Notes under the pieces: model-generated
What the model saw: only the letters and a program-made list of their open reading frames with translations
Database searches by the model: none
What the model was told of the DNA's origin: nothing
Program-made: the position numbers and the translations under genes
Source of the DNA: an uncultured Pelagibacteraceae bacterium
GTDB taxonomy: Bacteria > Pseudomonadota > Alphaproteobacteria > Pelagibacterales > Pelagibacteraceae
Length of the DNA stretch: 64,000 bases
Reading direction: 5' to 3'
NCBI GenBank assembly: GCA_902555535.1
Contig: CACDTB010000001.1
Coordinates: 1-64,000 of the forward strand
Shown: piece after piece, positions 1 to 64,000 of the stretch
Numbering within the stretch: the stretch's first letter is position 1
Layout of the letters: each line of letters opens with the position of its first letter

Positions 1-1
1 A

Positions 2-355
2 TATGAAATAGGAAAATTGCTAAAAAAAGAAACAATTTTTTGTGAAAGAGTAAATGGTAAATTTGCTCTTAGAAGAGGATTCAATATTAAAAAAGGTGCA
101 AGAGTATTAATTATAGAAGATGTAATCACAACAGGAAAATCAAGTTTAGAGTGTGTAAAGTTAATTAAAAAATCAAAAGCAAAATTAATTGGATTTGCAT
201 CTATTATTGATCGATCAACCAAACAATCTTTAAAAATAAAAACAGGAATAACATCTCATTTAAAAATAGAAGTTCCAACTTATAAAGCAAATAAATTACC
301 ACCAGAACTTAACTCAATACCAATAACAACCCCAGGAAGCAGATTTATTAAGTGA
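2..355 (+). CDS. pyrE: Orotate phosphoribosyltransferase, 5' truncated by window edge
   Basis: PRPP-binding motif VLIIEDVITTGKS; reading frame open to the window start. Confidence 0.85.
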   Translation, partial: YEIGKLLKKETIFCERVNGKFALRRGFNIKKGARVLIIEDVITTGKSSLECVKLIKKSKAKLIGFASIIDRSTKQSLKIKTGITSHLKIEVPTYKANKLPPELNSIPITTPGSRFIK

Positions 356-1071
356 AGAGGCTAGGTGTAAATATAGATCATATTGCAACTTTACGAAACG
401 CTCGTGGAGAGAAACACCCTGATCCAATAAATGCAGCTAAAAAAGTTATTAGTTATGGAGCTGATTCTGTAACAATTCATTTAAGAGAAGATAGAAGACA
501 TATAAATGATATTGACGCCAAAAAAATATGTGGATTAAAAAATGTGCTTGTAAACCTTGAAATTTCTATGAATAAAGAAATTGTTAATAAAGCGCTTAAA
601 ATAAAACCAAATTTTATTTGTTTAGTTCCAGAAAATCGAAAAGAAATTACTACTGAGGGAGGTTTAAATATAAAAAAAAATCATAATAAATTAGAGAAAA
701 TAATTAAAAAATTTAAAAAAGCGAAGATAAGAACAAGTTTATTCATCAATCCTTCTTCAAAAGACATAAGACTTGCTAAAAAATTAAATGCTGATTGTAT
801 TGAAATACATACTGGAAAATTAGCAAACTTAGTTAAATTAAAAAAAAATTATTCTAGTGAATTAAACAGAATTAAAGAAAGTGCAAAATTAGCATCAAGT
901 TTAAATATGGAAGTTCATGCTGGTCATGGTTTAGACTATAAAACTACCAATATGTTAACAAAAATAATAGATATTGAGGAGTATAATATTGGACATTTTA
1001 TAATTGGAGAGTCAATATTTGATGGACTTTCAAAAGTAATTAAAAACTTTAAAAAAATTATAAAAAAATAA
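352..1071 (+). CDS. pdxJ: Pyridoxine 5'-phosphate synthase
   Basis: LGVNIDHIATLRNARGEKHPDP N-terminus and HAGHGLDY motif; GTG start overlapping pyrE stop. Confidence 0.97.
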   Translation: MKRLGVNIDHIATLRNARGEKHPDPINAAKKVISYGADSVTIHLREDRRHINDIDAKKICGLKNVLVNLEISMNKEIVNKALKIKPNFICLVPENRKEITTEGGLNIKKNHNKLEKIIKKFKKAKIRTSLFINPSSKDIRLAKKLNADCIEIHTGKLANLVKLKKNYSSELNRIKESAKLASSLNMEVHAGHGLDYKTTNMLTKIIDIEEYNIGHFIIGESIFDGLSKVIKNFKKIIKK

Positions 1072-1458
1072 ATGAAAATTCTAGGTATTGGTGTTGATAT
1101 TGTTGAAAATAAAAGAATTCAAAAATCGATTAAAAATCCTTTATTTAAAAAAAGAATTTACTCATCTAAAGAATTGAAACAATCTAATGCTGTGAATAAC
1201 AAAGTAGGTTATTTTTCAAAGCGGTTTGCTGCAAAAGAAGCTTTTTCTAAGGCTCTCGGCACAGGTTTTCGTATGAATTTAAATTTTAAAGATATAGAAG
1301 TTATTAATGACAAAATGGGAAAGCCTTATTATGTTAAAAATAAAAAAATTACAAAGATCATTGAAAAAAATTTTAAAATCAAAAATTATAAATGTTTTTT
1401 ATCAATTTCAGATGAAAAAAATTATTCAACTGCATTTGCTATTATTCAAACATCATGA
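1072..1458 (+). CDS. acpS: Holo-[acyl-carrier-protein] synthase
   Basis: GIGVDIVE and RFAAKEAFSKALGTG motifs; downstream of pdxJ. Confidence 0.95.
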   Translation: MKILGIGVDIVENKRIQKSIKNPLFKKRIYSSKELKQSNAVNNKVGYFSKRFAAKEAFSKALGTGFRMNLNFKDIEVINDKMGKPYYVKNKKITKIIEKNFKIKNYKCFLSISDEKNYSTAFAIIQTS

Positions 1459-2192
1459 AATTAGATAAAAATTTCTTTTCAGAGAATATAAAAACTTTAA
1501 TTTATGCATTAATTATTGCTGTTATTATTAGATCTCTTTTATTGCAACCATTTTATATTCCATCTTCATCCATGGAACCTACCTTATTAGTAGGTGATAG
1601 ATTGTTTGTAACTAAATATACCTATGGTTATAGCAAACATTCATTTCCTTTTAGTCCACCAATATTAAAGAATAGAATTTTATTTACTAGTCCAGAAAGA
1701 GGTGATGTAATTGTATTTAAAACTCCAGCAGATAACAGAACAGATTACATAAAAAGATTAATTGGTTTGCCTGGTGATAAAATTCAGTTTATAGACTCAA
1801 ATTTATATTTAAATAATTCTGAAATACTTAAATCTAAAGTTAAAAATAACACTACTATATTCTGTGGAGACAAAAGTATTGATATCTATAGATTTGAAGA
1901 GAAACTTTCTAATGGTAAAAAATTTCATACTGTTTACTTAAAGGATTATACCTACCAAAATTCAGATGTGTTTACTGTACCAAAAGATCATTATTTCTTT
2001 CTCGGTGATAACAGAGATTGTTCTAAAGATAGCAGGTATTTGACAAGTGTCGGATATGTTCATAAAGATAATTTAGTTGGAAAAGCTCAATTTATATTTT
2101 TTTCCTCTGACAAAAAAAAAGGAAGCTTCATTGAATTTTGGAAGTGGCATAAATCAATAAGATTTAATAGAACTTTTAATAAAATTGATTAA
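1455..2192 (+). CDS. lepB: Signal peptidase I
   Basis: PSSSMEPTLLVGD and GDNRDCSKDSR catalytic boxes; N-terminal TM. Confidence 0.96.
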   Translation: MKLDKNFFSENIKTLIYALIIAVIIRSLLLQPFYIPSSSMEPTLLVGDRLFVTKYTYGYSKHSFPFSPPILKNRILFTSPERGDVIVFKTPADNRTDYIKRLIGLPGDKIQFIDSNLYLNNSEILKSKVKNNTTIFCGDKSIDIYRFEEKLSNGKKFHTVYLKDYTYQNSDVFTVPKDHYFFLGDNRDCSKDSRYLTSVGYVHKDNLVGKAQFIFFSSDKKKGSFIEFWKWHKSIRFNRTFNKID

Positions 2193-2860
2193 TGAAAATT
2201 AATTATCAAAGTTTGGAAAAAAAAATTGATTTAAAATTTAAAAATAAGGATCTTCTTATCCAAGCTCTTACACATAAAAGTTTCAACCCGAACGAAAACA
2301 ATGAAAAAATAGAGTTTCTGGGTGATAGAGTTCTTGGATTAGTGATTGCAAAAAAACTTTTAGAAATTTATCCAAAGGAAAAAGAAGGTATACTTGATAA
2401 AAAATTTGCTTCACTAGTTAATAAAAAAACATGCCTAGATATAGCAAAAAAAATCGATTTAGCTAGTTATGTGAAAACATTTAATCCTAATAATAAAAAA
2501 ATAAAAATTGAGGACAAAATTATATCTGATAGTTGTGAAGCATTAATTGGTGCTATTTATCTTGATAAAGGTTTTACATTAGTTGAAAAAACAATTTTAA
2601 ACTTATGGCAAGATCATATTGAAAAAAGTGTAGTTACAGAAATAGATGCAAAAACAAAGTTACAGGAATTAACTTTAAAAAACTTTAAAAAATTACCTAT
2701 TTATAAATTAATTTCAAATACAGGACCAAGACACAAACCCATATTTAAAGTTGGAGTAAAATTGCCCAATACAAAATATTTTATAGCTACTGGAAAATCA
2801 AAGAAAGAAGCTGAACAAAATGCTGCTATAGAATGTTTGAAAAATACAAATAAAAAATGA
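2192..2860 (+). CDS. rnc: Ribonuclease III
   Basis: NEKIEFLGDRVLGLVIA signature, C-terminal dsRBD. Confidence 0.96.
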   Translation: MKINYQSLEKKIDLKFKNKDLLIQALTHKSFNPNENNEKIEFLGDRVLGLVIAKKLLEIYPKEKEGILDKKFASLVNKKTCLDIAKKIDLASYVKTFNPNNKKIKIEDKIISDSCEALIGAIYLDKGFTLVEKTILNLWQDHIEKSVVTEIDAKTKLQELTLKNFKKLPIYKLISNTGPRHKPIFKVGVKLPNTKYFIATGKSKKEAEQNAAIECLKNTNKK

Positions 2861-3537
2861 ATTGGTCAGACGAAGGATTTTTAATAAGCAAAAATAGATA
2901 TAATGAAAATTCATTAATTGCTGAATTATTTACAAAAGACAAAGGAAAGATATCTGGAATTATATTTGGTGGTACTTCAAAAAAAATTAAAAATTATCTT
3001 CAGCTTGGTAATAAACTCCATGTTAATTACAATTCTAAAAATGAAAACAGAATAGGTTATTTTAAAATTGAAATTTTAAATGCCTATACCCCATTATATT
3101 TCGATCATAAGCAAAAGTTATCCTGTATTACATCTGCTATGAATTTGATCAAAATATTAACAGCAGAGTCTCAATCTAACGATAAAGTTTATTTTATAAT
3201 TCAAAATTTATTTTTAATTTTAAAAGAAAAAGATTGGATAAAAAAATATATATTTTGGGAATTGGAGTTACTTAAAATATTAGGATATGACTTGGCGCTT
3301 GAAAATTTAGTTGAAAAAGATTTAGAAGGTAACAAAACTGTATATTATGCAAGTTCTTTAAATGAAAAAAAATATGTACCTAATTTTTTGATTGAAAAAG
3401 ATATAGAAGTTAATGATCTTGGCACTTTATTGAACGGTTTGAAATTAGTAGGCGATTATTTGGATAAAACTATATTAAGACCAAATAATTTAAATTATCC
3501 AAATAGTAGGTTGTTATTCTTAAATACGTTAAAATAA
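2857..3537 (+). CDS. recO: DNA repair protein RecO
   Basis: N-terminal OB-fold WSDEGFLISKNRYNENSLIAELFTKDKG; follows rnc. Confidence 0.85.
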   Translation: MNWSDEGFLISKNRYNENSLIAELFTKDKGKISGIIFGGTSKKIKNYLQLGNKLHVNYNSKNENRIGYFKIEILNAYTPLYFDHKQKLSCITSAMNLIKILTAESQSNDKVYFIIQNLFLILKEKDWIKKYIFWELELLKILGYDLALENLVEKDLEGNKTVYYASSLNEKKYVPNFLIEKDIEVNDLGTLLNGLKLVGDYLDKTILRPNNLNYPNSRLLFLNTLK

Positions 3538-4527
3538 TTATTTTATTATTTTATCAATTCTATCAGCGTAATAACTTACTATAGCATTGGCACCAGCCCT
3601 CTTAAAAGCAACTAAGCTTTCATATACAGCATCTTTATTAATTAATTTTTTTGTTATAGCTGTTTCAATTAAACTGTATTCTCCTGATACTTGATAGGTA
3701 AATACAGGTAATTTAAATTTTTCTTTAATAGATTTTATTATGTCTAAGTAGGGCATACCTGGTTTAACCATTACCATATCAGCACCTTCTTTAATATCTA
3801 ATGCGACTTCTCTTAAAGCTTCATCAGAATTTCTATAATCCATCTGATAAGTTTTTTTGTCACCTTTTAAAGAACCTTTAGATCCGACTGCATCTCTAAA
3901 AGGTCCATAAAAGCTTGAAGCATATTTTGCAGCGTACGATAATATTTGAACGTTTTGGAATTTATTTTTATCTAAAGCTTTTCTTATTTTTCCTATTCTG
4001 CCATCCATCATGTCTGAAGGAGCCAGTACATCACAACCCATCTCAGCTTGTAGTAATGACTGATTGATTAAAACCTCAATTGTTTCGTCATTTAATATAG
4101 TGTTAGACTTTATCAAACCATCATGACCATGTGATGTGTAAGGATCTAAAGCAACATCGCACATTATACCGATTTGGTTTTTGTATCTTTTTTTGACTTC
4201 TTGTATCGCTTTACAAACTAAATTATTTTCATTCAGTGATTCTGTTCCCAATTCGTCCTTTTTTGAGTTTTGTGTCTTTGGGAAAAGAGCTATCATTGGT
4301 ATTCCTAATTTTATTGCTTTATCCACAATTTGGGTCAATCGATTAATTGTATACCTATAAACTCCTGGCATTGATGAAATCTCTTGCCGTTTATTTGAAC
4401 CTTCAATTAAAAAAATAGGTAGTATAAAGTCATTTGGACTTAAGGTATTTTCTTGAATCAATCTTCTTGACCAAGATTCTCTTCTACTTCTTCTGAGTCT
4501 AAGACTAGGATATTTACCAATAATCAT
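3538..4527 (-). CDS. hemB: Delta-aminolevulinic acid dehydratase (porphobilinogen synthase)
   Basis: Full-length similarity; GADMVMVKPGMPYLD and YQVSGEYSLI motifs. Confidence 0.96.
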   Translation of the reverse strand: MIIGKYPSLRLRRSRRESWSRRLIQENTLSPNDFILPIFLIEGSNKRQEISSMPGVYRYTINRLTQIVDKAIKLGIPMIALFPKTQNSKKDELGTESLNENNLVCKAIQEVKKRYKNQIGIMCDVALDPYTSHGHDGLIKSNTILNDETIEVLINQSLLQAEMGCDVLAPSDMMDGRIGKIRKALDKNKFQNVQILSYAAKYASSFYGPFRDAVGSKGSLKGDKKTYQMDYRNSDEALREVALDIKEGADMVMVKPGMPYLDIIKSIKEKFKLPVFTYQVSGEYSLIETAITKKLINKDAVYESLVAFKRAGANAIVSYYADRIDKIIK

Positions 4528-4600
4528 GTTTTAATTTACTTTTAAATTGCGACAAATGTAATATACACATATACAAAAAAAAGGGTAGAAAGCAATCAAG

Positions 4601-5239
4601 ATGACGATAGAAAATTCAAAAGTTATAGACTTAAATATAAAAAAAGAAGAGAGAGTTTTAGACTTTAGCGACTTTCAGAAGCAAGATATCAAATTTGATA
4701 TAGAAAAATTACAAGAGGCTTATCAACAAATAGTTAAAATTAAAAAATTTGAAGATGCTGGTGTAACACACTTTGGAGCGATATCATTAACTCAAATACC
4801 TGGTGACCCAGACTCAATTAAAGGTAACAAGGCTAGAGGAGTATATTGGACAAAACCTGATAAATCAGGAAAAGAAGTAACAAGAGATGAGACACTTGAT
4901 GAGTCATTATATTCAGAATTTATAAAAGATTATGATAATACTTATTTCAAAGAAGTATATGACACTCTTTCATCTAGATATAAACTTGGTAGAGTAAGAA
5001 TTCTTTTAAAAGAGCCAAGATCAACTTTAAGCTGGCATAGAGATCCTGAGCCGAGATTACATATACCTTTAATTACTAATCCTGGCTGCATCATGGTTAT
5101 TGATAACGTTGCGAAACATATGCCTGCTGATGGTTCTGTTTGGATTACAAATAATACCAAGTATCACAATGCATTTAATGGTGGAGAAGAGAATAGAATA
5201 CATTTAGTTGCTTGTGTTTTAGATTACAAATTTAATTAA
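4601..5239 (+). CDS. Aspartyl/asparaginyl beta-hydroxylase-like 2OG-Fe(II) oxygenase
   Basis: WHRDPEPRLHIPL and KYHNAFNGGEENRIHLV, typical HxD...H / RxHLV pattern. Confidence 0.7.
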   Translation: MTIENSKVIDLNIKKEERVLDFSDFQKQDIKFDIEKLQEAYQQIVKIKKFEDAGVTHFGAISLTQIPGDPDSIKGNKARGVYWTKPDKSGKEVTRDETLDESLYSEFIKDYDNTYFKEVYDTLSSRYKLGRVRILLKEPRSTLSWHRDPEPRLHIPLITNPGCIMVIDNVAKHMPADGSVWITNNTKYHNAFNGGEENRIHLVACVLDYKFN

Positions 5240-5240
5240 T

Positions 5241-5666
5241 TTGAAAAAAATATTTATTTCATCAGATCACGCTGGATTTAAATTAAAAGAGATAATTAAA
5301 AATTATTTAAAAAATAAAAAAGTTAAATTTGAGGACCTAGGTCCAAAAGATGACAGTAGTGTTGATTATCCTGACTATGCTCATAAAGTTGCTAGAAAAG
5401 TCAAATCAAGCAAGAGTAATGTTGGTATTTTAGTGTGTGGATCTGGGACTGGTATGAATATTGCGGCAAATAAGCATAAAAAAATTCGCGCAGCTCAATG
5501 TTTTAATCTAAAATCAACGAAATTATCGAGATTGCATAACGATGCAAACATCATTACATTAGGATCCAGGTTGATAACCAAAAAAAATGCTTTAAAGTTT
5601 GTAAGTGTTTTTTTAAATACAAAATTTGATGGTGGTAGACACTTGAGAAGGGTTAAGAAAATATAA
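5241..5666 (+). CDS. rpiB: Ribose-5-phosphate isomerase B
   Basis: [40 protein letters not shown] start. Confidence 0.93.
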
Positions 5667-5668
5667 TT

Positions 5669-6976
5669 ATGTCGAGCGAAAAAAGTTATTTAAATGATAG
5701 TTATAAAAGTTTTTTTGAGGATAGTTTATCTGTAAAAGATCCAGAGCTTTATAAAGCTATTAAAGATGAGTTAATCAGACAACAACAACATATTGAGCTA
5801 ATTGCGTCTGAAAATATAGTATCTCAAGCAGTATTAGAGGCGCAAGGATCGGTTTTAACTAATAAATATGCCGAAGGTTATCCTGGTAAAAGATATTATA
5901 ATGGATGCGAACACGTTGATGTGGCTGAAAATCTTGCTATTGAAAGATTAAAAAAATTATTCAATTGTAAATTTGCAAATGCACAACCACACTCAGGAGC
6001 TCAAGCTAATGGAGCAGTATTTTTAGCTTTGTTAAGCCCAGGTGATACATTCATGGGTATGAGTTTAAATTCAGGTGGCCATATTACTCATGGATTAAAA
6101 ATTTCAATGTCTGGCAAATGGTTTAACGCTATAGGTTATGATGTAGACAAAGAATCTGAGTTGATAGATTATGATAATGTTGAAAAACTTGCTTTAGAAC
6201 ATAAACCTAAACTAATCATTGCAGGTGGAAGTGCTTATTCTAGAGTAATTGACTTTAAAAGATTTAGAGAGATAGCAGATAAAGTTGGAGCTTACTTAAT
6301 GGTTGATATGGCTCACTTCTCAGGATTAGTTGCTGGTAAAGGATATCCTAACCCTTGTGATTATGCACATGTAGTTACTTCAACAACTCACAAAGTATTT
6401 AGAAGCGCAAGAGGAGGAATAATTTTAACTAATCATGAAGATCTTGCTAAAAAATTTAATACAGCTGTTTTTCCTGGTTACCAAGGGGGACCTTTAATGC
6501 ATATTATTGCTGCAAAAGCAGCTGGTTTTCTTGAAGCGCTACAACCAGAATTTCAAGATTATATTAAATCTGTTTTAGCAAACGCAAAAATGTTGGCAGA
6601 AACTTTAAAAAATAATGGATTTAAAATTTATTCAGATGGAACAGACACACATTTGATGTTGGTTGATTTGAGACCTTACAACGTAAAAGGAAATCTTGCG
6701 GCAGAGAGTTTGTCTAGAGCAAATATTACATGTAATAAAAATGGCATTCCATTTGATACAGAAAAACCTATGATTACTTCAGGCATTAGACTGGGTACGC
6801 AAGCAGCTACAACACGAGGATTTGGTTTAAATGAATTTAAAACAGTAGGTGAATTGATTACGAAAACTCTAAAGGGATTATCAGAAAATCCAACAGATAA
6901 TAGTAAAATAGAAGATGAAGTAAAAAATGAAGTTATTTCTTTAACTTCATCATTTCCGATATATAAGAACTTATAA
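5669..6976 (+). CDS. glyA: Serine hydroxymethyltransferase
   Basis: [31 protein letters not shown]-lysine motif. Confidence 0.98.
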
Positions 6977-6979
6977 CAA

Positions 6980-7438
6980 ATGATTTGTTCAATATGTAAA
7001 AAAGGGGAGACCTCTGTTGTCGACTCTAGACCAACGGAAGATGGAACAGCTATTAGAAGAAGGAGACTATGTGTCTGTGGAGCGCGTTTTACAACTTTTG
7101 AAAGAGTTCAATTCAGAGAATTAATGGTTGTTAAAAAAAATGGAAGAAAATCCACATTTGATAGAGATAAATTATCTAAATCTATTTATATTGCTCTTAA
7201 GAAAAGACCCATTGATACAGAAACAATAGAAAAATTTATTAGTAATATTTCAAGATCTTTAGAAGAACTTGGTCAAAGTGAAATATCTACTAATACAATT
7301 GGTACCATGGTTATGGAAGGTTTGAAAGAACTTGATCCAGTTGGATATGTAAGATTTGCATCTGTATATAGAAACTTTAGAGAAGAAAAAGATTTCGTAC
7401 AATTCGTGGACAAGCTTGATGTCTACAAAAAAAGATAA
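6980..7438 (+). CDS. nrdR: Transcriptional repressor NrdR
   Basis: Zn ribbon [27 protein letters not shown] and ATP-cone. Confidence 0.96.
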
Positions 7439-8522
7439 ATTTTCATCAAAAGATAAATTTTATATGGAATTAGCCTTAGACTTGGCTAAATCTCGTCATG
7501 GACAGACCGGATCAAATCCTTCTGTAGGTTGTGTTATTGTTAAAAATGATAAAATTATTTCCATAGGACAAACCTCATTTAATGGAAGACCACACGCTGA
7601 ATTTAATGCGATTATAAATAGTTTTGAAAAATTAGAAGGCTCAAAAATGTATGTTACTTTAGAACCATGTTGTCATCATGGTTTAACACCACCATGTACT
7701 GATGCGATAATAAAATCAAAAATTTCAGAGGTTATATATGCTGTTACCGACATAGATAAAAGAGTAAGAAATAAAAGTTTTAAAATTTTAAAGTCAAAAA
7801 ACATAAATGTAAAAAAAGGTTTATTAAAAAGTAAAATTAAAAGTTTTTATTTACCTTATTTTTTTAATAGAAAGAAAAAATTACCTTTTGTCACTGGCAA
7901 AATAGCTATTTCAAAAAATAATATTATTTACAGTAAGAACCAGAAAAAGATTACAAATTCTTTTTCAGATAAGTTTACACATATGTTGAGATATCAAAAT
8001 GATAGTTTGATGATTACTCACAAAACATTAAATAAAGATAATCCAAAATTAAATTGTCGTTTGAAGGGTTTTGAGAAATTTTCTCCAAAAAGAATTATTT
8101 TAGATAACAAATTAAATTCTAAAATAAACAGTTTTATAATTAAATCCTCAAATAACAAAAATACTTTAATCTTTTATAATAAAGCTGACAAAGTAAAAAT
8201 TTCAAAATTTAAAAGAAAAGGAATTCATCTAATTAAGTCTCGAATTGATAGAAATAACAGATTTGACATTAAATTAATTTTGAAAAAATTACATAATTAT
8301 GGATGCAGAAATTTACTAATTGAAGGAGGAGATAAATTAACAAATTCACTGATTAAGAATAAAATATTTAATAAATTTTATTTATATAAAAGTCCAAAAA
8401 CCCTTCCTAAAAACTTAGAATATTTGAAATTTAGTAGTCAAAATATATTAAATCAAAAATATAAAACAAAAATTAATCTAAATCTCGATTTACGAAAAGA
8501 CAGAATAACACTATATACTTAG
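7419..8522 (+). CDS. ribD: Riboflavin biosynthesis deaminase/reductase
   Basis: HAEFNAI and [13 protein letters not shown] deaminase motifs; C-terminal reductase. Start placed at MSTKKDKF rather than the ORF-track start at 7356. Confidence 0.9.
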
Positions 8523-8526
8523 AAAA

Positions 8527-9120
8527 ATGTTTAATGGAATAATTTATAACCAAGGCACTATTACTAAAATTATTAAAAGACCCAAAGGTCTTAACATTTT
8601 TGTTAAAACCAATGTTAAAGTATCCAATAAAGACATGGGTTTGTCCGTAGCCTGTGATGGTGTTTGTCTAACTTTAATTTCATATAAATCAAAAATTATG
8701 GAATTTTATCTTTCGAAAGAAACGATAATTCGATCAAAATTCAAATTTTTAAAAATAAAAGATAAAATAAATTTAGAATTACCTTTAAAATATGGGACAA
8801 AAATTTCAGGACATATTTGTCAAGGACATGTTGATACTGTAGGTAAAGTATTAAGTATTAAAAAAATAGATAAATCATTTCTTTTTGACTTTGATTTACC
8901 TAAAAAGGAAAGAAAACACTTAATAGAAAAAGCATCAATCTGTGTGAATGGTATTTCTCTTACAATTTCAAAAGTTACTAAAAAGGGTTTCCAAATTTGG
9001 ATTATCCCTCACACCTATAAAGAAACGAATTTATCAACTTTAAAAAAATCAAGTTTAGTTAACATAGAGATAGATATCTTGTCTAAATACGTTAGGAATT
9101 ATTTTAATGGAAAAAAATAA
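8527..9120 (+). CDS. ribE: Riboflavin synthase alpha subunit
   Basis: Duplicated lumazine-binding domains, GHICQGHVD. Confidence 0.93.
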   Translation: MFNGIIYNQGTITKIIKRPKGLNIFVKTNVKVSNKDMGLSVACDGVCLTLISYKSKIMEFYLSKETIIRSKFKFLKIKDKINLELPLKYGTKISGHICQGHVDTVGKVLSIKKIDKSFLFDFDLPKKERKHLIEKASICVNGISLTISKVTKKGFQIWIIPHTYKETNLSTLKKSSLVNIEIDILSKYVRNYFNGKK

Positions 9121-10207
9121 TTTTGCGTCAATAGAGTCAATTATAAGCGTAGCTAAAAAAGGTGGTATGTTTATTTTAGTAGATGATGAAAAAAGAGAAA
9201 ATGAAGGAGATTTAGTTATTTCAACATCAGACTCAAATGCAAAGAACATTAACTTCATGGCAAAATACGGGCGAGGCTTAATTTGTTTAGCACTTGATTC
9301 AATTCAATCAAAAAGATTAAATTTATCTTTAATGTCTCCAGTAAATCAATCAAGAAACAAGACGGCATTTACAATTTCTATTGAAGCAAAAAAAGGAATA
9401 ACAACAGGCATATCCGCTAAAGATAGAGCGAAAACAATTAAAATTGCTTCAAAAAAAAACGTAAATAAAAATGAGATTGTTTCACCTGGTCACGTGTTTC
9501 CAATTATAGCCAAAGATGGTGGAGTACTTGTTAGAGCTGGGCACACAGAAGCTTCAGTTGATATATCTAAATTAGCAAAAAAAAATAACTCTGCTGTAAT
9601 TTGTGAAATTATGAATGAAGATGGAACAATGGCTAAAGGTCAGGATTTATTCAATTTTGCAAAAAAACATAAATTAAAAATTGGAAAGATAGAAGATCTG
9701 ATCGCATATAGACTAAAAAAAGAAAAACTTATTAAACTTAAAAAGCAAAGCAAGATTGATGTAAAAAATCAAAAATACAATATTAGAATTTATGAGAATC
9801 TTTTAGATGGTTCAGAGCACTTCGCATTAATAAAAGGTAAAATAAAAAAAGGTATTACTCCAAGAGTAAGAGTAATTTCTTCTAATGTCGTCCAAAACTA
9901 TCTAATAAATCAATCACTACCAAATTCATTTAACAAGACTTTAAATTATTTTAAAAAATATCAAAATTGCGTTTTAGTTTTTATCAAAGACTCAAATCTA
10001 AAATCAGTAACTCAGACTTTAAAAGATTATAAAAATAAAGACTTTTATAAAAAGGGAAATGACAAGTTAATAAGAAATTATGGTATTGGAGCTCAAATTA
10101 TTAAAGACTTAAAAATTAAAAACATGATATTAATCACCAAATCACCAAAAAAAGTTATTGGTCTTGATGGTTATGGTATAAAAATTAAAAAACAGGAATT
10201 AATTTGA
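9107..10207 (+). CDS. ribBA: 3,4-dihydroxy-2-butanone-4-phosphate synthase / GTP cyclohydrolase II-like
   Basis: DDEKRENEGDLVI, RAGHTEASVD, ICEIMNEDG RibB motifs; diverged RibA-like C-terminus. Confidence 0.93.
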   Translation: MEKNNFASIESIISVAKKGGMFILVDDEKRENEGDLVISTSDSNAKNINFMAKYGRGLICLALDSIQSKRLNLSLMSPVNQSRNKTAFTISIEAKKGITTGISAKDRAKTIKIASKKNVNKNEIVSPGHVFPIIAKDGGVLVRAGHTEASVDISKLAKKNNSAVICEIMNEDGTMAKGQDLFNFAKKHKLKIGKIEDLIAYRLKKEKLIKLKKQSKIDVKNQKYNIRIYENLLDGSEHFALIKGKIKKGITPRVRVISSNVVQNYLINQSLPNSFNKTLNYFKKYQNCVLVFIKDSNLKSVTQTLKDYKNKDFYKKGNDKLIRNYGIGAQIIKDLKIKNMILITKSPKKVIGLDGYGIKIKKQELI

Positions 10208-10596
10208 TGAAAAAAAAATATCTAATTGTTGTAGCAGATTATTACAAAGACATTGCTGAAGGCTTAATAAAAAGCGCGTTAAAAATAATTCCAAAAAAAA
10301 ATATAATAAAAATTATTAAAGTACCTGGTGCTTTTGAAATTCCGGTTACAATCTCAAAAAATTTAAAAAAATATGATGGTTTTTTAGCTTTAGGATGTGT
10401 AATTAAAGGTCAAACGCCACACTTTGATTTTATTTCTCAAGCTTCAACAGATGCCATAATGAAATTATCTGTAGATAGTAAAAAACCTATTGGAAATGGA
10501 ATAATTACCTGTCTAAATATGGCTCAAGCAAGAGCAAGAAGAAAAAAGGGTGCTGAAGCTGCAGAAGCTGTGATTTCAGTTTTGTCTCAAAAATGA
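10204..10596 (+). CDS. ribH: 6,7-dimethyl-8-ribityllumazine synthase
   Basis: KVPGAFEIP, LGCVIKGQTPHFDFI. Confidence 0.95.
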   Translation: MMKKKYLIVVADYYKDIAEGLIKSALKIIPKKNIIKIIKVPGAFEIPVTISKNLKKYDGFLALGCVIKGQTPHFDFISQASTDAIMKLSVDSKKPIGNGIITCLNMAQARARRKKGAEAAEAVISVLSQK

Positions 10597-10997
10597 GAAC
10601 TCATTATAATCCAAAAAATAACCCTAGAGTTATAATTATTCAGAAATTATATGGTAAATTTTATAATGAAGATGATGATTTAGATTTTCCAAAACATAGA
10701 TTTAAAAAATTTATTAAAGATATTGTTTTAGGAACGATAGAAAGAAACGATCTTATTTTAGATGAATTAAATAATAAATTAGGTGATGAATTTGTAATTG
10801 AAAAATTAGATAAAGTTTTCCAGACGATTTTAAAAGCAGCGACTTATGAATTTATGTATAAACCAAATTTATCTATTAATATTATTATTAAAGAATATTT
10901 AAATTCATCTAATTTTTTTCTTGAAGATTCACAAACAAAGTATCTTAATGCTTTATTAGATAACGTTGGAAAAAAATTAAGATCTAACAATGCATGA
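10593..10997 (+). CDS. nusB: Transcription antitermination factor NusB
   Basis: Position between ribH and thiL; NusB-like C-terminal helices. Confidence 0.8.
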   Translation: MRTHYNPKNNPRVIIIQKLYGKFYNEDDDLDFPKHRFKKFIKDIVLGTIERNDLILDELNNKLGDEFVIEKLDKVFQTILKAATYEFMYKPNLSINIIIKEYLNSSNFFLEDSQTKYLNALLDNVGKKLRSNNA

Positions 10998-11949
10998 ATT
11001 TGATCTAATAAATAATTATTTTTTTAAAATAGCTAAAAAAAATAAATCTGCTCTTAATCTTAATGATGATGTCTTTTTTGATAAAAAAAAAGGTGTTGTT
11101 ATATCTGTTGATACATACAACATTGGTACACATTTTTATGATTTTAAATCTCCAGATCTAGTAATTAAAAAAATATTAAGGTCATCAATTTCTGATTTAA
11201 TTTGCAAAGGAGTAAAACCAAAGTTTTATTTTATTTCTGGTTCTGGTAATAAAAAAACATTTACAAAAAATAATTTATATAAAATCTCAAAATCACTTAA
11301 ATCAGAACAAAATAAATTTAATATTGATTTATGTGGTGGAGACACAACTTTTTCAAATAAACTAACTTTCACAATCATTTCATTAGGATATTCAAATAAA
11401 ATAATTTATCGTAATAAAGCTAAATCAAATGATGACATTTATGTTACTGGAAATTTGGGAGATAGTTATTTAGGACTTAAAGCATTAACTAATAAAGCTA
11501 AATTTAAAAATAGAGACAAATTATTCTTTGTAGATAAGTATTACAAACCAGAGTTACCTGTAAATTTAACGAAATATTTATTAAAATTTGCTAATAGCTC
11601 TATCGATATTTCAGATGGATTAATTGATGATTTGACAAAAATGATTAATAGACAAAGCTTATCATTTCACTTATTTGAAAATAAAATACCTGTTTCCAAT
11701 AAATTGAATAATTTTATTAAAAAACAAAGATTAAATAAAATTAATCTAATTTCTAATGGAGATGATTATCAGGTTTTATTTACTGCAGATATTAAGAATG
11801 CTAGAATCATTCAAAACGCATCTAAAGCAACAGGAATTAAAATAACTAAAATTGGTAAAATTGTATCTGGTAAAGATAGATCTTTGATATTTGATGAAAA
11901 AGGCAAGCAAATACGAGCTAAATCCAAAGGTTATATTCATCGGTTTTAG
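10990..11949 (+). CDS. thiL: Thiamine-monophosphate kinase
   Basis: [43 protein letters not shown] motifs. Confidence 0.92.
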
Positions 11950-12026
11950 AAGTTAATCGTTGTCTTTTTTATCTTTTTTTGTATTGTGCGGGCTTAAAAT
12001 TTAACAACCAACAACTTAAGGTTAAT

Positions 12027-14132
12027 ATGAGCGGAACAGTCGAAACAATACTATTATACACAATTGGAGCTGGTTTATTATCTATCGTTTATGGATTTTT
12101 AACTGGTAAAAACATTCTTAATTCAAGTGCAGGAAATGCAAAAATGCAAGATATTGCATCTGCAATTCAAATTGGTGCAAAGGCATATTTAGCAAGACAA
12201 TATAAAACTATTGCTATTGTTGGTGCTGTAGTTTTAGTGATTGTAAGTATTGCATTTAGTCCACTAGTAGGTCTTGGTTATTTAATAGGTGCCGCATTAT
12301 CAGGTATTGCGGGGTACGTAGGAATGTTAGTTTCTGTAGAAGCTAACGTAAGAACAGCAGAAGCATCTAGAAAAGGTTTAGCTCAAGGTCTTTCAGTTGC
12401 TTTTAAATCTGGTGCTGTAACTGGAATGTTGGTAGCTGGTTTAGCATTATTATCTATAGCAGTTTATTATTATATATTATTGAAATCTAATATTGATGAA
12501 AGAGAAATTGTAAATGCTTTAGTTGCATTAGGTTTTGGTGCTTCTCTAATTTCTATCTTTGCAAGATTAGGTGGTGGAATTTTTACAAAAGGTGCTGATG
12601 TTGGTGCTGACTTAGTTGGAAAAGTTGAAGCTGGAATTCCAGAAGATGATCCTAGAAACCCTGCTGTGATAGCAGATAACGTTGGTGACAACGTAGGAGA
12701 TTGTGCTGGTATGGCTGCTGATTTATTTGAAACATATGCTGTTACAATTGTTGCCACAATGGTTTTATCTTCAATTTTCTTTGTTGGTGATCTTAATATG
12801 ATGATTTACCCTTTGTCCATTGGTGCTGCATGCTTATTAACATCTATTGTTGGAACATTTTTCGTTAAACTTGGAAGAAGTAATAACGTTATGAATGCTT
12901 TGTATAAAGGATTTGTTGTCTCTGCAGTAGCATCTTTAGTAATACTATGGCCAGTTACAGATCATGTAATTGGTTTTACAAATGAATACACTGTAAATGA
13001 CAAAACCTTCAATGGAATGGATCTATACTATTGTGGTGTTATAGGTTTAGTTATTACTGGATTATTAATTTGGATTACTGAATACTACACAGGAACAAGT
13101 TATAGACCAGTTAAATCTGTTGCATTATCATCAACAACTGGTCATGGTACTAATGTTATTCAAGGTTTAGCTGTTTCTATGGAAGCAACTGCTATTCCTG
13201 CTTTGATTATTGTTGCTGGTATTCTTATCACAAATTCTATTGCTGGACTTTTTGGTATTGCAATTGCAGTAACTACAATGCTTGCATTAGCAGGTATGGT
13301 TGTAGCATTAGATGCATATGGGCCAGTTACAGACAATGCTGGTGGTATTGCTGAAATGTCTAATCTTGATAAGAAAGTTAGAAAAACTACAGATGCTCTA
13401 GATGCAGTAGGAAACACTACTAAAGCTGTTACAAAAGGTTATGCAATTGGTTCTGCTGGTTTAGGTGCTTTAGTTTTATTCGCCGCTTACACTGAAGACA
13501 TCAAACATTTTTCAAAAGAGGCAGGATCTGCATTAGAAGGTATCGTAGTAACTTTTGATTTATCTAACCCTTATGTAGTAGTTGGCTTATTAATTGGTGG
13601 AATGTTACCTTATCTTTTTGGTTCAATGGGAATGCAGGCCGTTGGAAGAGCTGGTGGTGCAGTTGTAGTTGAGGTAAGAAGACAATTTAAAAAATTCCCT
13701 GGTATTATGAAAAGAAAGCAAAAACCAGATTATGCTAAATTAGTAGATTTACTTACTGTAGCTGCCATCAAGGAAATGATTATACCATCACTATTACCAG
13801 TTTTATCTCCTGTAGTTTTATATTTTATTATTCTATCAATTGGTGGACAAGTTGCTGCTCTAGCTGCAGTTGGTGCTATGTTACTTGGTGTTATAATTAC
13901 TGGTTTGTTTGTTGCTGTATCAATGACAGCTGGCGGTGGAGCTTGGGATAATGCAAAAAAATATATAGAAGATGGTAATCATGGTGGAAAAGGTTCAGAA
14001 GCACATAAAGCTGCCGTAACTGGCGATACTGTTGGTGACCCATATAAAGATACAGCTGGTCCAGCAGTGAATCCAATGATTAAAATTACAAATATTGTAG
14101 CACTTTTGTTATTAGCTGTTATCGCTGCATAA
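12027..14132 (+). CDS. hppA: Membrane-bound proton/sodium-translocating pyrophosphatase
   Basis: [40 protein letters not shown]; start placed at MSGTVETIL. Confidence 0.97.
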
Positions 14133-14604
14133 TTTCTTTTCTTTTTTTGGCCCTCACACCAAGAGGGTCATTAATCTTTTGTCTTAAGCTAGACATAAAG
14201 TCATAGATAAATGAATTTTTCTTAAATTTTTTTCCAGTTATATCTTTAGAAACGTTTAGACTATTCATATCTTCTTGGTCATAAAATTTTTTCTTTTTTA
14301 AGATTCCATAATCATCGATTTCTAATACAAGAACATCGTTTTTATAAATTTTCATTTTTCCTAGATTTTTTAAATCAGATTGAGTTTGTTTTCTTTCTAT
14401 ATAAATCCAAACATCATTATCAAATTTACTTTTTGTAGAAGGACTTCCTAATAATTTTATTATATCATTTTTATTTGAAGTATTAACAACAAGTGATTTT
14501 TGTTTTTTTTCTAAAAAAGGTACGCCATGGTGTTTAACAACCTTTTTAAATGAGCAATTTGTTAATAATAATGATATAAATATTATATAAATTAATTTAT
14601 TCAT
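14119..14604 (-). CDS. bamE: Outer membrane assembly lipoprotein, BamE/SmpA family
   Basis: Lipobox [25 protein letters not shown] SmpA/OmlA pattern. Confidence 0.8.
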
Positions 14605-15070
14605 GACTAAAAATTATATTCATATTTATAACAATTTAATCAATTTAACTAGAAATAAAGATTTGTATAAATCATTGTCTAGAGAAGATAATTTTTCAGA
14701 TCGTTTAACCCTATTTTTATTACATTTTTCATTTTTATTAAAAAATTTTAAGAATGAGAAGAACAAAGAAATTCTTCAGGAAATATATGATTTTAATTTT
14801 AGACAGCTTGAGCTTAGTATTCGTGAAATAGGTTATGGAGATCAATCTATAAATAAAAAAATGAAGAACTACATAAATTTATTTCATTCGATGGTTTCAG
14901 AAATTCATTTTTGGGACCAACTAAGTAAAGATGAAAAATATAATAAAATTTCCTTATTTTTAAGTGATTTTAATGAAATTAATCATTTGCTTGATTATTT
15001 TGAGGAATTTAACTCAAAATTATCAAAAAAAACTTTGAATTATTATTTAAAAAGTGTAAGTAACCCATAA
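14603..15070 (+). CDS. Ubiquinol-cytochrome c chaperone (CBP3) family protein
   Basis: [34 protein letters not shown], and neighbourhood next to bamE and rpmF/plsX. Confidence 0.7.
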
Positions 15071-15072
15071 TT

Positions 15073-15255
15073 ATGGCTGTACCAAAACGAAAACAAACCC
15101 CTTCCAGAACAGGAATGAGAAGAGCTCAAACAATGAAATTTTCAACTAAAAATATAGTTGAGGATAAAAAAACAGGAGAATATAGACTTTCTCATCATTT
15201 GGACCTTAAAACTGGAATGTATAAGGGAAGACAAGTTTTAGACCCAAAAGAATAG
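15073..15255 (+). CDS. rpmF: 50S ribosomal protein L32
   Basis: [19 protein letters not shown]. Confidence 0.97.
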
Positions 15256-15274
15256 TATATTATAATCTATTAAA

Positions 15275-16276
15275 ATGTCAGATTTGATAAAAATTGCAGT
15301 TGATGCAATGGGTGGTGATGGATCACCAAAGAAAATAATAGATGGTATTATTTTAAATCATTCTACAAATAAAAATAATTTTTTTAAAATTTTTGGAGAC
15401 AACAACAAGATAGATCCCTTAATTAAAGGAAAAATATCTACAGAATTTTTTGAAGTAATTCATACAGAAAAAAAAATTGAAAGCACTGATAGTCCTCTAG
15501 AGGGTGCAAAAAGAGGTAAAGATACAAGTATGTGGCTTGCTATTCAAAGTGTTAAAGATAAAGAAACAGATATTGTTATATCAGCTGGGAATACTGGTGC
15601 TTTACTAGTTGTATCAAAATTAAATTTAAAAATGATTGAAAATATAGACAAACCTGCTTTGTCTGCATTATGGCCAAATAAAAAAGGTATGAGTGTTGTT
15701 TTAGATTTGGGTGCAAATATTGAGTGCAGCTCTAAAAATTTATTAGATTTTTCAATAATGGGAGCTTCTTTATATACCTCACTTTATCCTAATGACAAAC
15801 CCAATGTTGCCTTATTAAATATTGGTTCAGAGGAATTAAAAGGAAATGAAACTATCAAAGAAACTTATCAATTATTAAATGAAAAAAAATCAGATAATTA
15901 TAATTTTGCAGGATACATTGAGGGAAATCATCTTATGGATGGAGAGGTTAATGTAATAGTCTCAGATGGTTTTACTGGAAACGTAGCATTAAAAACAGCA
16001 GAAGGAACTGCAAATTTTATTACTAGTGAATTAAAAAATGCAATGACTGGTACATTTATAGGTAAAATTTCATCTCTGTTAAATATATCAAACTTAAAGA
16101 AGTTTAAGAAAAGATTAGATCCAAGATTATATAACGGAGCTATTTTTATTGGCCTAGACTCTCCAGTAGTTAAAAGTCATGGAGGAACTGATTATATTGG
16201 TTTTTCAAATTCTTTAGACGTTTGTCATAGAATTGTAAAAGGTAATTTGATAGAAAAGATTAAGACAAATATTTAA
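15275..16276 (+). CDS. plsX: Phosphate acyltransferase
   Basis: IAVDAMGGDGSP, SAGNTGAL, VSDGFTGNVALK. Confidence 0.96.
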   Translation: MSDLIKIAVDAMGGDGSPKKIIDGIILNHSTNKNNFFKIFGDNNKIDPLIKGKISTEFFEVIHTEKKIESTDSPLEGAKRGKDTSMWLAIQSVKDKETDIVISAGNTGALLVVSKLNLKMIENIDKPALSALWPNKKGMSVVLDLGANIECSSKNLLDFSIMGASLYTSLYPNDKPNVALLNIGSEELKGNETIKETYQLLNEKKSDNYNFAGYIEGNHLMDGEVNVIVSDGFTGNVALKTAEGTANFITSELKNAMTGTFIGKISSLLNISNLKKFKKRLDPRLYNGAIFIGLDSPVVKSHGGTDYIGFSNSLDVCHRIVKGNLIEKIKTNI

Positions 16277-16277
16277 T

Positions 16278-16577
16278 ATGAGAATTAATTTAACTAAAAA
16301 AGACTTAGTTAATTTGGTTTATATGCAGCTTGGTTTTTCAAAACAAATATCTGAAAATTTAATTGAAGATTTTTTATCAACAATCGTATCTAATATTAAA
16401 GAGGAAAAAAAATTAAAATTATCTAAATTTGGTACTTTTTCTATAAGACAAAAAAAATCTAGAATTGGAAGAAATCCTAAGACAAAAGAAACAAAAGTAA
16501 TTTCAAGTAGGGATGTTGTTTTATTTAAACCATCAAAAGAATTTAAAGAATTTGTTAATCTGAAAGATAATGGATAA
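16278..16577 (+). CDS. ihfA: Integration host factor alpha/HU-like
   Basis: KFGTFSIRQKKSRIGRNPKTKE DNABII signature; upstream of merR. Confidence 0.9.
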   Translation: MRINLTKKDLVNLVYMQLGFSKQISENLIEDFLSTIVSNIKEEKKLKLSKFGTFSIRQKKSRIGRNPKTKETKVISSRDVVLFKPSKEFKEFVNLKDNG

Positions 16578-16953
16578 ATCAGATAGTGCTTATAAAACTA
16601 TTGGTGAAGTAGCTAAAATATTAAATCTTAAATCAAATAATAAAGGAAACTTACCAACACATGTCATAAGATTTTGGGAAACTCAATTTAAACAAATTAA
16701 ACCAAAGATCTTAAATTCAAATAGAAGATATTATGATGAGAAAACAATAAATCTTCTTAAAAAAGTTAAATTTTTACTTAAAGACCAAGGTATGACGATA
16801 AATGGTGTAAAAAAAATATTAAATAATGAAGATTCTTTAAAGCTTGACGAAATTGCAGATAATTCTATAAGAACTGAAAATTTAAGAAATAAGTTATTAA
16901 AAATTTCAAATAAATTAAAAGAACTAAAAAATGGCAAAAAAAACACACGTTAA
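16570..16953 (+). CDS. MerR-family transcriptional regulator
   Basis: TIGEVAKILNL...HVIRFWETQFKQIKPK..NRRYYDEK. Confidence 0.9.
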   Translation: MDKSDSAYKTIGEVAKILNLKSNNKGNLPTHVIRFWETQFKQIKPKILNSNRRYYDEKTINLLKKVKFLLKDQGMTINGVKKILNNEDSLKLDEIADNSIRTENLRNKLLKISNKLKELKNGKKNTR

Positions 16954-17122
16954 AGTAAGAATGGTTCCTGAGACAAAGCCAGACAGTCCTTACTTTTATT
17001 ATGTAAAAAAACCAGCTGGTGGAGAAAAAGCTAAAGTTAAACTTTCAGCAAAAAAATACAATCCAGATACAAGAAAACATGAAATGTTTGTGGAAAAAAA
17101 GCTTCCACCACATAGTAAGTAA
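16931..17122 (+). CDS. rpmG: 50S ribosomal protein L33
   Basis: MAKKTHVKVRMVPE...YYVKK...KLSAKKYNPDTRKHEMFVEKKLPPHSK. Confidence 0.93.
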   Translation: MAKKTHVKVRMVPETKPDSPYFYYVKKPAGGEKAKVKLSAKKYNPDTRKHEMFVEKKLPPHSK

Positions 17123-17413
17123 TTATTTTTTTTTAAAGTTTCTCTTTTCGAAATCGATATAAGACAAAATCATATTTTTCCATATACGATTAGTGATTTT
17201 AGGATCAATCTTTAGTTTCTTAGATTTTGAGTGAATTTTTTTAAGTATAAAATTGATACGTTTTTTATCCACTATTTCTTTTTTAAATTCTTTAAGTTCT
17301 AAAACTTCCTTTACAAGATTTGTTCTAAATTTAATCAAGGATAACAACTTATTATCTAATTTATCTAATTTAGATCTTATTGTTTCTAATTTTTTTTTGT
17401 TTTTAGGCGACAT
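17123..17413 (-). CDS. Chorismate mutase-like (AroQ)
   Basis: LDKLDNKLLSLIKFRTNLVKEVLELK...IWKNMILSYIDFEK. Confidence 0.75.
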   Translation of the reverse strand: MSPKNKKKLETIRSKLDKLDNKLLSLIKFRTNLVKEVLELKEFKKEIVDKKRINFILKKIHSKSKKLKIDPKITNRIWKNMILSYIDFEKRNFKKK

Positions 17414-17456
17414 TTAATTTATTGGTTTAATTAATAATTATTATATTTATCTAATC

Positions 17457-18482
17457 ATGTACAGTCAGAATTATTCTTTAAATTTTCAATTAAAAATATG
17501 GATGATCACTTTACTATTAATGATCGTGCTTATTATTTTAGTAGGGGGCCTAACCAGATTAACTGACTCTGGCCTATCTATTACTACTTGGGAGCTTTTT
17601 GTCGGTATATTACCTCCTTTAACAAGTGATAAATGGGCAGAATATTTTGATTTCTATAAAACAATTCCTGAATTTAAAGAGCAAAATTTCAATATGACTT
17701 TAAATGAATTTAAAATAATTTTTTGGTGGGAATGGGCACATCGTCAATTGGGGAGATTAATTGGTCTAACTGTTCTTTTGCCAATGATTTATTTTACAAT
17801 TAAAAATGGTGTTTGGATTTTAAGAGAATATTCAATTATTTTTTTCTTAGTGTGTTTTCAAGGATTTATCGGATGGTACATGGTTTCAAGTGGTTTGATT
17901 GATAGAGTTGATGTTAGTCATTATAGATTATCACTACATTTATTTATTGCTTTTATCATTTTATCTTTAGTTTTCTGGAAGTTTTTAAAACTAACAGATA
18001 TAAAAATTAATCAAATCAATATTAAATTTAACTTAATTAAATTCTTTCTTTTATTGTTATTTTTACAATTAATAATTGGCGCGTTTGTCTCTGGTATGGA
18101 TGCAGGAAAAATTTATAATACATGGCCTTTAATGGGTTCATCATACTTTCCTGATGACAGTATGATCAGTGATTTTTTTAGTCTCAAAGTATTTGATGAT
18201 CAATCACTTGTTCAATTTATTCATAGGAATTTAGCTTATTTAATTGTTATAATATATTTTTATATGCTTTATTTTGTTTTAAAAAACGGAAATATTAATT
18301 TGAGAATTCCAATTTTTATTATTGGAATTACTTTACTTTTTCAAATTTTTTTGGGAGTTCTTACTATTTTATCTGGAGTAAAAATGCTCTATGCATCTTT
18401 ACACCAGATAAATTCTATTTTAATAATACTTTCAACTTTGTATTTTCTTTACATTACAAAATATAAAGAGGATATTTATTAG
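17457..18482 (+). CDS. ctaA: Heme A synthase
   Basis: GGLTRLTDSGLSITTWE, WEWAHRQLGRLIG, QFIHRNLAYL. Confidence 0.96.
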   Translation: MYSQNYSLNFQLKIWMITLLLMIVLIILVGGLTRLTDSGLSITTWELFVGILPPLTSDKWAEYFDFYKTIPEFKEQNFNMTLNEFKIIFWWEWAHRQLGRLIGLTVLLPMIYFTIKNGVWILREYSIIFFLVCFQGFIGWYMVSSGLIDRVDVSHYRLSLHLFIAFIILSLVFWKFLKLTDIKINQINIKFNLIKFFLLLLFLQLIIGAFVSGMDAGKIYNTWPLMGSSYFPDDSMISDFFSLKVFDDQSLVQFIHRNLAYLIVIIYFYMLYFVLKNGNINLRIPIFIIGITLLFQIFLGVLTILSGVKMLYASLHQINSILIILSTLYFLYITKYKEDIY

Positions 18483-18511
18483 TTTCTATTTGTAGGCATT
18501 AAAACCTCAAG

Positions 18512-19840
18512 TTAGCTTACAGCTTTTAAATTACCCTTTGATGATTTATTCAATGCTTGGTCTAAATCCTCTATAATATCATCTATATGCTCAATACCAA
18601 TACAAAGTCTTACATAACTTTGGGTAACACCTGATGCAGCTAGTTCTTTCTCATTTAACTGACTATGAGTTGTGCTTGCTGGATGAATAGCTAAACTTCT
18701 AGCATCACCAATATTAGCTACGTGATAGAACATTTTTAAAGACTCGATAAATTTTTTACCAGCTTCAATTCCACCTTTAAGCTCGATACCAATCATTGGT
18801 CCATTTCCACCTTTAAGATATTTTTTTGCTCTATCGGAAATGGGTTTATCGTGCTCTGTAGAATAAATAACTTTTGTAACTTCTTTATGTTTTTTAAGAA
18901 AATCAACAACATACTCGGCGTTAGCACAATGTTGTCTCATCCTTAAAGCAACCGTTTCAAGTCCTTGAATTATTGCAAAAGCATTATCTGGAGCCAGAGC
19001 TGATCCCAAGTCTCTCAATAAACAAACTCTTGCTCGAACAGCGAAGGGGACATTAGCACCAGTTAATTCCGGTACAGCTTTTCCCCAAACAACACCACCA
19101 TAACTTGCATCTGGTTCGTTAAATAATGGTTGTCTCTTAGGATCTGCAGTCCAATCAAAGTTACCACTATCAACTATACTACCTGCAACTGCTGTACCAT
19201 GCCCACCTATATATTTTGTAAGTGAGTGAATTACTACTGCAGCTCCGTGTTCAATTGGTTTGCATATTACTGGGGCAGCTGTGTTATCCATGATTAATGG
19301 TATATTATATTTTCTTCCAATGTCTGAAACTTCCTTTATTGGAAAGACTCTTAAATACGGATTGGGTAAAGTTTCACCATAAAAAGCTCTAGTTTTATCA
19401 TCTATTAACTTTTCAAAATTTTCAGGATTACTTGGATCTGCATATCTTATCTCTATACCAAGTTTACTAAGCGTATGTGTGAATAAAGATACTGTTCCAC
19501 CATAAAGATCGGTTGAGCTCACTATATTATCACCGGCTTGGGCTACATTTAATACAGCAAACGTTGAAGCGGTTTGGCCTGAAGATACAGTTACACATGA
19601 CAGACCTCCCTCAAGAGCGGCAACTCTTTTTTCCAAGACATCATTCGTAGGGTTCATTATACGAGTGTATATGTTACCAAATTCTTTAAGAGCGAAAAGG
19701 TTAGCAGCGTGCTCTGTATTGTTAAATTGGTACGATGTTGTTCTATAAATTGGAACAGCTACTGCGTTTGTCGCTGGATCACTCCTATAGTCACCACCGT
19801 GTATAGCAATAGTTTCAGGGTTATTTCTTTTTTTAGTCAT
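18512..19840 (-). CDS. metY: O-acetylhomoserine (thiol)-lyase
   Basis: Cys/Met metabolism PLP enzyme; TLYGGTVSLF, HSLTKYIGGHGTAVAG. Confidence 0.95.
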   Translation of the reverse strand: MTKKRNNPETIAIHGGDYRSDPATNAVAVPIYRTTSYQFNNTEHAANLFALKEFGNIYTRIMNPTNDVLEKRVAALEGGLSCVTVSSGQTASTFAVLNVAQAGDNIVSSTDLYGGTVSLFTHTLSKLGIEIRYADPSNPENFEKLIDDKTRAFYGETLPNPYLRVFPIKEVSDIGRKYNIPLIMDNTAAPVICKPIEHGAAVVIHSLTKYIGGHGTAVAGSIVDSGNFDWTADPKRQPLFNEPDASYGGVVWGKAVPELTGANVPFAVRARVCLLRDLGSALAPDNAFAIIQGLETVALRMRQHCANAEYVVDFLKKHKEVTKVIYSTEHDKPISDRAKKYLKGGNGPMIGIELKGGIEAGKKFIESLKMFYHVANIGDARSLAIHPASTTHSQLNEKELAASGVTQSYVRLCIGIEHIDDIIEDLDQALNKSSKGNLKAVS

Positions 19841-19843
19841 TTT

Positions 19844-19905
19844 ACTCCTTTTTTAGTGCTTCAACATTATGTTAGGCGCACAATACAGTTCAAATTCCTA
19901 CCGAT
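19844..19905 (-). promoter_or_regulatory. Probable SAM-V riboswitch upstream of metY, 3' strand containing the Shine-Dalgarno
   Basis: Minus strand: ggtaggaatttgaactgtattgtgcgcctaacataatgttgaagcactaaaaaaggag; SAM-V-like core, gtgcg/gcactaaaaaaggag. Confidence 0.8.
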
Positions 19906-19925
19906 TTAATTAATTTATGAAATTT

Positions 19926-19970
19926 CCATTTTAGCAGTTATAAGCCCGCAATAGGATCAAATCGGCGAGT
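19926..19970 (-). promoter_or_regulatory. Probable SAM-II riboswitch, upstream member of a tandem with SAM-V
   Basis: Minus strand: actcgccgatttgatcctattgcgggcttataactgctaaaatgg, resembling the SAM-II pseudoknot core. Confidence 0.65.
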
Positions 19971-20051
19971 AATTTCTAGCATATAAGCTGCATAATTCAA
20001 GCTAAATATAAAATTGACTTTGTAATTATTAATAGTATTAATCCTCGCACA

Positions 20052-20510
20052 ATGACAAAATTCACTAAAAAAGACCAACTATCTTCATCTTGGTATGAAA
20101 TAGACGCGAAGAATGCTGTAGTTGGAAGATTAGCAACTGTAGTTTCAAATATTATAAGAGGTAAGAATAAAACTACATACACTCCTCATATGGATGATGG
20201 AGATTTTGTTGTTGTTAAAAATATTGAACAAGCAAAATTTACTGGAAAAAAATTTCAAGATAAAAAATATTATAGACACACTGGTCATCCAGGTGGAATT
20301 AAAGTTACAACACCTGAGAAACTTCACGAAAAAAAACCTGGAGAAACTTTAAAAATGGCAGTTAAAAGAATGTTACCTGGTGGAGTATTGGGGAGAAAAC
20401 AATTAACTAAATTAAAAATTTATGCTGGAAATGAGCATCCACATTCTGCTCAAAACCCAACTGTTATAGAATTAAATAAATTAAATAGTAAAAATATAGC
20501 AAGAAATTAA
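20052..20510 (+). CDS. rplM: 50S ribosomal protein L13
   Basis: WYEIDAKNAVVGRLATVVSNIIRGK, GHPGG. Confidence 0.97.
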   Translation: MTKFTKKDQLSSSWYEIDAKNAVVGRLATVVSNIIRGKNKTTYTPHMDDGDFVVVKNIEQAKFTGKKFQDKKYYRHTGHPGGIKVTTPEKLHEKKPGETLKMAVKRMLPGGVLGRKQLTKLKIYAGNEHPHSAQNPTVIELNKLNSKNIARN

Positions 20511-20511
20511 T

Positions 20512-20949
20512 ATGGAAAGTGTTCAAACAATATCTAAGTCGCCTAAATTAAAATTAGATTTTAAAGACAGCAAATATGCGACAGGGAGAAGGAAAAAATC
20601 TATTGCAAAAGTCTGGATAAAAAAAGGTTCTGGTAAAATTTATGTTAATGGAAAACTATTTAATGAATATTTTAAAAGTGAATTTCATCATCTACAAATA
20701 ACTAGACCTTTTGAAATTATCAAACAATCTACAGATTATGATGTAAGGTGTAGTGTAAGTGGTGGTGGCCCAACTGGTCAAGCTGGAGCTTTAGTTCATG
20801 GTATTTCAAAAGCTTTAGTGTTATTTGATGAAAATCTAAAAGCCACCTTAAAAACAGAGAAACTCACTACCAGAGACTCAAGAGCAGTTGAAAGAAAAAA
20901 ACCTGGTAGAAGAAAAGCTAGAAGAAGCTTCCAATTCTCTAAAAGATAA
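20512..20949 (+). CDS. rpsI: 30S ribosomal protein S9
   Basis: YATGRRKKSIAKVWIKKGSGKI, GRRKARRSFQFSKR C-terminus. Confidence 0.98.
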   Translation: MESVQTISKSPKLKLDFKDSKYATGRRKKSIAKVWIKKGSGKIYVNGKLFNEYFKSEFHHLQITRPFEIIKQSTDYDVRCSVSGGGPTGQAGALVHGISKALVLFDENLKATLKTEKLTTRDSRAVERKKPGRRKARRSFQFSKR

Positions 20950-20982
20950 TTTTTTTTTAATTTTTAACTGTTATAATAAAAA

Positions 20983-22005
20983 ATGCCTAAGCTTAACGCA
21001 TTAGTTGCTGGATCAACTGGATATATTGGTGTTCAATTAATTAAATTATTAGTTAAACACAGATATATCAATATTAGATACCTATGCGGAAATTCCTCTG
21101 TAGGTAAAAACATTAAATCATATGATAGATCTTTATCTAAATATCAATTACCAAAAATTTTAAAATTTAATAAAAAATTATTAAAAGACGTAAATGTTAT
21201 TTTTACAGCACTTCCAAATGGGGAAGCACAAGATATATCTAAACATTTAAGCAAAAATCATATTCTAATCGATCTTGCTGCAGATTTTAGATTAGAAAAA
21301 GCTTCTGATTATTTAAAGTGGTATAAACAAAAACATCGAGCAACTAATTTAGTAAAAAAAAGTATTTATTTACTTCCTGAAATTAATAGAAAAGAGATTA
21401 AAAAATATAATATTATTTCATGTCCAGGATGTTATCCAACATCAATATTGCTTCCTCTATTTCCTTTATTTAAGAAAAATTTAATTAAATTTAATAATAT
21501 TATAATTGATTCAAAATCTGGATATTCGGGTGCTGGTAGAGGTGTTCACAAAAAATTTAAAGATAAAAATCTATATAATTCTTTGAGTGCTTATGGAGTC
21601 GGTTTTCATCGTCACAATTCTGAAATAGATCAAATGTTAAGAAAATTTACTAAGAAAAAATTTCAATTTAGTTTTACTCCTCACTTATCACCAATGTTTA
21701 GAGGCATTCTGAGTACTATATATGTTGATTTAGAAAATAATATTTCACAAACAAAAGTATTAAAAACATTAATTAGTTTTTATAAAAAAGAAAGTTTTGT
21801 GAAAATATTAAAGTCTGGCACATTGTTAAGCACCAATGACGTAATAAATACTAACAATTGTTATATTTCAGTGTGCAAATCTAAATATAGTAATAAAATA
21901 ATCATTCTATCTGCTATTGATAATTTGATTAAGGGTGGGGCAGGTCAGGCTGTACAAAATTTAAATAATAAATTTAATTTTCCTGAAAAGACTGGATTAA
22001 AATGA
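20983..22005 (+). CDS. argC: N-acetyl-gamma-glutamyl-phosphate reductase
   Basis: VAGSTGYIGVQLIKLL, SCPGCYPTSILLPL. Confidence 0.95.
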   Translation: MPKLNALVAGSTGYIGVQLIKLLVKHRYINIRYLCGNSSVGKNIKSYDRSLSKYQLPKILKFNKKLLKDVNVIFTALPNGEAQDISKHLSKNHILIDLAADFRLEKASDYLKWYKQKHRATNLVKKSIYLLPEINRKEIKKYNIISCPGCYPTSILLPLFPLFKKNLIKFNNIIIDSKSGYSGAGRGVHKKFKDKNLYNSLSAYGVGFHRHNSEIDQMLRKFTKKKFQFSFTPHLSPMFRGILSTIYVDLENNISQTKVLKTLISFYKKESFVKILKSGTLLSTNDVINTNNCYISVCKSKYSNKIIILSAIDNLIKGGAGQAVQNLNNKFNFPEKTGLK

Positions 22006-22229
22006 AAATATTTATAATAATTTTTTTTTCATTAATATTAGCCAATTGTTCTTTAAACAAAGATTCTCAATATTGGACAGAAAATTCTATTAAAAAAAAA
22101 AATAATCAAAAAAAATTAAATGAAATATTAAAAAAGGCAGACGATATAACGTCAATGACATTAGAGGAATATGAGATTTATATAGATGACTATATAAAAA
22201 AAAGTAAATATCCAGATATAAGTAAATGA
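22002..22229 (+). CDS. Small putative lipoprotein
   Basis: 75 aa; signal plus lipobox ILANCS; overlaps argC and hom. Confidence 0.7.
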   Translation: MKIFIIIFFSLILANCSLNKDSQYWTENSIKKKNNQKKLNEILKKADDITSMTLEEYEIYIDDYIKKSKYPDISK

Positions 22230-23518
22230 GTAAATTAATTAATATTGCAATAGTAGGACTTGGTCAGGTTGGCAATTATTTGCTAAACGAACTAAATACA
22301 AAAAAGAAAGATATTGAGCTTAAAACAGGTAAGAAAATAAATGTAGTTGCTGTATCTGCAAGAAGTATAAATAAAAAAAGAAAATTTAAAATAAATAAAA
22401 AATTATTTTACAAAAAACCTTTAGAAATTTTTAAAAAAAATAACATTGATATATTGTTTGAAGCTATAGGTTTATCAGATGGAATTTCTAAAAAAGTTGT
22501 AGAAACTGCTTTAAAAAATAAAATCCATGTTATTACACCTAATAAAGCTTTAATATCAAAACACGGTAATGAGTTAGCAAAACTTGCTGAAAAAAATAAG
22601 GTTAATTTGGAATTTGAAGCATCAGTTGCTGGAGGTATACCGATATTAAGATCTATTAAAGAAGGATTAGCAACAAATAAAATATCAAAGGTTTATGGAA
22701 TTCTGAATGGTACCTCAAATTATATTTTATCTGAAATGGAAAATTCAAATGAAAATTTTGCTGATGTTCTAAAAAAAGCACAGATACTTGGTTATGCCGA
22801 GCCTGGTAATCCTAAATTAGACTTAAATGGTTTTGACGCATTTGCAAAAGTCAGAATTTTGTCTGCTTTAGCCTTTAACAGTAAAATTTCAAAACATAAA
22901 TGTTTAATGGAAGGAATAGAAAAAATTGAATTAAAAGATATTAAAATTGCAAACCAATTAGATTTAAGAATAAAGCTGTTGGGAATTTCTGAATTAAAGA
23001 ATAATTATCTTTTTGAAACCGTTCATCCATGTTTGGTTAGTAAAAAATCTTATATTGGTAATGTTAATGGTGTAATGAATGCAGTTATTCTGCAAGGTAA
23101 ACCTGTTGGAGAAAGTGTATTGCAAGGGGAGGGAGCTGGTCCAGGTCCTACTTCTTCATCATTACTTTCTGATTTATTATCAATTTTGCGTGGAAATATA
23201 AAAAAACCTTTCGGTGTTAGTGTTTCTAAGCTTAAATCTTTAAAGCCATATAATGTAAATAATTATGTAAATTCATTATATTTAAGATTTGAAGTAAAAG
23301 ATAAGCCTGGTGTATTATCCGAAATAACTAATCGTTTAGCTAAATACAAAATTTCTGTTAAAAGGTTAATCCAGACACCTGATAAGAAAAACAACAAGGC
23401 AACAATAGTTATTATAACTCATAAAACAACTGAAAATAATATTCATAATTGCTTATCTATTTTCAAAAAAAATAAAAATATTTTAAAAACACCAACATTA
23501 ATTAGATTGCTCGGTTAA
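22226..23518 (+). CDS. hom: Homoserine dehydrogenase
   Basis: VGLGQVGNYL, TPNKALIS, EASVAGGIPILRSIKEGL, C-terminal ACT domain. Confidence 0.96.
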   Translation: MSKLINIAIVGLGQVGNYLLNELNTKKKDIELKTGKKINVVAVSARSINKKRKFKINKKLFYKKPLEIFKKNNIDILFEAIGLSDGISKKVVETALKNKIHVITPNKALISKHGNELAKLAEKNKVNLEFEASVAGGIPILRSIKEGLATNKISKVYGILNGTSNYILSEMENSNENFADVLKKAQILGYAEPGNPKLDLNGFDAFAKVRILSALAFNSKISKHKCLMEGIEKIELKDIKIANQLDLRIKLLGISELKNNYLFETVHPCLVSKKSYIGNVNGVMNAVILQGKPVGESVLQGEGAGPGPTSSSLLSDLLSILRGNIKKPFGVSVSKLKSLKPYNVNNYVNSLYLRFEVKDKPGVLSEITNRLAKYKISVKRLIQTPDKKNNKATIVIITHKTTENNIHNCLSIFKKNKNILKTPTLIRLLG

Positions 23519-24417
23519 TGGAAATTTATTTAAAACTTTTTGAAGTTTTATTTCCAGTATTCCTAATAGTAGGTCTTGGATATCATTTGGGTAAAAAAAA
23601 TCCCGATTTTGATACATCATTTATAACTACATACGCTGGTAATTTTGGAACTCCAGCTCTCGTTATTTTTGCTATTACTGCAGGTGGAGTAACTTTTGAG
23701 TTATTTAGTGAATATTTTGGTTACGCAATTATCTTATTAACATTATTTGGGATTGTAGGTTTAATTTTTCTTGTTCTTATGAAGAAAGATTATATTCGTG
23801 AATTACCAACATTTATCTTACCAAATACTGGAAATATGGGTATTCCGATTTGTTTATTTGCTTATGGTGAATTAGGAATGGGTATAGCAGCTGCAATTTC
23901 ATCTCTTATTGTTTTACTCCACTTTACTTTAAATATTTTTTTAGCGAAAAGAGCCTTTGATTTTAAAACAATATTAAAAAGTCCATCATTTTACGCAATT
24001 TTAATAACAGTACTCTTTTTGTATTTTGAAATTCCATTTCCTCAATTTGTATTAAATACTGTAATGCTTTTAGCTTATGGAATGATTGTAATGATCCTTA
24101 TGTCGCTAGGTGTTGCTCTTACTCAAATGAAAGTATTTTCTTTTAAAGATGCATTAATAACTTCTTTTGGAAGAGTAATATTAGGTCCTATTATAGGATT
24201 TGCTGTTATAAAATTTTTTAATTTATCTGGTATACCAGCTGGTGTTCTGTTAATTCAGTCTTGTATGCCTAGTGCAATTTTGTGTTATTTGATTGCGCAC
24301 ATGTATTCTCCTAAAGAAATTGTAGATAATATATCAAGTACAATTGTAGTATCTACAATCATGTCCTTATTCACTATTCCAATTACATTATTCTTTGCTT
24401 TAAAATACTTCTATTAA
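23518..24417 (+). CDS. AEC (auxin efflux carrier) family transporter
   Basis: Multi-TM; PNTGNMGIPIC motif. Confidence 0.85.
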   Translation: MEIYLKLFEVLFPVFLIVGLGYHLGKKNPDFDTSFITTYAGNFGTPALVIFAITAGGVTFELFSEYFGYAIILLTLFGIVGLIFLVLMKKDYIRELPTFILPNTGNMGIPICLFAYGELGMGIAAAISSLIVLLHFTLNIFLAKRAFDFKTILKSPSFYAILITVLFLYFEIPFPQFVLNTVMLLAYGMIVMILMSLGVALTQMKVFSFKDALITSFGRVILGPIIGFAVIKFFNLSGIPAGVLLIQSCMPSAILCYLIAHMYSPKEIVDNISSTIVVSTIMSLFTIPITLFFALKYFY

Positions 24418-24433
24418 GATATATCTTTTATAT

Positions 24434-25285
24434 GTGAAGGCTATAATATTAAATGCGTCTGCTTGGATGATTGTTCCTATCATGGATGCTTTTGCTAAGT
24501 ATTTAAGTTCATCCATGGATGTTTTGCAGATAACGTGGGCTAGATATTTTTTTAGTGTAATTTTTACATTATCTTTAATATTAATTTTTTATAGACAATC
24601 CTTAGTTTGGACAAAAAAACCAATACTTCAATTTATCAGAGGACTCATTTTTGTTTGTTCAACATATTTATTTTTTTATGCGGTATCTGAAATTTCTCTT
24701 CCTAAAGCTTTAACCTTGGCTTTTGTAGCTCCAATTTGTGTTACAGCCCTATCTCCATTTTTTTTAAATGAGAAAGTAGGGGTAAAAAGATGGACCGCTG
24801 TATCATTAGGATTTATTGGAACTCTAATTGTAATTAGACCAGGCTTTATTGAGATGAATTTAGCTACCATAGCTGCATTGGGAACTGGAATTTGCTATGG
24901 ATTTTATCTTATTATCACCAGGAAGCTTAGCACCTCTGACAATCCTCTTTTAACCCTTTTACTATCTGGTTTGATAGGAACTATCATAATTAGCCTATTT
25001 ATGCCCTCAGTTTGGGTTAATCCTACTTCAAATCAATGGATTTTAATGGCTTTAATCGGCCTTATAGCCTCTGTGGCGCATCTTTTCCTTATATTATCAC
25101 TCAAATATGCAGATGCATCTAAATTAGCTCCTTTGGGCTATATAGAATTAATTAGTAATATACTAATTAGTTACTATTTCTTTCACGAATTGCCTGATAG
25201 TTGGACTTATTTAGGTTTATTTATCATTGTTCTCAGTGGTCTATATATTTCTAGAAGAGAATATTTGCTTTCTCGTTCTAATTAA
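24434..25285 (+). CDS. DMT/EamA family transporter
   Basis: Ten-TM duplicated EamA pattern; GTG start. Confidence 0.85.
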   Translation: MKAIILNASAWMIVPIMDAFAKYLSSSMDVLQITWARYFFSVIFTLSLILIFYRQSLVWTKKPILQFIRGLIFVCSTYLFFYAVSEISLPKALTLAFVAPICVTALSPFFLNEKVGVKRWTAVSLGFIGTLIVIRPGFIEMNLATIAALGTGICYGFYLIITRKLSTSDNPLLTLLLSGLIGTIIISLFMPSVWVNPTSNQWILMALIGLIASVAHLFLILSLKYADASKLAPLGYIELISNILISYYFFHELPDSWTYLGLFIIVLSGLYISRREYLLSRSN

Positions 25286-25499
25286 TAGTAAATAAATAGT
25301 TACTAATATATAATGTTATACTTTAATATACTTATATAAAATATTGTAATTATTAATTTATTTAATTTTTAAATATATATATAAATTAATATAATTATTC
25401 AATTTAAATAAGAAAATAAACAATTAATAACTATTATTTTAAATAGATAAAGGCAAAAGTGGCAAGCATAATAGAGAAAATAAACTACAATAATTAAAA

Positions 25500-25538
25500 G
25501 TGTTTAATACCAATGGTTTTTATTAGTTTATTAAACAC
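25500..25538. repeat. Perfect 10-bp inverted repeat (gtgtttaata...tattaaacac, 19-nt loop)
   Basis: Arms read directly at 25500-25509 and 25529-25538, in a long non-coding stretch. Confidence 0.6.
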
Positions 25539-25821
25539 AAAATTCAAAATTCTTATTTAATAAATGAATAGGGGAACAAAAATTGTTAAAAAATTTTTTA
25601 AAATTTGATGCTAAAATTAGCCTTGGTATCATTAAAGAGTAGAGCAATGCAGTTATAGAATATATGTTTTAAACGGCCATAGAGGTGCTTTATTTTGCTA
25701 TATCTCGATATATAGTACAACTGAAGGGTGCATAACACTATTTATGCTAAAATACGCTTAAATATTGAAAAAATGTTGATTTTACTAGTATTTTTGACCA
25801 TAAAATAGGCCTAAAAAGCCA

Positions 25822-26091
25822 CTAAATATCAACTTTTTCAGATCTCAATAAACGCAACTTTGTCTTAATTCCACCTCTGCCTGAGTATCCACCAAGGCCT
25901 CCATCGGATCGAATTACTCTATGACATGGTATTTTAGGGGCATATGGGTTTTTTCCACATGCATTAGCTACAGCACGGGCTGATTTAGGTTTTTTTATTG
26001 CAATTGCTACCTGTTTATAGGTTTTGACAGTGCCTTTTGGTATAGTTTTAAGATATTTCCAGACTTTTAATTGAAATTTAGTCCCTTTCAT
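25822..26091 (-). CDS. ogt: Methylated-DNA-[protein]-cysteine S-methyltransferase, C-terminal domain only
   Basis: IPCHRVIRSDGGLGGYSGG-like active site; start at MKGTKF. Confidence 0.85.
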   Translation of the reverse strand: MKGTKFQLKVWKYLKTIPKGTVKTYKQVAIAIKKPKSARAVANACGKNPYAPKIPCHRVIRSDGGLGGYSGRGGIKTKLRLLRSEKVDI

Positions 26092-26261
26092 CAATAAAAA
26101 TTTAAAACAATAAAGCAAACTATAAAAAAAACAGCTAAAATGGATAGATAAATTGTTTCTAACGTTTTTCCCGTTTTTTTATATTGAATAAAGCTCAAAA
26201 TTATAAAACCAATTGAAGTTATTAGGAAATATATTGGTTCAATTACTCCGTCTATGCCCAT
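26091..26261 (-). CDS. 56-aa small membrane protein overlapping the ogt-like gene
   Basis: Manual translation MGIDGVIEPIYFLITSIGFIILSFIQYKKTGKTLETIYLSILAVFFIVCFIVLNFY*; stop/start overlap TGATG; absent from the ORF track, whose shortest entries are 60 aa. Confidence 0.6.
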   Translation of the reverse strand: MGIDGVIEPIYFLITSIGFIILSFIQYKKTGKTLETIYLSILAVFFIVCFIVLNFY

Positions 26262-26395
26262 AATTAGATCTTATTTCATCCTTATTACGTTCGCAATATC
26301 ATTAATTGTCCTCGTAAATGATTATTTTTTTATTTGACATTCGAAAATTCTTAATATATTACTAATGATAATTAATTGTTATCAATAGTAATTAT

Positions 26396-27349
26396 ATGAA
26401 TGAACTTACAACAGACCTAAAATCGCTTCATGAGGCAACCTTAAATAACCTTAAAAGCTCAAAGGCAAATAATACTTTAAGAGCTTATAAATCTGACTTT
26501 AAAGATTTCGGAGCCTTTTGTGCAAAGCATGGATTAAATGCACTGCCAACAGAACCAAAAATAGTTTCCTTGTATCTAACTCATCTCTCAAAAAACTCAA
26601 AAATAAGCACTTTAAGACGAAGATTAGTATCAATAAGCATGGTTCATAGGCTTAAAGGGCATTATCTTGACACAAAACATCCAATCATCGTTGAAAATTT
26701 AATGGGAATAAGAAGGGTCAAAGGAAGTATTCAGAAAGGTAAAAAACCTATATTAATCAATCATTTAAAATTAATTATTAATGTAATTAATGAACAAAAA
26801 ACTGAAGAAATAAAAAAACATAGAGACAAATCAATAATCTTAATTGGCTTTGGAGGAGGCTTTAGAAGAACTGAGCTCATTTCAATTGATCATGAGGATT
26901 TAGAATTTGTTCCTGAGGGTCTAAAAATCACTATTAAAAGATCAAAAACTGATCAATTCGGAGAAGGAATGACCAAAGGACTGCCCTATTTCGAAAATGA
27001 AATTTACTGTCCTGTTACAAATCTAAAAAAATGGTTAGAAATTTCAAGAATTAAGTCTGGACCTATTTTTAGAAGATTTTCTAAAGGTTTATCATTAACA
27101 GACAAACGATTAACTGACCAATCTGTAGTTTTATTAATGAAGGAGTATTTAAAGTTAGCAGGTATCGAAAACAAAAATTTTGCAGGTCATAGTTTAAGGT
27201 CGGGTTTTGCAACAGTAGCTGCTGATTCAGGCGCTGATGAGCGAAGCATAATGGCTATGACAGGTCATAAAACAACACAAATGGTTAGAAGATATATTAG
27301 AGAGGCTAATTTATTTAAAAACAATGCATTAACTAAAATTAAATTTTAA
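26396..27349 (+). CDS. Tyrosine recombinase/integrase
   Basis: GGGFRRTELISI, HSLRSGFATVAADSGADERSIMAMTGHKTTQMVRRYI (R..HxxR..H..Y). Confidence 0.93.
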   Translation: MNELTTDLKSLHEATLNNLKSSKANNTLRAYKSDFKDFGAFCAKHGLNALPTEPKIVSLYLTHLSKNSKISTLRRRLVSISMVHRLKGHYLDTKHPIIVENLMGIRRVKGSIQKGKKPILINHLKLIINVINEQKTEEIKKHRDKSIILIGFGGGFRRTELISIDHEDLEFVPEGLKITIKRSKTDQFGEGMTKGLPYFENEIYCPVTNLKKWLEISRIKSGPIFRRFSKGLSLTDKRLTDQSVVLLMKEYLKLAGIENKNFAGHSLRSGFATVAADSGADERSIMAMTGHKTTQMVRRYIREANLFKNNALTKIKF

Positions 27350-28242
27350 ATTATTAAATTTAAAATTTCATTTGATAAATTTTGAAATTTTTTTCTATAT
27401 ATTGGATTGTAATTTCTAAAATGATCTGTCCAATTAGAGTAAGGATTTTGTTTATTAATATCAATAATATCGATTTGTTTTATATTGTAAGCTGAAGCCA
27501 CATGAGAAATCGCTCCATGACAAGAAATTAATAATTTTGATTGTGAAACTATATGTTCAAGTTCATTAAAATTTAAACCTTCAACTAATTTAACTTTTGG
27601 ATCTGTAATTTTTGAAATAGTAGATTTTAAAATTATTGGTGTAAAAACTCCTGTAGTGATTATAAGTTCGTAATTAGACTTTAGTCGGATATTTTTAATA
27701 AAATTAAATAGTTGATCCTCATTTGGTTCAATATCATTATATTCAGATATATATGTACTATTTGACCATTTTTCATCATAGTGAAGGATAATTAAATTTT
27801 TTTTATACAAATTAGGAGATAAGTTTTTGATAGTTAAAAAATCTAAATCCGTTGTATCAAATGTAAAATCCATCAAATCAATTATATTTTTTATTTTAGA
27901 AAAATGTGTCGTATTAATTTCATTATTATTTACAGATAAAGTTTTATTCTTATTAATAAAAAAATTTATAAAATTTGATCTCTTTTTACCATCATGCACT
28001 ATTACAAATTTATAATTGTGTTTACGTAGTTTATTTATGACCCTGATTCTATCAAAGAAATTATGTTTTAATTTAATAACCTCGTCGACTAAATTAAATG
28101 TTTTAATATAGGAATAATTTTTTTCAGAGGAAACAACGATAATATAGGATTTTTTATCATTTCTTTTAATATTTTTAATTAAAATCATTGATAGAAGAAA
28201 GTCTCCTATCCGATCTGTTCTAAAAATAAGATATTTATTCAC
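27346..28242 (-). CDS. Glycosyltransferase family 9 (heptosyltransferase-like)
   Basis: FRTDRIGDFLLSMILIKNIK N-terminus, LISCHGAISHVASAYN. Confidence 0.8.
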   Translation of the reverse strand: MNKYLIFRTDRIGDFLLSMILIKNIKRNDKKSYIIVVSSEKNYSYIKTFNLVDEVIKLKHNFFDRIRVINKLRKHNYKFVIVHDGKKRSNFINFFINKNKTLSVNNNEINTTHFSKIKNIIDLMDFTFDTTDLDFLTIKNLSPNLYKKNLIILHYDEKWSNSTYISEYNDIEPNEDQLFNFIKNIRLKSNYELIITTGVFTPIILKSTISKITDPKVKLVEGLNFNELEHIVSQSKLLISCHGAISHVASAYNIKQIDIIDINKQNPYSNWTDHFRNYNPIYRKKFQNLSNEILNLII

Positions 28243-28250
28243 TGATATCT

Positions 28251-30374
28251 CTAAATCAATTTTACTTCTTTACCAAGACTAACTTCTAAAATGTATTTTG
28301 TAATTTTTGTTTCATTAAAAAGTTTAAAATATTTTCTCTTACCTGCTTTTGCAATTTTTTTTCTTAAAGAATTTTTTTTAGAATAAAATTTTATTTTATC
28401 GGATAAATCATCTATGTTATTATAAAAGATAATTTCTTTATTATTAAAAAAATCATCCATTTGAACTTTTTTATCAACAAAAGTTAATAATCCATTGCCC
28501 ATAATTGAGGCTATTCTATTACTGGAATAATATTTAGTTGGTTTGCCCCTACTCAAATTAAGTCCCATTTTTGAATTAATTAAAGCATCATTAAATTCTT
28601 TACCCCATAAAGGTTGTTTATTTTCAAAACCATAAAAATCATATTTTATATCTGGTATTTTTTTAACAAGTTTATCAAGAAATTTAACTCTGGTATCTTC
28701 TATACCTGCTTTTAGTACAGCTCGATTTACACCATGACTCATAGCATAAAAGAGATCATTGTTCGGCATCATATTAAATACATCGAAACACTCAATATTA
28801 TGATCTACAGGAACGAAGAAAAAATAAAAATTATCAATATTAATCTTATTCTTTAACACCGATGGATCTGTTGTAATAAAATTATGGTCAATGAATTTTG
28901 AATATAAATTAATATTGGTTATATTTTTTTTTGAATAATCTAAACCTGACATTAATGGATCTTCATTCCATTGTGATATTATTAAACTTTTATTAAGTGT
29001 TTTAAATTCATAAAGAGTATCTAAATCTATATTATTTGTGTGACCAAAAAATAATAAATCTGGATTATAGTTTTTAAAGGTTTCAATTAAATAATTTTGA
29101 AAATTTTTTCTACTTGGAAATAAATCAAACATTTTGTGACTTTTGAGAAAATCACGATCACTAATTTCTAAAACATCATGATTATTTCTGATGAAACCGT
29201 TCGTAAATTTTTTACCTAATGAAATGTTGTATAATCTATGATTAAGTTTTTGGCCTTGATTATAAATATTGATTATTTTTAATTTTTTTTTAGAAATATT
29301 AATATTATATTTTGGAAAAATGCTTTCTCGCATTTTATCAATTTTTTTTGAATTTATTGGTATAATATGCCTTACATTATTTCTACTTAATTTTTGGAGA
29401 TTTTTTCTAAATTTATCTTTTTTTATCAATTTTTTTAATTGCTTGTAGAGATTTAAATAATCAAGTTTTTTCAAAATAACGGCATGATTTGTAGTTTCTC
29501 TAAGTCCACCTCTATTTGAAATTATAGTTGCACATCCTCTTGATGAGGATTCTAGTGCAGTTCTTCCAAAAGGTTCCTCCCATCGTGATGGAACAACTGC
29601 AATTTCTGATTTGTTAAAAATATCTAAAGTTTTCTTATGATTTAAATAACCTAACTCATTATGATTTTTATGATTAATATATATTGATCGACGCTCTTCA
29701 TCTCCAATTGATAAAGCTTTCCATTTAGGAAATTCATCTAAAATTTTAACTATGGCTTCACTGTAAATATCATATCCCTTCGCATGATTTAACTTGCCAA
29801 CATATGTTATAAATTTATTTTTTTTTACTGGTAATTGTTTGTTAACACTATGATAGATCACTTCAGTATTTGTAGAAAGTTTACTATCTATATTTGAAAA
29901 AAATCTTGATTTTACCCATTCACTTATAAATATAATTTTTTTTGTATTTTTTAAAATCTCTAATCTTTCAGATATTGTTTTTGAGCCTTTCATTGATAAT
30001 GGATCATTATGAAAGTAAAAAATATAGTTACTTTTAAATTTATTAATTAAATTAAATAAAATTAATGGTCTATTATGAATTTCAATTAAATCGAATTTTT
30101 TTTTTTCTAAATTAATTAATAATTTTTTTGAATATTCATTAGTTGTACTAACAAATTTTTTGTCTAAACTTTTTAACTCAATATTTATATAATTTTTTGT
30201 TAAAAAATCCTTAGATTTTGTTGAACCATATATTGTATTGTTATTCTTAAATTTAGAATATCTGAAAAATTCTGCAACCCACAATGAAACTGCGGAGGCT
30301 TTAATGAAAGAATAGTCTTCTTTATACGGTAGAATGGTTGCTATTTTTAGATTTTTTAATTTTGTTGAAATCAT
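28251..30374 (-). CDS. Two-domain glycosyltransferase (GT4-like N-half plus CgeB/GT1_2-like C-half)
   Basis: PSRWEEPFGRTALESSSRGCATIISNRGGLRE in N-half; MGLNLSRG...NRIASIMGNGLLTFVDK in C-half. Confidence 0.8.
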   Translation of the reverse strand: MISTKLKNLKIATILPYKEDYSFIKASAVSLWVAEFFRYSKFKNNNTIYGSTKSKDFLTKNYINIELKSLDKKFVSTTNEYSKKLLINLEKKKFDLIEIHNRPLILFNLINKFKSNYIFYFHNDPLSMKGSKTISERLEILKNTKKIIFISEWVKSRFFSNIDSKLSTNTEVIYHSVNKQLPVKKNKFITYVGKLNHAKGYDIYSEAIVKILDEFPKWKALSIGDEERRSIYINHKNHNELGYLNHKKTLDIFNKSEIAVVPSRWEEPFGRTALESSSRGCATIISNRGGLRETTNHAVILKKLDYLNLYKQLKKLIKKDKFRKNLQKLSRNNVRHIIPINSKKIDKMRESIFPKYNINISKKKLKIINIYNQGQKLNHRLYNISLGKKFTNGFIRNNHDVLEISDRDFLKSHKMFDLFPSRKNFQNYLIETFKNYNPDLLFFGHTNNIDLDTLYEFKTLNKSLIISQWNEDPLMSGLDYSKKNITNINLYSKFIDHNFITTDPSVLKNKINIDNFYFFFVPVDHNIECFDVFNMMPNNDLFYAMSHGVNRAVLKAGIEDTRVKFLDKLVKKIPDIKYDFYGFENKQPLWGKEFNDALINSKMGLNLSRGKPTKYYSSNRIASIMGNGLLTFVDKKVQMDDFFNNKEIIFYNNIDDLSDKIKFYSKKNSLRKKIAKAGKRKYFKLFNETKITKYILEVSLGKEVKLI

Positions 30375-30612
30375 TAATTAATTTTAATCTTTCACTTCTA
30401 TTTTTTTTAAGTTTATGCTCAAATGAAAGTGCTTTATTTTTTGAATAAAATTTTTTTTTATAAACAAGTTCCCATTTATAACCTTTTGTAGATTTAGCAC
30501 CTAAATTTGTATTGTGTTTTTCTATTCTTTTAAAGAGGTTATTTGTGTAACCAACATATGATTTTTTGACAAAACAATCCAAAGTTTTAATTAAATATAC
30601 ATAATATATCAC
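30322..30612 (-). CDS. GIY-YIG nuclease family protein
   Basis: YYVYLIKTLD...SYVGYTNNLFKRIEKHNTNLGAKSTKGYKWELVYKK. Confidence 0.88.
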   Translation of the reverse strand: MIYYVYLIKTLDCFVKKSYVGYTNNLFKRIEKHNTNLGAKSTKGYKWELVYKKKFYSKNKALSFEHKLKKNRSERLKLINDFNKIKKSKNSNHSTV

Positions 30613-30631
30613 GATAATACTTATTTAATTA

Positions 30632-30706
30632 TGGCGGTCCCTGGGGGAATCGAACCCCCCTTTGCAGGATGAAAACCAGCTGTCCTAACCGATAGACGAA
30701 GGGACC
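30632..30706 (-). tRNA. tRNA-Glu (UUC)
   Basis: Cloverleaf ggtcccttcgtctatcggttaggacagctggttttcatcctgcaaaggggggttcgattcccccagggaccgcca. Confidence 0.95.
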
Positions 30707-30767
30707 GTTGGAGGTCTTTTATTTTAAAAGTCCCAATATTTCAAGCTCAATTTTCTGATAAAAGTTA

Positions 30768-31715
30768 TCATTCATCTAATGGGATAACTTTTTTAACTAC
30801 TTGTTTTAAATTTGTATTTTTATGAGTAACTAATGTTTCTGATATAAAATTATTTTTATCAATTTTAATACCATTTAAAACATTACTACTCGTAATTCCT
30901 GTTGCACAAAATATAGAATCACCTTTTATTATTTCTGATAATTCATATTTTTTATTTAAATCTTTAATCCCCATAGACTTCGCTTCTTTAATATCTTTTT
31001 CATTATCAAAAATAAATCTTCCTTGAAAATGACAATTATATGTATCAAGTGCTGCGGCTGCTAAAACACCTTCTGGACCACCTCCGATGCCTAAAAACAT
31101 GTCTATTTTATATTTTGGATCAGAAACATACAATGCTCCAAGCACATCTCCATCTGAAATTAATTTTAAATTCACATTTAAATCATTTAACTCATCAATA
31201 ATTTTTTTATGACGTGGTCTATTTAATATACAAACTGTCAGTGATGAAATTTCTTTACTATAAAATTCAGATAAATTTATAAGATTTTTTTTTAAAGGAT
31301 AATCAAGATCAATTAAACCTTTATCAATTGGACCAGTAGCAATTTTATTCATGTAAGTTTCTGGTGCATTAAATAAATTACCTCTTTCAGCAATGGCAAG
31401 TACAGCAATTCCACCGGGAGTATTATTCGCTACAAAATTAGTCCCCTCTACAGGATCTACCGCTATATCAAAACTTGGACCTTTTTGAGTACCAAGAACT
31501 TCACCTGTATATAATAGTGGTGCTTCATCTAAGTACCCCTCACCTATCACAACTTGACCTTTCATATCTATTTTATTTAGCTCTAATCTCATTGTATCTA
31601 CTGCAGCTTTATCAGCTGCAATCTTATCTTTTTTTCCAATTAAATATGAGGAGGAATGAGCTGCTTTTGATGTAACATTAATAAATTGATCAATAAATTT
31701 TTTATCTATTGGCAT
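30768..31715 (-). CDS. glpX: Class II fructose-1,6-bisphosphatase
   Basis: GEGYLDEAPLLYTGE, AVDPVEGTN, GIGGGPEGVLAAAAL. Confidence 0.95.
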   Translation of the reverse strand: MPIDKKFIDQFINVTSKAAHSSSYLIGKKDKIAADKAAVDTMRLELNKIDMKGQVVIGEGYLDEAPLLYTGEVLGTQKGPSFDIAVDPVEGTNFVANNTPGGIAVLAIAERGNLFNAPETYMNKIATGPIDKGLIDLDYPLKKNLINLSEFYSKEISSLTVCILNRPRHKKIIDELNDLNVNLKLISDGDVLGALYVSDPKYKIDMFLGIGGGPEGVLAAAALDTYNCHFQGRFIFDNEKDIKEAKSMGIKDLNKKYELSEIIKGDSIFCATGITSSNVLNGIKIDKNNFISETLVTHKNTNLKQVVKKVIPLDE

Positions 31716-32707
31716 TAAATTGATTCATCAATAGTTTCGACTTCATTTATTTTTGACTCAAATTCCCTCAGTCGCTTATAAACACTTGCTAATTCAATTA
31801 TAGTTGGCCAAGCTTTTAATATATATTGCATTGAACCTTCAACTCTACCAAAAGCTCTTATAATTTGTTGCATTACCCCTAATGTAACTGCACCAGCCAC
31901 AATTGCAGGAGCTAAAAATACGTATGCAGATAGAACATTTGCTTGTAAATAAGCAATTCTTCCAATGTTAAAGTACAAATATCTAATATAACTCAAAAAA
32001 TGAATTTCTCTTACTCCATTAAAAAGTTCTTCAATTGATTTTGGTCTAATAGAACCATCATCTTCAGCAACTACTAAAATTTTTCTATAAGCAGCTTCTT
32101 TTTTTTGAAGATCATATTCAACGCCTACGAGCCTTAAAATTAAACCCAAAACAATTAAAAAAATAGTACCACCTACTGACCAAATTAATGCACCAACTAT
32201 TAGTCCATAATCCCAATCACCAAAAAAGAAAATTGGTATACTCACGCTCAGTCCAAACAATATTGGCATAAATTCAACTAAAATCATTAAAGCCTCAATT
32301 AAGCTTGTTCCTAAGGACTCCATTATTCTACTAAATTTTATTGTATCTTCTTGAACTCTTTGAGAGGCACCTTCAATTTTTCGAGCCTTTTCATAAACAG
32401 AATGATACCATTCTACCATTGCTGTTCTCCATCTAAATAAATAATGAGATGTAAAAAAACTTACTGCTACAGCAACACCCACATACATTGCTGCTAATAA
32501 AATAAATGACAATAAACTTGCCCAATATTCATCTATTGTTATAGCATTAGGCTTGGCTAATGCTTTTTGTATCATATCGTAAAATTCACCAAACCATTCA
32601 TTGATTTTTACGTCAATTTTAACTTGAATCCACAATGAGGATAAAATTAATATTGAACCCAACCAAGACCACATCAGCCATTTTTTTAATTTAAAAAATC
32701 TAAACAT
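31715..32707 (-). CDS. SbmA/BacA-like peptide transporter family
   Basis: IKINEWFGEFYD..., ASQRVQEDTIKFSRIMESLG, single TM-domain protein without NBD. Confidence 0.8.
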   Translation of the reverse strand: MFRFFKLKKWLMWSWLGSILILSSLWIQVKIDVKINEWFGEFYDMIQKALAKPNAITIDEYWASLLSFILLAAMYVGVAVAVSFFTSHYLFRWRTAMVEWYHSVYEKARKIEGASQRVQEDTIKFSRIMESLGTSLIEALMILVEFMPILFGLSVSIPIFFFGDWDYGLIVGALIWSVGGTIFLIVLGLILRLVGVEYDLQKKEAAYRKILVVAEDDGSIRPKSIEELFNGVREIHFLSYIRYLYFNIGRIAYLQANVLSAYVFLAPAIVAGAVTLGVMQQIIRAFGRVEGSMQYILKAWPTIIELASVYKRLREFESKINEVETIDESI

Positions 32708-32710
32708 TAG

Positions 32711-32992
32711 TTATTTTAGAAAATTATCAGCATATGATTTTTTAATTATTTTTCTTTTTTTAGGTTCAAGTATATCAAAATCAATCTTTTTCTTTTTTGC
32801 ATATTTAATAGCTAATTCTTTAGATGAAAATTCTAATTTCAATTCACTTAAAGTGTCAGACGAACTCTCCCATCCCATTAATGGATTTTTAGTTGGGTCT
32901 TTCGTTATAAATTCTAAAATCCATTTATTACTTTTTGCAGTACCAGACTGCATTGGATTTTTATTGGGTATATAAATTATAGCTTTGGGCAT
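32711..32992 (-). CDS. NADH dehydrogenase accessory subunit (NDUFS4/ETC complex I, PF04800-like)
   Basis: AIIYIPNKNPMQSGTAKSNKWILEF...NPLMGWESSSDT. Confidence 0.85.
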   Translation of the reverse strand: MPKAIIYIPNKNPMQSGTAKSNKWILEFITKDPTKNPLMGWESSSDTLSELKLEFSSKELAIKYAKKKKIDFDILEPKKRKIIKKSYADNFLK

Positions 32993-32997
32993 AGTAA

Positions 32998-33074
<77 letters not shown>

Positions 33075-33314
33075 AGTGGTGTCCTTATACGCATAATCAT
33101 TGATCTTTTCAACTATTTAAAGAAAGATAAAACAATACTAAAAGTAAACATTAGGTGATTATTATTTAATTACTTTTGTTTAGATTAAAAATAATGATTA
33201 AATATAAGAGAGATTAATCTTATTTTTAACAATTATTATTGTGTAATGGTATTATTATAATTAAATACTATTATACCCTCACTAAAGTTAAATATTTATT
33301 AAGAATAAAACTAT

Positions 33315-33539
33315 ATGAATAAAAATACTGAAAAGGTGGTTATTGATATAATTTTAAAAACTTTAAAAATTAAAAAAAAAGATATAAAATTAAATACAGC
33401 TATAGGTTCTATTCCCGAATGGGATTCATTAGCACATTTAAATATCTTTATGAATATTAGTAAAAAATTTAAAAACATTAATATAAATAAAGCATCAAAA
33501 GCAAAATCTGTGAAAGATTGGATAGATTTAGTAAAATGA
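33315..33539 (+). CDS. Stand-alone acyl/peptidyl carrier protein
   Basis: GSIPEWDSLAHLNIFM: DSL phosphopantetheine site. Confidence 0.85.
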   Translation: MNKNTEKVVIDIILKTLKIKKKDIKLNTAIGSIPEWDSLAHLNIFMNISKKFKNININKASKAKSVKDWIDLVK

Positions 33540-34177
33540 ATTTTGATTTTATAAAAGGTAAAATTAAAAATATTAATATAAAAATTACTGAGAGTTTTAA
33601 TAAATTACCTCCAGATAAAAATGAAAAGTCTAAAAATTATTTTTTTAGATTTAGAAGATACTCTAGATTAAATTATATAAGTAAAAAATTCACTATGGAT
33701 CCAGGTAGTGATTTTTATCAAAAAAAAAAAATGAATAGATACTCAGGGGGAAAAATTAGAAGATTTGCTAGTATTGACAAAAAAACACTCAATCATGTTA
33801 TTGAATTAATTAAAAAAAATTTTGTTATTTTTCTAAATCCAAATAAAAATTACAAATTTGGAATACATTTTTTAAGAATTAAATGTGGAAATAATTTTGT
33901 TGGATATCCTGTTCCAGAAGGATGGCATAAAGATGGTTTTGATTTTGTAATAGTTTTGAACATAATATCAAAAAATATTATGGGTGGTACTACTAGACTT
34001 AAGACCAATATGAATTTAGATAAAAAGGATGATTTTGCAGAATTTTTAAAAAAAGGCGAATTTATTTTCTTTGATGACAAAAAATATAACCATTACACTG
34101 ATCCGATTACTATAGGTAAAGAAAAAAAAAAATCATTTAGAGATACAATTGTAATTACCATTAAAACCTCAAATTAA
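33536..34177 (+). CDS. 2OG-Fe dioxygenase (PF10014-like)
   Basis: GWHKDGFDFVIVLN...MGGTTRL...GEFIFFDDKKYNHYTDPI...RDTIVITI; start placed at MNFDF. Confidence 0.72.
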   Translation: MNFDFIKGKIKNINIKITESFNKLPPDKNEKSKNYFFRFRRYSRLNYISKKFTMDPGSDFYQKKKMNRYSGGKIRRFASIDKKTLNHVIELIKKNFVIFLNPNKNYKFGIHFLRIKCGNNFVGYPVPEGWHKDGFDFVIVLNIISKNIMGGTTRLKTNMNLDKKDDFAEFLKKGEFIFFDDKKYNHYTDPITIGKEKKKSFRDTIVITIKTSN

Positions 34178-35607
34178 TGTCATATAATTACAGCAATGAT
34201 TTAAAAAAAATAGTTATTAATTATTTAAATCAATCTAAACAAAAAAATATTTTTTTTGCAGACTCAGTAAAGAAATATAATCAAAAACAATTTGTCTCTA
34301 AAGTATTTAAATATAAAAACGAATTAAACAAAATCTGGAAAAATACAAAAAATAGAAGCGTAGGTATCTTATTAGATCGTAGTATTGACTATATAGCAAT
34401 AATAATGGCGACTTGGCTATGTGAAGGTTATTATGTACCACTTTCTACTGTCTCACCCAAAAAAAATACTAATTATCAAATTAAAAATTCAAATTTATCT
34501 TTAATAGTAAGTAAAAAAAATGGTTTGGTAAAATTTAAAAAAATTTTAACTAAACCTAAAAAAGATTTAGCAAAAAAAATTGATATTGCATATATAATCT
34601 TTACATCAGGTAGTACTGGTCAAAAAAAAGGTGTAATTATAAAAAAAAGTTCTTTTATTAATTATGTAAATAATCTTAGAAAAGTTTTTGAAAAAAAAAC
34701 AAAACCAAAATCTATTCTAATTAATGGAGAAATGACTTTTGATATTTCATTGGCAGACTTTGCTTTTGCATTTATTTTTAATGCAGGATTATCAATAACA
34801 AATGACTCAAGAAATTTAATTTCCCTCATTTTTATGCTTAGTAAATATAAAATAAATTCTTTATATGTTGTGCCTAGTACTTTAGAAAAAATTAGTGTTT
34901 TTTTAAAAAAAAATAAAAACTATGATTTCTCAAATACTATCCAAATAAACTGTGGGGGTGAATTACTGTCATATAAATTAGTAAATGATGTGAAAAAAAT
35001 TTTTAAAAATGCAGATTTTTATAATTTTTATGGTCCTACAGAATTCACAATAAATGCAACTTATCATAAGATTGATTTAAATAGGCATTACGCATCTGAT
35101 ACTATACCAATAGGAAAAACTCTGCCAAATATAAATTATATTATAAAAAAAAGAAAAAAAAATGATACTCAAGGTGAACTTTTATTAAGTGGTGATCAAT
35201 TAATGTATGGATATACTAATGCAAAAAATCCTTTTTTTAGGTCTGATAAGCAAATTTATTATAAAACTGGAGATTTGGTTTATGAAAATAAAAATGATGG
35301 ATTATATTTCGTATCAAGAGAAAAAGATTATATAAAACATTTAGGTTATAGAATTAATTTAGAAAATATTCAAAAAATTATAAGTAAAAAATGTAATATA
35401 GAATGCAAAGTTGTCTATAAAAATAACAAATTAATTGGATTTATAAAATCCAAAAAAAAAATTAGTTCAAACGAAATTTTGAATAAAATAAAACCTTTGT
35501 TAGAAATCTATGAAATACCAAATCAATATATTTTTATAAAAAATTTTTTTTACACCTCATCGGGTAAAATAGATACACCAAAAATGATAAAAAAATATAT
35601 TGAGTGA
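34177..35607 (+). CDS. AMP-binding adenylation enzyme (NRPS-like A domain)
   Basis: YIIFTSGSTGQKKGV, NFYGPTEFT, YKTGDLVYEN, GYRINL, SSGKIDTPKM. Confidence 0.93.
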   Translation: MSYNYSNDLKKIVINYLNQSKQKNIFFADSVKKYNQKQFVSKVFKYKNELNKIWKNTKNRSVGILLDRSIDYIAIIMATWLCEGYYVPLSTVSPKKNTNYQIKNSNLSLIVSKKNGLVKFKKILTKPKKDLAKKIDIAYIIFTSGSTGQKKGVIIKKSSFINYVNNLRKVFEKKTKPKSILINGEMTFDISLADFAFAFIFNAGLSITNDSRNLISLIFMLSKYKINSLYVVPSTLEKISVFLKKNKNYDFSNTIQINCGGELLSYKLVNDVKKIFKNADFYNFYGPTEFTINATYHKIDLNRHYASDTIPIGKTLPNINYIIKKRKKNDTQGELLLSGDQLMYGYTNAKNPFFRSDKQIYYKTGDLVYENKNDGLYFVSREKDYIKHLGYRINLENIQKIISKKCNIECKVVYKNNKLIGFIKSKKKISSNEILNKIKPLLEIYEIPNQYIFIKNFFYTSSGKIDTPKMIKKYIE

Positions 35608-36389
35608 TTATGAATTATATTCACACAGATTATTATAATTTCTTATTCAAAACAAATTTTGTTAAGTCGCAAAAAATTAATCCTAAAAACGGATTGAGCT
35701 TAATGGAAAAAAAATTATTAAAATTAGGTTCAAAAAATATAATTATTCCAACCTATAATTATGATTTTGTTAAAAATAAAATCTTCAATATAAGAAAAGA
35801 TAAAAGTCAATCAGGAAGTTTTACTGAATATTTTAGAAAAAAAAATATCCAAAATAGAACCAGAATTCCTATTTATTCCTCATGTTCTAATTTTAAAATT
35901 AAAAAATTTCAAAATATAAAAAAAATTATTGATGTACTGGGAAAGGACTCAGATTTTAATTATTTGATGAAAAATAACGGTAATATTATACATTTTGAGT
36001 GTAATTTTGGATCTACTTTTATGATATTTATTGAAAAAATAAATTTCGAAAAAATAATTTATAGATATTCAAAAATAATAAATGGTACTTTTCTAGATGG
36101 AAATAAAAAAAAAAATATTTCAATTGATTTATTTGTTAGACCAAGAAAACTTAATATTACATATGATCTAAATAAAATAAAAAAAGATTTATTCAAAAAT
36201 AAAATATTAAAACAAAAAAAAATTGAAGGGTTTAATTATTTTATATATAACTCAGTTAAATTTTTTGAATTTTGTAATTATAAACTAAATAAAGATAGTT
36301 TATATTTTTTAGACAAGAAGTCTAAAAATGAGTTAAAAAAAAATAATATTAATTTAAATAACAAAGAAAAAATCAAAAAATTCGATTGA
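35604..36389 (+). CDS. AAC(3)/YokD-like N-acyltransferase, diverged
   Basis: IIIPTYNYDF...FNIRKDKSQSGSFTEYFRK...RIPIYSSCSNF...LGKDSDFNYLMKNNGNIIHFECNFGSTFMIFIEKI follows the antibiotic-NAT pattern. Confidence 0.6.
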   Translation: MIMNYIHTDYYNFLFKTNFVKSQKINPKNGLSLMEKKLLKLGSKNIIIPTYNYDFVKNKIFNIRKDKSQSGSFTEYFRKKNIQNRTRIPIYSSCSNFKIKKFQNIKKIIDVLGKDSDFNYLMKNNGNIIHFECNFGSTFMIFIEKINFEKIIYRYSKIINGTFLDGNKKKNISIDLFVRPRKLNITYDLNKIKKDLFKNKILKQKKIEGFNYFIYNSVKFFEFCNYKLNKDSLYFLDKKSKNELKKNNINLNNKEKIKKFD

Positions 36390-36573
36390 AAAATTAGTAC
36401 TAGGTAATTTATATATTCTATATAATTTTATGAGATTAGTTATTAACCAAGATTCGGTACCTTTTTATAATTCTATTAAATCGTTGAATTAATTTAATAG
36501 TTATTACTAATTTCAAAGCATAAAGTGATAAAAATAAAAAAAACATAATAAAAAAATCTGATATATACAAAAT

Positions 36574-37023
36574 ATGATTATTACTTGCCCTAATTGTAAA
36601 AAGAAGTTTGAGATCGACTCTTCCCTAATGCCACCAGAAGGAAGAAATTTACAATGTGGTTCATGTGATAATGTTTGGTTTTATGAAGTTAAAGTTGAAA
36701 GCCCAGAGCCATTAAAATTAGATAAAAATATTTCAGATGATGGAAAAAGGGGAAATATAACTAAAAAAAAAGAAAATAATGAAAAAATATATAAAAAAAG
36801 ACAACCGGAGATTAAGAATAAATCTAAAAAAAATTTAGAAAAAACTAATAATAAATTTTTTTCTTATCTGGTTGTGTTTATTATATCCTTTATAGCATTA
36901 GTCATTTTGGTTGATACGTTAAAAACACCACTTATCAATACTTTTCCAGGGTTAGAGGTAATTTTATTTAACCTATTTGAGACATTGCAAGACTTAAAAC
37001 TATTTATTATAGACCTGTACTAA
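36574..37023 (+). CDS. MJ0042-type zinc-ribbon membrane protein
   Basis: MIITCPNCKKKFEIDSSLMPPEGRNLQCGSCDNVW plus one TM. Confidence 0.85.
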   Translation: MIITCPNCKKKFEIDSSLMPPEGRNLQCGSCDNVWFYEVKVESPEPLKLDKNISDDGKRGNITKKKENNEKIYKKRQPEIKNKSKKNLEKTNNKFFSYLVVFIISFIALVILVDTLKTPLINTFPGLEVILFNLFETLQDLKLFIIDLY

Positions 37024-37029
37024 TTTGCA

Positions 37030-38211
37030 ATGATTAATTATTTATCTAAACCTTTTAAATGGTTCTTTAAATTAGAAGCTGCGAGCGGACTTGTATTATT
37101 ATTTGCTGCAATAATTGCTTTAATAATTAGTAACTCTGATTTTGCTGAATTATACTTTTCAACTTTAAATAAATACTTATTTATAGGTATCAATGACTTT
37201 GGATTAAAATTATCAGTATTGCATTGGATAAATGATGCTTTAATGGCAATATTCTTTTTTTTTGTTACCCTAGAAATTAAAAGAGAGTTTTTGCAAGGTG
37301 AACTTTCAAATATTAAACAGGCTTTATTACCAATAATAGCAGCTGTTGGTGGAATGCTTGTGCCAGCATTGTTTTATGTTTTTATAAATCTTGGTGATAG
37401 TGAAACTTTGAATGGTTGGGCAATTCCATCAGCCACTGATATAGCTTTTTCTTTGGGAGTTTTATCTTTGTTGGGTAAAAGAGTTCCTTTATCATTAAAA
37501 GTATTTTTAACTGCATTGGCAATAATTGATGATTTGGGAGCAATAGTAATTATTGCCCTATTCTATTCTGGAGATTTGAGTATTAAATATTTAACTTTAA
37601 TGCTATTAGCTTTTATTATTTTGTTATTGATTAACAAATTTAATATTAAAAAATTCCTACCTTATTTGGTTGTAGGACTTTTCCTTTGGGATTTTACACA
37701 TAATTCTGGTATCCATGCTACTATTGCTGGTGTTTTGCTAGCTATGACAATTCCTCATAGAAAAAAAGATAAAGATTTTTCTTTATTAATTAAAATCGAA
37801 CATGGAATTAGTCCATATGTTGCTTTTGGTATTATGCCTTTATTTGCTTTCGCTAACGCTGGTGTATCTTTAGAAGGATTATCTTTTGCTTCGTTATTAG
37901 ATAAGGTTCCATTGGGTATTGTGCTGGGGCTATTCCTTGGAAAACAACTGGGTGTTTTTATATTTTCTTATGTATCTATAAAATTAAAAGTAGCTCAAAT
38001 GCCTAATAACACAAGTTGGTACAATTTTTATGGTGTGGGAGTTCTTACTGGTATTGGATTTACAATGAGTTTATTTGTTGGAAATTTAGCTTTTGCAGAA
38101 AATATGCAATATATGGATGGTGTAAAAATTGGGGTATTAACTGGATCATTGTTATCAACTTTATTTGGATATTTTTTAATATTACTTACTCCAAATAAAC
38201 CTAGTCAATGA
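37030..38211 (+). CDS. nhaA: Na+/H+ antiporter NhaA
   Basis: LHWINDALMAIFFFFVTLEIKREF, PSATDIAFSLGVL, AIIDDLGAI. Confidence 0.97.
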   Translation: MINYLSKPFKWFFKLEAASGLVLLFAAIIALIISNSDFAELYFSTLNKYLFIGINDFGLKLSVLHWINDALMAIFFFFVTLEIKREFLQGELSNIKQALLPIIAAVGGMLVPALFYVFINLGDSETLNGWAIPSATDIAFSLGVLSLLGKRVPLSLKVFLTALAIIDDLGAIVIIALFYSGDLSIKYLTLMLLAFIILLLINKFNIKKFLPYLVVGLFLWDFTHNSGIHATIAGVLLAMTIPHRKKDKDFSLLIKIEHGISPYVAFGIMPLFAFANAGVSLEGLSFASLLDKVPLGIVLGLFLGKQLGVFIFSYVSIKLKVAQMPNNTSWYNFYGVGVLTGIGFTMSLFVGNLAFAENMQYMDGVKIGVLTGSLLSTLFGYFLILLTPNKPSQ

Positions 38212-38750
38212 GAAAAATAATATATCTATTATCTATAGTTATGTTTTTTTTTAAAAATTCAGCAACAGCAAACTATGAAAAAAATTTTTATGATTACAGG
38301 ATAGAAAGTATAACAGGTGAAACAATTAATTTTAAAGATTACAAGAATAAAGTAATCTTGGTAGTAAACACAGCTAGTTATTGTGGTTTCACTAAACAAT
38401 ATGATGAATTACAAGAATTATGGGATCTATATAAAGACAAAGGTTTAATTGTACTGGGTATCCCATCTAATTCATTTAACCAAGAAAAAAATACCAATGC
38501 TGACGTTAAAGAATTTTGTGAAATTAATTTTAATATAAATTTTCCGCTCACAACTATAACAGAAGTCAAAGGCGAAAATGCTCATGAAATTTATTTATGG
38601 GCCAAAGAAAATCACGGCAAATCTGCAGTACCAAAGTGGAATTTTCATAAAATTTTGATAAACAAAGAAGGTAAAGTTGAAGATACATTTACATCATTTA
38701 CTAAACCAATGTCAAAAAAAATTAGATTAAAAATAGAAAAAATTTTATAA
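38208..38750 (+). CDS. Glutathione peroxidase
   Basis: VNTASYCGFTKQYDELQ, IPSNSFNQE, PKWNFHK. Confidence 0.9.
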   Translation: MRKIIYLLSIVMFFFKNSATANYEKNFYDYRIESITGETINFKDYKNKVILVVNTASYCGFTKQYDELQELWDLYKDKGLIVLGIPSNSFNQEKNTNADVKEFCEINFNINFPLTTITEVKGENAHEIYLWAKENHGKSAVPKWNFHKILINKEGKVEDTFTSFTKPMSKKIRLKIEKIL

Positions 38751-39515
38751 ATCTATTGTAAGTCCGTCGTATGCAGGAACAACATTTTTTGGTAACAATT
38801 TCTTTAATTTATTATAGTCCAAAATTGGTGATAAATTAGTTAAAATAGCCTTATTAGGTTTAAATTTTCCTATTATTGAAAGAGATGATTCTAAATTTAA
38901 ATGTGATGGATGATAATTATAACCTAGGCAATCAATTATTAACCATTGAAGATTTTTAAAAAATTTAAAATTTTTATTATGAATTTTATTTACATCACTT
39001 ATATATGCTAATCTTCGGTCGATTATAAAACAGTTAGATTTAATTTTTCCATGTTCCACAACCACAGAATTAATTTTTATTTTTTTATATTTATTTTTAA
39101 TAATTATATATTTGGGCAATTTATGTAACTTTAGAGTTGCGGGATATTCTTTTGAATAACTTTTAAAAATATATGAGAAAGTATTTTTTAAATAACTAGA
39201 TGTAGGTTTATCAGCATAAACATTAATTTGTTTTTTTTCATTTATATAGAAAGACCTTAAATCATTTATACCATGGGTTTGATCAGCATGTAAATGTGAA
39301 AAGAATACTTTGTTAATTTTTTTAATTCTATGTCTCAAGAGTTGTTGTCTTAAATCGGGTGATGCATCAAATAAAATATTTTCATCAGTAGTTTTTATTA
39401 AAGCAGAACATCTTGTTCTATAATTTTTTTTATTTTTGGGGTCACAGTTTCCAAAAAATCCATCAGGCCTTGGTACACCCATTGAACTTCCACAGCCTAA
39501 AATAATAAACTTCAT
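38745..39515 (-). CDS. MBL-fold metallohydrolase (PhnP-like)
   Basis: GCGSSMGVPRPDG, HLHADQTHGI. Confidence 0.85.
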   Translation of the reverse strand: MKFIILGCGSSMGVPRPDGFFGNCDPKNKKNYRTRCSALIKTTDENILFDASPDLRQQLLRHRIKKINKVFFSHLHADQTHGINDLRSFYINEKKQINVYADKPTSSYLKNTFSYIFKSYSKEYPATLKLHKLPKYIIIKNKYKKIKINSVVVEHGKIKSNCFIIDRRLAYISDVNKIHNKNFKFFKNLQWLIIDCLGYNYHPSHLNLESSLSIIGKFKPNKAILTNLSPILDYNKLKKLLPKNVVPAYDGLTIDL

Positions 39516-39520
39516 AATTT

Positions 39521-40294
39521 TTAATTAAAAAAAAGCGTATTAAAATTTTCTGTAGTTTTTTTAATAAGATCTTGTTTAGATATATTTTTAATCTCTGCTA
39601 ACTTTGCGGCAGTAAAGTCTATAAATGATGGTTCGTTTTTTTTTCCTCTTTTAGGTACAGGTGCCAAAAAAGGACTATCAGTCTCAATTAAAATTTTGTC
39701 CATTGGAATGAATTTAAAAGTATCTTGTAATTCTAATGAATTTTTAAATGTAATGATACCGCTAGCAGAAAAATATGAATTTAAAGTCATTAATTTTTCA
39801 GAAAATTCTTTTGACCCTGTAAAACAATGCATCAGTATTTTAAGTTTCTCATTTTTATATTCATTTAAAATCTCAAAAGTTTCTTTTTCAGCATCTCTTG
39901 AATGAATAATTAATGGAATATTCGTTTTTGCAGAAGCTTCAATATGCACTCTAAAACTTGCTATTTGTTGATCTTTTTCACTATTATTATAATAAAAATC
40001 TAAACCTGTTTCTCCAATTCCAATAATTTTTGAATTTTCTTTCAAATTATCAATGATCTGTTTTGATGAAATTATATCTGTAGAGCTTTCATGAGGATGA
40101 ATACCAACAGTGCCATAAATCATCTTATCTCGATTAATTAATTCTTTCACTCTTGAAAAACTGTTAAACGAGGTTGATATAGTTAATAATTTTTCTATAC
40201 CTACATCTTTAGATCTTTGTATTACATTAGTTAAGTCACTTAATAATGGTTCGTGATCTAAATGGCAGTGTGAATCAATCATTATTTTTTTCAA
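39521..40294 (-). CDS. TatD-family DNase
   Basis: DSHCHLD, GTVGIHPHE, IGETGLDFYY, ETDSPFLAPVPKRGKKNEPSF. Confidence 0.95.
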   Translation of the reverse strand: MKKIMIDSHCHLDHEPLLSDLTNVIQRSKDVGIEKLLTISTSFNSFSRVKELINRDKMIYGTVGIHPHESSTDIISSKQIIDNLKENSKIIGIGETGLDFYYNNSEKDQQIASFRVHIEASAKTNIPLIIHSRDAEKETFEILNEYKNEKLKILMHCFTGSKEFSEKLMTLNSYFSASGIITFKNSLELQDTFKFIPMDKILIETDSPFLAPVPKRGKKNEPSFIDFTAAKLAEIKNISKQDLIKKTTENFNTLFFN

Positions 40295-41816
40295 TTTTTT
40301 TAAAAAGTATATCTATTTTATTTAATTTAATACCTTTAATTAAATATTCGTTATCTATAACTGTATGTAATTTTACTTTATCTTCTTCTATATCAAAAAT
40401 CTTTAATGCCTTTAAAGATGATTCTGGAATAACAGGGTACAATAAAAAACTTATTTTTCTTATAATTTCTAAAGCAGTGTAAACAATTGTATTTAATCTA
40501 ATTGGATCATCTTTTTTTTTCCAAGGCTCTTGATCATTAAAATATTTGTTAGCCTCAAAAAGAGAATTAACTATATAATCTATGTAAAAATTTATATTTT
40601 GATTGTCAATTTTAGACCTAATATTATCTAAATTATCTTTATACTTATTTAGCAATAATAAATCTTGATCTTGAAACTTAATTTCTAAAGGAATTTTTCC
40701 ATCGCAATTTTTAATAGCAAAAGCAGTTACACGCTGACATAAATTTCCATAATTATTAGCTAAATCACTATTAATACAATCTTCCAATCTTTCTTGTGAA
40801 ATATTGCCGTCGTTTCCAAAAGAAACTTCTTTAATTAAATAGTATCTTAAAGGATCTAAACCATACTCTTTAATTATTTCTAGCGGATCTAGTATATTCC
40901 CTTTAGATTTAGACATCTTTTCTTCACCAGACAATATCCAACCATGACCATAAACTCTCTTTGGTAAATCAATTTTAGCTGCTAATAAAAAAGCTGGCCA
41001 ATAGACAGCATGAAATCTAAGAATGTCTTTTCCAATTAAATGTATTGAAGCAGGCCAAAATTTTTTAAATAATTCATCATCTATATTGGGATAATTTAAT
41101 GCACTTAAATAATTTGTAAGTGCATCCAGCCAAACATATATTACATGGTTTTCATTATTTGGCACAGGTATTCCCCATGAAAAACTTTTCCTACTAACAG
41201 AAAGATCTTTAAGACCGCTTTTTACAAAACTAATAACTTCATTTTTTCTAGATTCAGGAGAAATAAAATCTGGATTGCTCTCATAATACTCTAATAAAGG
41301 TTTTTCCCACTTTGAAAGTCTAAAAAAATAGGATTCTTCTTCAATCCATTCAACGGACGATTTTGAGGATATAGCAATTTTTTTTCCATCTACTTCCTCT
41401 ATTTCATCTTCGTTATAAAAGGCTTCATCAGATACTGAATACCATCCAGAATAATTTGATAGGTAAATATCATCATTTTTTTCAAGTTCACTCCAAAGAT
41501 GTTGGACTGATCTTTTATGTCTTACTTCTGTGGTTCTTATAAAATCGGTATTTGACAAATTTAAAGTATCTGAAAGATCTCTAAAGGTCTGGCTTATTTG
41601 ATCACAAAATGTTTGAGGCTCCTTCCCTGCTTTTTCTGCAGAACGTTGAATTTTTAATCCATGTTCATCAGTACCAGTGAGAAAATGAACTTTATAATTA
41701 TCAATAAATTTAAACCGAGCAAAAAAATCTGCAATAATACTTGAGTATGCATGTCCCATATGAGGTTTTGCTGATGGGTAGTAAATAGGTGTCGTAATAT
41801 AGAAAGTTTTATCCAT
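40275..41816 (-). CDS. metG: Methionyl-tRNA synthetase
   Basis: PIYYPSAKPHMGHAYSSI, KMSKSKGN. Confidence 0.97.
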   Translation of the reverse strand: MDKTFYITTPIYYPSAKPHMGHAYSSIIADFFARFKFIDNYKVHFLTGTDEHGLKIQRSAEKAGKEPQTFCDQISQTFRDLSDTLNLSNTDFIRTTEVRHKRSVQHLWSELEKNDDIYLSNYSGWYSVSDEAFYNEDEIEEVDGKKIAISSKSSVEWIEEESYFFRLSKWEKPLLEYYESNPDFISPESRKNEVISFVKSGLKDLSVSRKSFSWGIPVPNNENHVIYVWLDALTNYLSALNYPNIDDELFKKFWPASIHLIGKDILRFHAVYWPAFLLAAKIDLPKRVYGHGWILSGEEKMSKSKGNILDPLEIIKEYGLDPLRYYLIKEVSFGNDGNISQERLEDCINSDLANNYGNLCQRVTAFAIKNCDGKIPLEIKFQDQDLLLLNKYKDNLDNIRSKIDNQNINFYIDYIVNSLFEANKYFNDQEPWKKKDDPIRLNTIVYTALEIIRKISFLLYPVIPESSLKALKIFDIEEDKVKLHTVIDNEYLIKGIKLNKIDILFKKIEKNND

Positions 41817-42738
41817 TTAGCACTTTATCCTCAAACTCCATAAATATTGTTTCTTCATCTAAATTATAAATTTTAGTATTGTTAATTTTTTTTAAAAAAT
41901 AATGATATGAATTAAGTAAAGCTACATTTTTTGTAGATATATTATTTCTAAAAAAAAGTTCAATAAAAGAGTAAATGATATCATTGAATGATTTATCTTT
42001 TTTATAAATTTTATCATTAATTATAGTTTTAAGAGTTGTATTTAAATCAAAATTTACAAGATCTAGGTTATATTGTTCTGATAACTTTATTAATTTAAAT
42101 AATTTACCTGGTGTAACATAATTATCAAATAATTCTTTATTAATAATATTATTAATATCATCCTTTAATAAATGATTAACAATTTTAATTGACTGGTCTT
42201 TTGTTAAAAAAACTTTAAAATTTAAACATCTAGATTTAATAGTTGGAATTACTTTTTTATTATTATTAATTAAAATAAAACTTATATTTTCATTAGGTTC
42301 TTCTAAAATTTTTAATAAAGCGTTGATAGAATTAATATTTAATAACTCAATGTTATCAATTAAAACAAATCTTTTTTTTTTATTAAAAGAAGATTTATTT
42401 AAATTTATTATCAATTCTCTTATTTGATTTATATCAATATTTTTTTTATCTTCAGCAACATCAATTAAATAAAAATTAGGGTTAGATTTATTTTGTATCA
42501 GCTTATAAGATTTATTATCAGAGTTAATTAAATTATTTTCAAAATCATAAGTATGTTCTTCATTTTCTGACAATACAAAATTAATTAAATGATAAGCAAG
42601 TGTAGATTTTCCTATACCTTTTTCACCAGATAAAAGAATTTTATTAGGTAGTTTATCTTTTTTATGTAAATTTGATAACAACATAAAAATTTCTTTATGC
42701 TCAAACAAATGTGTTTGTATTGAAGGAGTTAAATTCAT
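41809..42738 (-). CDS. holB: DNA polymerase III delta' subunit
   Basis: LSGEKGIGKSTLAYH; NALLKILEEPNENISFIL. Confidence 0.9.
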   Translation of the reverse strand: MNLTPSIQTHLFEHKEIFMLLSNLHKKDKLPNKILLSGEKGIGKSTLAYHLINFVLSENEEHTYDFENNLINSDNKSYKLIQNKSNPNFYLIDVAEDKKNIDINQIRELIINLNKSSFNKKKRFVLIDNIELLNINSINALLKILEEPNENISFILINNNKKVIPTIKSRCLNFKVFLTKDQSIKIVNHLLKDDINNIINKELFDNYVTPGKLFKLIKLSEQYNLDLVNFDLNTTLKTIINDKIYKKDKSFNDIIYSFIELFFRNNISTKNVALLNSYHYFLKKINNTKIYNLDEETIFMEFEDKVLNG

Positions 42739-43352
42739 TTTATTATTTTTTTTATTTGATTTATAATTAAGTCTTCATTTTTTTTTATATCTAAATTTGA
42801 ATCAATTATTTTATAAAATTTTTTATTTGATTTAGCTAATTTTAAGAAACCTTTTTGAACTTTATTATAAAAATTCATATTAAATTGATCATATCTATTT
42901 AATACTTTTCTTTTTTTGAGTCTTAAAAAAAGATTTTTTTTATCTACGATATTGAGAAAAGTAAAATTGATTTTAATATCTTTTAATAGAAAACTATTTA
43001 TCATATTTATAATTTTTAAATTAATTCCCATACCAAAATGCTGATATGCAATAGTGGAATCGGTAAATCTATCAATCAAGATAATTTTTTTCTTATAGAA
43101 TTTTTTAATAAGATTTATATTTTCACTTCTTGCGGCTAAATATAAAAGTAAGTCTGTTTTAACATTGAAATTAGATTTTTTGTTTAGAATTAATCTTCTT
43201 ATTTTTTCTGAATTTAAACTACCACCTGGTTCTCTAATTTTTATATAGTTAATTTTTTTTTTATCTAAATATTTTGATACCTTATTGATGTGGTGACTTT
43301 TTCCACTGCCCTCTATACCTTCAAAGACAATGATTGGTTTATTAGACATCAC
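42735..43352 (-). CDS. tmk: Thymidylate kinase
   Basis: FEGIEGSGKSHHI, REPGGS, DRFTDSTIAYQ. Confidence 0.95.
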   Translation of the reverse strand: MMSNKPIIVFEGIEGSGKSHHINKVSKYLDKKKINYIKIREPGGSLNSEKIRRLILNKKSNFNVKTDLLLYLAARSENINLIKKFYKKKIILIDRFTDSTIAYQHFGMGINLKIINMINSFLLKDIKINFTFLNIVDKKNLFLRLKKRKVLNRYDQFNMNFYNKVQKGFLKLAKSNKKFYKIIDSNLDIKKNEDLIINQIKKIIK

Positions 43353-44493
43353 CCCAAATTAAATAATTTATTGATTTAATTAGCCTTGTAAAAAAATTCA
43401 CTTTTTTAATTTCTTTTGATGAAAGCAAATCGTACTCTCCAACTAATTCCTGATCATAAACAACTCTTAAAGTAGCTATTTTTTGGTCTTTTTTAATTGG
43501 TGCTTCAACTGGACCATCATATTTAACAACAACTTTTAAAAGTTTTTTTTTCGCTTTTTTAATAGTTTTGTAAATATCTTCTTTTGTATACGCATCTACA
43601 CTATTCTCTTTGCCTAACCATACATCAATTTTATGGAAAGGTTTATTTGCTTTTGCTATTTCAACCAGATCATAATTAGTAAGACCAAATGTAAGTAATT
43701 TTGTACTTTCACGTGATCTGGCATTTTTAGTATTAAAACCACTTCCAACTGCAATCAATCTTCTACCTTTTCTATCAATTGATGAAGCTAGGGAATATTT
43801 TTCAACAGCTAAATAACCCGTTTTTATCCCATCAGCTCCAAGATTTTTATAAAGCAAAGGATTTCTATTTCCTTGAGTAATTGGGTCACCCCCGGTTCTG
43901 TCCCAAGTAAATTCTTTTTCAGCAAACATTTTATAATACTCTGGATGTTCCTTTATTAAATATCTAGACATTTTTAAAATATCTCTGACGGTTGAATAAT
44001 TATCAGGATCATTAATGCCTGAAGAATTTGAAAAATTTGTATTGTCCATACCTAATTCTTTTGCCTTCGCTGTCATCAAAATTGCAAATTCTTCTTCGGT
44101 GCCAGCTATACCTTCAGCTAATGCAATACAAGCATCATTCCCTGAAGCAACAATAATACCCTTTAATAAATTTTCCACGGATACTTCGTCACCTACCATT
44201 ATAAACATTGATGAATAACCTGATGTAGATAATCTCCATGCTCTTTCAGAAATTATAAATTTTTCATCTAATTTTAGATCTCCTGACTTTATTAAATCAA
44301 AAGCAATAATTGCAGTCATGATTTTTGTCATTGATGCTGGATAAATTGATATATCAGGTTCTTTTTCATAAAGAATTTCCCCTGAGTGATAGTCCTGTAA
44401 TATAGCAGTTCTTGCTTTTACATCAAAATTAGCTTTTAAAGTATTTATAAATGAAAAACTAAAAATAATTATAATTAATATTATTTTAAACAT
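43342..44493 (-). CDS. D-alanyl-D-alanine carboxypeptidase
   Basis: YPASMTKIMT SxxK, SGN, GIKTGYL KTG motif. Confidence 0.94.
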   Translation of the reverse strand: MFKIILIIIIFSFSFINTLKANFDVKARTAILQDYHSGEILYEKEPDISIYPASMTKIMTAIIAFDLIKSGDLKLDEKFIISERAWRLSTSGYSSMFIMVGDEVSVENLLKGIIVASGNDACIALAEGIAGTEEEFAILMTAKAKELGMDNTNFSNSSGINDPDNYSTVRDILKMSRYLIKEHPEYYKMFAEKEFTWDRTGGDPITQGNRNPLLYKNLGADGIKTGYLAVEKYSLASSIDRKGRRLIAVGSGFNTKNARSRESTKLLTFGLTNYDLVEIAKANKPFHKIDVWLGKENSVDAYTKEDIYKTIKKAKKKLLKVVVKYDGPVEAPIKKDQKIATLRVVYDQELVGEYDLLSSKEIKKVNFFTRLIKSINYLIWGDV

Positions 44494-45244
44494 CTTTTAA
44501 TATTTCTATATTTTCAAAATTTAATACTTTAATTTCATTAAATGATTTTTCTAGTTTTTTTATATCATTAAATGGACCCAATAATACCCTATATTTAGTT
44601 TTAGAAAGTTTCCTAATTACAGAGTTTTTTATATTTGTTTCATCCTTTATTCTATTAATCATATTTTCAGCTGAGTCTTTGTAATAAAAATCTGCAATTT
44701 TAATTAAGTATAAAAATTTTTCTTCTTTTTTAATAATTTCTTTTTCTTTTTCTTTACCTAAATTATCTATTGTAATTCCATCCACTGGAGCTTTTTCAGC
44801 TACTTTTTTCTCCTCATCAAAAGTTTTAGCCTTTTTAGCTATAAAAGTTGATTTATTGGATATTAAAACAAGATCTATATAAGGTTCGTTAAAATCAAGG
44901 GATAACTCCTCAGCAATTCGTTTAGTTATTACTGAGTTATAAAAATCAGAGAATTTAACGTTGTTAGAGATCACTTCTGCTATAATTGATTTGTCATTGG
45001 CTGGATTTGTTATTTTAACAAATGAATTTTTTTTAATTTTATTATGAAAAATTAAAAGAGATCTATTATCAATTTTTTTAGATATTTTCTTTTCTTTTTT
45101 TAACTGATCATCATATATTAAAGCAAAACCAGTATTACTATATTTTTGATCACTTATAAAAACTAAAGATTTATTTTTTTCGAATTGATTACAAGCAGAT
45201 AATAAAAATATAGAAAAAATTAATAAAAGTTTTTTAAAGCTCAT
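44486..45244 (-). CDS. RlpA-like lipoprotein with SPOR domain
   Basis: Lipobox LLSACN; RlpA-like VKITNPANDKSIIAEV; C-terminal SPOR. Confidence 0.7.
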   Translation of the reverse strand: MSFKKLLLIFSIFLLSACNQFEKNKSLVFISDQKYSNTGFALIYDDQLKKEKKISKKIDNRSLLIFHNKIKKNSFVKITNPANDKSIIAEVISNNVKFSDFYNSVITKRIAEELSLDFNEPYIDLVLISNKSTFIAKKAKTFDEEKKVAEKAPVDGITIDNLGKEKEKEIIKKEEKFLYLIKIADFYYKDSAENMINRIKDETNIKNSVIRKLSKTKYRVLLGPFNDIKKLEKSFNEIKVLNFENIEILKDV

Positions 45245-46235
45245 TTTTAAATTTATCTTTCAATGTACAAACAGCTAAAGCAAATCGCAATGATCTGTTC
45301 CATTTTAATATTATTTCGTAGTTATCAAATACAATATAAGCTGGATTCAATGTTTCAGCATCAGGAATTATATCTTTATCTGGAGTTATAATTGCTACAT
45401 TAAATTTATTATACTTAACATTTATCTGATCATTATTTTTAATATATTTTCTAAAATATTTTAATTTTTTTTTATCATGCAGTTTTTTTGCTGAAATATT
45501 TAAATATTTTTTTGGAATATCCTCTGATAAATCTATTCTATAAAAACAAGGATTATTTGTTTTCCAACCTATTTGATTTAAATAATTTGATGCTGAAGCG
45601 TAAGCGTCATTATTATTTTTTAAATCTATATATCCATTCGTATCATGATCAATTGCATAATTTTTCATTGTAGAAGGCATAAATTGAAAAAAACCAAAAG
45701 CTCCAGCCCAAGACCCATATAATGTTTTGTAATCTATTTGCTTATTTTCTATTAATCTCAAAAGAATTAATAGTTCATTTGTAAAAAACTCTGATCTTCT
45801 TTTATCAAAGCTTAAGGTGGCTAAAGAGGACAAAATATCCATTTTACCAACGTATGTTCCAAAATTAGTCTCTATGCCCATTAGAGCTAGGAGTAACTCT
45901 CTTTCAATACCAAATTCGTCTTCAACTGAATCTATAAGTTTTGAATTTTTCTCGTAAAATTTTTTACCTAACGAAACTTTTTTTGATGATGTTCTTTTTG
46001 AAATATAAGTTTTAGTATCCTCATAAAATTCAGGTTGATATCTATCATATTTTATTACATCAGATAAAAATTTAGTATCTGACATAACTATATCAAAAGT
46101 TTTTTCTGAAATGTTATTTTCTAAAGCTATTTTTTTGAAATCTATTTTCCAATTTTCAAAATCTTTATTGATATCAGCAAATGTAAAATTAATAGAAATT
46201 ATAACAAAAAATAAAAAAAAACTAATTTGTTTCAT
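45234..46235 (-). CDS. Lytic murein transglycosylase (MltB family)
   Basis: ALMGIETNFGTYVG, AGAFGFFQFMPSTMKNYA. Confidence 0.93.
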   Translation of the reverse strand: MKQISFFLFFVIISINFTFADINKDFENWKIDFKKIALENNISEKTFDIVMSDTKFLSDVIKYDRYQPEFYEDTKTYISKRTSSKKVSLGKKFYEKNSKLIDSVEDEFGIERELLLALMGIETNFGTYVGKMDILSSLATLSFDKRRSEFFTNELLILLRLIENKQIDYKTLYGSWAGAFGFFQFMPSTMKNYAIDHDTNGYIDLKNNNDAYASASNYLNQIGWKTNNPCFYRIDLSEDIPKKYLNISAKKLHDKKKLKYFRKYIKNNDQINVKYNKFNVAIITPDKDIIPDAETLNPAYIVFDNYEIILKWNRSLRFALAVCTLKDKFKNEL

Positions 46236-47100
46236 GCAAATCCTTTAAATATATAATTACAGCAATCCAAATAAAAATAAAACTAACTAATTTTGTGATT
46301 GAAAAAGGCTCATTATAATAAAAATATCCTAATAAAAATTGAAAAGACGGGGTTATGTAAAAAATCATACCTGCTGGTCCTAAACCACAAAGTTCAACCC
46401 CTCTTACATATAAAAACAAAGGTATAACTGTCATTGGACCTGCAAGAAAAATAAATAGCATCATCGGTGGATCTGAAAATTGAAAATCATTATATCCTTT
46501 GCTGGCAATTAAATAAAAAGCTAACAACGCAAATGGTAATATAAATAAACTCTCAATCAAAAGACCTATATCGGTATCAACATTAATTTTTTTTCTTATC
46601 AGATTGTAAAAACTCCAGCTTAAAGCAACAATTAAACCAACCCATGGTAATGATTTGATACTTACTATTATTAAAAAAAGAATTGATAAAATGACTAATA
46701 AAATCGAAAAAACTCTTTTTTTATTTAGTTTTTCTTTAAAAAAAAAATATCCTAACATTACACTTAAAATTGGCATTATAAAATATCCAAAGCTTGCATC
46801 TATAATTCTATTAGTTGCTATTGCATATATCCAAACACCCCAATTAATAAAAATCAAAAATCCAGAAATAAATAAATAAAATAAATTAGATTTACTTTTA
46901 ATAATTTCAAAAAAAATACTCCATTTTGAAAACAAAAAAGTTGTTATTAATAATGTAAAAGCTGTCCATAAACATCTATGAACTACTAATTCGATATGTC
47001 CAATAAAAGCAATATATTTAAAATAAATGACACCAAAAAAACCCCACCAAAAAGATCCAAATCCTGCAAGTAATAAGCCTTTATTAAATTCTTTATTCAT
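46222..47100 (-). CDS. rarD: RarD/EamA family transporter
   Basis: GFGSFWWGFFGVIYFKYI, HRCLWTA RarD N-terminus. Confidence 0.85.
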   Translation of the reverse strand: MNKEFNKGLLLAGFGSFWWGFFGVIYFKYIAFIGHIELVVHRCLWTAFTLLITTFLFSKWSIFFEIIKSKSNLFYLFISGFLIFINWGVWIYAIATNRIIDASFGYFIMPILSVMLGYFFFKEKLNKKRVFSILLVILSILFLIIVSIKSLPWVGLIVALSWSFYNLIRKKINVDTDIGLLIESLFILPFALLAFYLIASKGYNDFQFSDPPMMLFIFLAGPMTVIPLFLYVRGVELCGLGPAGMIFYITPSFQFLLGYFYYNEPFSITKLVSFIFIWIAVIIYLKDLHETN

Positions 47101-47186
47101 AGGAAATTTTGGTTACTGTAATTAATAAGTTTATTAGACTATTTTATGGTTGAATTAAATAATTATAATTATAAAACCTTGCTCAC

Positions 47187-47225
47187 GGAGAGATGGCTGA
47201 GTGGTTGAAAGCACCGGTCTTGAAA
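47187..47225 (+). pseudogene. Truncated tRNA-Ser 5' fragment
   Basis: ggagagatggctgagtggttgaaagcaccggtcttgaaa identical to the intact tRNA-Ser at 52207, then diverges in the anticodon region. Confidence 0.93.
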
Positions 47226-47342
47226 TGCTAAGTTTACCCTACTCACTTTAAGACAATTCACATACTTTTTAAAACATAGTAGATTTTTCTAATATTTGAT
47301 TTTCTAAAAAATAAATGATTTTTGGCATTCTTTACCTACGAT

Positions 47343-47364
47343 ACTTGAAGTAAACTTGAAGTAA
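47343..47364 (+). repeat. Tandem 11-bp repeat (acttgaagtaa)x2, left end of island
   Basis: Read directly; matches 52111-52132 at 20/22 positions. Confidence 0.85.
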
Positions 47365-47379
47365 ATTATGTTTTTATTT

Positions 47380-47766
47380 TTATTTTTTTTTGAAATAATT
47401 AATTTTTATCCATCGAATATAATACCAACTATAAATTGCAAAAATTGGAATTAGTATAAAACTTAAGTACTTCATGATACCAGCAAAAGCCCACACCATA
47501 GGTTGAACTCTTAATTCAGCATCAATACAATTAGATAATTTTTCATCTTCTGTTCCTGTACGACCAAAATAATTATTTTTTTTACAATACTCAGTTAAAA
47601 AACCAATCTCATCTCCTGATGTATAAAATGGTGATTTTACATATTCGTGATTTTGATAAGTATTTCTTCCTAAAATTTCATTCACTGCCCAAATAGAAGT
47701 AAATAATCCTGGTAAAAATATTAATAAAAAAAATATGGTTAAAATAAATGTTTTAATAATTTTCAT
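47380..47766 (-). CDS. Small membrane protein (island gene 3)
   Basis: 128 aa with N- and C-terminal TM segments; same orientation, 23 bp after gene 2. Confidence 0.65.
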   Translation of the reverse strand: MKIIKTFILTIFFLLIFLPGLFTSIWAVNEILGRNTYQNHEYVKSPFYTSGDEIGFLTEYCKKNNYFGRTGTEDEKLSNCIDAELRVQPMVWAFAGIMKYLSFILIPIFAIYSWYYIRWIKINYFKKK

Positions 47767-47789
47767 TATTTAATTTTTTAAAAATTTTC

Positions 47790-50030
47790 TCATTCTGCTG
47801 ACCCAAAATAATATCTTGCATTCACAAACTGTCTTTTAGAAACTGCAATTCTATGCTTTAAATTAATATTTTTAATATTTTCATCTAAATCATTATTTTC
47901 ATTAAAAAAATCTTTGTATATTTTTTCCGAGGTCAAATTTATCTTATCTTTACAGAGATAACTGTTGAAATAATATAATTTAAATTTTTTAGACAATATT
48001 TTAAATAGTGAATCGTAATAATAAAAAGAAAAAGCTAGATTTAATTCTTTATTAACAAAATCCATAAAATATGTAACGCTGACAACATCAAAACTAGTAA
48101 ATAAATAATCTAATTTTTCAGATATTAAGTTTATATCGCACATATCCAAACTTTTTTGATAATTAAACCATAACTTAGGTCCAATTCTCATAACTTTACC
48201 TTCATTAAGTAGTTGTTCAGCATGTAAGCTAACTATTGAGGATATATCTGAACCAACGTTTAACATTTTAACTATTTTTGATTCATGAATTGCTTCTTCT
48301 GATTTATTAATAATTTTAAGTATATTTTGCTTCTGTGTTATGTACTTAAAATTTTTCTCTAGACTAATAGTATCTACACTTGATTTACCGTTCCAATAAA
48401 TTCCCTGTTCTTTTCCATATATTTTTACTAAAGCTCTTAATTCATAAAAATCAATATCTATACCTTTAAGCAATTGTCTTGTTTTGATTGAATTAAAAAC
48501 TTCAATTAATTTAAGTGTTTTTAATTTTTTATTCTCAAAGATTTTAATTATTGTGTCTAAAATTATTTTATTTTCTTGTTTAAATCTTAGGTATTTCAAA
48601 TGTTTGTGGGTTCCTTTTGCTGATAACCATAAATTTTGATTTGAATTAATTTTGTAATCAGCAACCAAACGTTTCATGGAAAAGGAATTTTTACTTGGTG
48701 AATTGTTTAGTATTTCATAAATATCTTTCCAATAAATTCCTTTTGGAAACTTAAGCACTATGTGTGATATTTCTTCAGTTGCATTTAACTTAAGTGGGAA
48801 AATTTTATTTTTTTCATGATGAATTAATTTTTCATCATCCATGAATTTTAAAGCACTCTTAGCCACATCATTATCAAAGCCAAACAATGATTTTAATTCT
48901 AATTTAAAAATTTCCTCATCTATACCAAATGGTAATTCTAAGAATATTTCGTTTAATAATTGAGGGTCAAAATCTTTCTTTAATAAAAGCTCTGGAGTTT
49001 TATAATGATCATAATCAACATTGGTTAGATCTGCAAGAAATTGGGTAAGTCTATCACCTGTTATGTCTTTTGATCTATTTTTAACTGTATCTGTAAAAAA
49101 ATCGTCAAGTAATTCAAATTTTTGATGAAAACCAATGCTTTGAATGTTTATTAAGTAATTTTTTAATTCTGTATTGTTAAACAACGAATTTAATCTTACC
49201 TTATTTTTTATAATGAGGATTAATTGTCTAACTCTTTCCCTTGTTAATCTTTTTTTATTTTCAATTTTAAATAATTCGTCAGCTGTACCTTCTAAGGTTA
49301 AGACTTTAGTTTTGTAACCATAATAAGTAGAAAATATAAATTTTTCTCTTTCATTCAATTTCTCTAATATATAATCAATATTCTCAATAATTTTTTTCTC
49401 AATTAAACTTGGGTCTGTATCATTTGTAATTTCAATATCTCTTGATTCCTTTGAATTAATTAATTCGTTTATAGCATCAGGATTACTGTATTGATGGATT
49501 AGTTCAATTGTTTTGGCTCCAATTGACCGCTGATTTCGACAATCAGTTAAAAGTTCTTCTGTGAGTAAATCCTTAATTTTTATTTTTCTCTCAAGCTTAT
49601 TTTCAATTCGTCTTAGCGATTTTTGTTCATTACTATTTAATAAATAAAAAATAAGATTATTTTCTTTATGTTCTTCATAGTTATTAATTTCAGATGTATT
49701 AATCGATCTAATATGTTTACTTGACTGATAAACATTATTATTTTTCCAACTTTGATAGCTACTTACTTCGTTTTCAAAAAAAAGACTTAATTTATATGAT
49801 TTTCCATATAATTCATTAAATCTTGTAATTAGTTCATCAATTTCAAAAATGAACTTATGTTTAAAACTATTTAATTTACCAAGATCTGATTTTTTAATTT
49901 TAATTAGTTCTCCCAATGTTTTGATTTGATTCACAGAAAAAAAATTACTTAGATCATCGGATAAACTTAAAATATCTAAATTAGTAGATAGTAAATTATT
50001 TAAAATTTGATCATCACTGTTTTGCATCAA
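47790..50030 (-). CDS. Large protein with RNAP-alphaCTD-like HhH and sigma-70 region-4-like HTH (island gene 2)
   Basis: IKTLGELIKIKKSDLGKLNSFKHKFIFEIDEL (alphaCTD-like); LNEREKFIFSTYYGYKTKVLTLEGTADELFKIENKKRLTRERVRQLI (sigma r4-like). Confidence 0.75.
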   Translation of the reverse strand: MMQNSDDQILNNLLSTNLDILSLSDDLSNFFSVNQIKTLGELIKIKKSDLGKLNSFKHKFIFEIDELITRFNELYGKSYKLSLFFENEVSSYQSWKNNNVYQSSKHIRSINTSEINNYEEHKENNLIFYLLNSNEQKSLRRIENKLERKIKIKDLLTEELLTDCRNQRSIGAKTIELIHQYSNPDAINELINSKESRDIEITNDTDPSLIEKKIIENIDYILEKLNEREKFIFSTYYGYKTKVLTLEGTADELFKIENKKRLTRERVRQLILIIKNKVRLNSLFNNTELKNYLINIQSIGFHQKFELLDDFFTDTVKNRSKDITGDRLTQFLADLTNVDYDHYKTPELLLKKDFDPQLLNEIFLELPFGIDEEIFKLELKSLFGFDNDVAKSALKFMDDEKLIHHEKNKIFPLKLNATEEISHIVLKFPKGIYWKDIYEILNNSPSKNSFSMKRLVADYKINSNQNLWLSAKGTHKHLKYLRFKQENKIILDTIIKIFENKKLKTLKLIEVFNSIKTRQLLKGIDIDFYELRALVKIYGKEQGIYWNGKSSVDTISLEKNFKYITQKQNILKIINKSEEAIHESKIVKMLNVGSDISSIVSLHAEQLLNEGKVMRIGPKLWFNYQKSLDMCDINLISEKLDYLFTSFDVVSVTYFMDFVNKELNLAFSFYYYDSLFKILSKKFKLYYFNSYLCKDKINLTSEKIYKDFFNENNDLDENIKNINLKHRIAVSKRQFVNARYYFGSAE

Positions 50031-52068
50031 AAGTTATTATTAATTGTTTTTTTAGTTTATTAAATTCTTTGTAAGATCTTCCAACTCCATAATTATTGTG
50101 AATAAAATTAAAATCAAGTAAAGGTAAATTATTAAAAGTATTGTTTTCGTTGATAGTTTGAAAGGATGGAATTATTCCAGTTTCGTTATAAAATTTTTTG
50201 CAATACATCAAAAATTTATCAATAAAATATTTTTCATTTACTTCTCTCTCAAAAGGTAGCGCTGTATTGCAATATCTGTAATAAGAGCCAAAAAGTGTAT
50301 TGATTTGATCGGAGGAAATATTATTTAAGTTATCTTCAAGATTTTCAATCTTTGGAATTTCTTCATATTTCTCATAGTAACTTCTTAATACTGACACAGC
50401 CTCCTCTAATTCTAATAAATTATATTTTTGATCTTCTAATAATTTTAAAACTTGTGCCGCTCCTTTAAAATTCCAATTAACCTGCATCGATGAATCATAA
50501 TGTTTTTCTGATAAATTATTTGAATCTTTCTCGATATTTATATTTGGGTTAATATTCGATTTATCTATAACCTGTTCCTCGTAGGCTTTTTGAAATGATT
50601 TAACTTCATTAATTCTTGATACCGATCCTACAAAATCAAATACATCAACAAATTCTTTTTTATTAGTCCTTCTTAATCCTCTGCCTAATTGTTGTAACCA
50701 AATCAATTTAGAGTTTGTAGTTCTTAAGAATGCTAACAGGTTAGTTTCTGGAATATCAATTCCCTCATTAAATAGATTACAGGTAAGTATATATCTGTAA
50801 TTACCTTCTCTAAATTCTCTTATATTATTTCTTCTTTGATCTCCGTCCATACCATTAGAATAAGCATATGTTGCTTTACCTGGTGGAAAATATTTTATTA
50901 AATGTTTTATGTGTTTTATGTTACGACAAAAAACAATTGCTTTACAATTTTCAATGGTTTCTGCTTTTTTTTCTAAAGCCTGAACCATTTTTTCATCTTT
51001 TTCTTTTATAAATAAACTTCTATCCAGATCATCTAAAGTAAAACCTTTTTCTAAAGCATCTATTTTTTGCTGACTTACGTCATGTCCATGTACTTGATAT
51101 TTGGGGAAAGCTAACCATCGATGCTTTAAAGCCCAGTAAAGATCATACCTACCCATATGACCTTCTTTACCACCAAAATAATTTAGAACATCTCTATTAT
51201 CAGTTCTAAATGGTGTTGCTGTTAAGCCTATCAAAAGTTTTGGATTAAAATGTTTGACAACTTTAGAATAGGTATTTGCAGGTACATGATGGGCTTCATC
51301 GACAACTATAATATCAAAATCCTCTTTACTAAAATTTTTCAAATTTGAATAAATTGTATCAAATACACCAAACATAAAATCTGTTTTATCTTCTGGTGTA
51401 TAACCTGCTACTGCGCCAGAGAAAGAATAATTTCCTATTCCAAAAATATTTTTAAAAGAAATAACAGTTTGTGTTAATATTTCTATTTGATGAGCTAAAA
51501 ATAATATTTTTAACTTTTTTTCTTTAAGTAATTCTTTAATAATAAAAGCTACAGTATATGTTTTCCCTAAACCTGTTGCTAACTCTATTAAAATTTTTTT
51601 TTTATTATTTTTTGTAAATTCATTAATGCATTGATTTACAATATCCATTTGATATGGATGAGGTTTAATTTTTTTACCAATTTCACTTGTATTTAATTCA
51701 AATAAATCTTTAAGTTTATTTCTGTCAATTAAATCAACACCTAGTTTAAAAGCTCTATATTCAACTTCGGAAGTAAAATATGTATTTGTAACTAAAATCT
51801 GATTTTTTACATTAGCTAACTTGCCTCCTGTAATTAATTGATTTAAATCCTCTACAGTACATTTATTGGTTATTTTTCTATGTTTACATTCAATCGCAAA
51901 TTTTTTTTTATCTTTTGTACAAAAAATATCTACACCTCCATCCCCATGTCTATATTCTGATCCTACTTTAGTTACTTCTACATTATCCCAACCTGATTTT
52001 TCAAATAATTGAGCTACAAATAATTCAAAATCACTTTTGCTTAGATTGTCTATGTCTACAAATTTCAT
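50014..52068 (-). CDS. Mrr-like restriction endonuclease domain fused to SF2 DEAD/DEAH helicase (island gene 1)
   Basis: N-term GDGGVDIFCTKDKKKFAIECKHR; helicase ELATGLGKTYT, VDEAHH, GLTATPFR, QQLGRGLRR. Confidence 0.92.
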   Translation of the reverse strand: MKFVDIDNLSKSDFELFVAQLFEKSGWDNVEVTKVGSEYRHGDGGVDIFCTKDKKKFAIECKHRKITNKCTVEDLNQLITGGKLANVKNQILVTNTYFTSEVEYRAFKLGVDLIDRNKLKDLFELNTSEIGKKIKPHPYQMDIVNQCINEFTKNNKKKILIELATGLGKTYTVAFIIKELLKEKKLKILFLAHQIEILTQTVISFKNIFGIGNYSFSGAVAGYTPEDKTDFMFGVFDTIYSNLKNFSKEDFDIIVVDEAHHVPANTYSKVVKHFNPKLLIGLTATPFRTDNRDVLNYFGGKEGHMGRYDLYWALKHRWLAFPKYQVHGHDVSQQKIDALEKGFTLDDLDRSLFIKEKDEKMVQALEKKAETIENCKAIVFCRNIKHIKHLIKYFPPGKATYAYSNGMDGDQRRNNIREFREGNYRYILTCNLFNEGIDIPETNLLAFLRTTNSKLIWLQQLGRGLRRTNKKEFVDVFDFVGSVSRINEVKSFQKAYEEQVIDKSNINPNINIEKDSNNLSEKHYDSSMQVNWNFKGAAQVLKLLEDQKYNLLELEEAVSVLRSYYEKYEEIPKIENLEDNLNNISSDQINTLFGSYYRYCNTALPFEREVNEKYFIDKFLMYCKKFYNETGIIPSFQTINENNTFNNLPLLDFNFIHNNYGVGRSYKEFNKLKKQLIITFDAKQ

Positions 52069-52110
52069 ATGTTTAAAATCTTAAATACATATTTTGGTTT
52101 TAACAGGATA

Positions 52111-52132
52111 ACTTGAAGCAAACTTGAAGCAA
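52111..52132 (+). repeat. Tandem 11-bp repeat (acttgaagcaa)x2, right end of island
   Basis: Read directly; 43 bp upstream of the helicase start. Confidence 0.85.
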
Positions 52133-52206
52133 AACGAAAACTTTATGAAAAAAATGACCTGTTTTTTAGTTGAATTTTACAATTATACTTATAAAACGGT
52201 GCTCAC

Positions 52207-52296
52207 GGAGAGATGGCTGAGTGGTTGAAAGCACCGGTCTTGAAAACCGGCAAAGGGGCAACTCTTTCCTGGGTTCGAATCCCAGTCTCTCCGCCA
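52207..52296 (+). tRNA. tRNA-Ser (UGA)
   Basis: ggagagatggctgag...ccggtcttgaaaaccgg...gggttcgaatcccagtctctccgcca, long variable arm. Confidence 0.97.
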
Positions 52297-52560
52297 CTAT
52301 TTTTCAAAATAATCAAAATTTTTAAATAAATCAGTCACATTATTTTTTTCAAAAATAAAATCTGTCTCTAAACCGTTTAAAAAATTGTATAAATTTGAAT
52401 CATCAATATCCAATAATTTTTCTAATTTCATTAAATCATCATCACTTAAGTCATTAATATATTTTTTAACAAAAGCTCCTAAAAGTTTATCCATTTCTTT
52501 AGTGCCCCTGTAATTTGATCGATAAATAATTTTTTTTTTTAATTCGTCTATATTGATCAT
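52297..52560 (-). CDS. sdhE: Succinate dehydrogenase assembly factor (SdhE/DUF339)
   Basis: KKIIYRSNYRGTKEMDKLLGAFV pattern. Confidence 0.82.
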   Translation of the reverse strand: MINIDELKKKIIYRSNYRGTKEMDKLLGAFVKKYINDLSDDDLMKLEKLLDIDDSNLYNFLNGLETDFIFEKNNVTDLFKNFDYFEK

Positions 52561-52579
52561 AAATATTAGAATATATTAG

Positions 52580-54637
52580 TTGTTAATGAATAATAAAACA
52601 AATTATGAATATCTATTGTCAGATTTAAGCTCTTTAAAAGGCGTAGGTGAAAAAACTAAAAGTTTATTAAAAAAGAAAAATATAAATAATTTGTTTGATT
52701 TATTATGGAAACTTCCAAAATCTTATACTGATAGAAGCTTATCAGTTAAAATCAAGGATTTAAAAATTGGCGAAACTCAAACAGTAACAATAGTTCCGCA
52801 AAAATATAACTTTCCCAGAGTAAGGAAATTACCAAACAGAGTTTTATGTAATGACGAAACCGGTGAAATAGATTGTGTTTTTTTTAATAGTTATGAGGGT
52901 TATGTTAAAAAAATATTACCTTTAGGTAAAGAAATTACTGTTAGTGGTAAGATAGGTCATTTCAGAAATAAATATCAAATTACAAATCCAAAATATATAT
53001 CTGAGGATTCTGCTTTAATTAAAAAAACTCATAATAAATATTCATTAACGGAGGGAATTACTGAAAAAATATATAATAAAATAATAAATCAAATTATTGA
53101 AAATTTACCTGACTTTAAAGAGTGGCACTCAGAATATATTTTGTCTAAATTTCAAAATATAAGCTGGAATAATTCAATCAAAGAATTACATAGAGCTGAA
53201 AATATTGGAAATTTTAAGTCAAATTTTTATCAAAGACTTGCCTTTGATGAAATATTTTCAACATTTCTAGTCAATTCGGAAATAAGAAAAAAAATAAGAA
53301 AAATTAAAAAAAGAAGTAAGATAATTAATCTTAATAAACAAAAATCAATAATAAATAAATTAGATTTTTCACTTACAAAAGATCAGATTAAATCACTTAA
53401 TGAAATAAACAAAGATTTAAGTTCTTCAAATAAAATGTTTAGACTTTTACAAGGTGACGTTGGCAGCGGAAAAACAATTGTTTCACTTTTGGCATCAATT
53501 AATACTATAAATTCTGGTTTCCAAGTTGCATTTATGGCACCTACAGAAATTCTTGCGAGACAACATTTTACACTAGCAAAAAAAATATTTCCTACCAATA
53601 TTAATATAGAGTTAATATCTGGAAAATCTGAATACAAAGTAAAAAAAATAATACTTCGAAAACTAGAAAATAATCAGATCAATATTATTTTTGGAACACA
53701 TGCGATTTTTCAAAAAAAAGTAATTTTTAAAAAATTGGGGTTAATAATTATAGATGAACAACATAAATTTGGAGTAAATCAAAGAAAGAGATTATCAGAC
53801 AAAGGTGGACCAAATTGCGATGTTCTCTTAATGACGGCAACACCTATACCACGAACTTTAACAATGACGATTTATGGTGATATGGATGTTTCAATAATTC
53901 GTGAAAAACCTAAAAGAAGAAAACCAATTAAGACTTATAGTAAATTAGAAGTTAAAATAGAAGATGTTTTAAAATTTATCAAAAAAGAAATCAAACTTGG
54001 TAACCAAATTTTTTGGGTTTGTCCTTTAATTGAAGAGTCAAAAAAATTAGACCATTCATCAGCTGTAAAAAAATTTGAATATTTAAAGCAAAAATTTCCT
54101 AACGAAGTATGCTTACTTCATGGAAAAACCGATATTACAGAAAAAAATGAGATACTTAACAATTTTTTAAAAAATAAATTTAAAATTTTAGTTTCAACGA
54201 CTATTATTGAGGTAGGCATCGATTTTCCCAATGCGAATGTAATAGTAATTGAAAATGCAAATAAATTTGGATTGTCTCAACTTCATCAATTAAGGGGGAG
54301 AGTTGGTCGTGGAGATAAAGATTCAACTTGTATTCTATTGTTCAAATCCAATTTGAGTGAAAATGCTAAAAAAAGAATTAAAATTTTAAAAGAAACAAAT
54401 GATGGTTTTTTAATATCTGAAGAAGATATGAAATTAAGAGGTTTTGGAGATATTTTGGGTTTTAAACAAAGTGGAATTAAAAATTTCAAATTAGCAGATC
54501 CAATTCATAATAGTGATCTTTTTTTATTGGCTGAGAAAGAAATGAGAAGAATTGAAAATTCTAATGAGGATATAAGAAAATTTAAACCTTTAATAAAACT
54601 ATATGATAGAGCAGATATAATTAATGATATTGCTTAG
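52580..54637 (+). CDS. recG: ATP-dependent DNA helicase RecG
   Basis: LKGVGEKTKSLLKKKNI, LLQGDVGSGKTIVS, DEQHKFGVNQR, QLRGRVGRG; start may be the second Met. Confidence 0.96.
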   Translation: MLMNNKTNYEYLLSDLSSLKGVGEKTKSLLKKKNINNLFDLLWKLPKSYTDRSLSVKIKDLKIGETQTVTIVPQKYNFPRVRKLPNRVLCNDETGEIDCVFFNSYEGYVKKILPLGKEITVSGKIGHFRNKYQITNPKYISEDSALIKKTHNKYSLTEGITEKIYNKIINQIIENLPDFKEWHSEYILSKFQNISWNNSIKELHRAENIGNFKSNFYQRLAFDEIFSTFLVNSEIRKKIRKIKKRSKIINLNKQKSIINKLDFSLTKDQIKSLNEINKDLSSSNKMFRLLQGDVGSGKTIVSLLASINTINSGFQVAFMAPTEILARQHFTLAKKIFPTNINIELISGKSEYKVKKIILRKLENNQINIIFGTHAIFQKKVIFKKLGLIIIDEQHKFGVNQRKRLSDKGGPNCDVLLMTATPIPRTLTMTIYGDMDVSIIREKPKRRKPIKTYSKLEVKIEDVLKFIKKEIKLGNQIFWVCPLIEESKKLDHSSAVKKFEYLKQKFPNEVCLLHGKTDITEKNEILNNFLKNKFKILVSTTIIEVGIDFPNANVIVIENANKFGLSQLHQLRGRVGRGDKDSTCILLFKSNLSENAKKRIKILKETNDGFLISEEDMKLRGFGDILGFKQSGIKNFKLADPIHNSDLFLLAEKEMRRIENSNEDIRKFKPLIKLYDRADIINDIA

Positions 54638-55251
54638 GACTTTTTAGTAGATGTGCCCGCCGAAACTATAAACTTAGATGCTTCCTCAAAAGACATATTT
54701 AAAAATATAACGTCTTCTATTGGGAACATTAATAAAAAACCACTAGTTGGATTTGGTGTGGTTGGAACAAATACATTAATTAAATTCTTGCCAGTTTTTT
54801 GTGCCATTTCACCTTTATTTTCTTTTGTAGCAAAACCAACGGCCCAAACCCCTTTTCTTGGATATTCAATTAACACGACACTCCTTTTTTTATCATCTGT
54901 TTTTGAAAACGTTTCAGTCATTTGAACAACCGCAGAATAGACTGTTCTTAAAAATGGAATTCTTTTAAATAAATCGTCAATTAATTTAAGAATTCTTCTT
55001 CCAAAAAAAGATAAAGAAAGTCCTCCAACAATTGTTATAAGTAGAATTGAAATAATAATTTCAACCCCAGGAATATTAAAAGGTAAATAGCTATTTGGAT
55101 TAATGTTTTTTGGAATTAAATTTGATGAAATACCAATTAAAATCTTAGTAAGATACAAAGTAAAGCCAATTGGTATTAATACAACAACACCAGTAATAAA
55201 ATAATTTCTTAAAGTTAATGAAAATGATTTTTTTGAGCCTTTTTTTGCCAT
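54634..55251 (-). CDS. DUF502 membrane protein
   Basis: NYFITGVVVLIPIGFTLYLTK...PGVEIIISILLITIVGGL...FVPTTPNPTSGFLL. Confidence 0.9.
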   Translation of the reverse strand: MAKKGSKKSFSLTLRNYFITGVVVLIPIGFTLYLTKILIGISSNLIPKNINPNSYLPFNIPGVEIIISILLITIVGGLSLSFFGRRILKLIDDLFKRIPFLRTVYSAVVQMTETFSKTDDKKRSVVLIEYPRKGVWAVGFATKENKGEMAQKTGKNLINVFVPTTPNPTSGFLLMFPIEDVIFLNMSFEEASKFIVSAGTSTKKS

Positions 55252-55259
55252 ATTTAGAA

Positions 55260-55337
55260 TTAATTATAACTTGCGTATAACACAAAAACAATTGCAATGG
55301 TAAATAATACAATTAAAATTTTGTTATTAAGATTCAT
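55260..55337 (-). CDS. Possible 25-aa single-TM microprotein upstream of the DUF502 gene
   Basis: Manual translation MNLNNKILIVLFTIAIVFVLYASYN*; stop is 8 bp before the DUF502 start. Confidence 0.35.
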   Translation of the reverse strand: MNLNNKILIVLFTIAIVFVLYASYN

Positions 55338-55367
55338 GTGAATCACTAATATCAATTTTAAATAGAT

Positions 55368-56195
55368 ATGGATAGAAGAAAATTTTTAACTTATGTAGGT
55401 TGTGGTTGTGGAAGTCTACTTTTACACTCTTGTTCTAGTGCACCTATTACTGATAGAAAACAATTAAAAATTATTCCTGAAGCGAAGTTAAATGCTCAAG
55501 CTGCTCAAATTTATGAAAAAATTAAAGAAAAAGAGAAGATGAGTGATGATGTTAAAACATTAAATGAGATTAAAGAAATTGGAAAAAAAATGGAAGATTC
55601 TATTAGTGAATATTTTTATAGAGTAAATTTAAAAGATCCAACTTCCAATTTTAATTGGGAGTATATTTTAATTGATAATAAAAAAATGAGAAATGCTTGG
55701 TGTATGCCTGGAGGTAAGATTGCAGTTTATACAGGAATATTAGATGTTACTAAAAATACAAATGGTTTAGCTGCAGTAATGGGTCATGAAGTTGCTCATG
55801 CAGTGGCTAAACATTCAGTTGAAAGAGCTAGCAGAGGTGTGTTGTTAAATACTGGAGCAAGAATAATAGATATTGCAAGTGGTGGTGTTCTATCTGATAT
55901 TAATAGGACTACAGGCATGAATACAGTTGGCTTACTAGCTCAACTGGGTATTATGAATCCGTTTAATAGAAAACAAGAAAGTGAAGCAGATTATTTAGGT
56001 ATGATTTTTTCATCATTGTCTGGATATGATATTAGAGAAACAGTAAAAATATGGGAACGAATGAAAGAATTTAACAAAGGTAAAGAGCCACCACAATTTA
56101 TGAGCACTCATCCTTCCTCAGATACGCGTATAAGACAATTGAATGAATGGATGAACGAAGTAATTTTAGATTATCCACCAATTGCATTAAATTAA
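55368..56195 (+). CDS. M48-family metalloprotease lipoprotein
   Basis: Lipobox LLLHSCS; MGHEVAHAVAKHS HExxH; ESEADYLG. Confidence 0.93.
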   Translation: MDRRKFLTYVGCGCGSLLLHSCSSAPITDRKQLKIIPEAKLNAQAAQIYEKIKEKEKMSDDVKTLNEIKEIGKKMEDSISEYFYRVNLKDPTSNFNWEYILIDNKKMRNAWCMPGGKIAVYTGILDVTKNTNGLAAVMGHEVAHAVAKHSVERASRGVLLNTGARIIDIASGGVLSDINRTTGMNTVGLLAQLGIMNPFNRKQESEADYLGMIFSSLSGYDIRETVKIWERMKEFNKGKEPPQFMSTHPSSDTRIRQLNEWMNEVILDYPPIALN

Positions 56196-56204
56196 TAGAA
56201 TAAA

Positions 56205-56280
<76 letters not shown>

Positions 56281-56364
56281 CCAAATTATTCAAATTGAAT
56301 AGTTGTTATATATAGAATTATTATTTTTTTTCAAATGTCAATTTTAACTAAATCTATACACCTA

Positions 56365-57477
56365 CTACAACTTATCTATGTATTTATCGTGAAATTGATC
56401 AAAAGTACCCTCATTAATATTTTTTCTAATCGAGGCCATTAATTCTTGATAAAAATTAATATTATGAAGTGTTAATAACATTGAAGCTAGAATTTCATTT
56501 GTATTAAATAAGTGATTTAGATAATTTTTTGAATACTTATTCAAATTTAGATTGTCGCAATCAGGGTCGAGCGGTGTGTTGTCATTTTGGTATTTATTAT
56601 TTTTAATATTGATTCTTCCTTGCCAAGTAAATGCCAAACCTGTTCTTCCTGATCTTGTGGGAAGAACACAATCAAACATATCAATACCTCTTTTTACAGA
56701 ACCCAATATATCAGAAGGAGTTCCTACACCCATCAAGTAATGAGGTTTTTCGTTTGGTAAAAATTCTTTAATATCATCTAAAACTGTAAACATCTCATTT
56801 TGAGATTCTCCTACAGCTAAACCTCCCATAGCATATCCATCAAATCCAATATTTATAAGTCCTTTTAAAGACCTAAGCCTTAAATCTTTAAACAAACCTC
56901 CTTGAACAATACCAAACAATGCTTTGTGTGGATTATTTCCAAATGCTTTTTTAGATCTTTCTGCCCAATATAGTGAAAGATCCATTGATTTTTTTATTAA
57001 TTCATAATCATTTGTTTTTTTTGGACACTCATCCATAATCATAACAATATCAGAATTTAATCCTAATTGAATTCGTATACTCTCTTCTGGTGTGAGATAA
57101 AATTTCTTTCCATCAACATGTGAATTAAATATTGCACCTTTTTCTCGATCTATTTTGTTTAATTTTGAAAGTGACATCACTTGAAAACCGCCTGAGTCTG
57201 TTAAGATTGGCAAATCACAGTTCATAAATTTATGCAAACCACCTGCATTCTGTACTCTGTCTACACCAGGTCTAATCATCAAATGATACGTGTTAGATAA
57301 AATTATTTGTGATCCAGTTTTTTTTATATCATCTATAGTACAAGCTTTAACAGTAGCCTGTGTACCAACAGGCATAAAAGCAGGAGTATTTATATTTCCA
57401 CGATGTGTTTCAATTAATCCACATCTAGCGAACTTATCTTTATTTAAAACATTAAAGGCAAATCTTTTTAATGCCAT
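56365..57477 (-). CDS. tgt: Queuine tRNA-ribosyltransferase
   Basis: ILTDSGGFQVMSL, DECPKK, GGLAVGES, DCVLPTRSGRTG. Confidence 0.97.
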   Translation of the reverse strand: MALKRFAFNVLNKDKFARCGLIETHRGNINTPAFMPVGTQATVKACTIDDIKKTGSQIILSNTYHLMIRPGVDRVQNAGGLHKFMNCDLPILTDSGGFQVMSLSKLNKIDREKGAIFNSHVDGKKFYLTPEESIRIQLGLNSDIVMIMDECPKKTNDYELIKKSMDLSLYWAERSKKAFGNNPHKALFGIVQGGLFKDLRLRSLKGLINIGFDGYAMGGLAVGESQNEMFTVLDDIKEFLPNEKPHYLMGVGTPSDILGSVKRGIDMFDCVLPTRSGRTGLAFTWQGRINIKNNKYQNDNTPLDPDCDNLNLNKYSKNYLNHLFNTNEILASMLLTLHNINFYQELMASIRKNINEGTFDQFHDKYIDKL

Positions 57478-57483
57478 TAAAAG

Positions 57484-58044
57484 TTATTTAGATTTAAAGC
57501 TAATAATTTTATCTGGATCTGTTACAGCTCCGTTATTACTTTCATCACCCCTTTTGATCATATCAACAAACTCCATACCCTCTAAAACCTTACCAAAAAC
57601 AGTGTACTGCCTATCTAAGAATGGTGCAGGTTTAAAACAAATAAAGAACTGACTATTTGCACTATTTGGATCAGAAGATCTCGCCATAGATAATGTTCCT
57701 CTGTCATGAGGCAGACTATTAAATTCTTGATTTAAATCAGGTAAATCTGATCCACCCATACCAGCTCTTCTTAAATCAAAATCTTTAGACTCTGAATTAC
57801 CAAATTTCACATCACCAGTTTGAGCCATAAATCCATCGATAACTCTATGAAAAACAACATTGTCGTATTTTCCACTATTAGCAAGTTCTTTAATTCTTTT
57901 CACATGATTTGGAGCTACATCTTCATATAACTCAATTTTTACGTCACCATCTTTTAATTTTAATATCATAATATTCTCCTTGGCTATTGATTGATTGGTA
58001 ATTAAAAAAAGTAAAATAATTATTTTAATAACAAATTTATTCAT
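57484..58044 (-). CDS. Peptidyl-prolyl cis-trans isomerase, cyclophilin type
   Basis: VVFHRVIDGFMAQTGD, NSQFFICF, FGKVLEGMEFV; signal peptide. Confidence 0.95.
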   Translation of the reverse strand: MNKFVIKIIILLFLITNQSIAKENIMILKLKDGDVKIELYEDVAPNHVKRIKELANSGKYDNVVFHRVIDGFMAQTGDVKFGNSESKDFDLRRAGMGGSDLPDLNQEFNSLPHDRGTLSMARSSDPNSANSQFFICFKPAPFLDRQYTVFGKVLEGMEFVDMIKRGDESNNGAVTDPDKIISFKSK

Positions 58045-58531
58045 ATTTATTTTTTAAAGATTTGATTGTACTTTTGGTAGTGAATTTTCTTATATCACCA
58101 TTTAATTTAACAATTTCTTTTACAAATCGTGAAGAAATTATTTGATTTTCAACATCAGACATTAAAAAAATTGTTTCAATGTTATTGTTAAGTTTTCTAT
58201 TCATTCCAGCTAATTGAAATTCGTATTCAAAGTCAGAAACAGCTCTTAAACCTCTTAAAATAACATTCGATTTATATCTTTTACAAAGGTCAGTAGTTAG
58301 AGAGTCAAATGAAACTACTTTTATTTTTTTTTTATTTAATTTTAGATCCTTAAATAAAGCTTTATTAACTATTTCTATTCTTTCATCAGAACTGAATAGA
58401 TAATTTTTGTTTCCTTCGTCAGAAACAGCAACAATAATTTTATCAAATAATTTTAGTGCTTTTTTAATTACATCAATATGACCAAATGTAATTGGATCAA
58501 AAGTTCCTGGATAGACAGCTATTTTATTCAT
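58037..58531 (-). CDS. coaD: Phosphopantetheine adenylyltransferase
   Basis: AVYPGTFDPITFGHIDVI, ISSRFVKEIV. Confidence 0.97.
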   Translation of the reverse strand: MNKIAVYPGTFDPITFGHIDVIKKALKLFDKIIVAVSDEGNKNYLFSSDERIEIVNKALFKDLKLNKKKIKVVSFDSLTTDLCKRYKSNVILRGLRAVSDFEYEFQLAGMNRKLNNNIETIFLMSDVENQIISSRFVKEIVKLNGDIRKFTTKSTIKSLKNKYE

Positions 58532-61110
58532 TAAATTAAATTATCATCGATCTTGATTGAAGAAACTACTTTCTCCTCACCAGATAACTTTATTATTCTT
58601 ACTCCTTGAGTGTTTCGACCTGCTGTACGAATTTCTTTAACAGCAACTCTTATAACTCTTCCTTTATTAGTAGATATTAAAATTTCATCACCTTCAAATA
58701 CTGGAAATGAGGATGTAATATTTCCGTTTCTTGGAGAGTTTATTATTCCAATTATTCCTTTACCACCCCTGTTAGTAACTCTATAATCAGAATGTGAAGT
58801 TTTCTTTCCATATCCATTTTCACTTATTGATAAAACAAATTTTTCTTTTGCTTTTATCTCGGATTTTTCATCTTTAGATTTGCTTCCATTTTTACTCAAT
58901 TTATCATTATCAATTACTGATAAAGATACTATTTGATCATTAGGTGCTAGTTCTAAACCCTTTATTCCTTTAGAGGATCTACCTTTAAAAACTCTAAGTT
59001 TCTTAGCTTCAAATCTTATACATTTGCCAAATTTTGTACTTAAAATTACATCTTGATCATCTTTACAAATTTTAACGCCAACAATTTTATCATTATTATC
59101 TAGTTTCATTGCAATTTTACCTGATGCATTAATAGATGAGAAATCATCTAAACTATTTTTTCTTACTTTTCCTTGTGCTGTAGCAAAAATTATTTGATAA
59201 TTTTTCAAATCATTTTCATTTTCAGGCATTGGCATAATTGAACTTATGACTTGGTGACTCTTTAATGGTAAAATATTAAATAATGATTTTCCTTTAGAAG
59301 AGGATGAACCTTCAGGAATTTTCCATGCTTTAATCTTGTAAACTAACCCTTCAGTAGAAAAGAAAAGGACTGAAGTATGAGTATTTACAGATAGTGTTTG
59401 AGCAACAGAGTCTTGATCTCTTGTTGTAATGCCTGATTTACCCTTTCCTCCTCTCTTTTGTTTTTTTACACCATCTAATGAACCTCTTTTTATATATCCT
59501 TGCAATGTAACTGTAATTATTACTGATTGTTTTTGAATAGTTTCCTCAATGTCATAGTTCAAAACTGCATCTATAATTTTAGTCCTTCTTGGAACTGCAA
59601 ATTTTTCTTTAATATTTTTAAGTTCTTCACTTATTACTTTTAAGAGTTCTTTTTTTGAAGAAATAATCTTTTTATATTTGGAAATTAATTCTGCTAATTT
59701 TTTAATTTCAACTTCAATCTCATTTATTCCTAGAGCAGTTAATTTTTGAAGTCTTAACTCTAAAATAGCTAATACTTGAGGTTCTGATAAAGAATATAGG
59801 TTTTTACCTTTTTTACCTTCAACCAATGATATTAATTTTTGTGATTTATTAATTTTCCACTTTGTTTTTAAAATTGAAGATTTTGCATCATCTGGTGTTT
59901 TTGATGAACGAATTATTTTTATTATTTTATCTAAATTTTCTACTGATACAGATAATCCAATTAATATATGTGCACGTTCTTCAGCTTTTTGAAGATCAAA
60001 CTTTGTTTTCTTAATTACTACATCTTCTCTAAAAGTTAAAAAATTTGATAAGAATTCCTTTAAAGAACAAGTTTTTGGTTTTCCATCAACAATCGCTAAT
60101 GTATTAAAACCAAAAGAACTTTCAATTTGAGTATTTTTATAAAGTTGTCTTTTGATTGTTTCAGGTTCTACTCCATTCCTTAGATCGATAGCAACTCTAA
60201 TACCTTCTCTATTTGACTCATCCCTGATATCTTTTATTCCCTCAATTTTCTTTTCTCTAACTAATTGGGCAATCCTTTCATTTAGAACAGATTTGTTAAC
60301 TTGATATGGTATAGAAGTTATAACTAATCTTTCTCGACCATTTTTTTGTTGTTCAATTGAAATTTCACCTCTAATTTTAAATGATCCTCTTCCATTGTTG
60401 TACCCTTGTTTTATCATATCTTTACCAATTATTACCCCTCCTGTTGGGAAATCTGGTCCTGGTATATATTTCATTAATTCTTTAATTTTAATGTCTTTAT
60501 TTTCAATTAATGCCAAAGTTCCATCAATAATTTCACTTAAATTGTGTGGAGGAATACTTGTTGCCATACCAACAGCAATACCTCCTGCTCCATTCACTAA
60601 TAAATTTGGAAATTGTGCCGGTAAAACACTGGGTTCTTTCTCTGTTTCATCATAATTACTTTTGAATGAAATTGTATTTTTTTCAATATCATCAATTAAA
60701 AATTGAGAAACTTTTGATAAACGAGTTTCTGTATACCTCATTGCTGCTGCAGGATCACCATCTATAGATCCAAAATTTCCTTGACCTTGTACTAAAGGTA
60801 AACTCATAGAAAATTCTTGCACCATTCTAACTAAAGCATCATAAACAGATTGATCACCATGAGGATGATATTTACCAATTACATCCCCAACTATTCTTGC
60901 AGATTTTCTAAATTGTTTTGACCAATCGTAACCACCTTTATACATTGCGTATAAAATTCTTCTATGAACAGGTTTTAATCCGTCTCTAACATCTGGAAGA
61001 GCACGACTTACAATTACACTCATCGCATAAGAAAGATATGATGAGCTCATCTCATCATGCATTGAGATTAATTTTATATTTTTTTCTTTAAACTCTTCAG
61101 TATTTTTCAT
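58531..61110 (-). CDS. gyrA: DNA gyrase subunit A
   Basis: [44 protein letters not shown]. Confidence 0.98.
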
Positions 61111-61115
61111 AGAAA

Positions 61116-61565
61116 TTAAAATGGAATTTCATCATCCATATCTGACACTTGAGATGAATCCTCAATATTGTTTTGTTGAGTTGTGTCATTTTGAATTCCA
61201 CCACCTGAATTACCCCCACCCAACATTGTAAGTGAAGAATTATACCCTTGTATAACTATTTCAGTTGAGTATTTATCTTGGCCTGATTGTTCATCTTTCC
61301 ATTTTCTTGTTGTAAGTTGCCCCTCAACATAAACTTGAGCACCTTTTTTTAAATATTGTTGAACAACATTTACTAAACCTTCGTTAAATACAACTACACG
61401 GTGCCACTCAGTTTTTTCTTTTCTTTCACCTGTGTTTTTATCTTTCCAGGATTGACTAGTTGCAAGGCTTAATCTAGCAACACTTTTACCATTCACCATT
61501 TGCTTAATTTCGGGATCTGCGCCCAAACGACCAATTAATAATACTTTATTTAAACTTCCAGCCAT
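61116..61565 (-). CDS. ssb: Single-stranded DNA-binding protein
   Basis: [23 protein letters not shown], acidic DMDDEIPF tail. Confidence 0.97.
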
Positions 61566-61653
61566 AATATTTAATATTTGTTAAATTAGTTAATTAGAAT
61601 TATATCACAATTCTTCTGAATATTAATTTTATTAACTCAAAGCAACTAAAATT

Positions 61654-64000
61654 ATGATGAAAAAGATAGTTATTAAGGGCGCTAAAGAACATAATTTGAA
61701 GAATGTTACAGTAGAAATTCCAAAAGACAAATTTGTAGTCATAACGGGTCTATCAGGGTCGGGAAAATCATCATTAGCGTTTGATACTATCTATGCCGAA
61801 GGTCAAAGAAGATATGTAGAAAGCTTGTCTGCCTATGCACGTCAATTTTTGGATAAAATGAAAAAACCAAATGTTGATTTAATTGAAGGATTAAGTCCAG
61901 CTATAGCAATAGAACAAAAAAATACTTCAAAAAATCCAAGATCTACTGTTGCAACTGTAACTGAAATTTATGATTACATGAGGGTATTATACGCAAGAGC
62001 GGGAGTCCCCTTTTCACCATTTACGGGTAAACCAATAACCTCACAAACAATTACACAAATAGTAGATTTGGTTAAAAAATTACCAAAAAAATCAACAATA
62101 TATATTTATGCACCAGTAGTAAGAGGTCGTAAGGGTGAATATAGAAAAGATATTTTAAGCTACAAAAGAAGAGGATTTAGAAAAATTAAAATTGATAATG
62201 TTTTATATGATATAGAAAAATCACCTAATCTAGATAAAAAAGTTAAACATGATATTTCAGTCCTAGTCGATAGAATAGTTTTAAATTCAAAGCTTGGAAA
62301 CAGATTAGCTGAAAGTGTTGAGACGGCTGTAAATTTAGCTAACGGTTTAGTTTTTGTTGAATATGAAGATGAAACACTTCCTCAAAAGTTTAGAAAAATT
62401 CAAAAATTAATTTACTCTACAAAATTTGCTTGCCCTGAAAGTGGTTTTACAATTGAGGAAATTGAGCCAAGACTTTTTTCATTTAACAGTCCCTATGGAG
62501 CTTGTGAAGAGTGCGAGGGTATTGGAATGAAATTAAATGTTGATCCAAATTTAGTTGTTCCTGATGAAAGAAAAAGTTTAGCTGATGGAGCAATTGAACC
62601 TTGGTCAAAATCTACAACATTATATTATGCTCAAACTTTAGCGTCTTTAGCTAAACATTATGGTTTTTCTTTAGATGAAAAATGGAAAAAATTACCAAAA
62701 AAAATTAAAGATATTATTCTTTATGGTTCAGATGAAGATGAGATAAAGTTTAATTATGATGATGGTTATGAGAAATATTCTTACAAAAAAACTTTTGAAG
62801 GTGTAATTAATAATCTTGAAAGAAGATTTTTAGAGTCTGATAGTGAATGGAAAAGAGAAGCTATTGCTGAATATCAATCTGATACAGCGTGTGAAGCATG
62901 TAACGGTGATAGATTAAAAGAAGAAGCATTATGTGTTAAAATCAATGATCTAAATATTAGTGAAGTAACAAAAAAATCTATTTTAGATGCAGCAGAATGG
63001 TTTAAAAATTTAGAAAATAATCTTGATAAAAGACAGTTTAAAATTGCTGAGCACGTCTTAAAAGAAATAAATGAAAGATTAAATTTTCTTCTTAATGTTG
63101 GTTTAGATTATTTAACATTATCTAGAGAATCTGGAACATTATCAGGTGGTGAAGCTCAGAGAATAAGATTAGCATCACAGATTGGATCTGGATTAACGGG
63201 TGTATTATATGTTTTGGATGAGCCTTCAATTGGATTGCACCAAAAAGATAATGTTAAACTTATTAGTGCATTAAAAAGATTACGAGATTTAGGCAACACT
63301 GTTATTGTTGTTGAGCATGACACTGAGACAATGGAAAATGCTGATCATATTATTGATTTAGGTCCTGAAGCTGGAAGTAATGGTGGGCAGATTACAGCGC
63401 AAGGATCATATGAAGAAATTAAAAAAGATAAAAATAGTATTACAGGCCAATATCTTGCAAATAAAAAATCAATTGAAATTCCTAAAACTCGACGTTTAGC
63501 TAAAAACGGAAGATTTGTTGAAATCAATGGTGCGAGCGGAAATAATTTAAATAATGTTAATCTTAAAATTCCAACCGGGACGTTTACTTGTATTACTGGT
63601 GTCTCTGGAAGTGGAAAGTCCACTCTAATTTTACAAACACTATTTCACGCATTAAATTTAACTTTAAATAATAAAGCAAGAAAAGCACCTAAATCATTCA
63701 AAAATTATAAGGGTGTTGAATTAATCGATAAAATTATTGATATAGATCAATCTCCTATTGGCAGAACACCTAGATCTAATCCAGCAACATATACAGGTGC
63801 TTTTGGCCCTATCAGAGATTGGTTTACAAGTTTGCCTGAATCTAAAACTCGAGGATATAAACCAGGAAGATTTTCTTTCAATGTTAAAGGAGGTAGATGT
63901 GAAGCTTGTGAGGGTGATGGTGTAATTACATATGAAATGCATTTCTTGCCTGATGTTTATATACAGTGCGATGAGTGTAAGGGAACTAGGTATAATAGAG
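61654..64000 (+). CDS. uvrA: Excinuclease ABC subunit A, truncated by window edge
   Basis: Manual translation [66 protein letters not shown]; open to window end. Confidence 0.97.

What the first reader, a model, noticed from the sequence alone, without database searches (positions are those of the whole stretch)
47142..52296. ~5 kb genomic island bounded by a duplicated tRNA-Ser 5' half
A 46-bp perfect direct repeat (47180-47225 and 52200-52245) covers gctcac plus the tRNA-Ser 5' half up to the anticodon loop. The left copy then diverges, the right copy continues into the intact tRNA. This is an attL/attR signature. Everything between consists of accessory genes in one orientation.
Basis: seen in the sequence. 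Interest (0 to 1): 0.78.

Follow-up and report, generated by a model that had tools for sequence, protein, structure and literature searches.

The report
Integrase-less cargo island in SAR11 tRNA
In a SAR11 ocean bacterium, a 5-kb DNA island sits in a serine tRNA gene without any enzyme to move itself; relatives show it belongs to a large family of small cargo islands whose ends match those of rarer self-moving elements, which suggests that they travel on a borrowed recombinase.

Summary
The 46-bp repeat is exact and lies inside a 90%-identical 87-bp repeat that includes the tRNA promoter. Closing the island (47226-52245) restores one intact tRNA-Ser(TGA) that aligns gap-free with empty sites in related Pelagibacterales.

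(1) The island has no integrase. (2) It carries tandem ACTTGAAGy repeats 117 and 135 bp from the crossover, their only two copies in the draft genome. (3) It is one of over 40 small islands (median 2.5 kb, unrelated cargo) in SAR11, at three sites: tRNA-Ser(TGA), tRNA-Leu(TAA) and the 5' end of a 75-aa gene. The variable repeat matches between the two ends of one island (28/29) but rarely between islands (17%; permutation p<5e-5). (4) Rare 8-10-kb relatives with a tyrosine recombinase and a primase occupy the same sites, sometimes in tandem with cargo islands; at both tRNA sites some cargo islands carry exactly their repeats.

Best reading: CIME-like, non-autonomous cargo islands of a satellite-like element family, moved by integrases that recognise matching arm sites. 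Two islands 99.4% identical between 73-78%-identical flanks show recent transfer. The integrase cognate to this island was not found; mobilization itself is inferred.

The parts
47139..47186 (+). native upstream/promoter region of tRNA-Ser(TGA), now left of the island
   Evidence: 0 mismatches to the empty-site promoters of L060 and L056, 1 to L057; the right copy has 9-10
47187..47225 (+). displaced native 5' half of tRNA-Ser (attL core), ending at the anticodon loop CTTGAAA
47226..47342 (.). conserved left inner end (P'-like arm region); first base of the island is 47226
   Evidence: ~115 nt conserved among islands with unrelated cargo
47343..47365 (+). left tandem arm-like repeat ACTTGAAGTAA ACTTGAAGTAA
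47380..47766 (-). 128-aa probable membrane protein; close homologue in the L045 island (84.5% nt identity over 388 bp)
   Evidence: no Pfam match
47790..50030 (-). 746-aa sigma-factor-like HTH protein with an RNAP alpha-CTD-like N-terminus; putative defence or regulatory cargo
   Evidence: weak to moderate matches
50014..52068 (-). 684-aa Mrr_cat + ResIII/SF2 helicase (type IV/RadD-like restriction helicase), overlaps the 746-aa gene by 17 bp
   Evidence: Mrr_cat 4.8e-18, ResIII 1.3e-36; PADLOC mREase_IV 1.1e-47; PDB 7clg 9e-43
52094..52109 (+). degenerate copy of the right-end box TAGGATTTTATAGGAT (possible accessory-factor site)
   Evidence: sequence comparison; function inferred
52111..52133 (+). 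right tandem arm-like repeat ACTTGAAGCAA ACTTGAAGCAA
52159..52206 (+). island-borne tRNA-Ser promoter
   Evidence: 9-10 mismatches to native promoters, island-type promoter as in other islands
52207..52245 (+). island-borne 5' half of tRNA-Ser (attR core); last base of the island is 52245
52246..52296 (+). native 3' half of tRNA-Ser, completed by the island-borne 5' half

Best explanation
The island (47226-52245, 5,020 bp) is a non-autonomous integrative element of Pelagibacterales. It came in as a circle carrying a promoter plus the 5' half of tRNA-Ser(TGA). Recombination took place at or next to the anticodon loop: the native promoter and 5' half were displaced to the left, and the tRNA was rebuilt from an island-borne 5' half and the native 3' half (shown by comparison with empty sites). 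It encodes no recombinase. At each end, 117 bp (left) and 135 bp (right) from the crossover, it keeps a tandem 11-bp repeat whose variable part matches between the two ends. These are most likely arm-type binding sites for a tyrosine integrase supplied by rarer 8-10-kb elements that use the same target sites, the same architecture and, in three lineages, the same arm sequence as particular cargo islands (relation shown; binding and recombination inferred). Mobilization would be in trans, or in cis by accretion into a tandem array and joint excision, as described for CIMEs. The cargo here, an Mrr-helicase and a sigma-like HTH protein, is probably an anti-phage restriction cassette (inferred).
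For: Empty site and exact junction. 44 distinct analysed islands at three sites, median 2.5 kb, with unrelated cargo between conserved ends. Left and right repeats match within islands, 28/29 with <=1 mismatch in 9 against 17% between islands of the same site, p<5e-5, at nearly constant distances (117/134-135 for Ser, about 126/142 for Leu). No PF00589 hit lies in a cargo island of 34 carrier genomes; complete G066 and G067 have only the ~325-aa Xer. The more sensitive integrase profile finds none in G000, G066 or G067. No serine recombinase in 28 genomes. Integrase-bearing relatives sit at tRNA-Ser (L183), tRNA-Leu (L181, L182, L184) and, broken, at the 75-aa gene (L186). Shared repeats: L183 ACTTGAGAC = L041/L044; L181 ACCAGCACA = second island of L139; L182 ACTAGAAAC = L132, L140, L143. 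The integrase model has a lambda/Xer-like catalytic part (VIA Z 13-16) and an N-terminal domain like the arm-type binding domains of HPI, HAI7 and P4-like integrases (3jtz Z 9.6, 3ju0 Z 9.3, 3rmp Z 8.9). Recent transfer: islands of G150 and G315 99.4% identical over 3,171 bp, flanks 73.1% and 78.0%.
Against: No integrase-bearing element with this island's own repeat (ACTTGAAG) was found. Excision, circular form or packaging of the cargo islands was not seen: the right-end box and the Ser attP pattern have no match in IMG/VR. The window genome is 69% complete, so a helper there could be missing. Integrases are much rarer (6/399 and 4/397 genomes) than islands (right-end box in 66/397), so a helper is seldom resident. 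Arm function is inferred from position, pairing and the predicted N-terminal domain, not measured. In the integrase-bearing elements the left repeats are irregular and were read by eye, and in L184 no matching repeat was found.
Confidence: 0.76

Rival explanations
1. Decayed relics: each island is a dead remnant of an integrase-bearing element that lost its recombinase and replication genes by deletion and is now inherited only vertically.
For: No recombinase in the islands. L054 (a restriction-modification island) shares its first 48 left-end bases with the integrase-bearing L183 element, as a deletion derivative would. Some left halves are eroded and one array (L049) looks truncated.
Against: Both repeats are kept and matched in 28/29 islands. 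An island with the same cargo lies in diverged hosts (99.4% against 73-78% flanks). Empty and differently occupied sites coexist among related genomes. Cargo is whole gene sets, not satellite leftovers.
Confidence: 0.13
2. Homologous recombination: the promoter, tRNA half and conserved ends (~150 bp) are only anchors for RecA-dependent exchange of cargo between cells, without site-specific recombination.
For: Repeats of 46-87 bp and conserved ends on both sides of unrelated cargo could seed homologous exchange, so this may add to cargo swapping.
Against: It explains neither the matched, island-specific tandem repeats at fixed distances nor integrase-bearing relatives with the same ends at the same three sites. 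The window's left copy is native and its right copy island-type up to the 46-bp identity block, as expected for a crossover at the anticodon loop.
Confidence: 0.07
3. The host Xer recombinase, the only tyrosine recombinase of most carrier genomes, moves the islands, as it does for XerCD-dependent elements.
For: It is the only PF00589 protein found in most carriers.
Against: The core sites are anticodon stem-loops or a coding sequence and not one shared dif-like site (inference from the sequences). Xer-dependent elements are not known to need distal arm repeats (own knowledge). The family has its own integrase with an arm-binding-like domain.
Confidence: 0.03

Closest known systems
CIME (cis-mobilizable element) with accretion
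   Same: Keeps attL and attR, lacks integration and transfer genes, occurs in tandem with integrase-bearing relatives (definition in PMC5704250).
   Different: Described as decay products of ICEs and IMEs. Here the autonomous partners are satellite-like elements with a primase-helicase and no recognised conjugation genes, cargo islands outnumber them, and matched, variable arm repeats link islands to particular integrases.
Tycheposons and VEIMEs (marine satellite-like integrative elements)
   Same: Marine, cargo-carrying or satellite-like, tyrosine recombinase, tRNA targets (named in PMC10803314 and PMC11389934; details of the original papers from own knowledge). The integrase-bearing members here may belong to this kind; the 7.7-kb circle L154 comes from a viral contig collection.
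   Different: The window island has no recombinase. It restores the 5' rather than the 3' part of the tRNA, and the arm-matched integrase-less swarm was not found described in the papers searched. The original tycheposon and VEIME papers were not available here.
PICI / PICMI phage satellites
   Same: Small integrated elements thought to depend on helpers.
   Different: They encode an integrase and regulators (own knowledge); the window island encodes neither, and packaging was not shown.
Islander-type tDNA islands with 5' fragments
   Same: tDNA plus displaced 5' fragment; anticodon-loop crossover.
   Different: Only 159 of 3,919 catalogued islands have 5' fragments, and Islander rejects islands without an integrase or under 2 kb (PMC4383910), so such elements would be missed.
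MITE and CALIN
   Same: Non-autonomous elements that use a recombinase encoded elsewhere (PMC11389934).
   Different: No terminal inverted repeats or attC sites; instead lambda-like arms around a tRNA core, and whole-gene cargo.

Membership tests
tRNA-targeting integrative island | displaced tRNA fragment plus restored tRNA, with an empty site in relatives | tested here: met
tRNA-targeting integrative island | integrase gene within the island (Islander criterion) | tested here: not met
   three ORFs, none a recombinase; the genome's only PF00589 hit is the 325-aa Xer at 26780-27307
CIME | attL and attR retained, recombination and transfer genes absent | tested here: met
CIME | origin by deletion from an autonomous element | tested here: inconclusive
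   L054 shares its first 48 left-end bases with the integrase-bearing L183 element; no such parent found for the window island
CIME | accretion in tandem with an autonomous element | tested here: met
   in relatives (L183 at tRNA-Ser, L184 at tRNA-Leu); not in the window itself
CIME | mobilization by the autonomous partner | not testable with these tools
   needs reads or an excision assay
Tycheposon | own tyrosine recombinase | tested here: not met
   for the window island; integrase-bearing relatives have one but were not compared with tycheposon proteins
VEIME | encapsidated in virions | tested here: inconclusive
   an integrase-bearing relative is a 7,700-bp circle in IMG/VR (L154); no cargo-island end found there
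PICI/PICMI | integrase plus satellite regulators | tested here: not met
   gene content
arm-type tyrosine integrase substrate (attP with core and arm sites) | paired arm repeats on both sides of the core at set distances | tested here: met
arm-type tyrosine integrase substrate (attP with core and arm sites) | cognate integrase binds the arm repeats | not testable with these tools
   only a predicted arm-binding-like domain in the integrase of L154

The most novel reading that the evidence does not exclude
SAR11 carries a trans-mobilization network: at three conserved sites, many small integrase-less cargo islands share one core site but are sorted into mobilization groups by a variable tandem arm code, each group served by a rare satellite-like element whose integrase reads that code. 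The code would let neighbouring islands in one array move independently and would make these sites entry points for defence and nutrient genes in one of the most abundant bacterial groups in the ocean.
Probability: 0.5. Interest if true: 0.85.

Novelty: new variant of a known kind. Interest (0 to 1): 0.74.

Why it matters
SAR11 genomes are streamlined and usually lack recognisable mobile elements, so how they gain accessory genes is open. This family gives a concrete, testable route: islands of one to a few genes, with precise ends, no recombinase, and cargo such as restriction systems, caspase-like proteins and a glycosyltransferase-phosphoesterase-DAG-kinase cassette. Tools that require an integrase or a 2-kb minimum miss them. 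The variable arms with a constant core are also a natural series for studying how integrase specificity evolves.

Tried and rejected
Integrase near tRNA-Ser in the PF00589 survey: other integrases were at tRNA-Leu(TAG) (L085, L089-L091, L093, L095), tRNA-Gly, tRNA-Met and tRNA-Pro, without the repeats. PF00589 alone also missed the divergent integrase of G144 that the family profile finds, so it is not a complete test. Serine recombinases: none in 28 genomes. Helper in cultured phages: the L154 integrase has no match in INPHARED. Ser-type attP and right-end box in IMG/VR: none. The L183 integrase alone found no viral relative; the profile found 8 contigs. Matches of the repeat in L004, L006, L009, L010 have no tRNA and are taken as chance. 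IMG/VR contigs with an intact tRNA-Ser core (L061-L084) were only scanned for tRNA genes; several carry tRNA clusters like those of large phages. Profile search of the integrase against PDB sequences: none, although the fold search was clear. The Cell paper on tycheposons is not in the library, nor was the VEIME paper found in it.

Full report
OBSERVATION. The 46-bp perfect repeat is at the stated coordinates, 47180-47225 and 52200-52245. It is the end of an 87-bp repeat at 90% identity that reaches back over the tRNA promoter. Only the right copy continues into an intact tRNA-Ser(TGA), 52207-52296. The genes between (128, 746 and 684 aa) are all on the minus strand. The neighbours are rarD/EamA (46222-47100) on the left, and sdhE (52297-52560) and recG on the right (recG named from its sequence).

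EMPTY SITES. A search of 397 Pelagibacterales genomes with the left end shows a single tRNA-Ser hit in most of them. In L060 (G251), L056 (G153) and L057 (G181) the EamA gene is followed directly by the intact tRNA. Joining the window flanks at 47225/52246 gives the same arrangement: 97.6% identity over 170 bp, and 86.1% without gaps over 2,125 bp, against L060. The window's left promoter is identical to the native one and the right one differs at 9 positions. So the left copy is the displaced native 5' half, and the island brought the promoter and 5' half that now complete the tRNA. Restoring the 5' side is uncommon: 159 of 3,919 islands in Islander (PMC4383910).

NO RECOMBINASE. None of the three proteins is a recombinase. 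The only tyrosine recombinase found in the draft genome is a 325-aa Xer-like protein at 26780-27307 of the window ('Xer' is inferred from its size and its near-universal presence).

TANDEM REPEATS. ACTTGAAGTAA x2 starts 117 bp inside the left crossover, and ACTTGAAGCAA x2 starts 135 bp before the right one. These are the only matches in the 927-kb draft. The same pattern in public genomes led to the tRNA-Ser locus of three other Pelagibacteraceae (L005, L007, L008).

A FAMILY. At tRNA-Ser(TGA), 16 further islands or parts of islands were read. They share the left inner end or its variants, a right end with a box like TAGGATTTTATAGGAT, and the paired repeats, but hold different cargo: caspase-domain proteins, a trypsin-like protease, MORN proteins, an MmeI-like restriction-modification enzyme, and a glycosyltransferase-phosphoesterase-diacylglycerol-kinase set. 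The box, searched in 397 genomes of the family, gave 90 places in 66 genomes against 9 for the reversed control, many at two other sites: tRNA-Leu(TAA) and the 5' end of a 75-aa gene. Arrays of two or three islands are common. In all, 45 islands were delimited by script (44 distinct, as L046 and L008 are one contig), median 2.46 kb. Further cargo includes a type I restriction-modification gene set (probably L147), C5 methyltransferases and a Schlafen-type helicase (the assignment to L147 is by gene sizes and order, since the census does not list members).

PAIRED REPEATS. In 29 distinct islands both repeats were found by script. The best left-right comparison of the 9-mers averages 0.17 mismatches (28 of 29 have at most 1), against 2.79 for left and right ends of different islands at the same site (17% with at most 1); shuffling right ends among islands gave p<5e-5 (one search is the run before the duplicate was removed). 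The test does not remove relatedness among islands beyond the duplicate and, in a second run, the 99.4% pair. Starts lie almost constantly at 117 (left) and 134-135 (right) from the crossover for Ser, and about 126 and 142 for Leu. At the 75-aa gene the script found few pairs, because the spacing differs.

INTEGRASE-BEARING RELATIVES. A search of IMG/VR for a tRNA-Leu 5' half that does not continue as a tRNA found contigs with the same end architecture. L154 has exact 99-bp terminal repeats, hence a 7,700-bp circle, and encodes a 545-aa integrase beside attP, a primase-helicase (AEP/DUF5906) and a RusA-like protein; no capsid or terminase was recognised among the proteins scanned. Relatives of the integrase occur in 6 of 399 genus genomes and 4 of 397 order genomes. 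In place they are: L183 at tRNA-Ser(TGA), in tandem with a cargo island whose 863-aa protein begins like the caspase-domain proteins and whose right repeat is ACTTGAAGT/C; L181, L182 and L184 at tRNA-Leu(TAA), L184 behind two cargo islands; and L186, with a split integrase, at the 75-aa gene. So all three sites have both kinds.

MATCHED ARMS. The right repeats of these elements recur in cargo islands at the same site: ACTTGAGAC in L183 and in L041 and L044; ACCAGCACA in L181 and in the second island of L139; ACTAGAAAC in L182 and in L132, L140 and L143. On their left side the repeats run into the first codons of the integrase gene. The predicted integrase model (mean pLDDT 78.8, pTM 0.44) matches lambda integrase and Xer proteins over residues ~154-530 (Z 13-16), and its N-terminal part (29-124 or 29-140) matches the arm-type binding domains of HPI, HAI7 and P4-like integrases (Z 9.6, 9.3, 8.9). 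Z just above 8 calls for caution, but the match covers the whole domain, and the domain is the one expected.

MOBILITY. G150 and G315 carry the same 3.2-kb island: 99.4% identical over 3,171 bp without gaps, while the flanks are 73.1% (2.9 kb) and 78.0% (2.5 kb) identical. That is recent horizontal transfer of an integrase-less island. How it moved is not shown. In 34 carrier genomes the PF00589 hits were mostly the Xer alone, including complete G066 and G067. PF00589 misses the divergent integrase of G144, but the family profile, which finds it, finds none in G000, G066 or G067.

CARGO OF THE WINDOW. The 684-aa protein has Mrr_cat and ResIII/helicase domains. The 746-aa protein has an RNAP-alpha-CTD-like N-terminus and a region 25.6% identical (6e-17) to a sigma-factor-like HTH protein on enterobacterial plasmids that lies next to an AAA ATPase. 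The two genes overlap by 17 bp. A restriction-type defence cassette is likely but untested.

WHAT IT IS. By definition the island resembles a CIME (PMC5704250): att ends kept, no recombination or transfer genes, tandem arrays with integrase-bearing relatives. It differs in having satellite-like rather than conjugative partners, in the matched variable arms, and in being more common than its partners. The integrase-bearing members may be SAR11 tycheposons or VEIMEs; the original papers were not readable here, so this is left open. The papers searched contain no description of the integrase-less SAR11 islands, but the library lacks most subscription journals.

LIMITS. The helper for the ACTTGAAG arms was not found; the window genome is 69% complete; samples are one genome per species, mostly drafts; no reads were available; excision, binding and packaging are inferred. 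Several boundaries, and the left repeats of the integrase-bearing elements, were read by eye.

Noticed in passing
L042 and L048 islands (G150, G315): An island with a GT4 glycosyltransferase, a metallophosphoesterase and a diacylglycerol kinase, possibly a membrane-lipid remodelling set, transferred between diverged SAR11 species (99.4% against 73-78%).
   Followed up: partly
L155, L158-L166, L168, L170, L171, L173 (IMG/VR): A second group of viral contigs has a tRNA-Leu(TAA)-like 5' half with different tandem repeats (GTGTCCTA-type in most) upstream; possibly another element or phage group that uses the same 5'-restoring strategy.
   Followed up: no
L129, L134, L137, L144-L146, L148, L186: A conserved 75-aa ORF without a Pfam match is the third integration target; its 5' end is replaced by the islands. 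Its function is unknown.
   Followed up: partly
L172 9405-12305 (IMG/VR): A 966-aa Mrr_cat_2 + ResIII helicase, the same domain order as the window's 684-aa protein, lies next to an integrase-bearing element.
   Followed up: partly
L005, L008, L183: Caspase-domain (Peptidase_C14) proteins with signal-peptide-like starts are frequent cargo at tRNA-Ser (L183 judged by its N-terminus only).
   Followed up: no
L139 2419-6075: A Leu-site island carries six small proteins with pilin-like N-terminal methylation motifs in a row, one other ORF among them.
   Followed up: no
window 26780-27307: The Xer-like recombinase gene lies about 20 kb left of the displaced tRNA half; in several relatives it is about 17-20 kb from the same site.
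   Followed up: no
L089-L091, L093, L095: Phage-like integrases next to tRNA-Leu(TAG) in SAR11 genomes, probably prophages, without the repeats described here.
   Followed up: partly

What the first reader, a model, noticed from the sequence alone, without database searches (positions are those of the whole stretch)
50014..52068. Mrr-nuclease/SF2-helicase as first gene of a candidate defence operon on an island
The 684-aa protein combines an N-terminal Mrr-like PD-(D/E)xK nuclease (GVDIFCTKDKKKFAIECK) with a complete DEAD/DEAH SF2 helicase and an uncharacterised C-terminal extension. It heads a three-gene leftward operon and overlaps the second gene by 17 bp. Nuclease-helicase fusions on tRNA-associated islands are typical of anti-phage systems. 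No methyltransferase lies beside it, so this is not an ordinary type I/III restriction system. In a streamlined genome such cargo implies selection.
Basis: partly seen in the sequence, partly recalled or inferred. Interest (0 to 1): 0.85.

Follow-up and report, generated by a model that had tools for sequence, protein, structure and literature searches.

The report
Mobile two-gene nuclease-helicase defence candidate
An ocean bacterium of the SAR11 group carries, in a small DNA cassette inserted at a tRNA gene, a DNA-cutting motor protein with a fast-changing DNA-binding partner; the same two genes sit side by side in unrelated bacteria from E. coli to planctomycetes, often among virus-defence genes, so this looks like an uncharacterised immune system.

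Summary
The gene at 50014-52068 encodes an Mrr-type nuclease joined to a complete SF2 helicase, with every catalytic residue intact. Its 746-aa partner carries RNA-polymerase-like parts (alpha-CTD-like, sigma region 4) and a predicted row of winged helices. The two genes form a conserved module. In all seven related loci whose contig runs on past an intact helicase (SAR11, Acinetobacter, Lelliottia, Beggiatoa-like, Sulfuricellaceae, Phycisphaerae), and in E. coli, a partner homologue follows directly. The helicase is conserved (48-66% between genera) and the partner diverges fast (19-43%). Both are under purifying selection. Neighbours elsewhere include an Azaca system, AbiE and a Tn7-like transposon.

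In the window the pair sits on a ~5.0-kb tRNA-Ser island with an 87-bp direct repeat, paired inner 22-bp repeats and an intact empty site in 26 relatives. It carries no integrase and is rare (2 of 398 genomes of the order). The third gene is independent cargo.

No PADLOC, Pfam, NCBIfam or PHROGs model describes the pair; it is not ApsAB. Most likely it is a methyltransferase-free, ATP-dependent restriction-like immune system: the partner finds the target, the helicase-nuclease translocates and cuts. Activity is untested; newer defence catalogues could not be searched.

The parts
50014..52068 (-). Helicase-nuclease: N-terminal Mrr PD-(D/E)xK domain (1-123), SF2 helicase (133-490), fast-evolving C-terminal extension (491-684)
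   Evidence: Pfam; invariant catalytic residues across homologues; closest solved structure by sequence is 7clg 'putative helicase', E 1.3e-53
47790..50030 (-). Partner: alpha-CTD-like N-terminus (about 7-78), sigma-70 region 4-like HTH (about 207-280), then a row of predicted winged-helix units to the C-terminus; likely DNA-recognition or loading subunit
   Evidence: PDB RpoA hit 2.4e-4; family profile against sigma factors in the PDB, best 3.6e-10; Sigma70_r4 in 8 of 8 members; AlphaFold2 model, mean pLDDT 69, about 86-93 over 601-700
47380..47766 (-). 128-aa small predicted membrane protein; island cargo, not part of the conserved pair
   Evidence: Not among the L006 ORFs; homologue next to tRNA-Leu, unlinked to the pair, in G004
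47139..47225 (+). Left end (attL-like): copy of the tRNA-Ser 5' half plus its upstream sequence, ending in the anticodon loop
   Evidence: 87-nt direct repeat with 52159-52245, 90%; last 39 nt identical to the tRNA-Ser start
52159..52245 (+). Right end (attR-like): upstream sequence and 5' half of the intact tRNA-Ser
   Evidence: upstream part resembles L006 rather than the empty sites
52207..52296 (+). tRNA-Ser (TGA), intact target gene
   Evidence: ARAGORN; directly beside rarD in 26 relatives
47343..47364 (+). Inner left repeat ACTTGAAGTAAACTTGAAGTAA, possible recombinase arm-type site
   Evidence: only two matches in the own genome assembly, none in 100 relatives; 0 expected in shuffled window
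52111..52132 (+). Inner right repeat ACTTGAAGCAAACTTGAAGCAA, possible recombinase arm-type site

Best explanation
The pair is a mobile two-gene, ATP-dependent, restriction-like immune module without a methyltransferase. The partner binds DNA through its sigma-4/alpha-CTD-like and winged-helix units and recognises the target or a feature of it. It hands the DNA to the Mrr-helicase, which translocates by ATP hydrolysis and cuts with the Mrr domain. Shown here: the domains, intact catalytic residues, constant pairing and order, fast divergence of the partner, purifying selection on both genes, defence and mobile-element neighbours elsewhere, and insertion at a tRNA gene. Inferred: physical complex, DNA recognition by the partner, translocation, cleavage, immunity. 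How it spares host DNA is not known; recognition of modified or structurally unusual foreign DNA is the most economical guess because no methyltransferase travels with it.
For: Constant pairing: partner homologue directly after the helicase in L006, L008, L009, L011, L013, L015 and L007 (partner cut by the contig end), and in E. coli L004/L005; L010 and L012 end at or within the helicase, and L014 is decayed. Genes overlap or nearly abut. Catalytic residues invariant. Asymmetric divergence: helicase 48-66%, partner 19-43% between genera, the close E. coli-Lelliottia pair (98/98) aside. dN/dS 0.105 and 0.135 (E. coli vs Lelliottia), 0.157 and 0.220 (window vs L006) for helicase and partner. Neighbours: Azaca ZacABC just upstream in L007, AbiE in L015, Tn7-like TnsA/TnsB/TniQ in L010 and TIR plus methyltransferase near the decayed copy in L014. 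Sporadic: 2 of 398 genomes of the order, 72 of 5426 E. coli genomes with a near-complete copy. The helicase is closest to SauUSI-type modification-dependent restriction models (PADLOC mREase_IV 1.1e-47). A sigma-like protein also occurs in a PLD-helicase DNA-modification-type locus (L072).
Against: No functional data. Few diverse homologues (about ten), found from the helicase side with a seed of two paired helicases. Part of the partner is only weakly characterised: in the window protein the Sigma70_r4 match alone is below Pfam's cut-off, and L006 lacks the N-terminal alpha-CTD-like part. Several loci (L008, L011, L013) show no recognised defence gene beside the pair in the ORFs looked at.
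Confidence: 0.6

Rival explanations
1. Anti-plasmid rather than anti-phage system, working like ApsAB or DdmDE: helicase-nuclease plus a recognition protein that destabilises plasmids.
For: Same logic of helicase-nuclease plus DNA-recognising partner; ApsAB removed plasmids but gave no protection against eight phages (PMC11096173).
Against: No membership by architecture: ApsA homologues are over 1100 aa with a C-terminal nuclease, and ApsB is Argonaute-like with a MID motif; here the nuclease is N-terminal in a 684-aa protein and the partner is sigma/winged-helix. Nothing here separates phage from plasmid targets.
Confidence: 0.25
2. The sigma-like partner is only a transcription regulator of the operon, and the helicase-nuclease acts alone as a SauUSI-like type IV enzyme.
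For: Sigma region 4 and alpha-CTD are transcription parts; the helicase has nuclease and motor in one chain, as SauUSI does.
Against: An auto-regulator is usually small; this one is 662-836 aa, follows the helicase directly, has a long predicted winged-helix array and diverges faster than the enzyme.
Confidence: 0.15
3. DNA repair or housekeeping helicase (RadD/XPB-like) carried by chance on islands.
For: RadD and XPB are significant relatives of the motor.
Against: Very sporadic distribution, mobile settings, fused nuclease and co-travelling partner; RadD NCBIfam score 116.8 against a cut-off of 720.
Confidence: 0.07
4. The pair serves the mobile element itself (excision, replication or transfer) rather than host immunity.
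For: It fills most of a tRNA island with paired inner repeats and no integrase.
Against: The same pair sits in different kinds of element and site: Tn7-like transposon, ydeT-hip region of E. coli, beside tRNA-Val in Acinetobacter, beside Azaca; a mobility module would be expected to keep one element type.
Confidence: 0.08

Closest known systems
[quoted passage not shown] PADLOC mREase_IV)
   Same: Nuclease plus SF2 helicase in one chain, ATP-dependent, no methyltransferase; best helicase-level relative (that 7clg is SauUSI is from memory)
   Different: SauUSI has an N-terminal PLD nuclease and acts as one polypeptide (PMC3874153); here the nuclease is Mrr-type and a second large gene follows
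ApsAB (PMC11096173)
   Same: Two-gene operon of helicase-nuclease plus nucleic-acid-recognising partner in E. coli islands
   Different: ApsA over 1100 aa with C-terminal nuclease; ApsB Argonaute-like
PbeABCD / CxC-type DNA-modification-linked systems
   Same: Nuclease-SF2 helicase; PbeA models hit the helicase; a sigma-like HTH protein occurs in one locus of this look (L072)
   Different: PLD/HKD-type nuclease, ABC ATPase and methyltransferase there, absent here
MZA system (MzaA sigma-like protein)
   Same: Sigma-70 region 4-like protein in a defence operon; weak hit of the E. coli partner, 1.2e-4
   Different: Only the sigma segment aligns; no other Mza gene here
Type II BREX PglW
   Same: alpha-CTD-like domain followed by several winged helices (PMC12839542)
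   Different: No kinase or NERD domain here; hit 0.035, not significant
Tycheposons and other tRNA-linked islands of streamlined marine bacteria
   Same: Cargo at a tRNA gene, direct repeat of tRNA sequence
   Different: No tyrosine recombinase in the island; about 5 kb (definition from PMC10872708)

Membership tests
Type I / type III restriction-modification | Methyltransferase (and specificity) subunit encoded with the helicase-nuclease | tested here: not met
   Island holds only the helicase, partner and a 128-aa protein
SauUSI-type type IV enzyme | PLD nuclease domain at the N-terminus | tested here: not met
   Mrr_cat at 6-122, no PLD match
SauUSI-type type IV enzyme | ATP-dependent cleavage of modified DNA | not testable with these tools
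   Needs biochemistry
ApsAB | ApsA over 1100 aa with C-terminal PD-(D/E)xK | tested here: not met
   684 aa with N-terminal nuclease; paper's definition
ApsAB | ApsB with Y-K-Q-K MID-like motif | not tested
   The motif was not searched in the partner
Hachiman | HamA nuclease plus HamB helicase | tested here: not met
   No Ham model among the 25 best hits of the window helicase; HamB only 0.003 for the E. coli homologue; none for the partner
MZA | Full-length MzaA with the other Mza genes | tested here: not met
   MzaA 0.077, 11.8 bits against a cut-off of 800; no further genes in the island
Any system in PADLOC-DB 2.0 | Models covering both genes | tested here: not met
   The window partner has no significant hit; helicase hits cover the motor or the nuclease part
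tRNA-integrated genomic island | Direct repeat from the tRNA gene at both ends and an empty site in relatives | tested here: met
Tycheposon | Tyrosine recombinase carried by the element | tested here: not met
   Only one phage-integrase-family match in the own genome, at 26780-27307, outside the island; genome about 69% complete

The most novel reading that the evidence does not exclude
An undescribed class of immune system in which a sigma-factor/alpha-CTD-like protein, built from transcription-initiation parts, directs an Mrr-helicase to foreign DNA, for example by recognising promoter-like or modified sequences, and which spreads as non-autonomous cassettes through streamlined ocean bacteria.
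Probability: 0.3. Interest if true: 0.85.

Novelty: new variant of a known kind. Interest (0 to 1): 0.6.

Why it matters
SAR11 bacteria are among the most abundant cells in the ocean and have tiny genomes; what protects them from their abundant phages is largely open. A compact two-gene system that E. coli shares can be tested in ordinary laboratory strains. If the sigma-like partner steers a nuclease, it would be a case of transcription-initiation modules reused for immune recognition.

Tried and rejected
ApsAB looked right by description but its architecture differs. The partner-based scan of genome contigs found nothing, probably because the partner diverges too fast; the helicase-based scan worked. 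The first viral-contig scan gave no relative, and two later attempts with the profile got no answer from the server, so viral carriage is untested beyond the phage records (helicase hits all under 60% identity and none over 80% of the query; no partner). Distant Mrr-helicases on plasmids (Rhodococcus, Deinococcus, Ruegeria) sit with an ATP-binding protein and a cytosine methyltransferase: a different system. Foldseek of the partner against the PDB gave only weak matches, several of them tandem winged-helix proteins, best E 0.02. A second AlphaFold job on the Acinetobacter partner did not finish. Promoter-like matches were at the chance level (39 found, 39.1 expected) and no terminator-like site was found. 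A search of 369 genomes of another class of the phylum gave no full-length helicase. Paper searches found no description of the pair, but bioRxiv and most subscription journals are not held.

Full report
What is there. The ORF at 50014-52068 (-) encodes 684 aa: an Mrr_cat domain (6-122), a ResIII/DEAD motor (133-288) and Helicase_C (362-466). Across the aligned relatives D47, E60, K62, GLGKT, DEAH, TAT and QQLGRGLR do not vary, so the protein looks catalytically intact. The C-terminal extension is the fast part: 26-36% identical to homologues outside SAR11, against 55-63% for the other segments. The next gene, 47790-50030 (-), 746 aa, has almost no family match on its own. Its N-terminus matches the RNA polymerase alpha C-terminal domain (PDB 8dkc, 2.4e-4). 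A profile of its relatives matches sigma region 4 in many sigma-factor structures (best 3.6e-10), and all eight members hit Sigma70_r4 (best 1.2e-9). AlphaFold2 (mean pLDDT 69, pTM 0.36) gives helical units, the sigma-4 helices at about 207-280 and then repeated helix-helix-strand-strand units to the C-terminus, with good confidence only locally. Foldseek found only weak matches, several of them tandem winged-helix proteins.

The pair is conserved. A tblastn of the partner found an annotated 'sigma factor-like helix-turn-helix' protein on enterobacterial plasmids, there without the helicase, next to an IS1. On E. coli chromosomes the same gene lies 1 bp after a 'DEAD/DEAH box helicase', downstream of ydeT and, in one strain shown, near hipBA. 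That helicase is 51% identical to the window's over 658 aa; the partner is 25% identical over 402 aa. A scan of GTDB species genomes with the two helicases found eleven loci: one Pelagibacteraceae single-cell genome (76%), two Acinetobacter, a Parabeggiatoa, a Sulfuricellaceae, a Pseudomonadales, a Labilibaculum, a Lelliottia, a decayed Halobeggiatoa copy, a Phycisphaerae, and one weak hit not counted. Wherever the contig runs on past an intact helicase, the next gene is a partner homologue (L006, L007, L008, L009, L011, L013, L015). L010 and L012 end at or inside the helicase. This survey was seeded from helicases known to have partners, so helicases without one could be under-sampled.

Evolution. 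Between genera the helicase keeps 48-66% identity and the partner 19-43%, the close E. coli-Lelliottia pair (98/98) aside. The L006 partner lacks the N-terminal alpha-CTD-like stretch. dN/dS is well below 1 for both: 0.105 and 0.135 for E. coli vs Lelliottia, 0.157 and 0.220 for window vs L006, where synonymous sites are near saturation. A stable enzyme with a fast-changing DNA-binding partner fits a recognition role for the partner, but this is inference.

Setting elsewhere. In A. brisouii the helicase starts 150 bp after ZacC of an Azaca system. In L015 an AbiE pair lies upstream. L010 has TnsA, a Mu-type transposase and TniQ upstream, a Tn7-like setting. L014's remnant lies near a TIR protein and a methyltransferase. 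In Acinetobacter L011 the helicase follows a tRNA-Val. In E. coli 105 of 5426 genomes show a trace and 72 a near-complete copy; several are interrupted by insertion sequences.

The island. In 26 of 29 same-genus relatives whose rarD locus was fetched, rarD is followed within about 70-95 bp by tRNA-Ser, then sdh5 and recG. In the window about 5.0 kb lies between. Its left end repeats the 87 bp that cover the tRNA upstream region and the tRNA 5' half, ending in the anticodon loop. The upstream part of the left copy matches the empty sites and that of the right copy resembles L006, so the 5' half of the present tRNA was probably brought by the element. A 22-bp tandem motif lies just inside each end and nowhere else in the assembly or in 100 relatives, as recombinase arm sites would. 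No integrase lies in the island; the only phage-integrase-family match in the assembly is at 26780-27307. L006 carries the pair at the same site, without the left tRNA copy, the inner repeats or the 128-aa gene. G019 has other cargo there, so the site is used repeatedly.

Interpretation. The helicase is nearest in profile to the SauUSI group of modification-dependent enzymes (PDB 7clg), but has an Mrr nuclease in place of PLD. No methyltransferase travels with the pair. I therefore favour a restriction-like system whose self/non-self decision lies in what the partner recognises. Anti-plasmid action is a serious rival. The sigma/alpha-CTD resemblance could also mean regulation, but a large, directly following, fast-evolving protein in every locus argues for a working subunit. 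A locus in Aurantiacibacter pairs a sigma-like protein (alpha-CTD 1.3e-10, sigma-4 3.8e-11) with a PLD-helicase and a methyltransferase, which suggests that sigma-like proteins recur beside helicase-nucleases.

Limits. No experiment exists for this pair in the material searched. PADLOC is the 2023 version; DefenseFinder and bioRxiv were not available. The own genome is about 69% complete. Two viral-contig scans failed for technical reasons.

Noticed in passing
L074 (E. coli C, NZ_CP020543): E. coli C carries a broken copy of the pair: the helicase is split by ISSen4 and the partner is cut short next to an ISEc52 remnant.
   Followed up: partly
L060 (G019), 3882-5629: The same tRNA-Ser/rarD site holds a nucleotidyltransferase-like and an epimerase-like gene in another SAR11 genome, so the site is an integration hotspot.
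   Followed up: partly
L061 (G021): rarD is followed by trypsin-like and caspase-like genes, and no tRNA-Ser was found in the 3.9-kb locus around rarD (L030); the site is rearranged or filled differently.
   Followed up: no
L077 (G004), 4379-4774: A homologue of the window's 128-aa island gene sits next to a tRNA-Leu among other small secreted or membrane protein genes, away from the helicase pair.
   Followed up: partly
L072 (Aurantiacibacter plasmid), 559-6591: PLD-type helicase, ABC-type ATPase, DNA-modification-associated small protein and methyltransferase next to a sigma-like protein: a second pairing of sigma-like proteins with helicase-nucleases.
   Followed up: partly
L069, L070, L071 (plasmids): Shorter Mrr-helicases next to an ATP-binding protein (GHKL-type in L069) and, nearby, a cytosine methyltransferase; a separate helicase-nuclease system.
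   Followed up: partly
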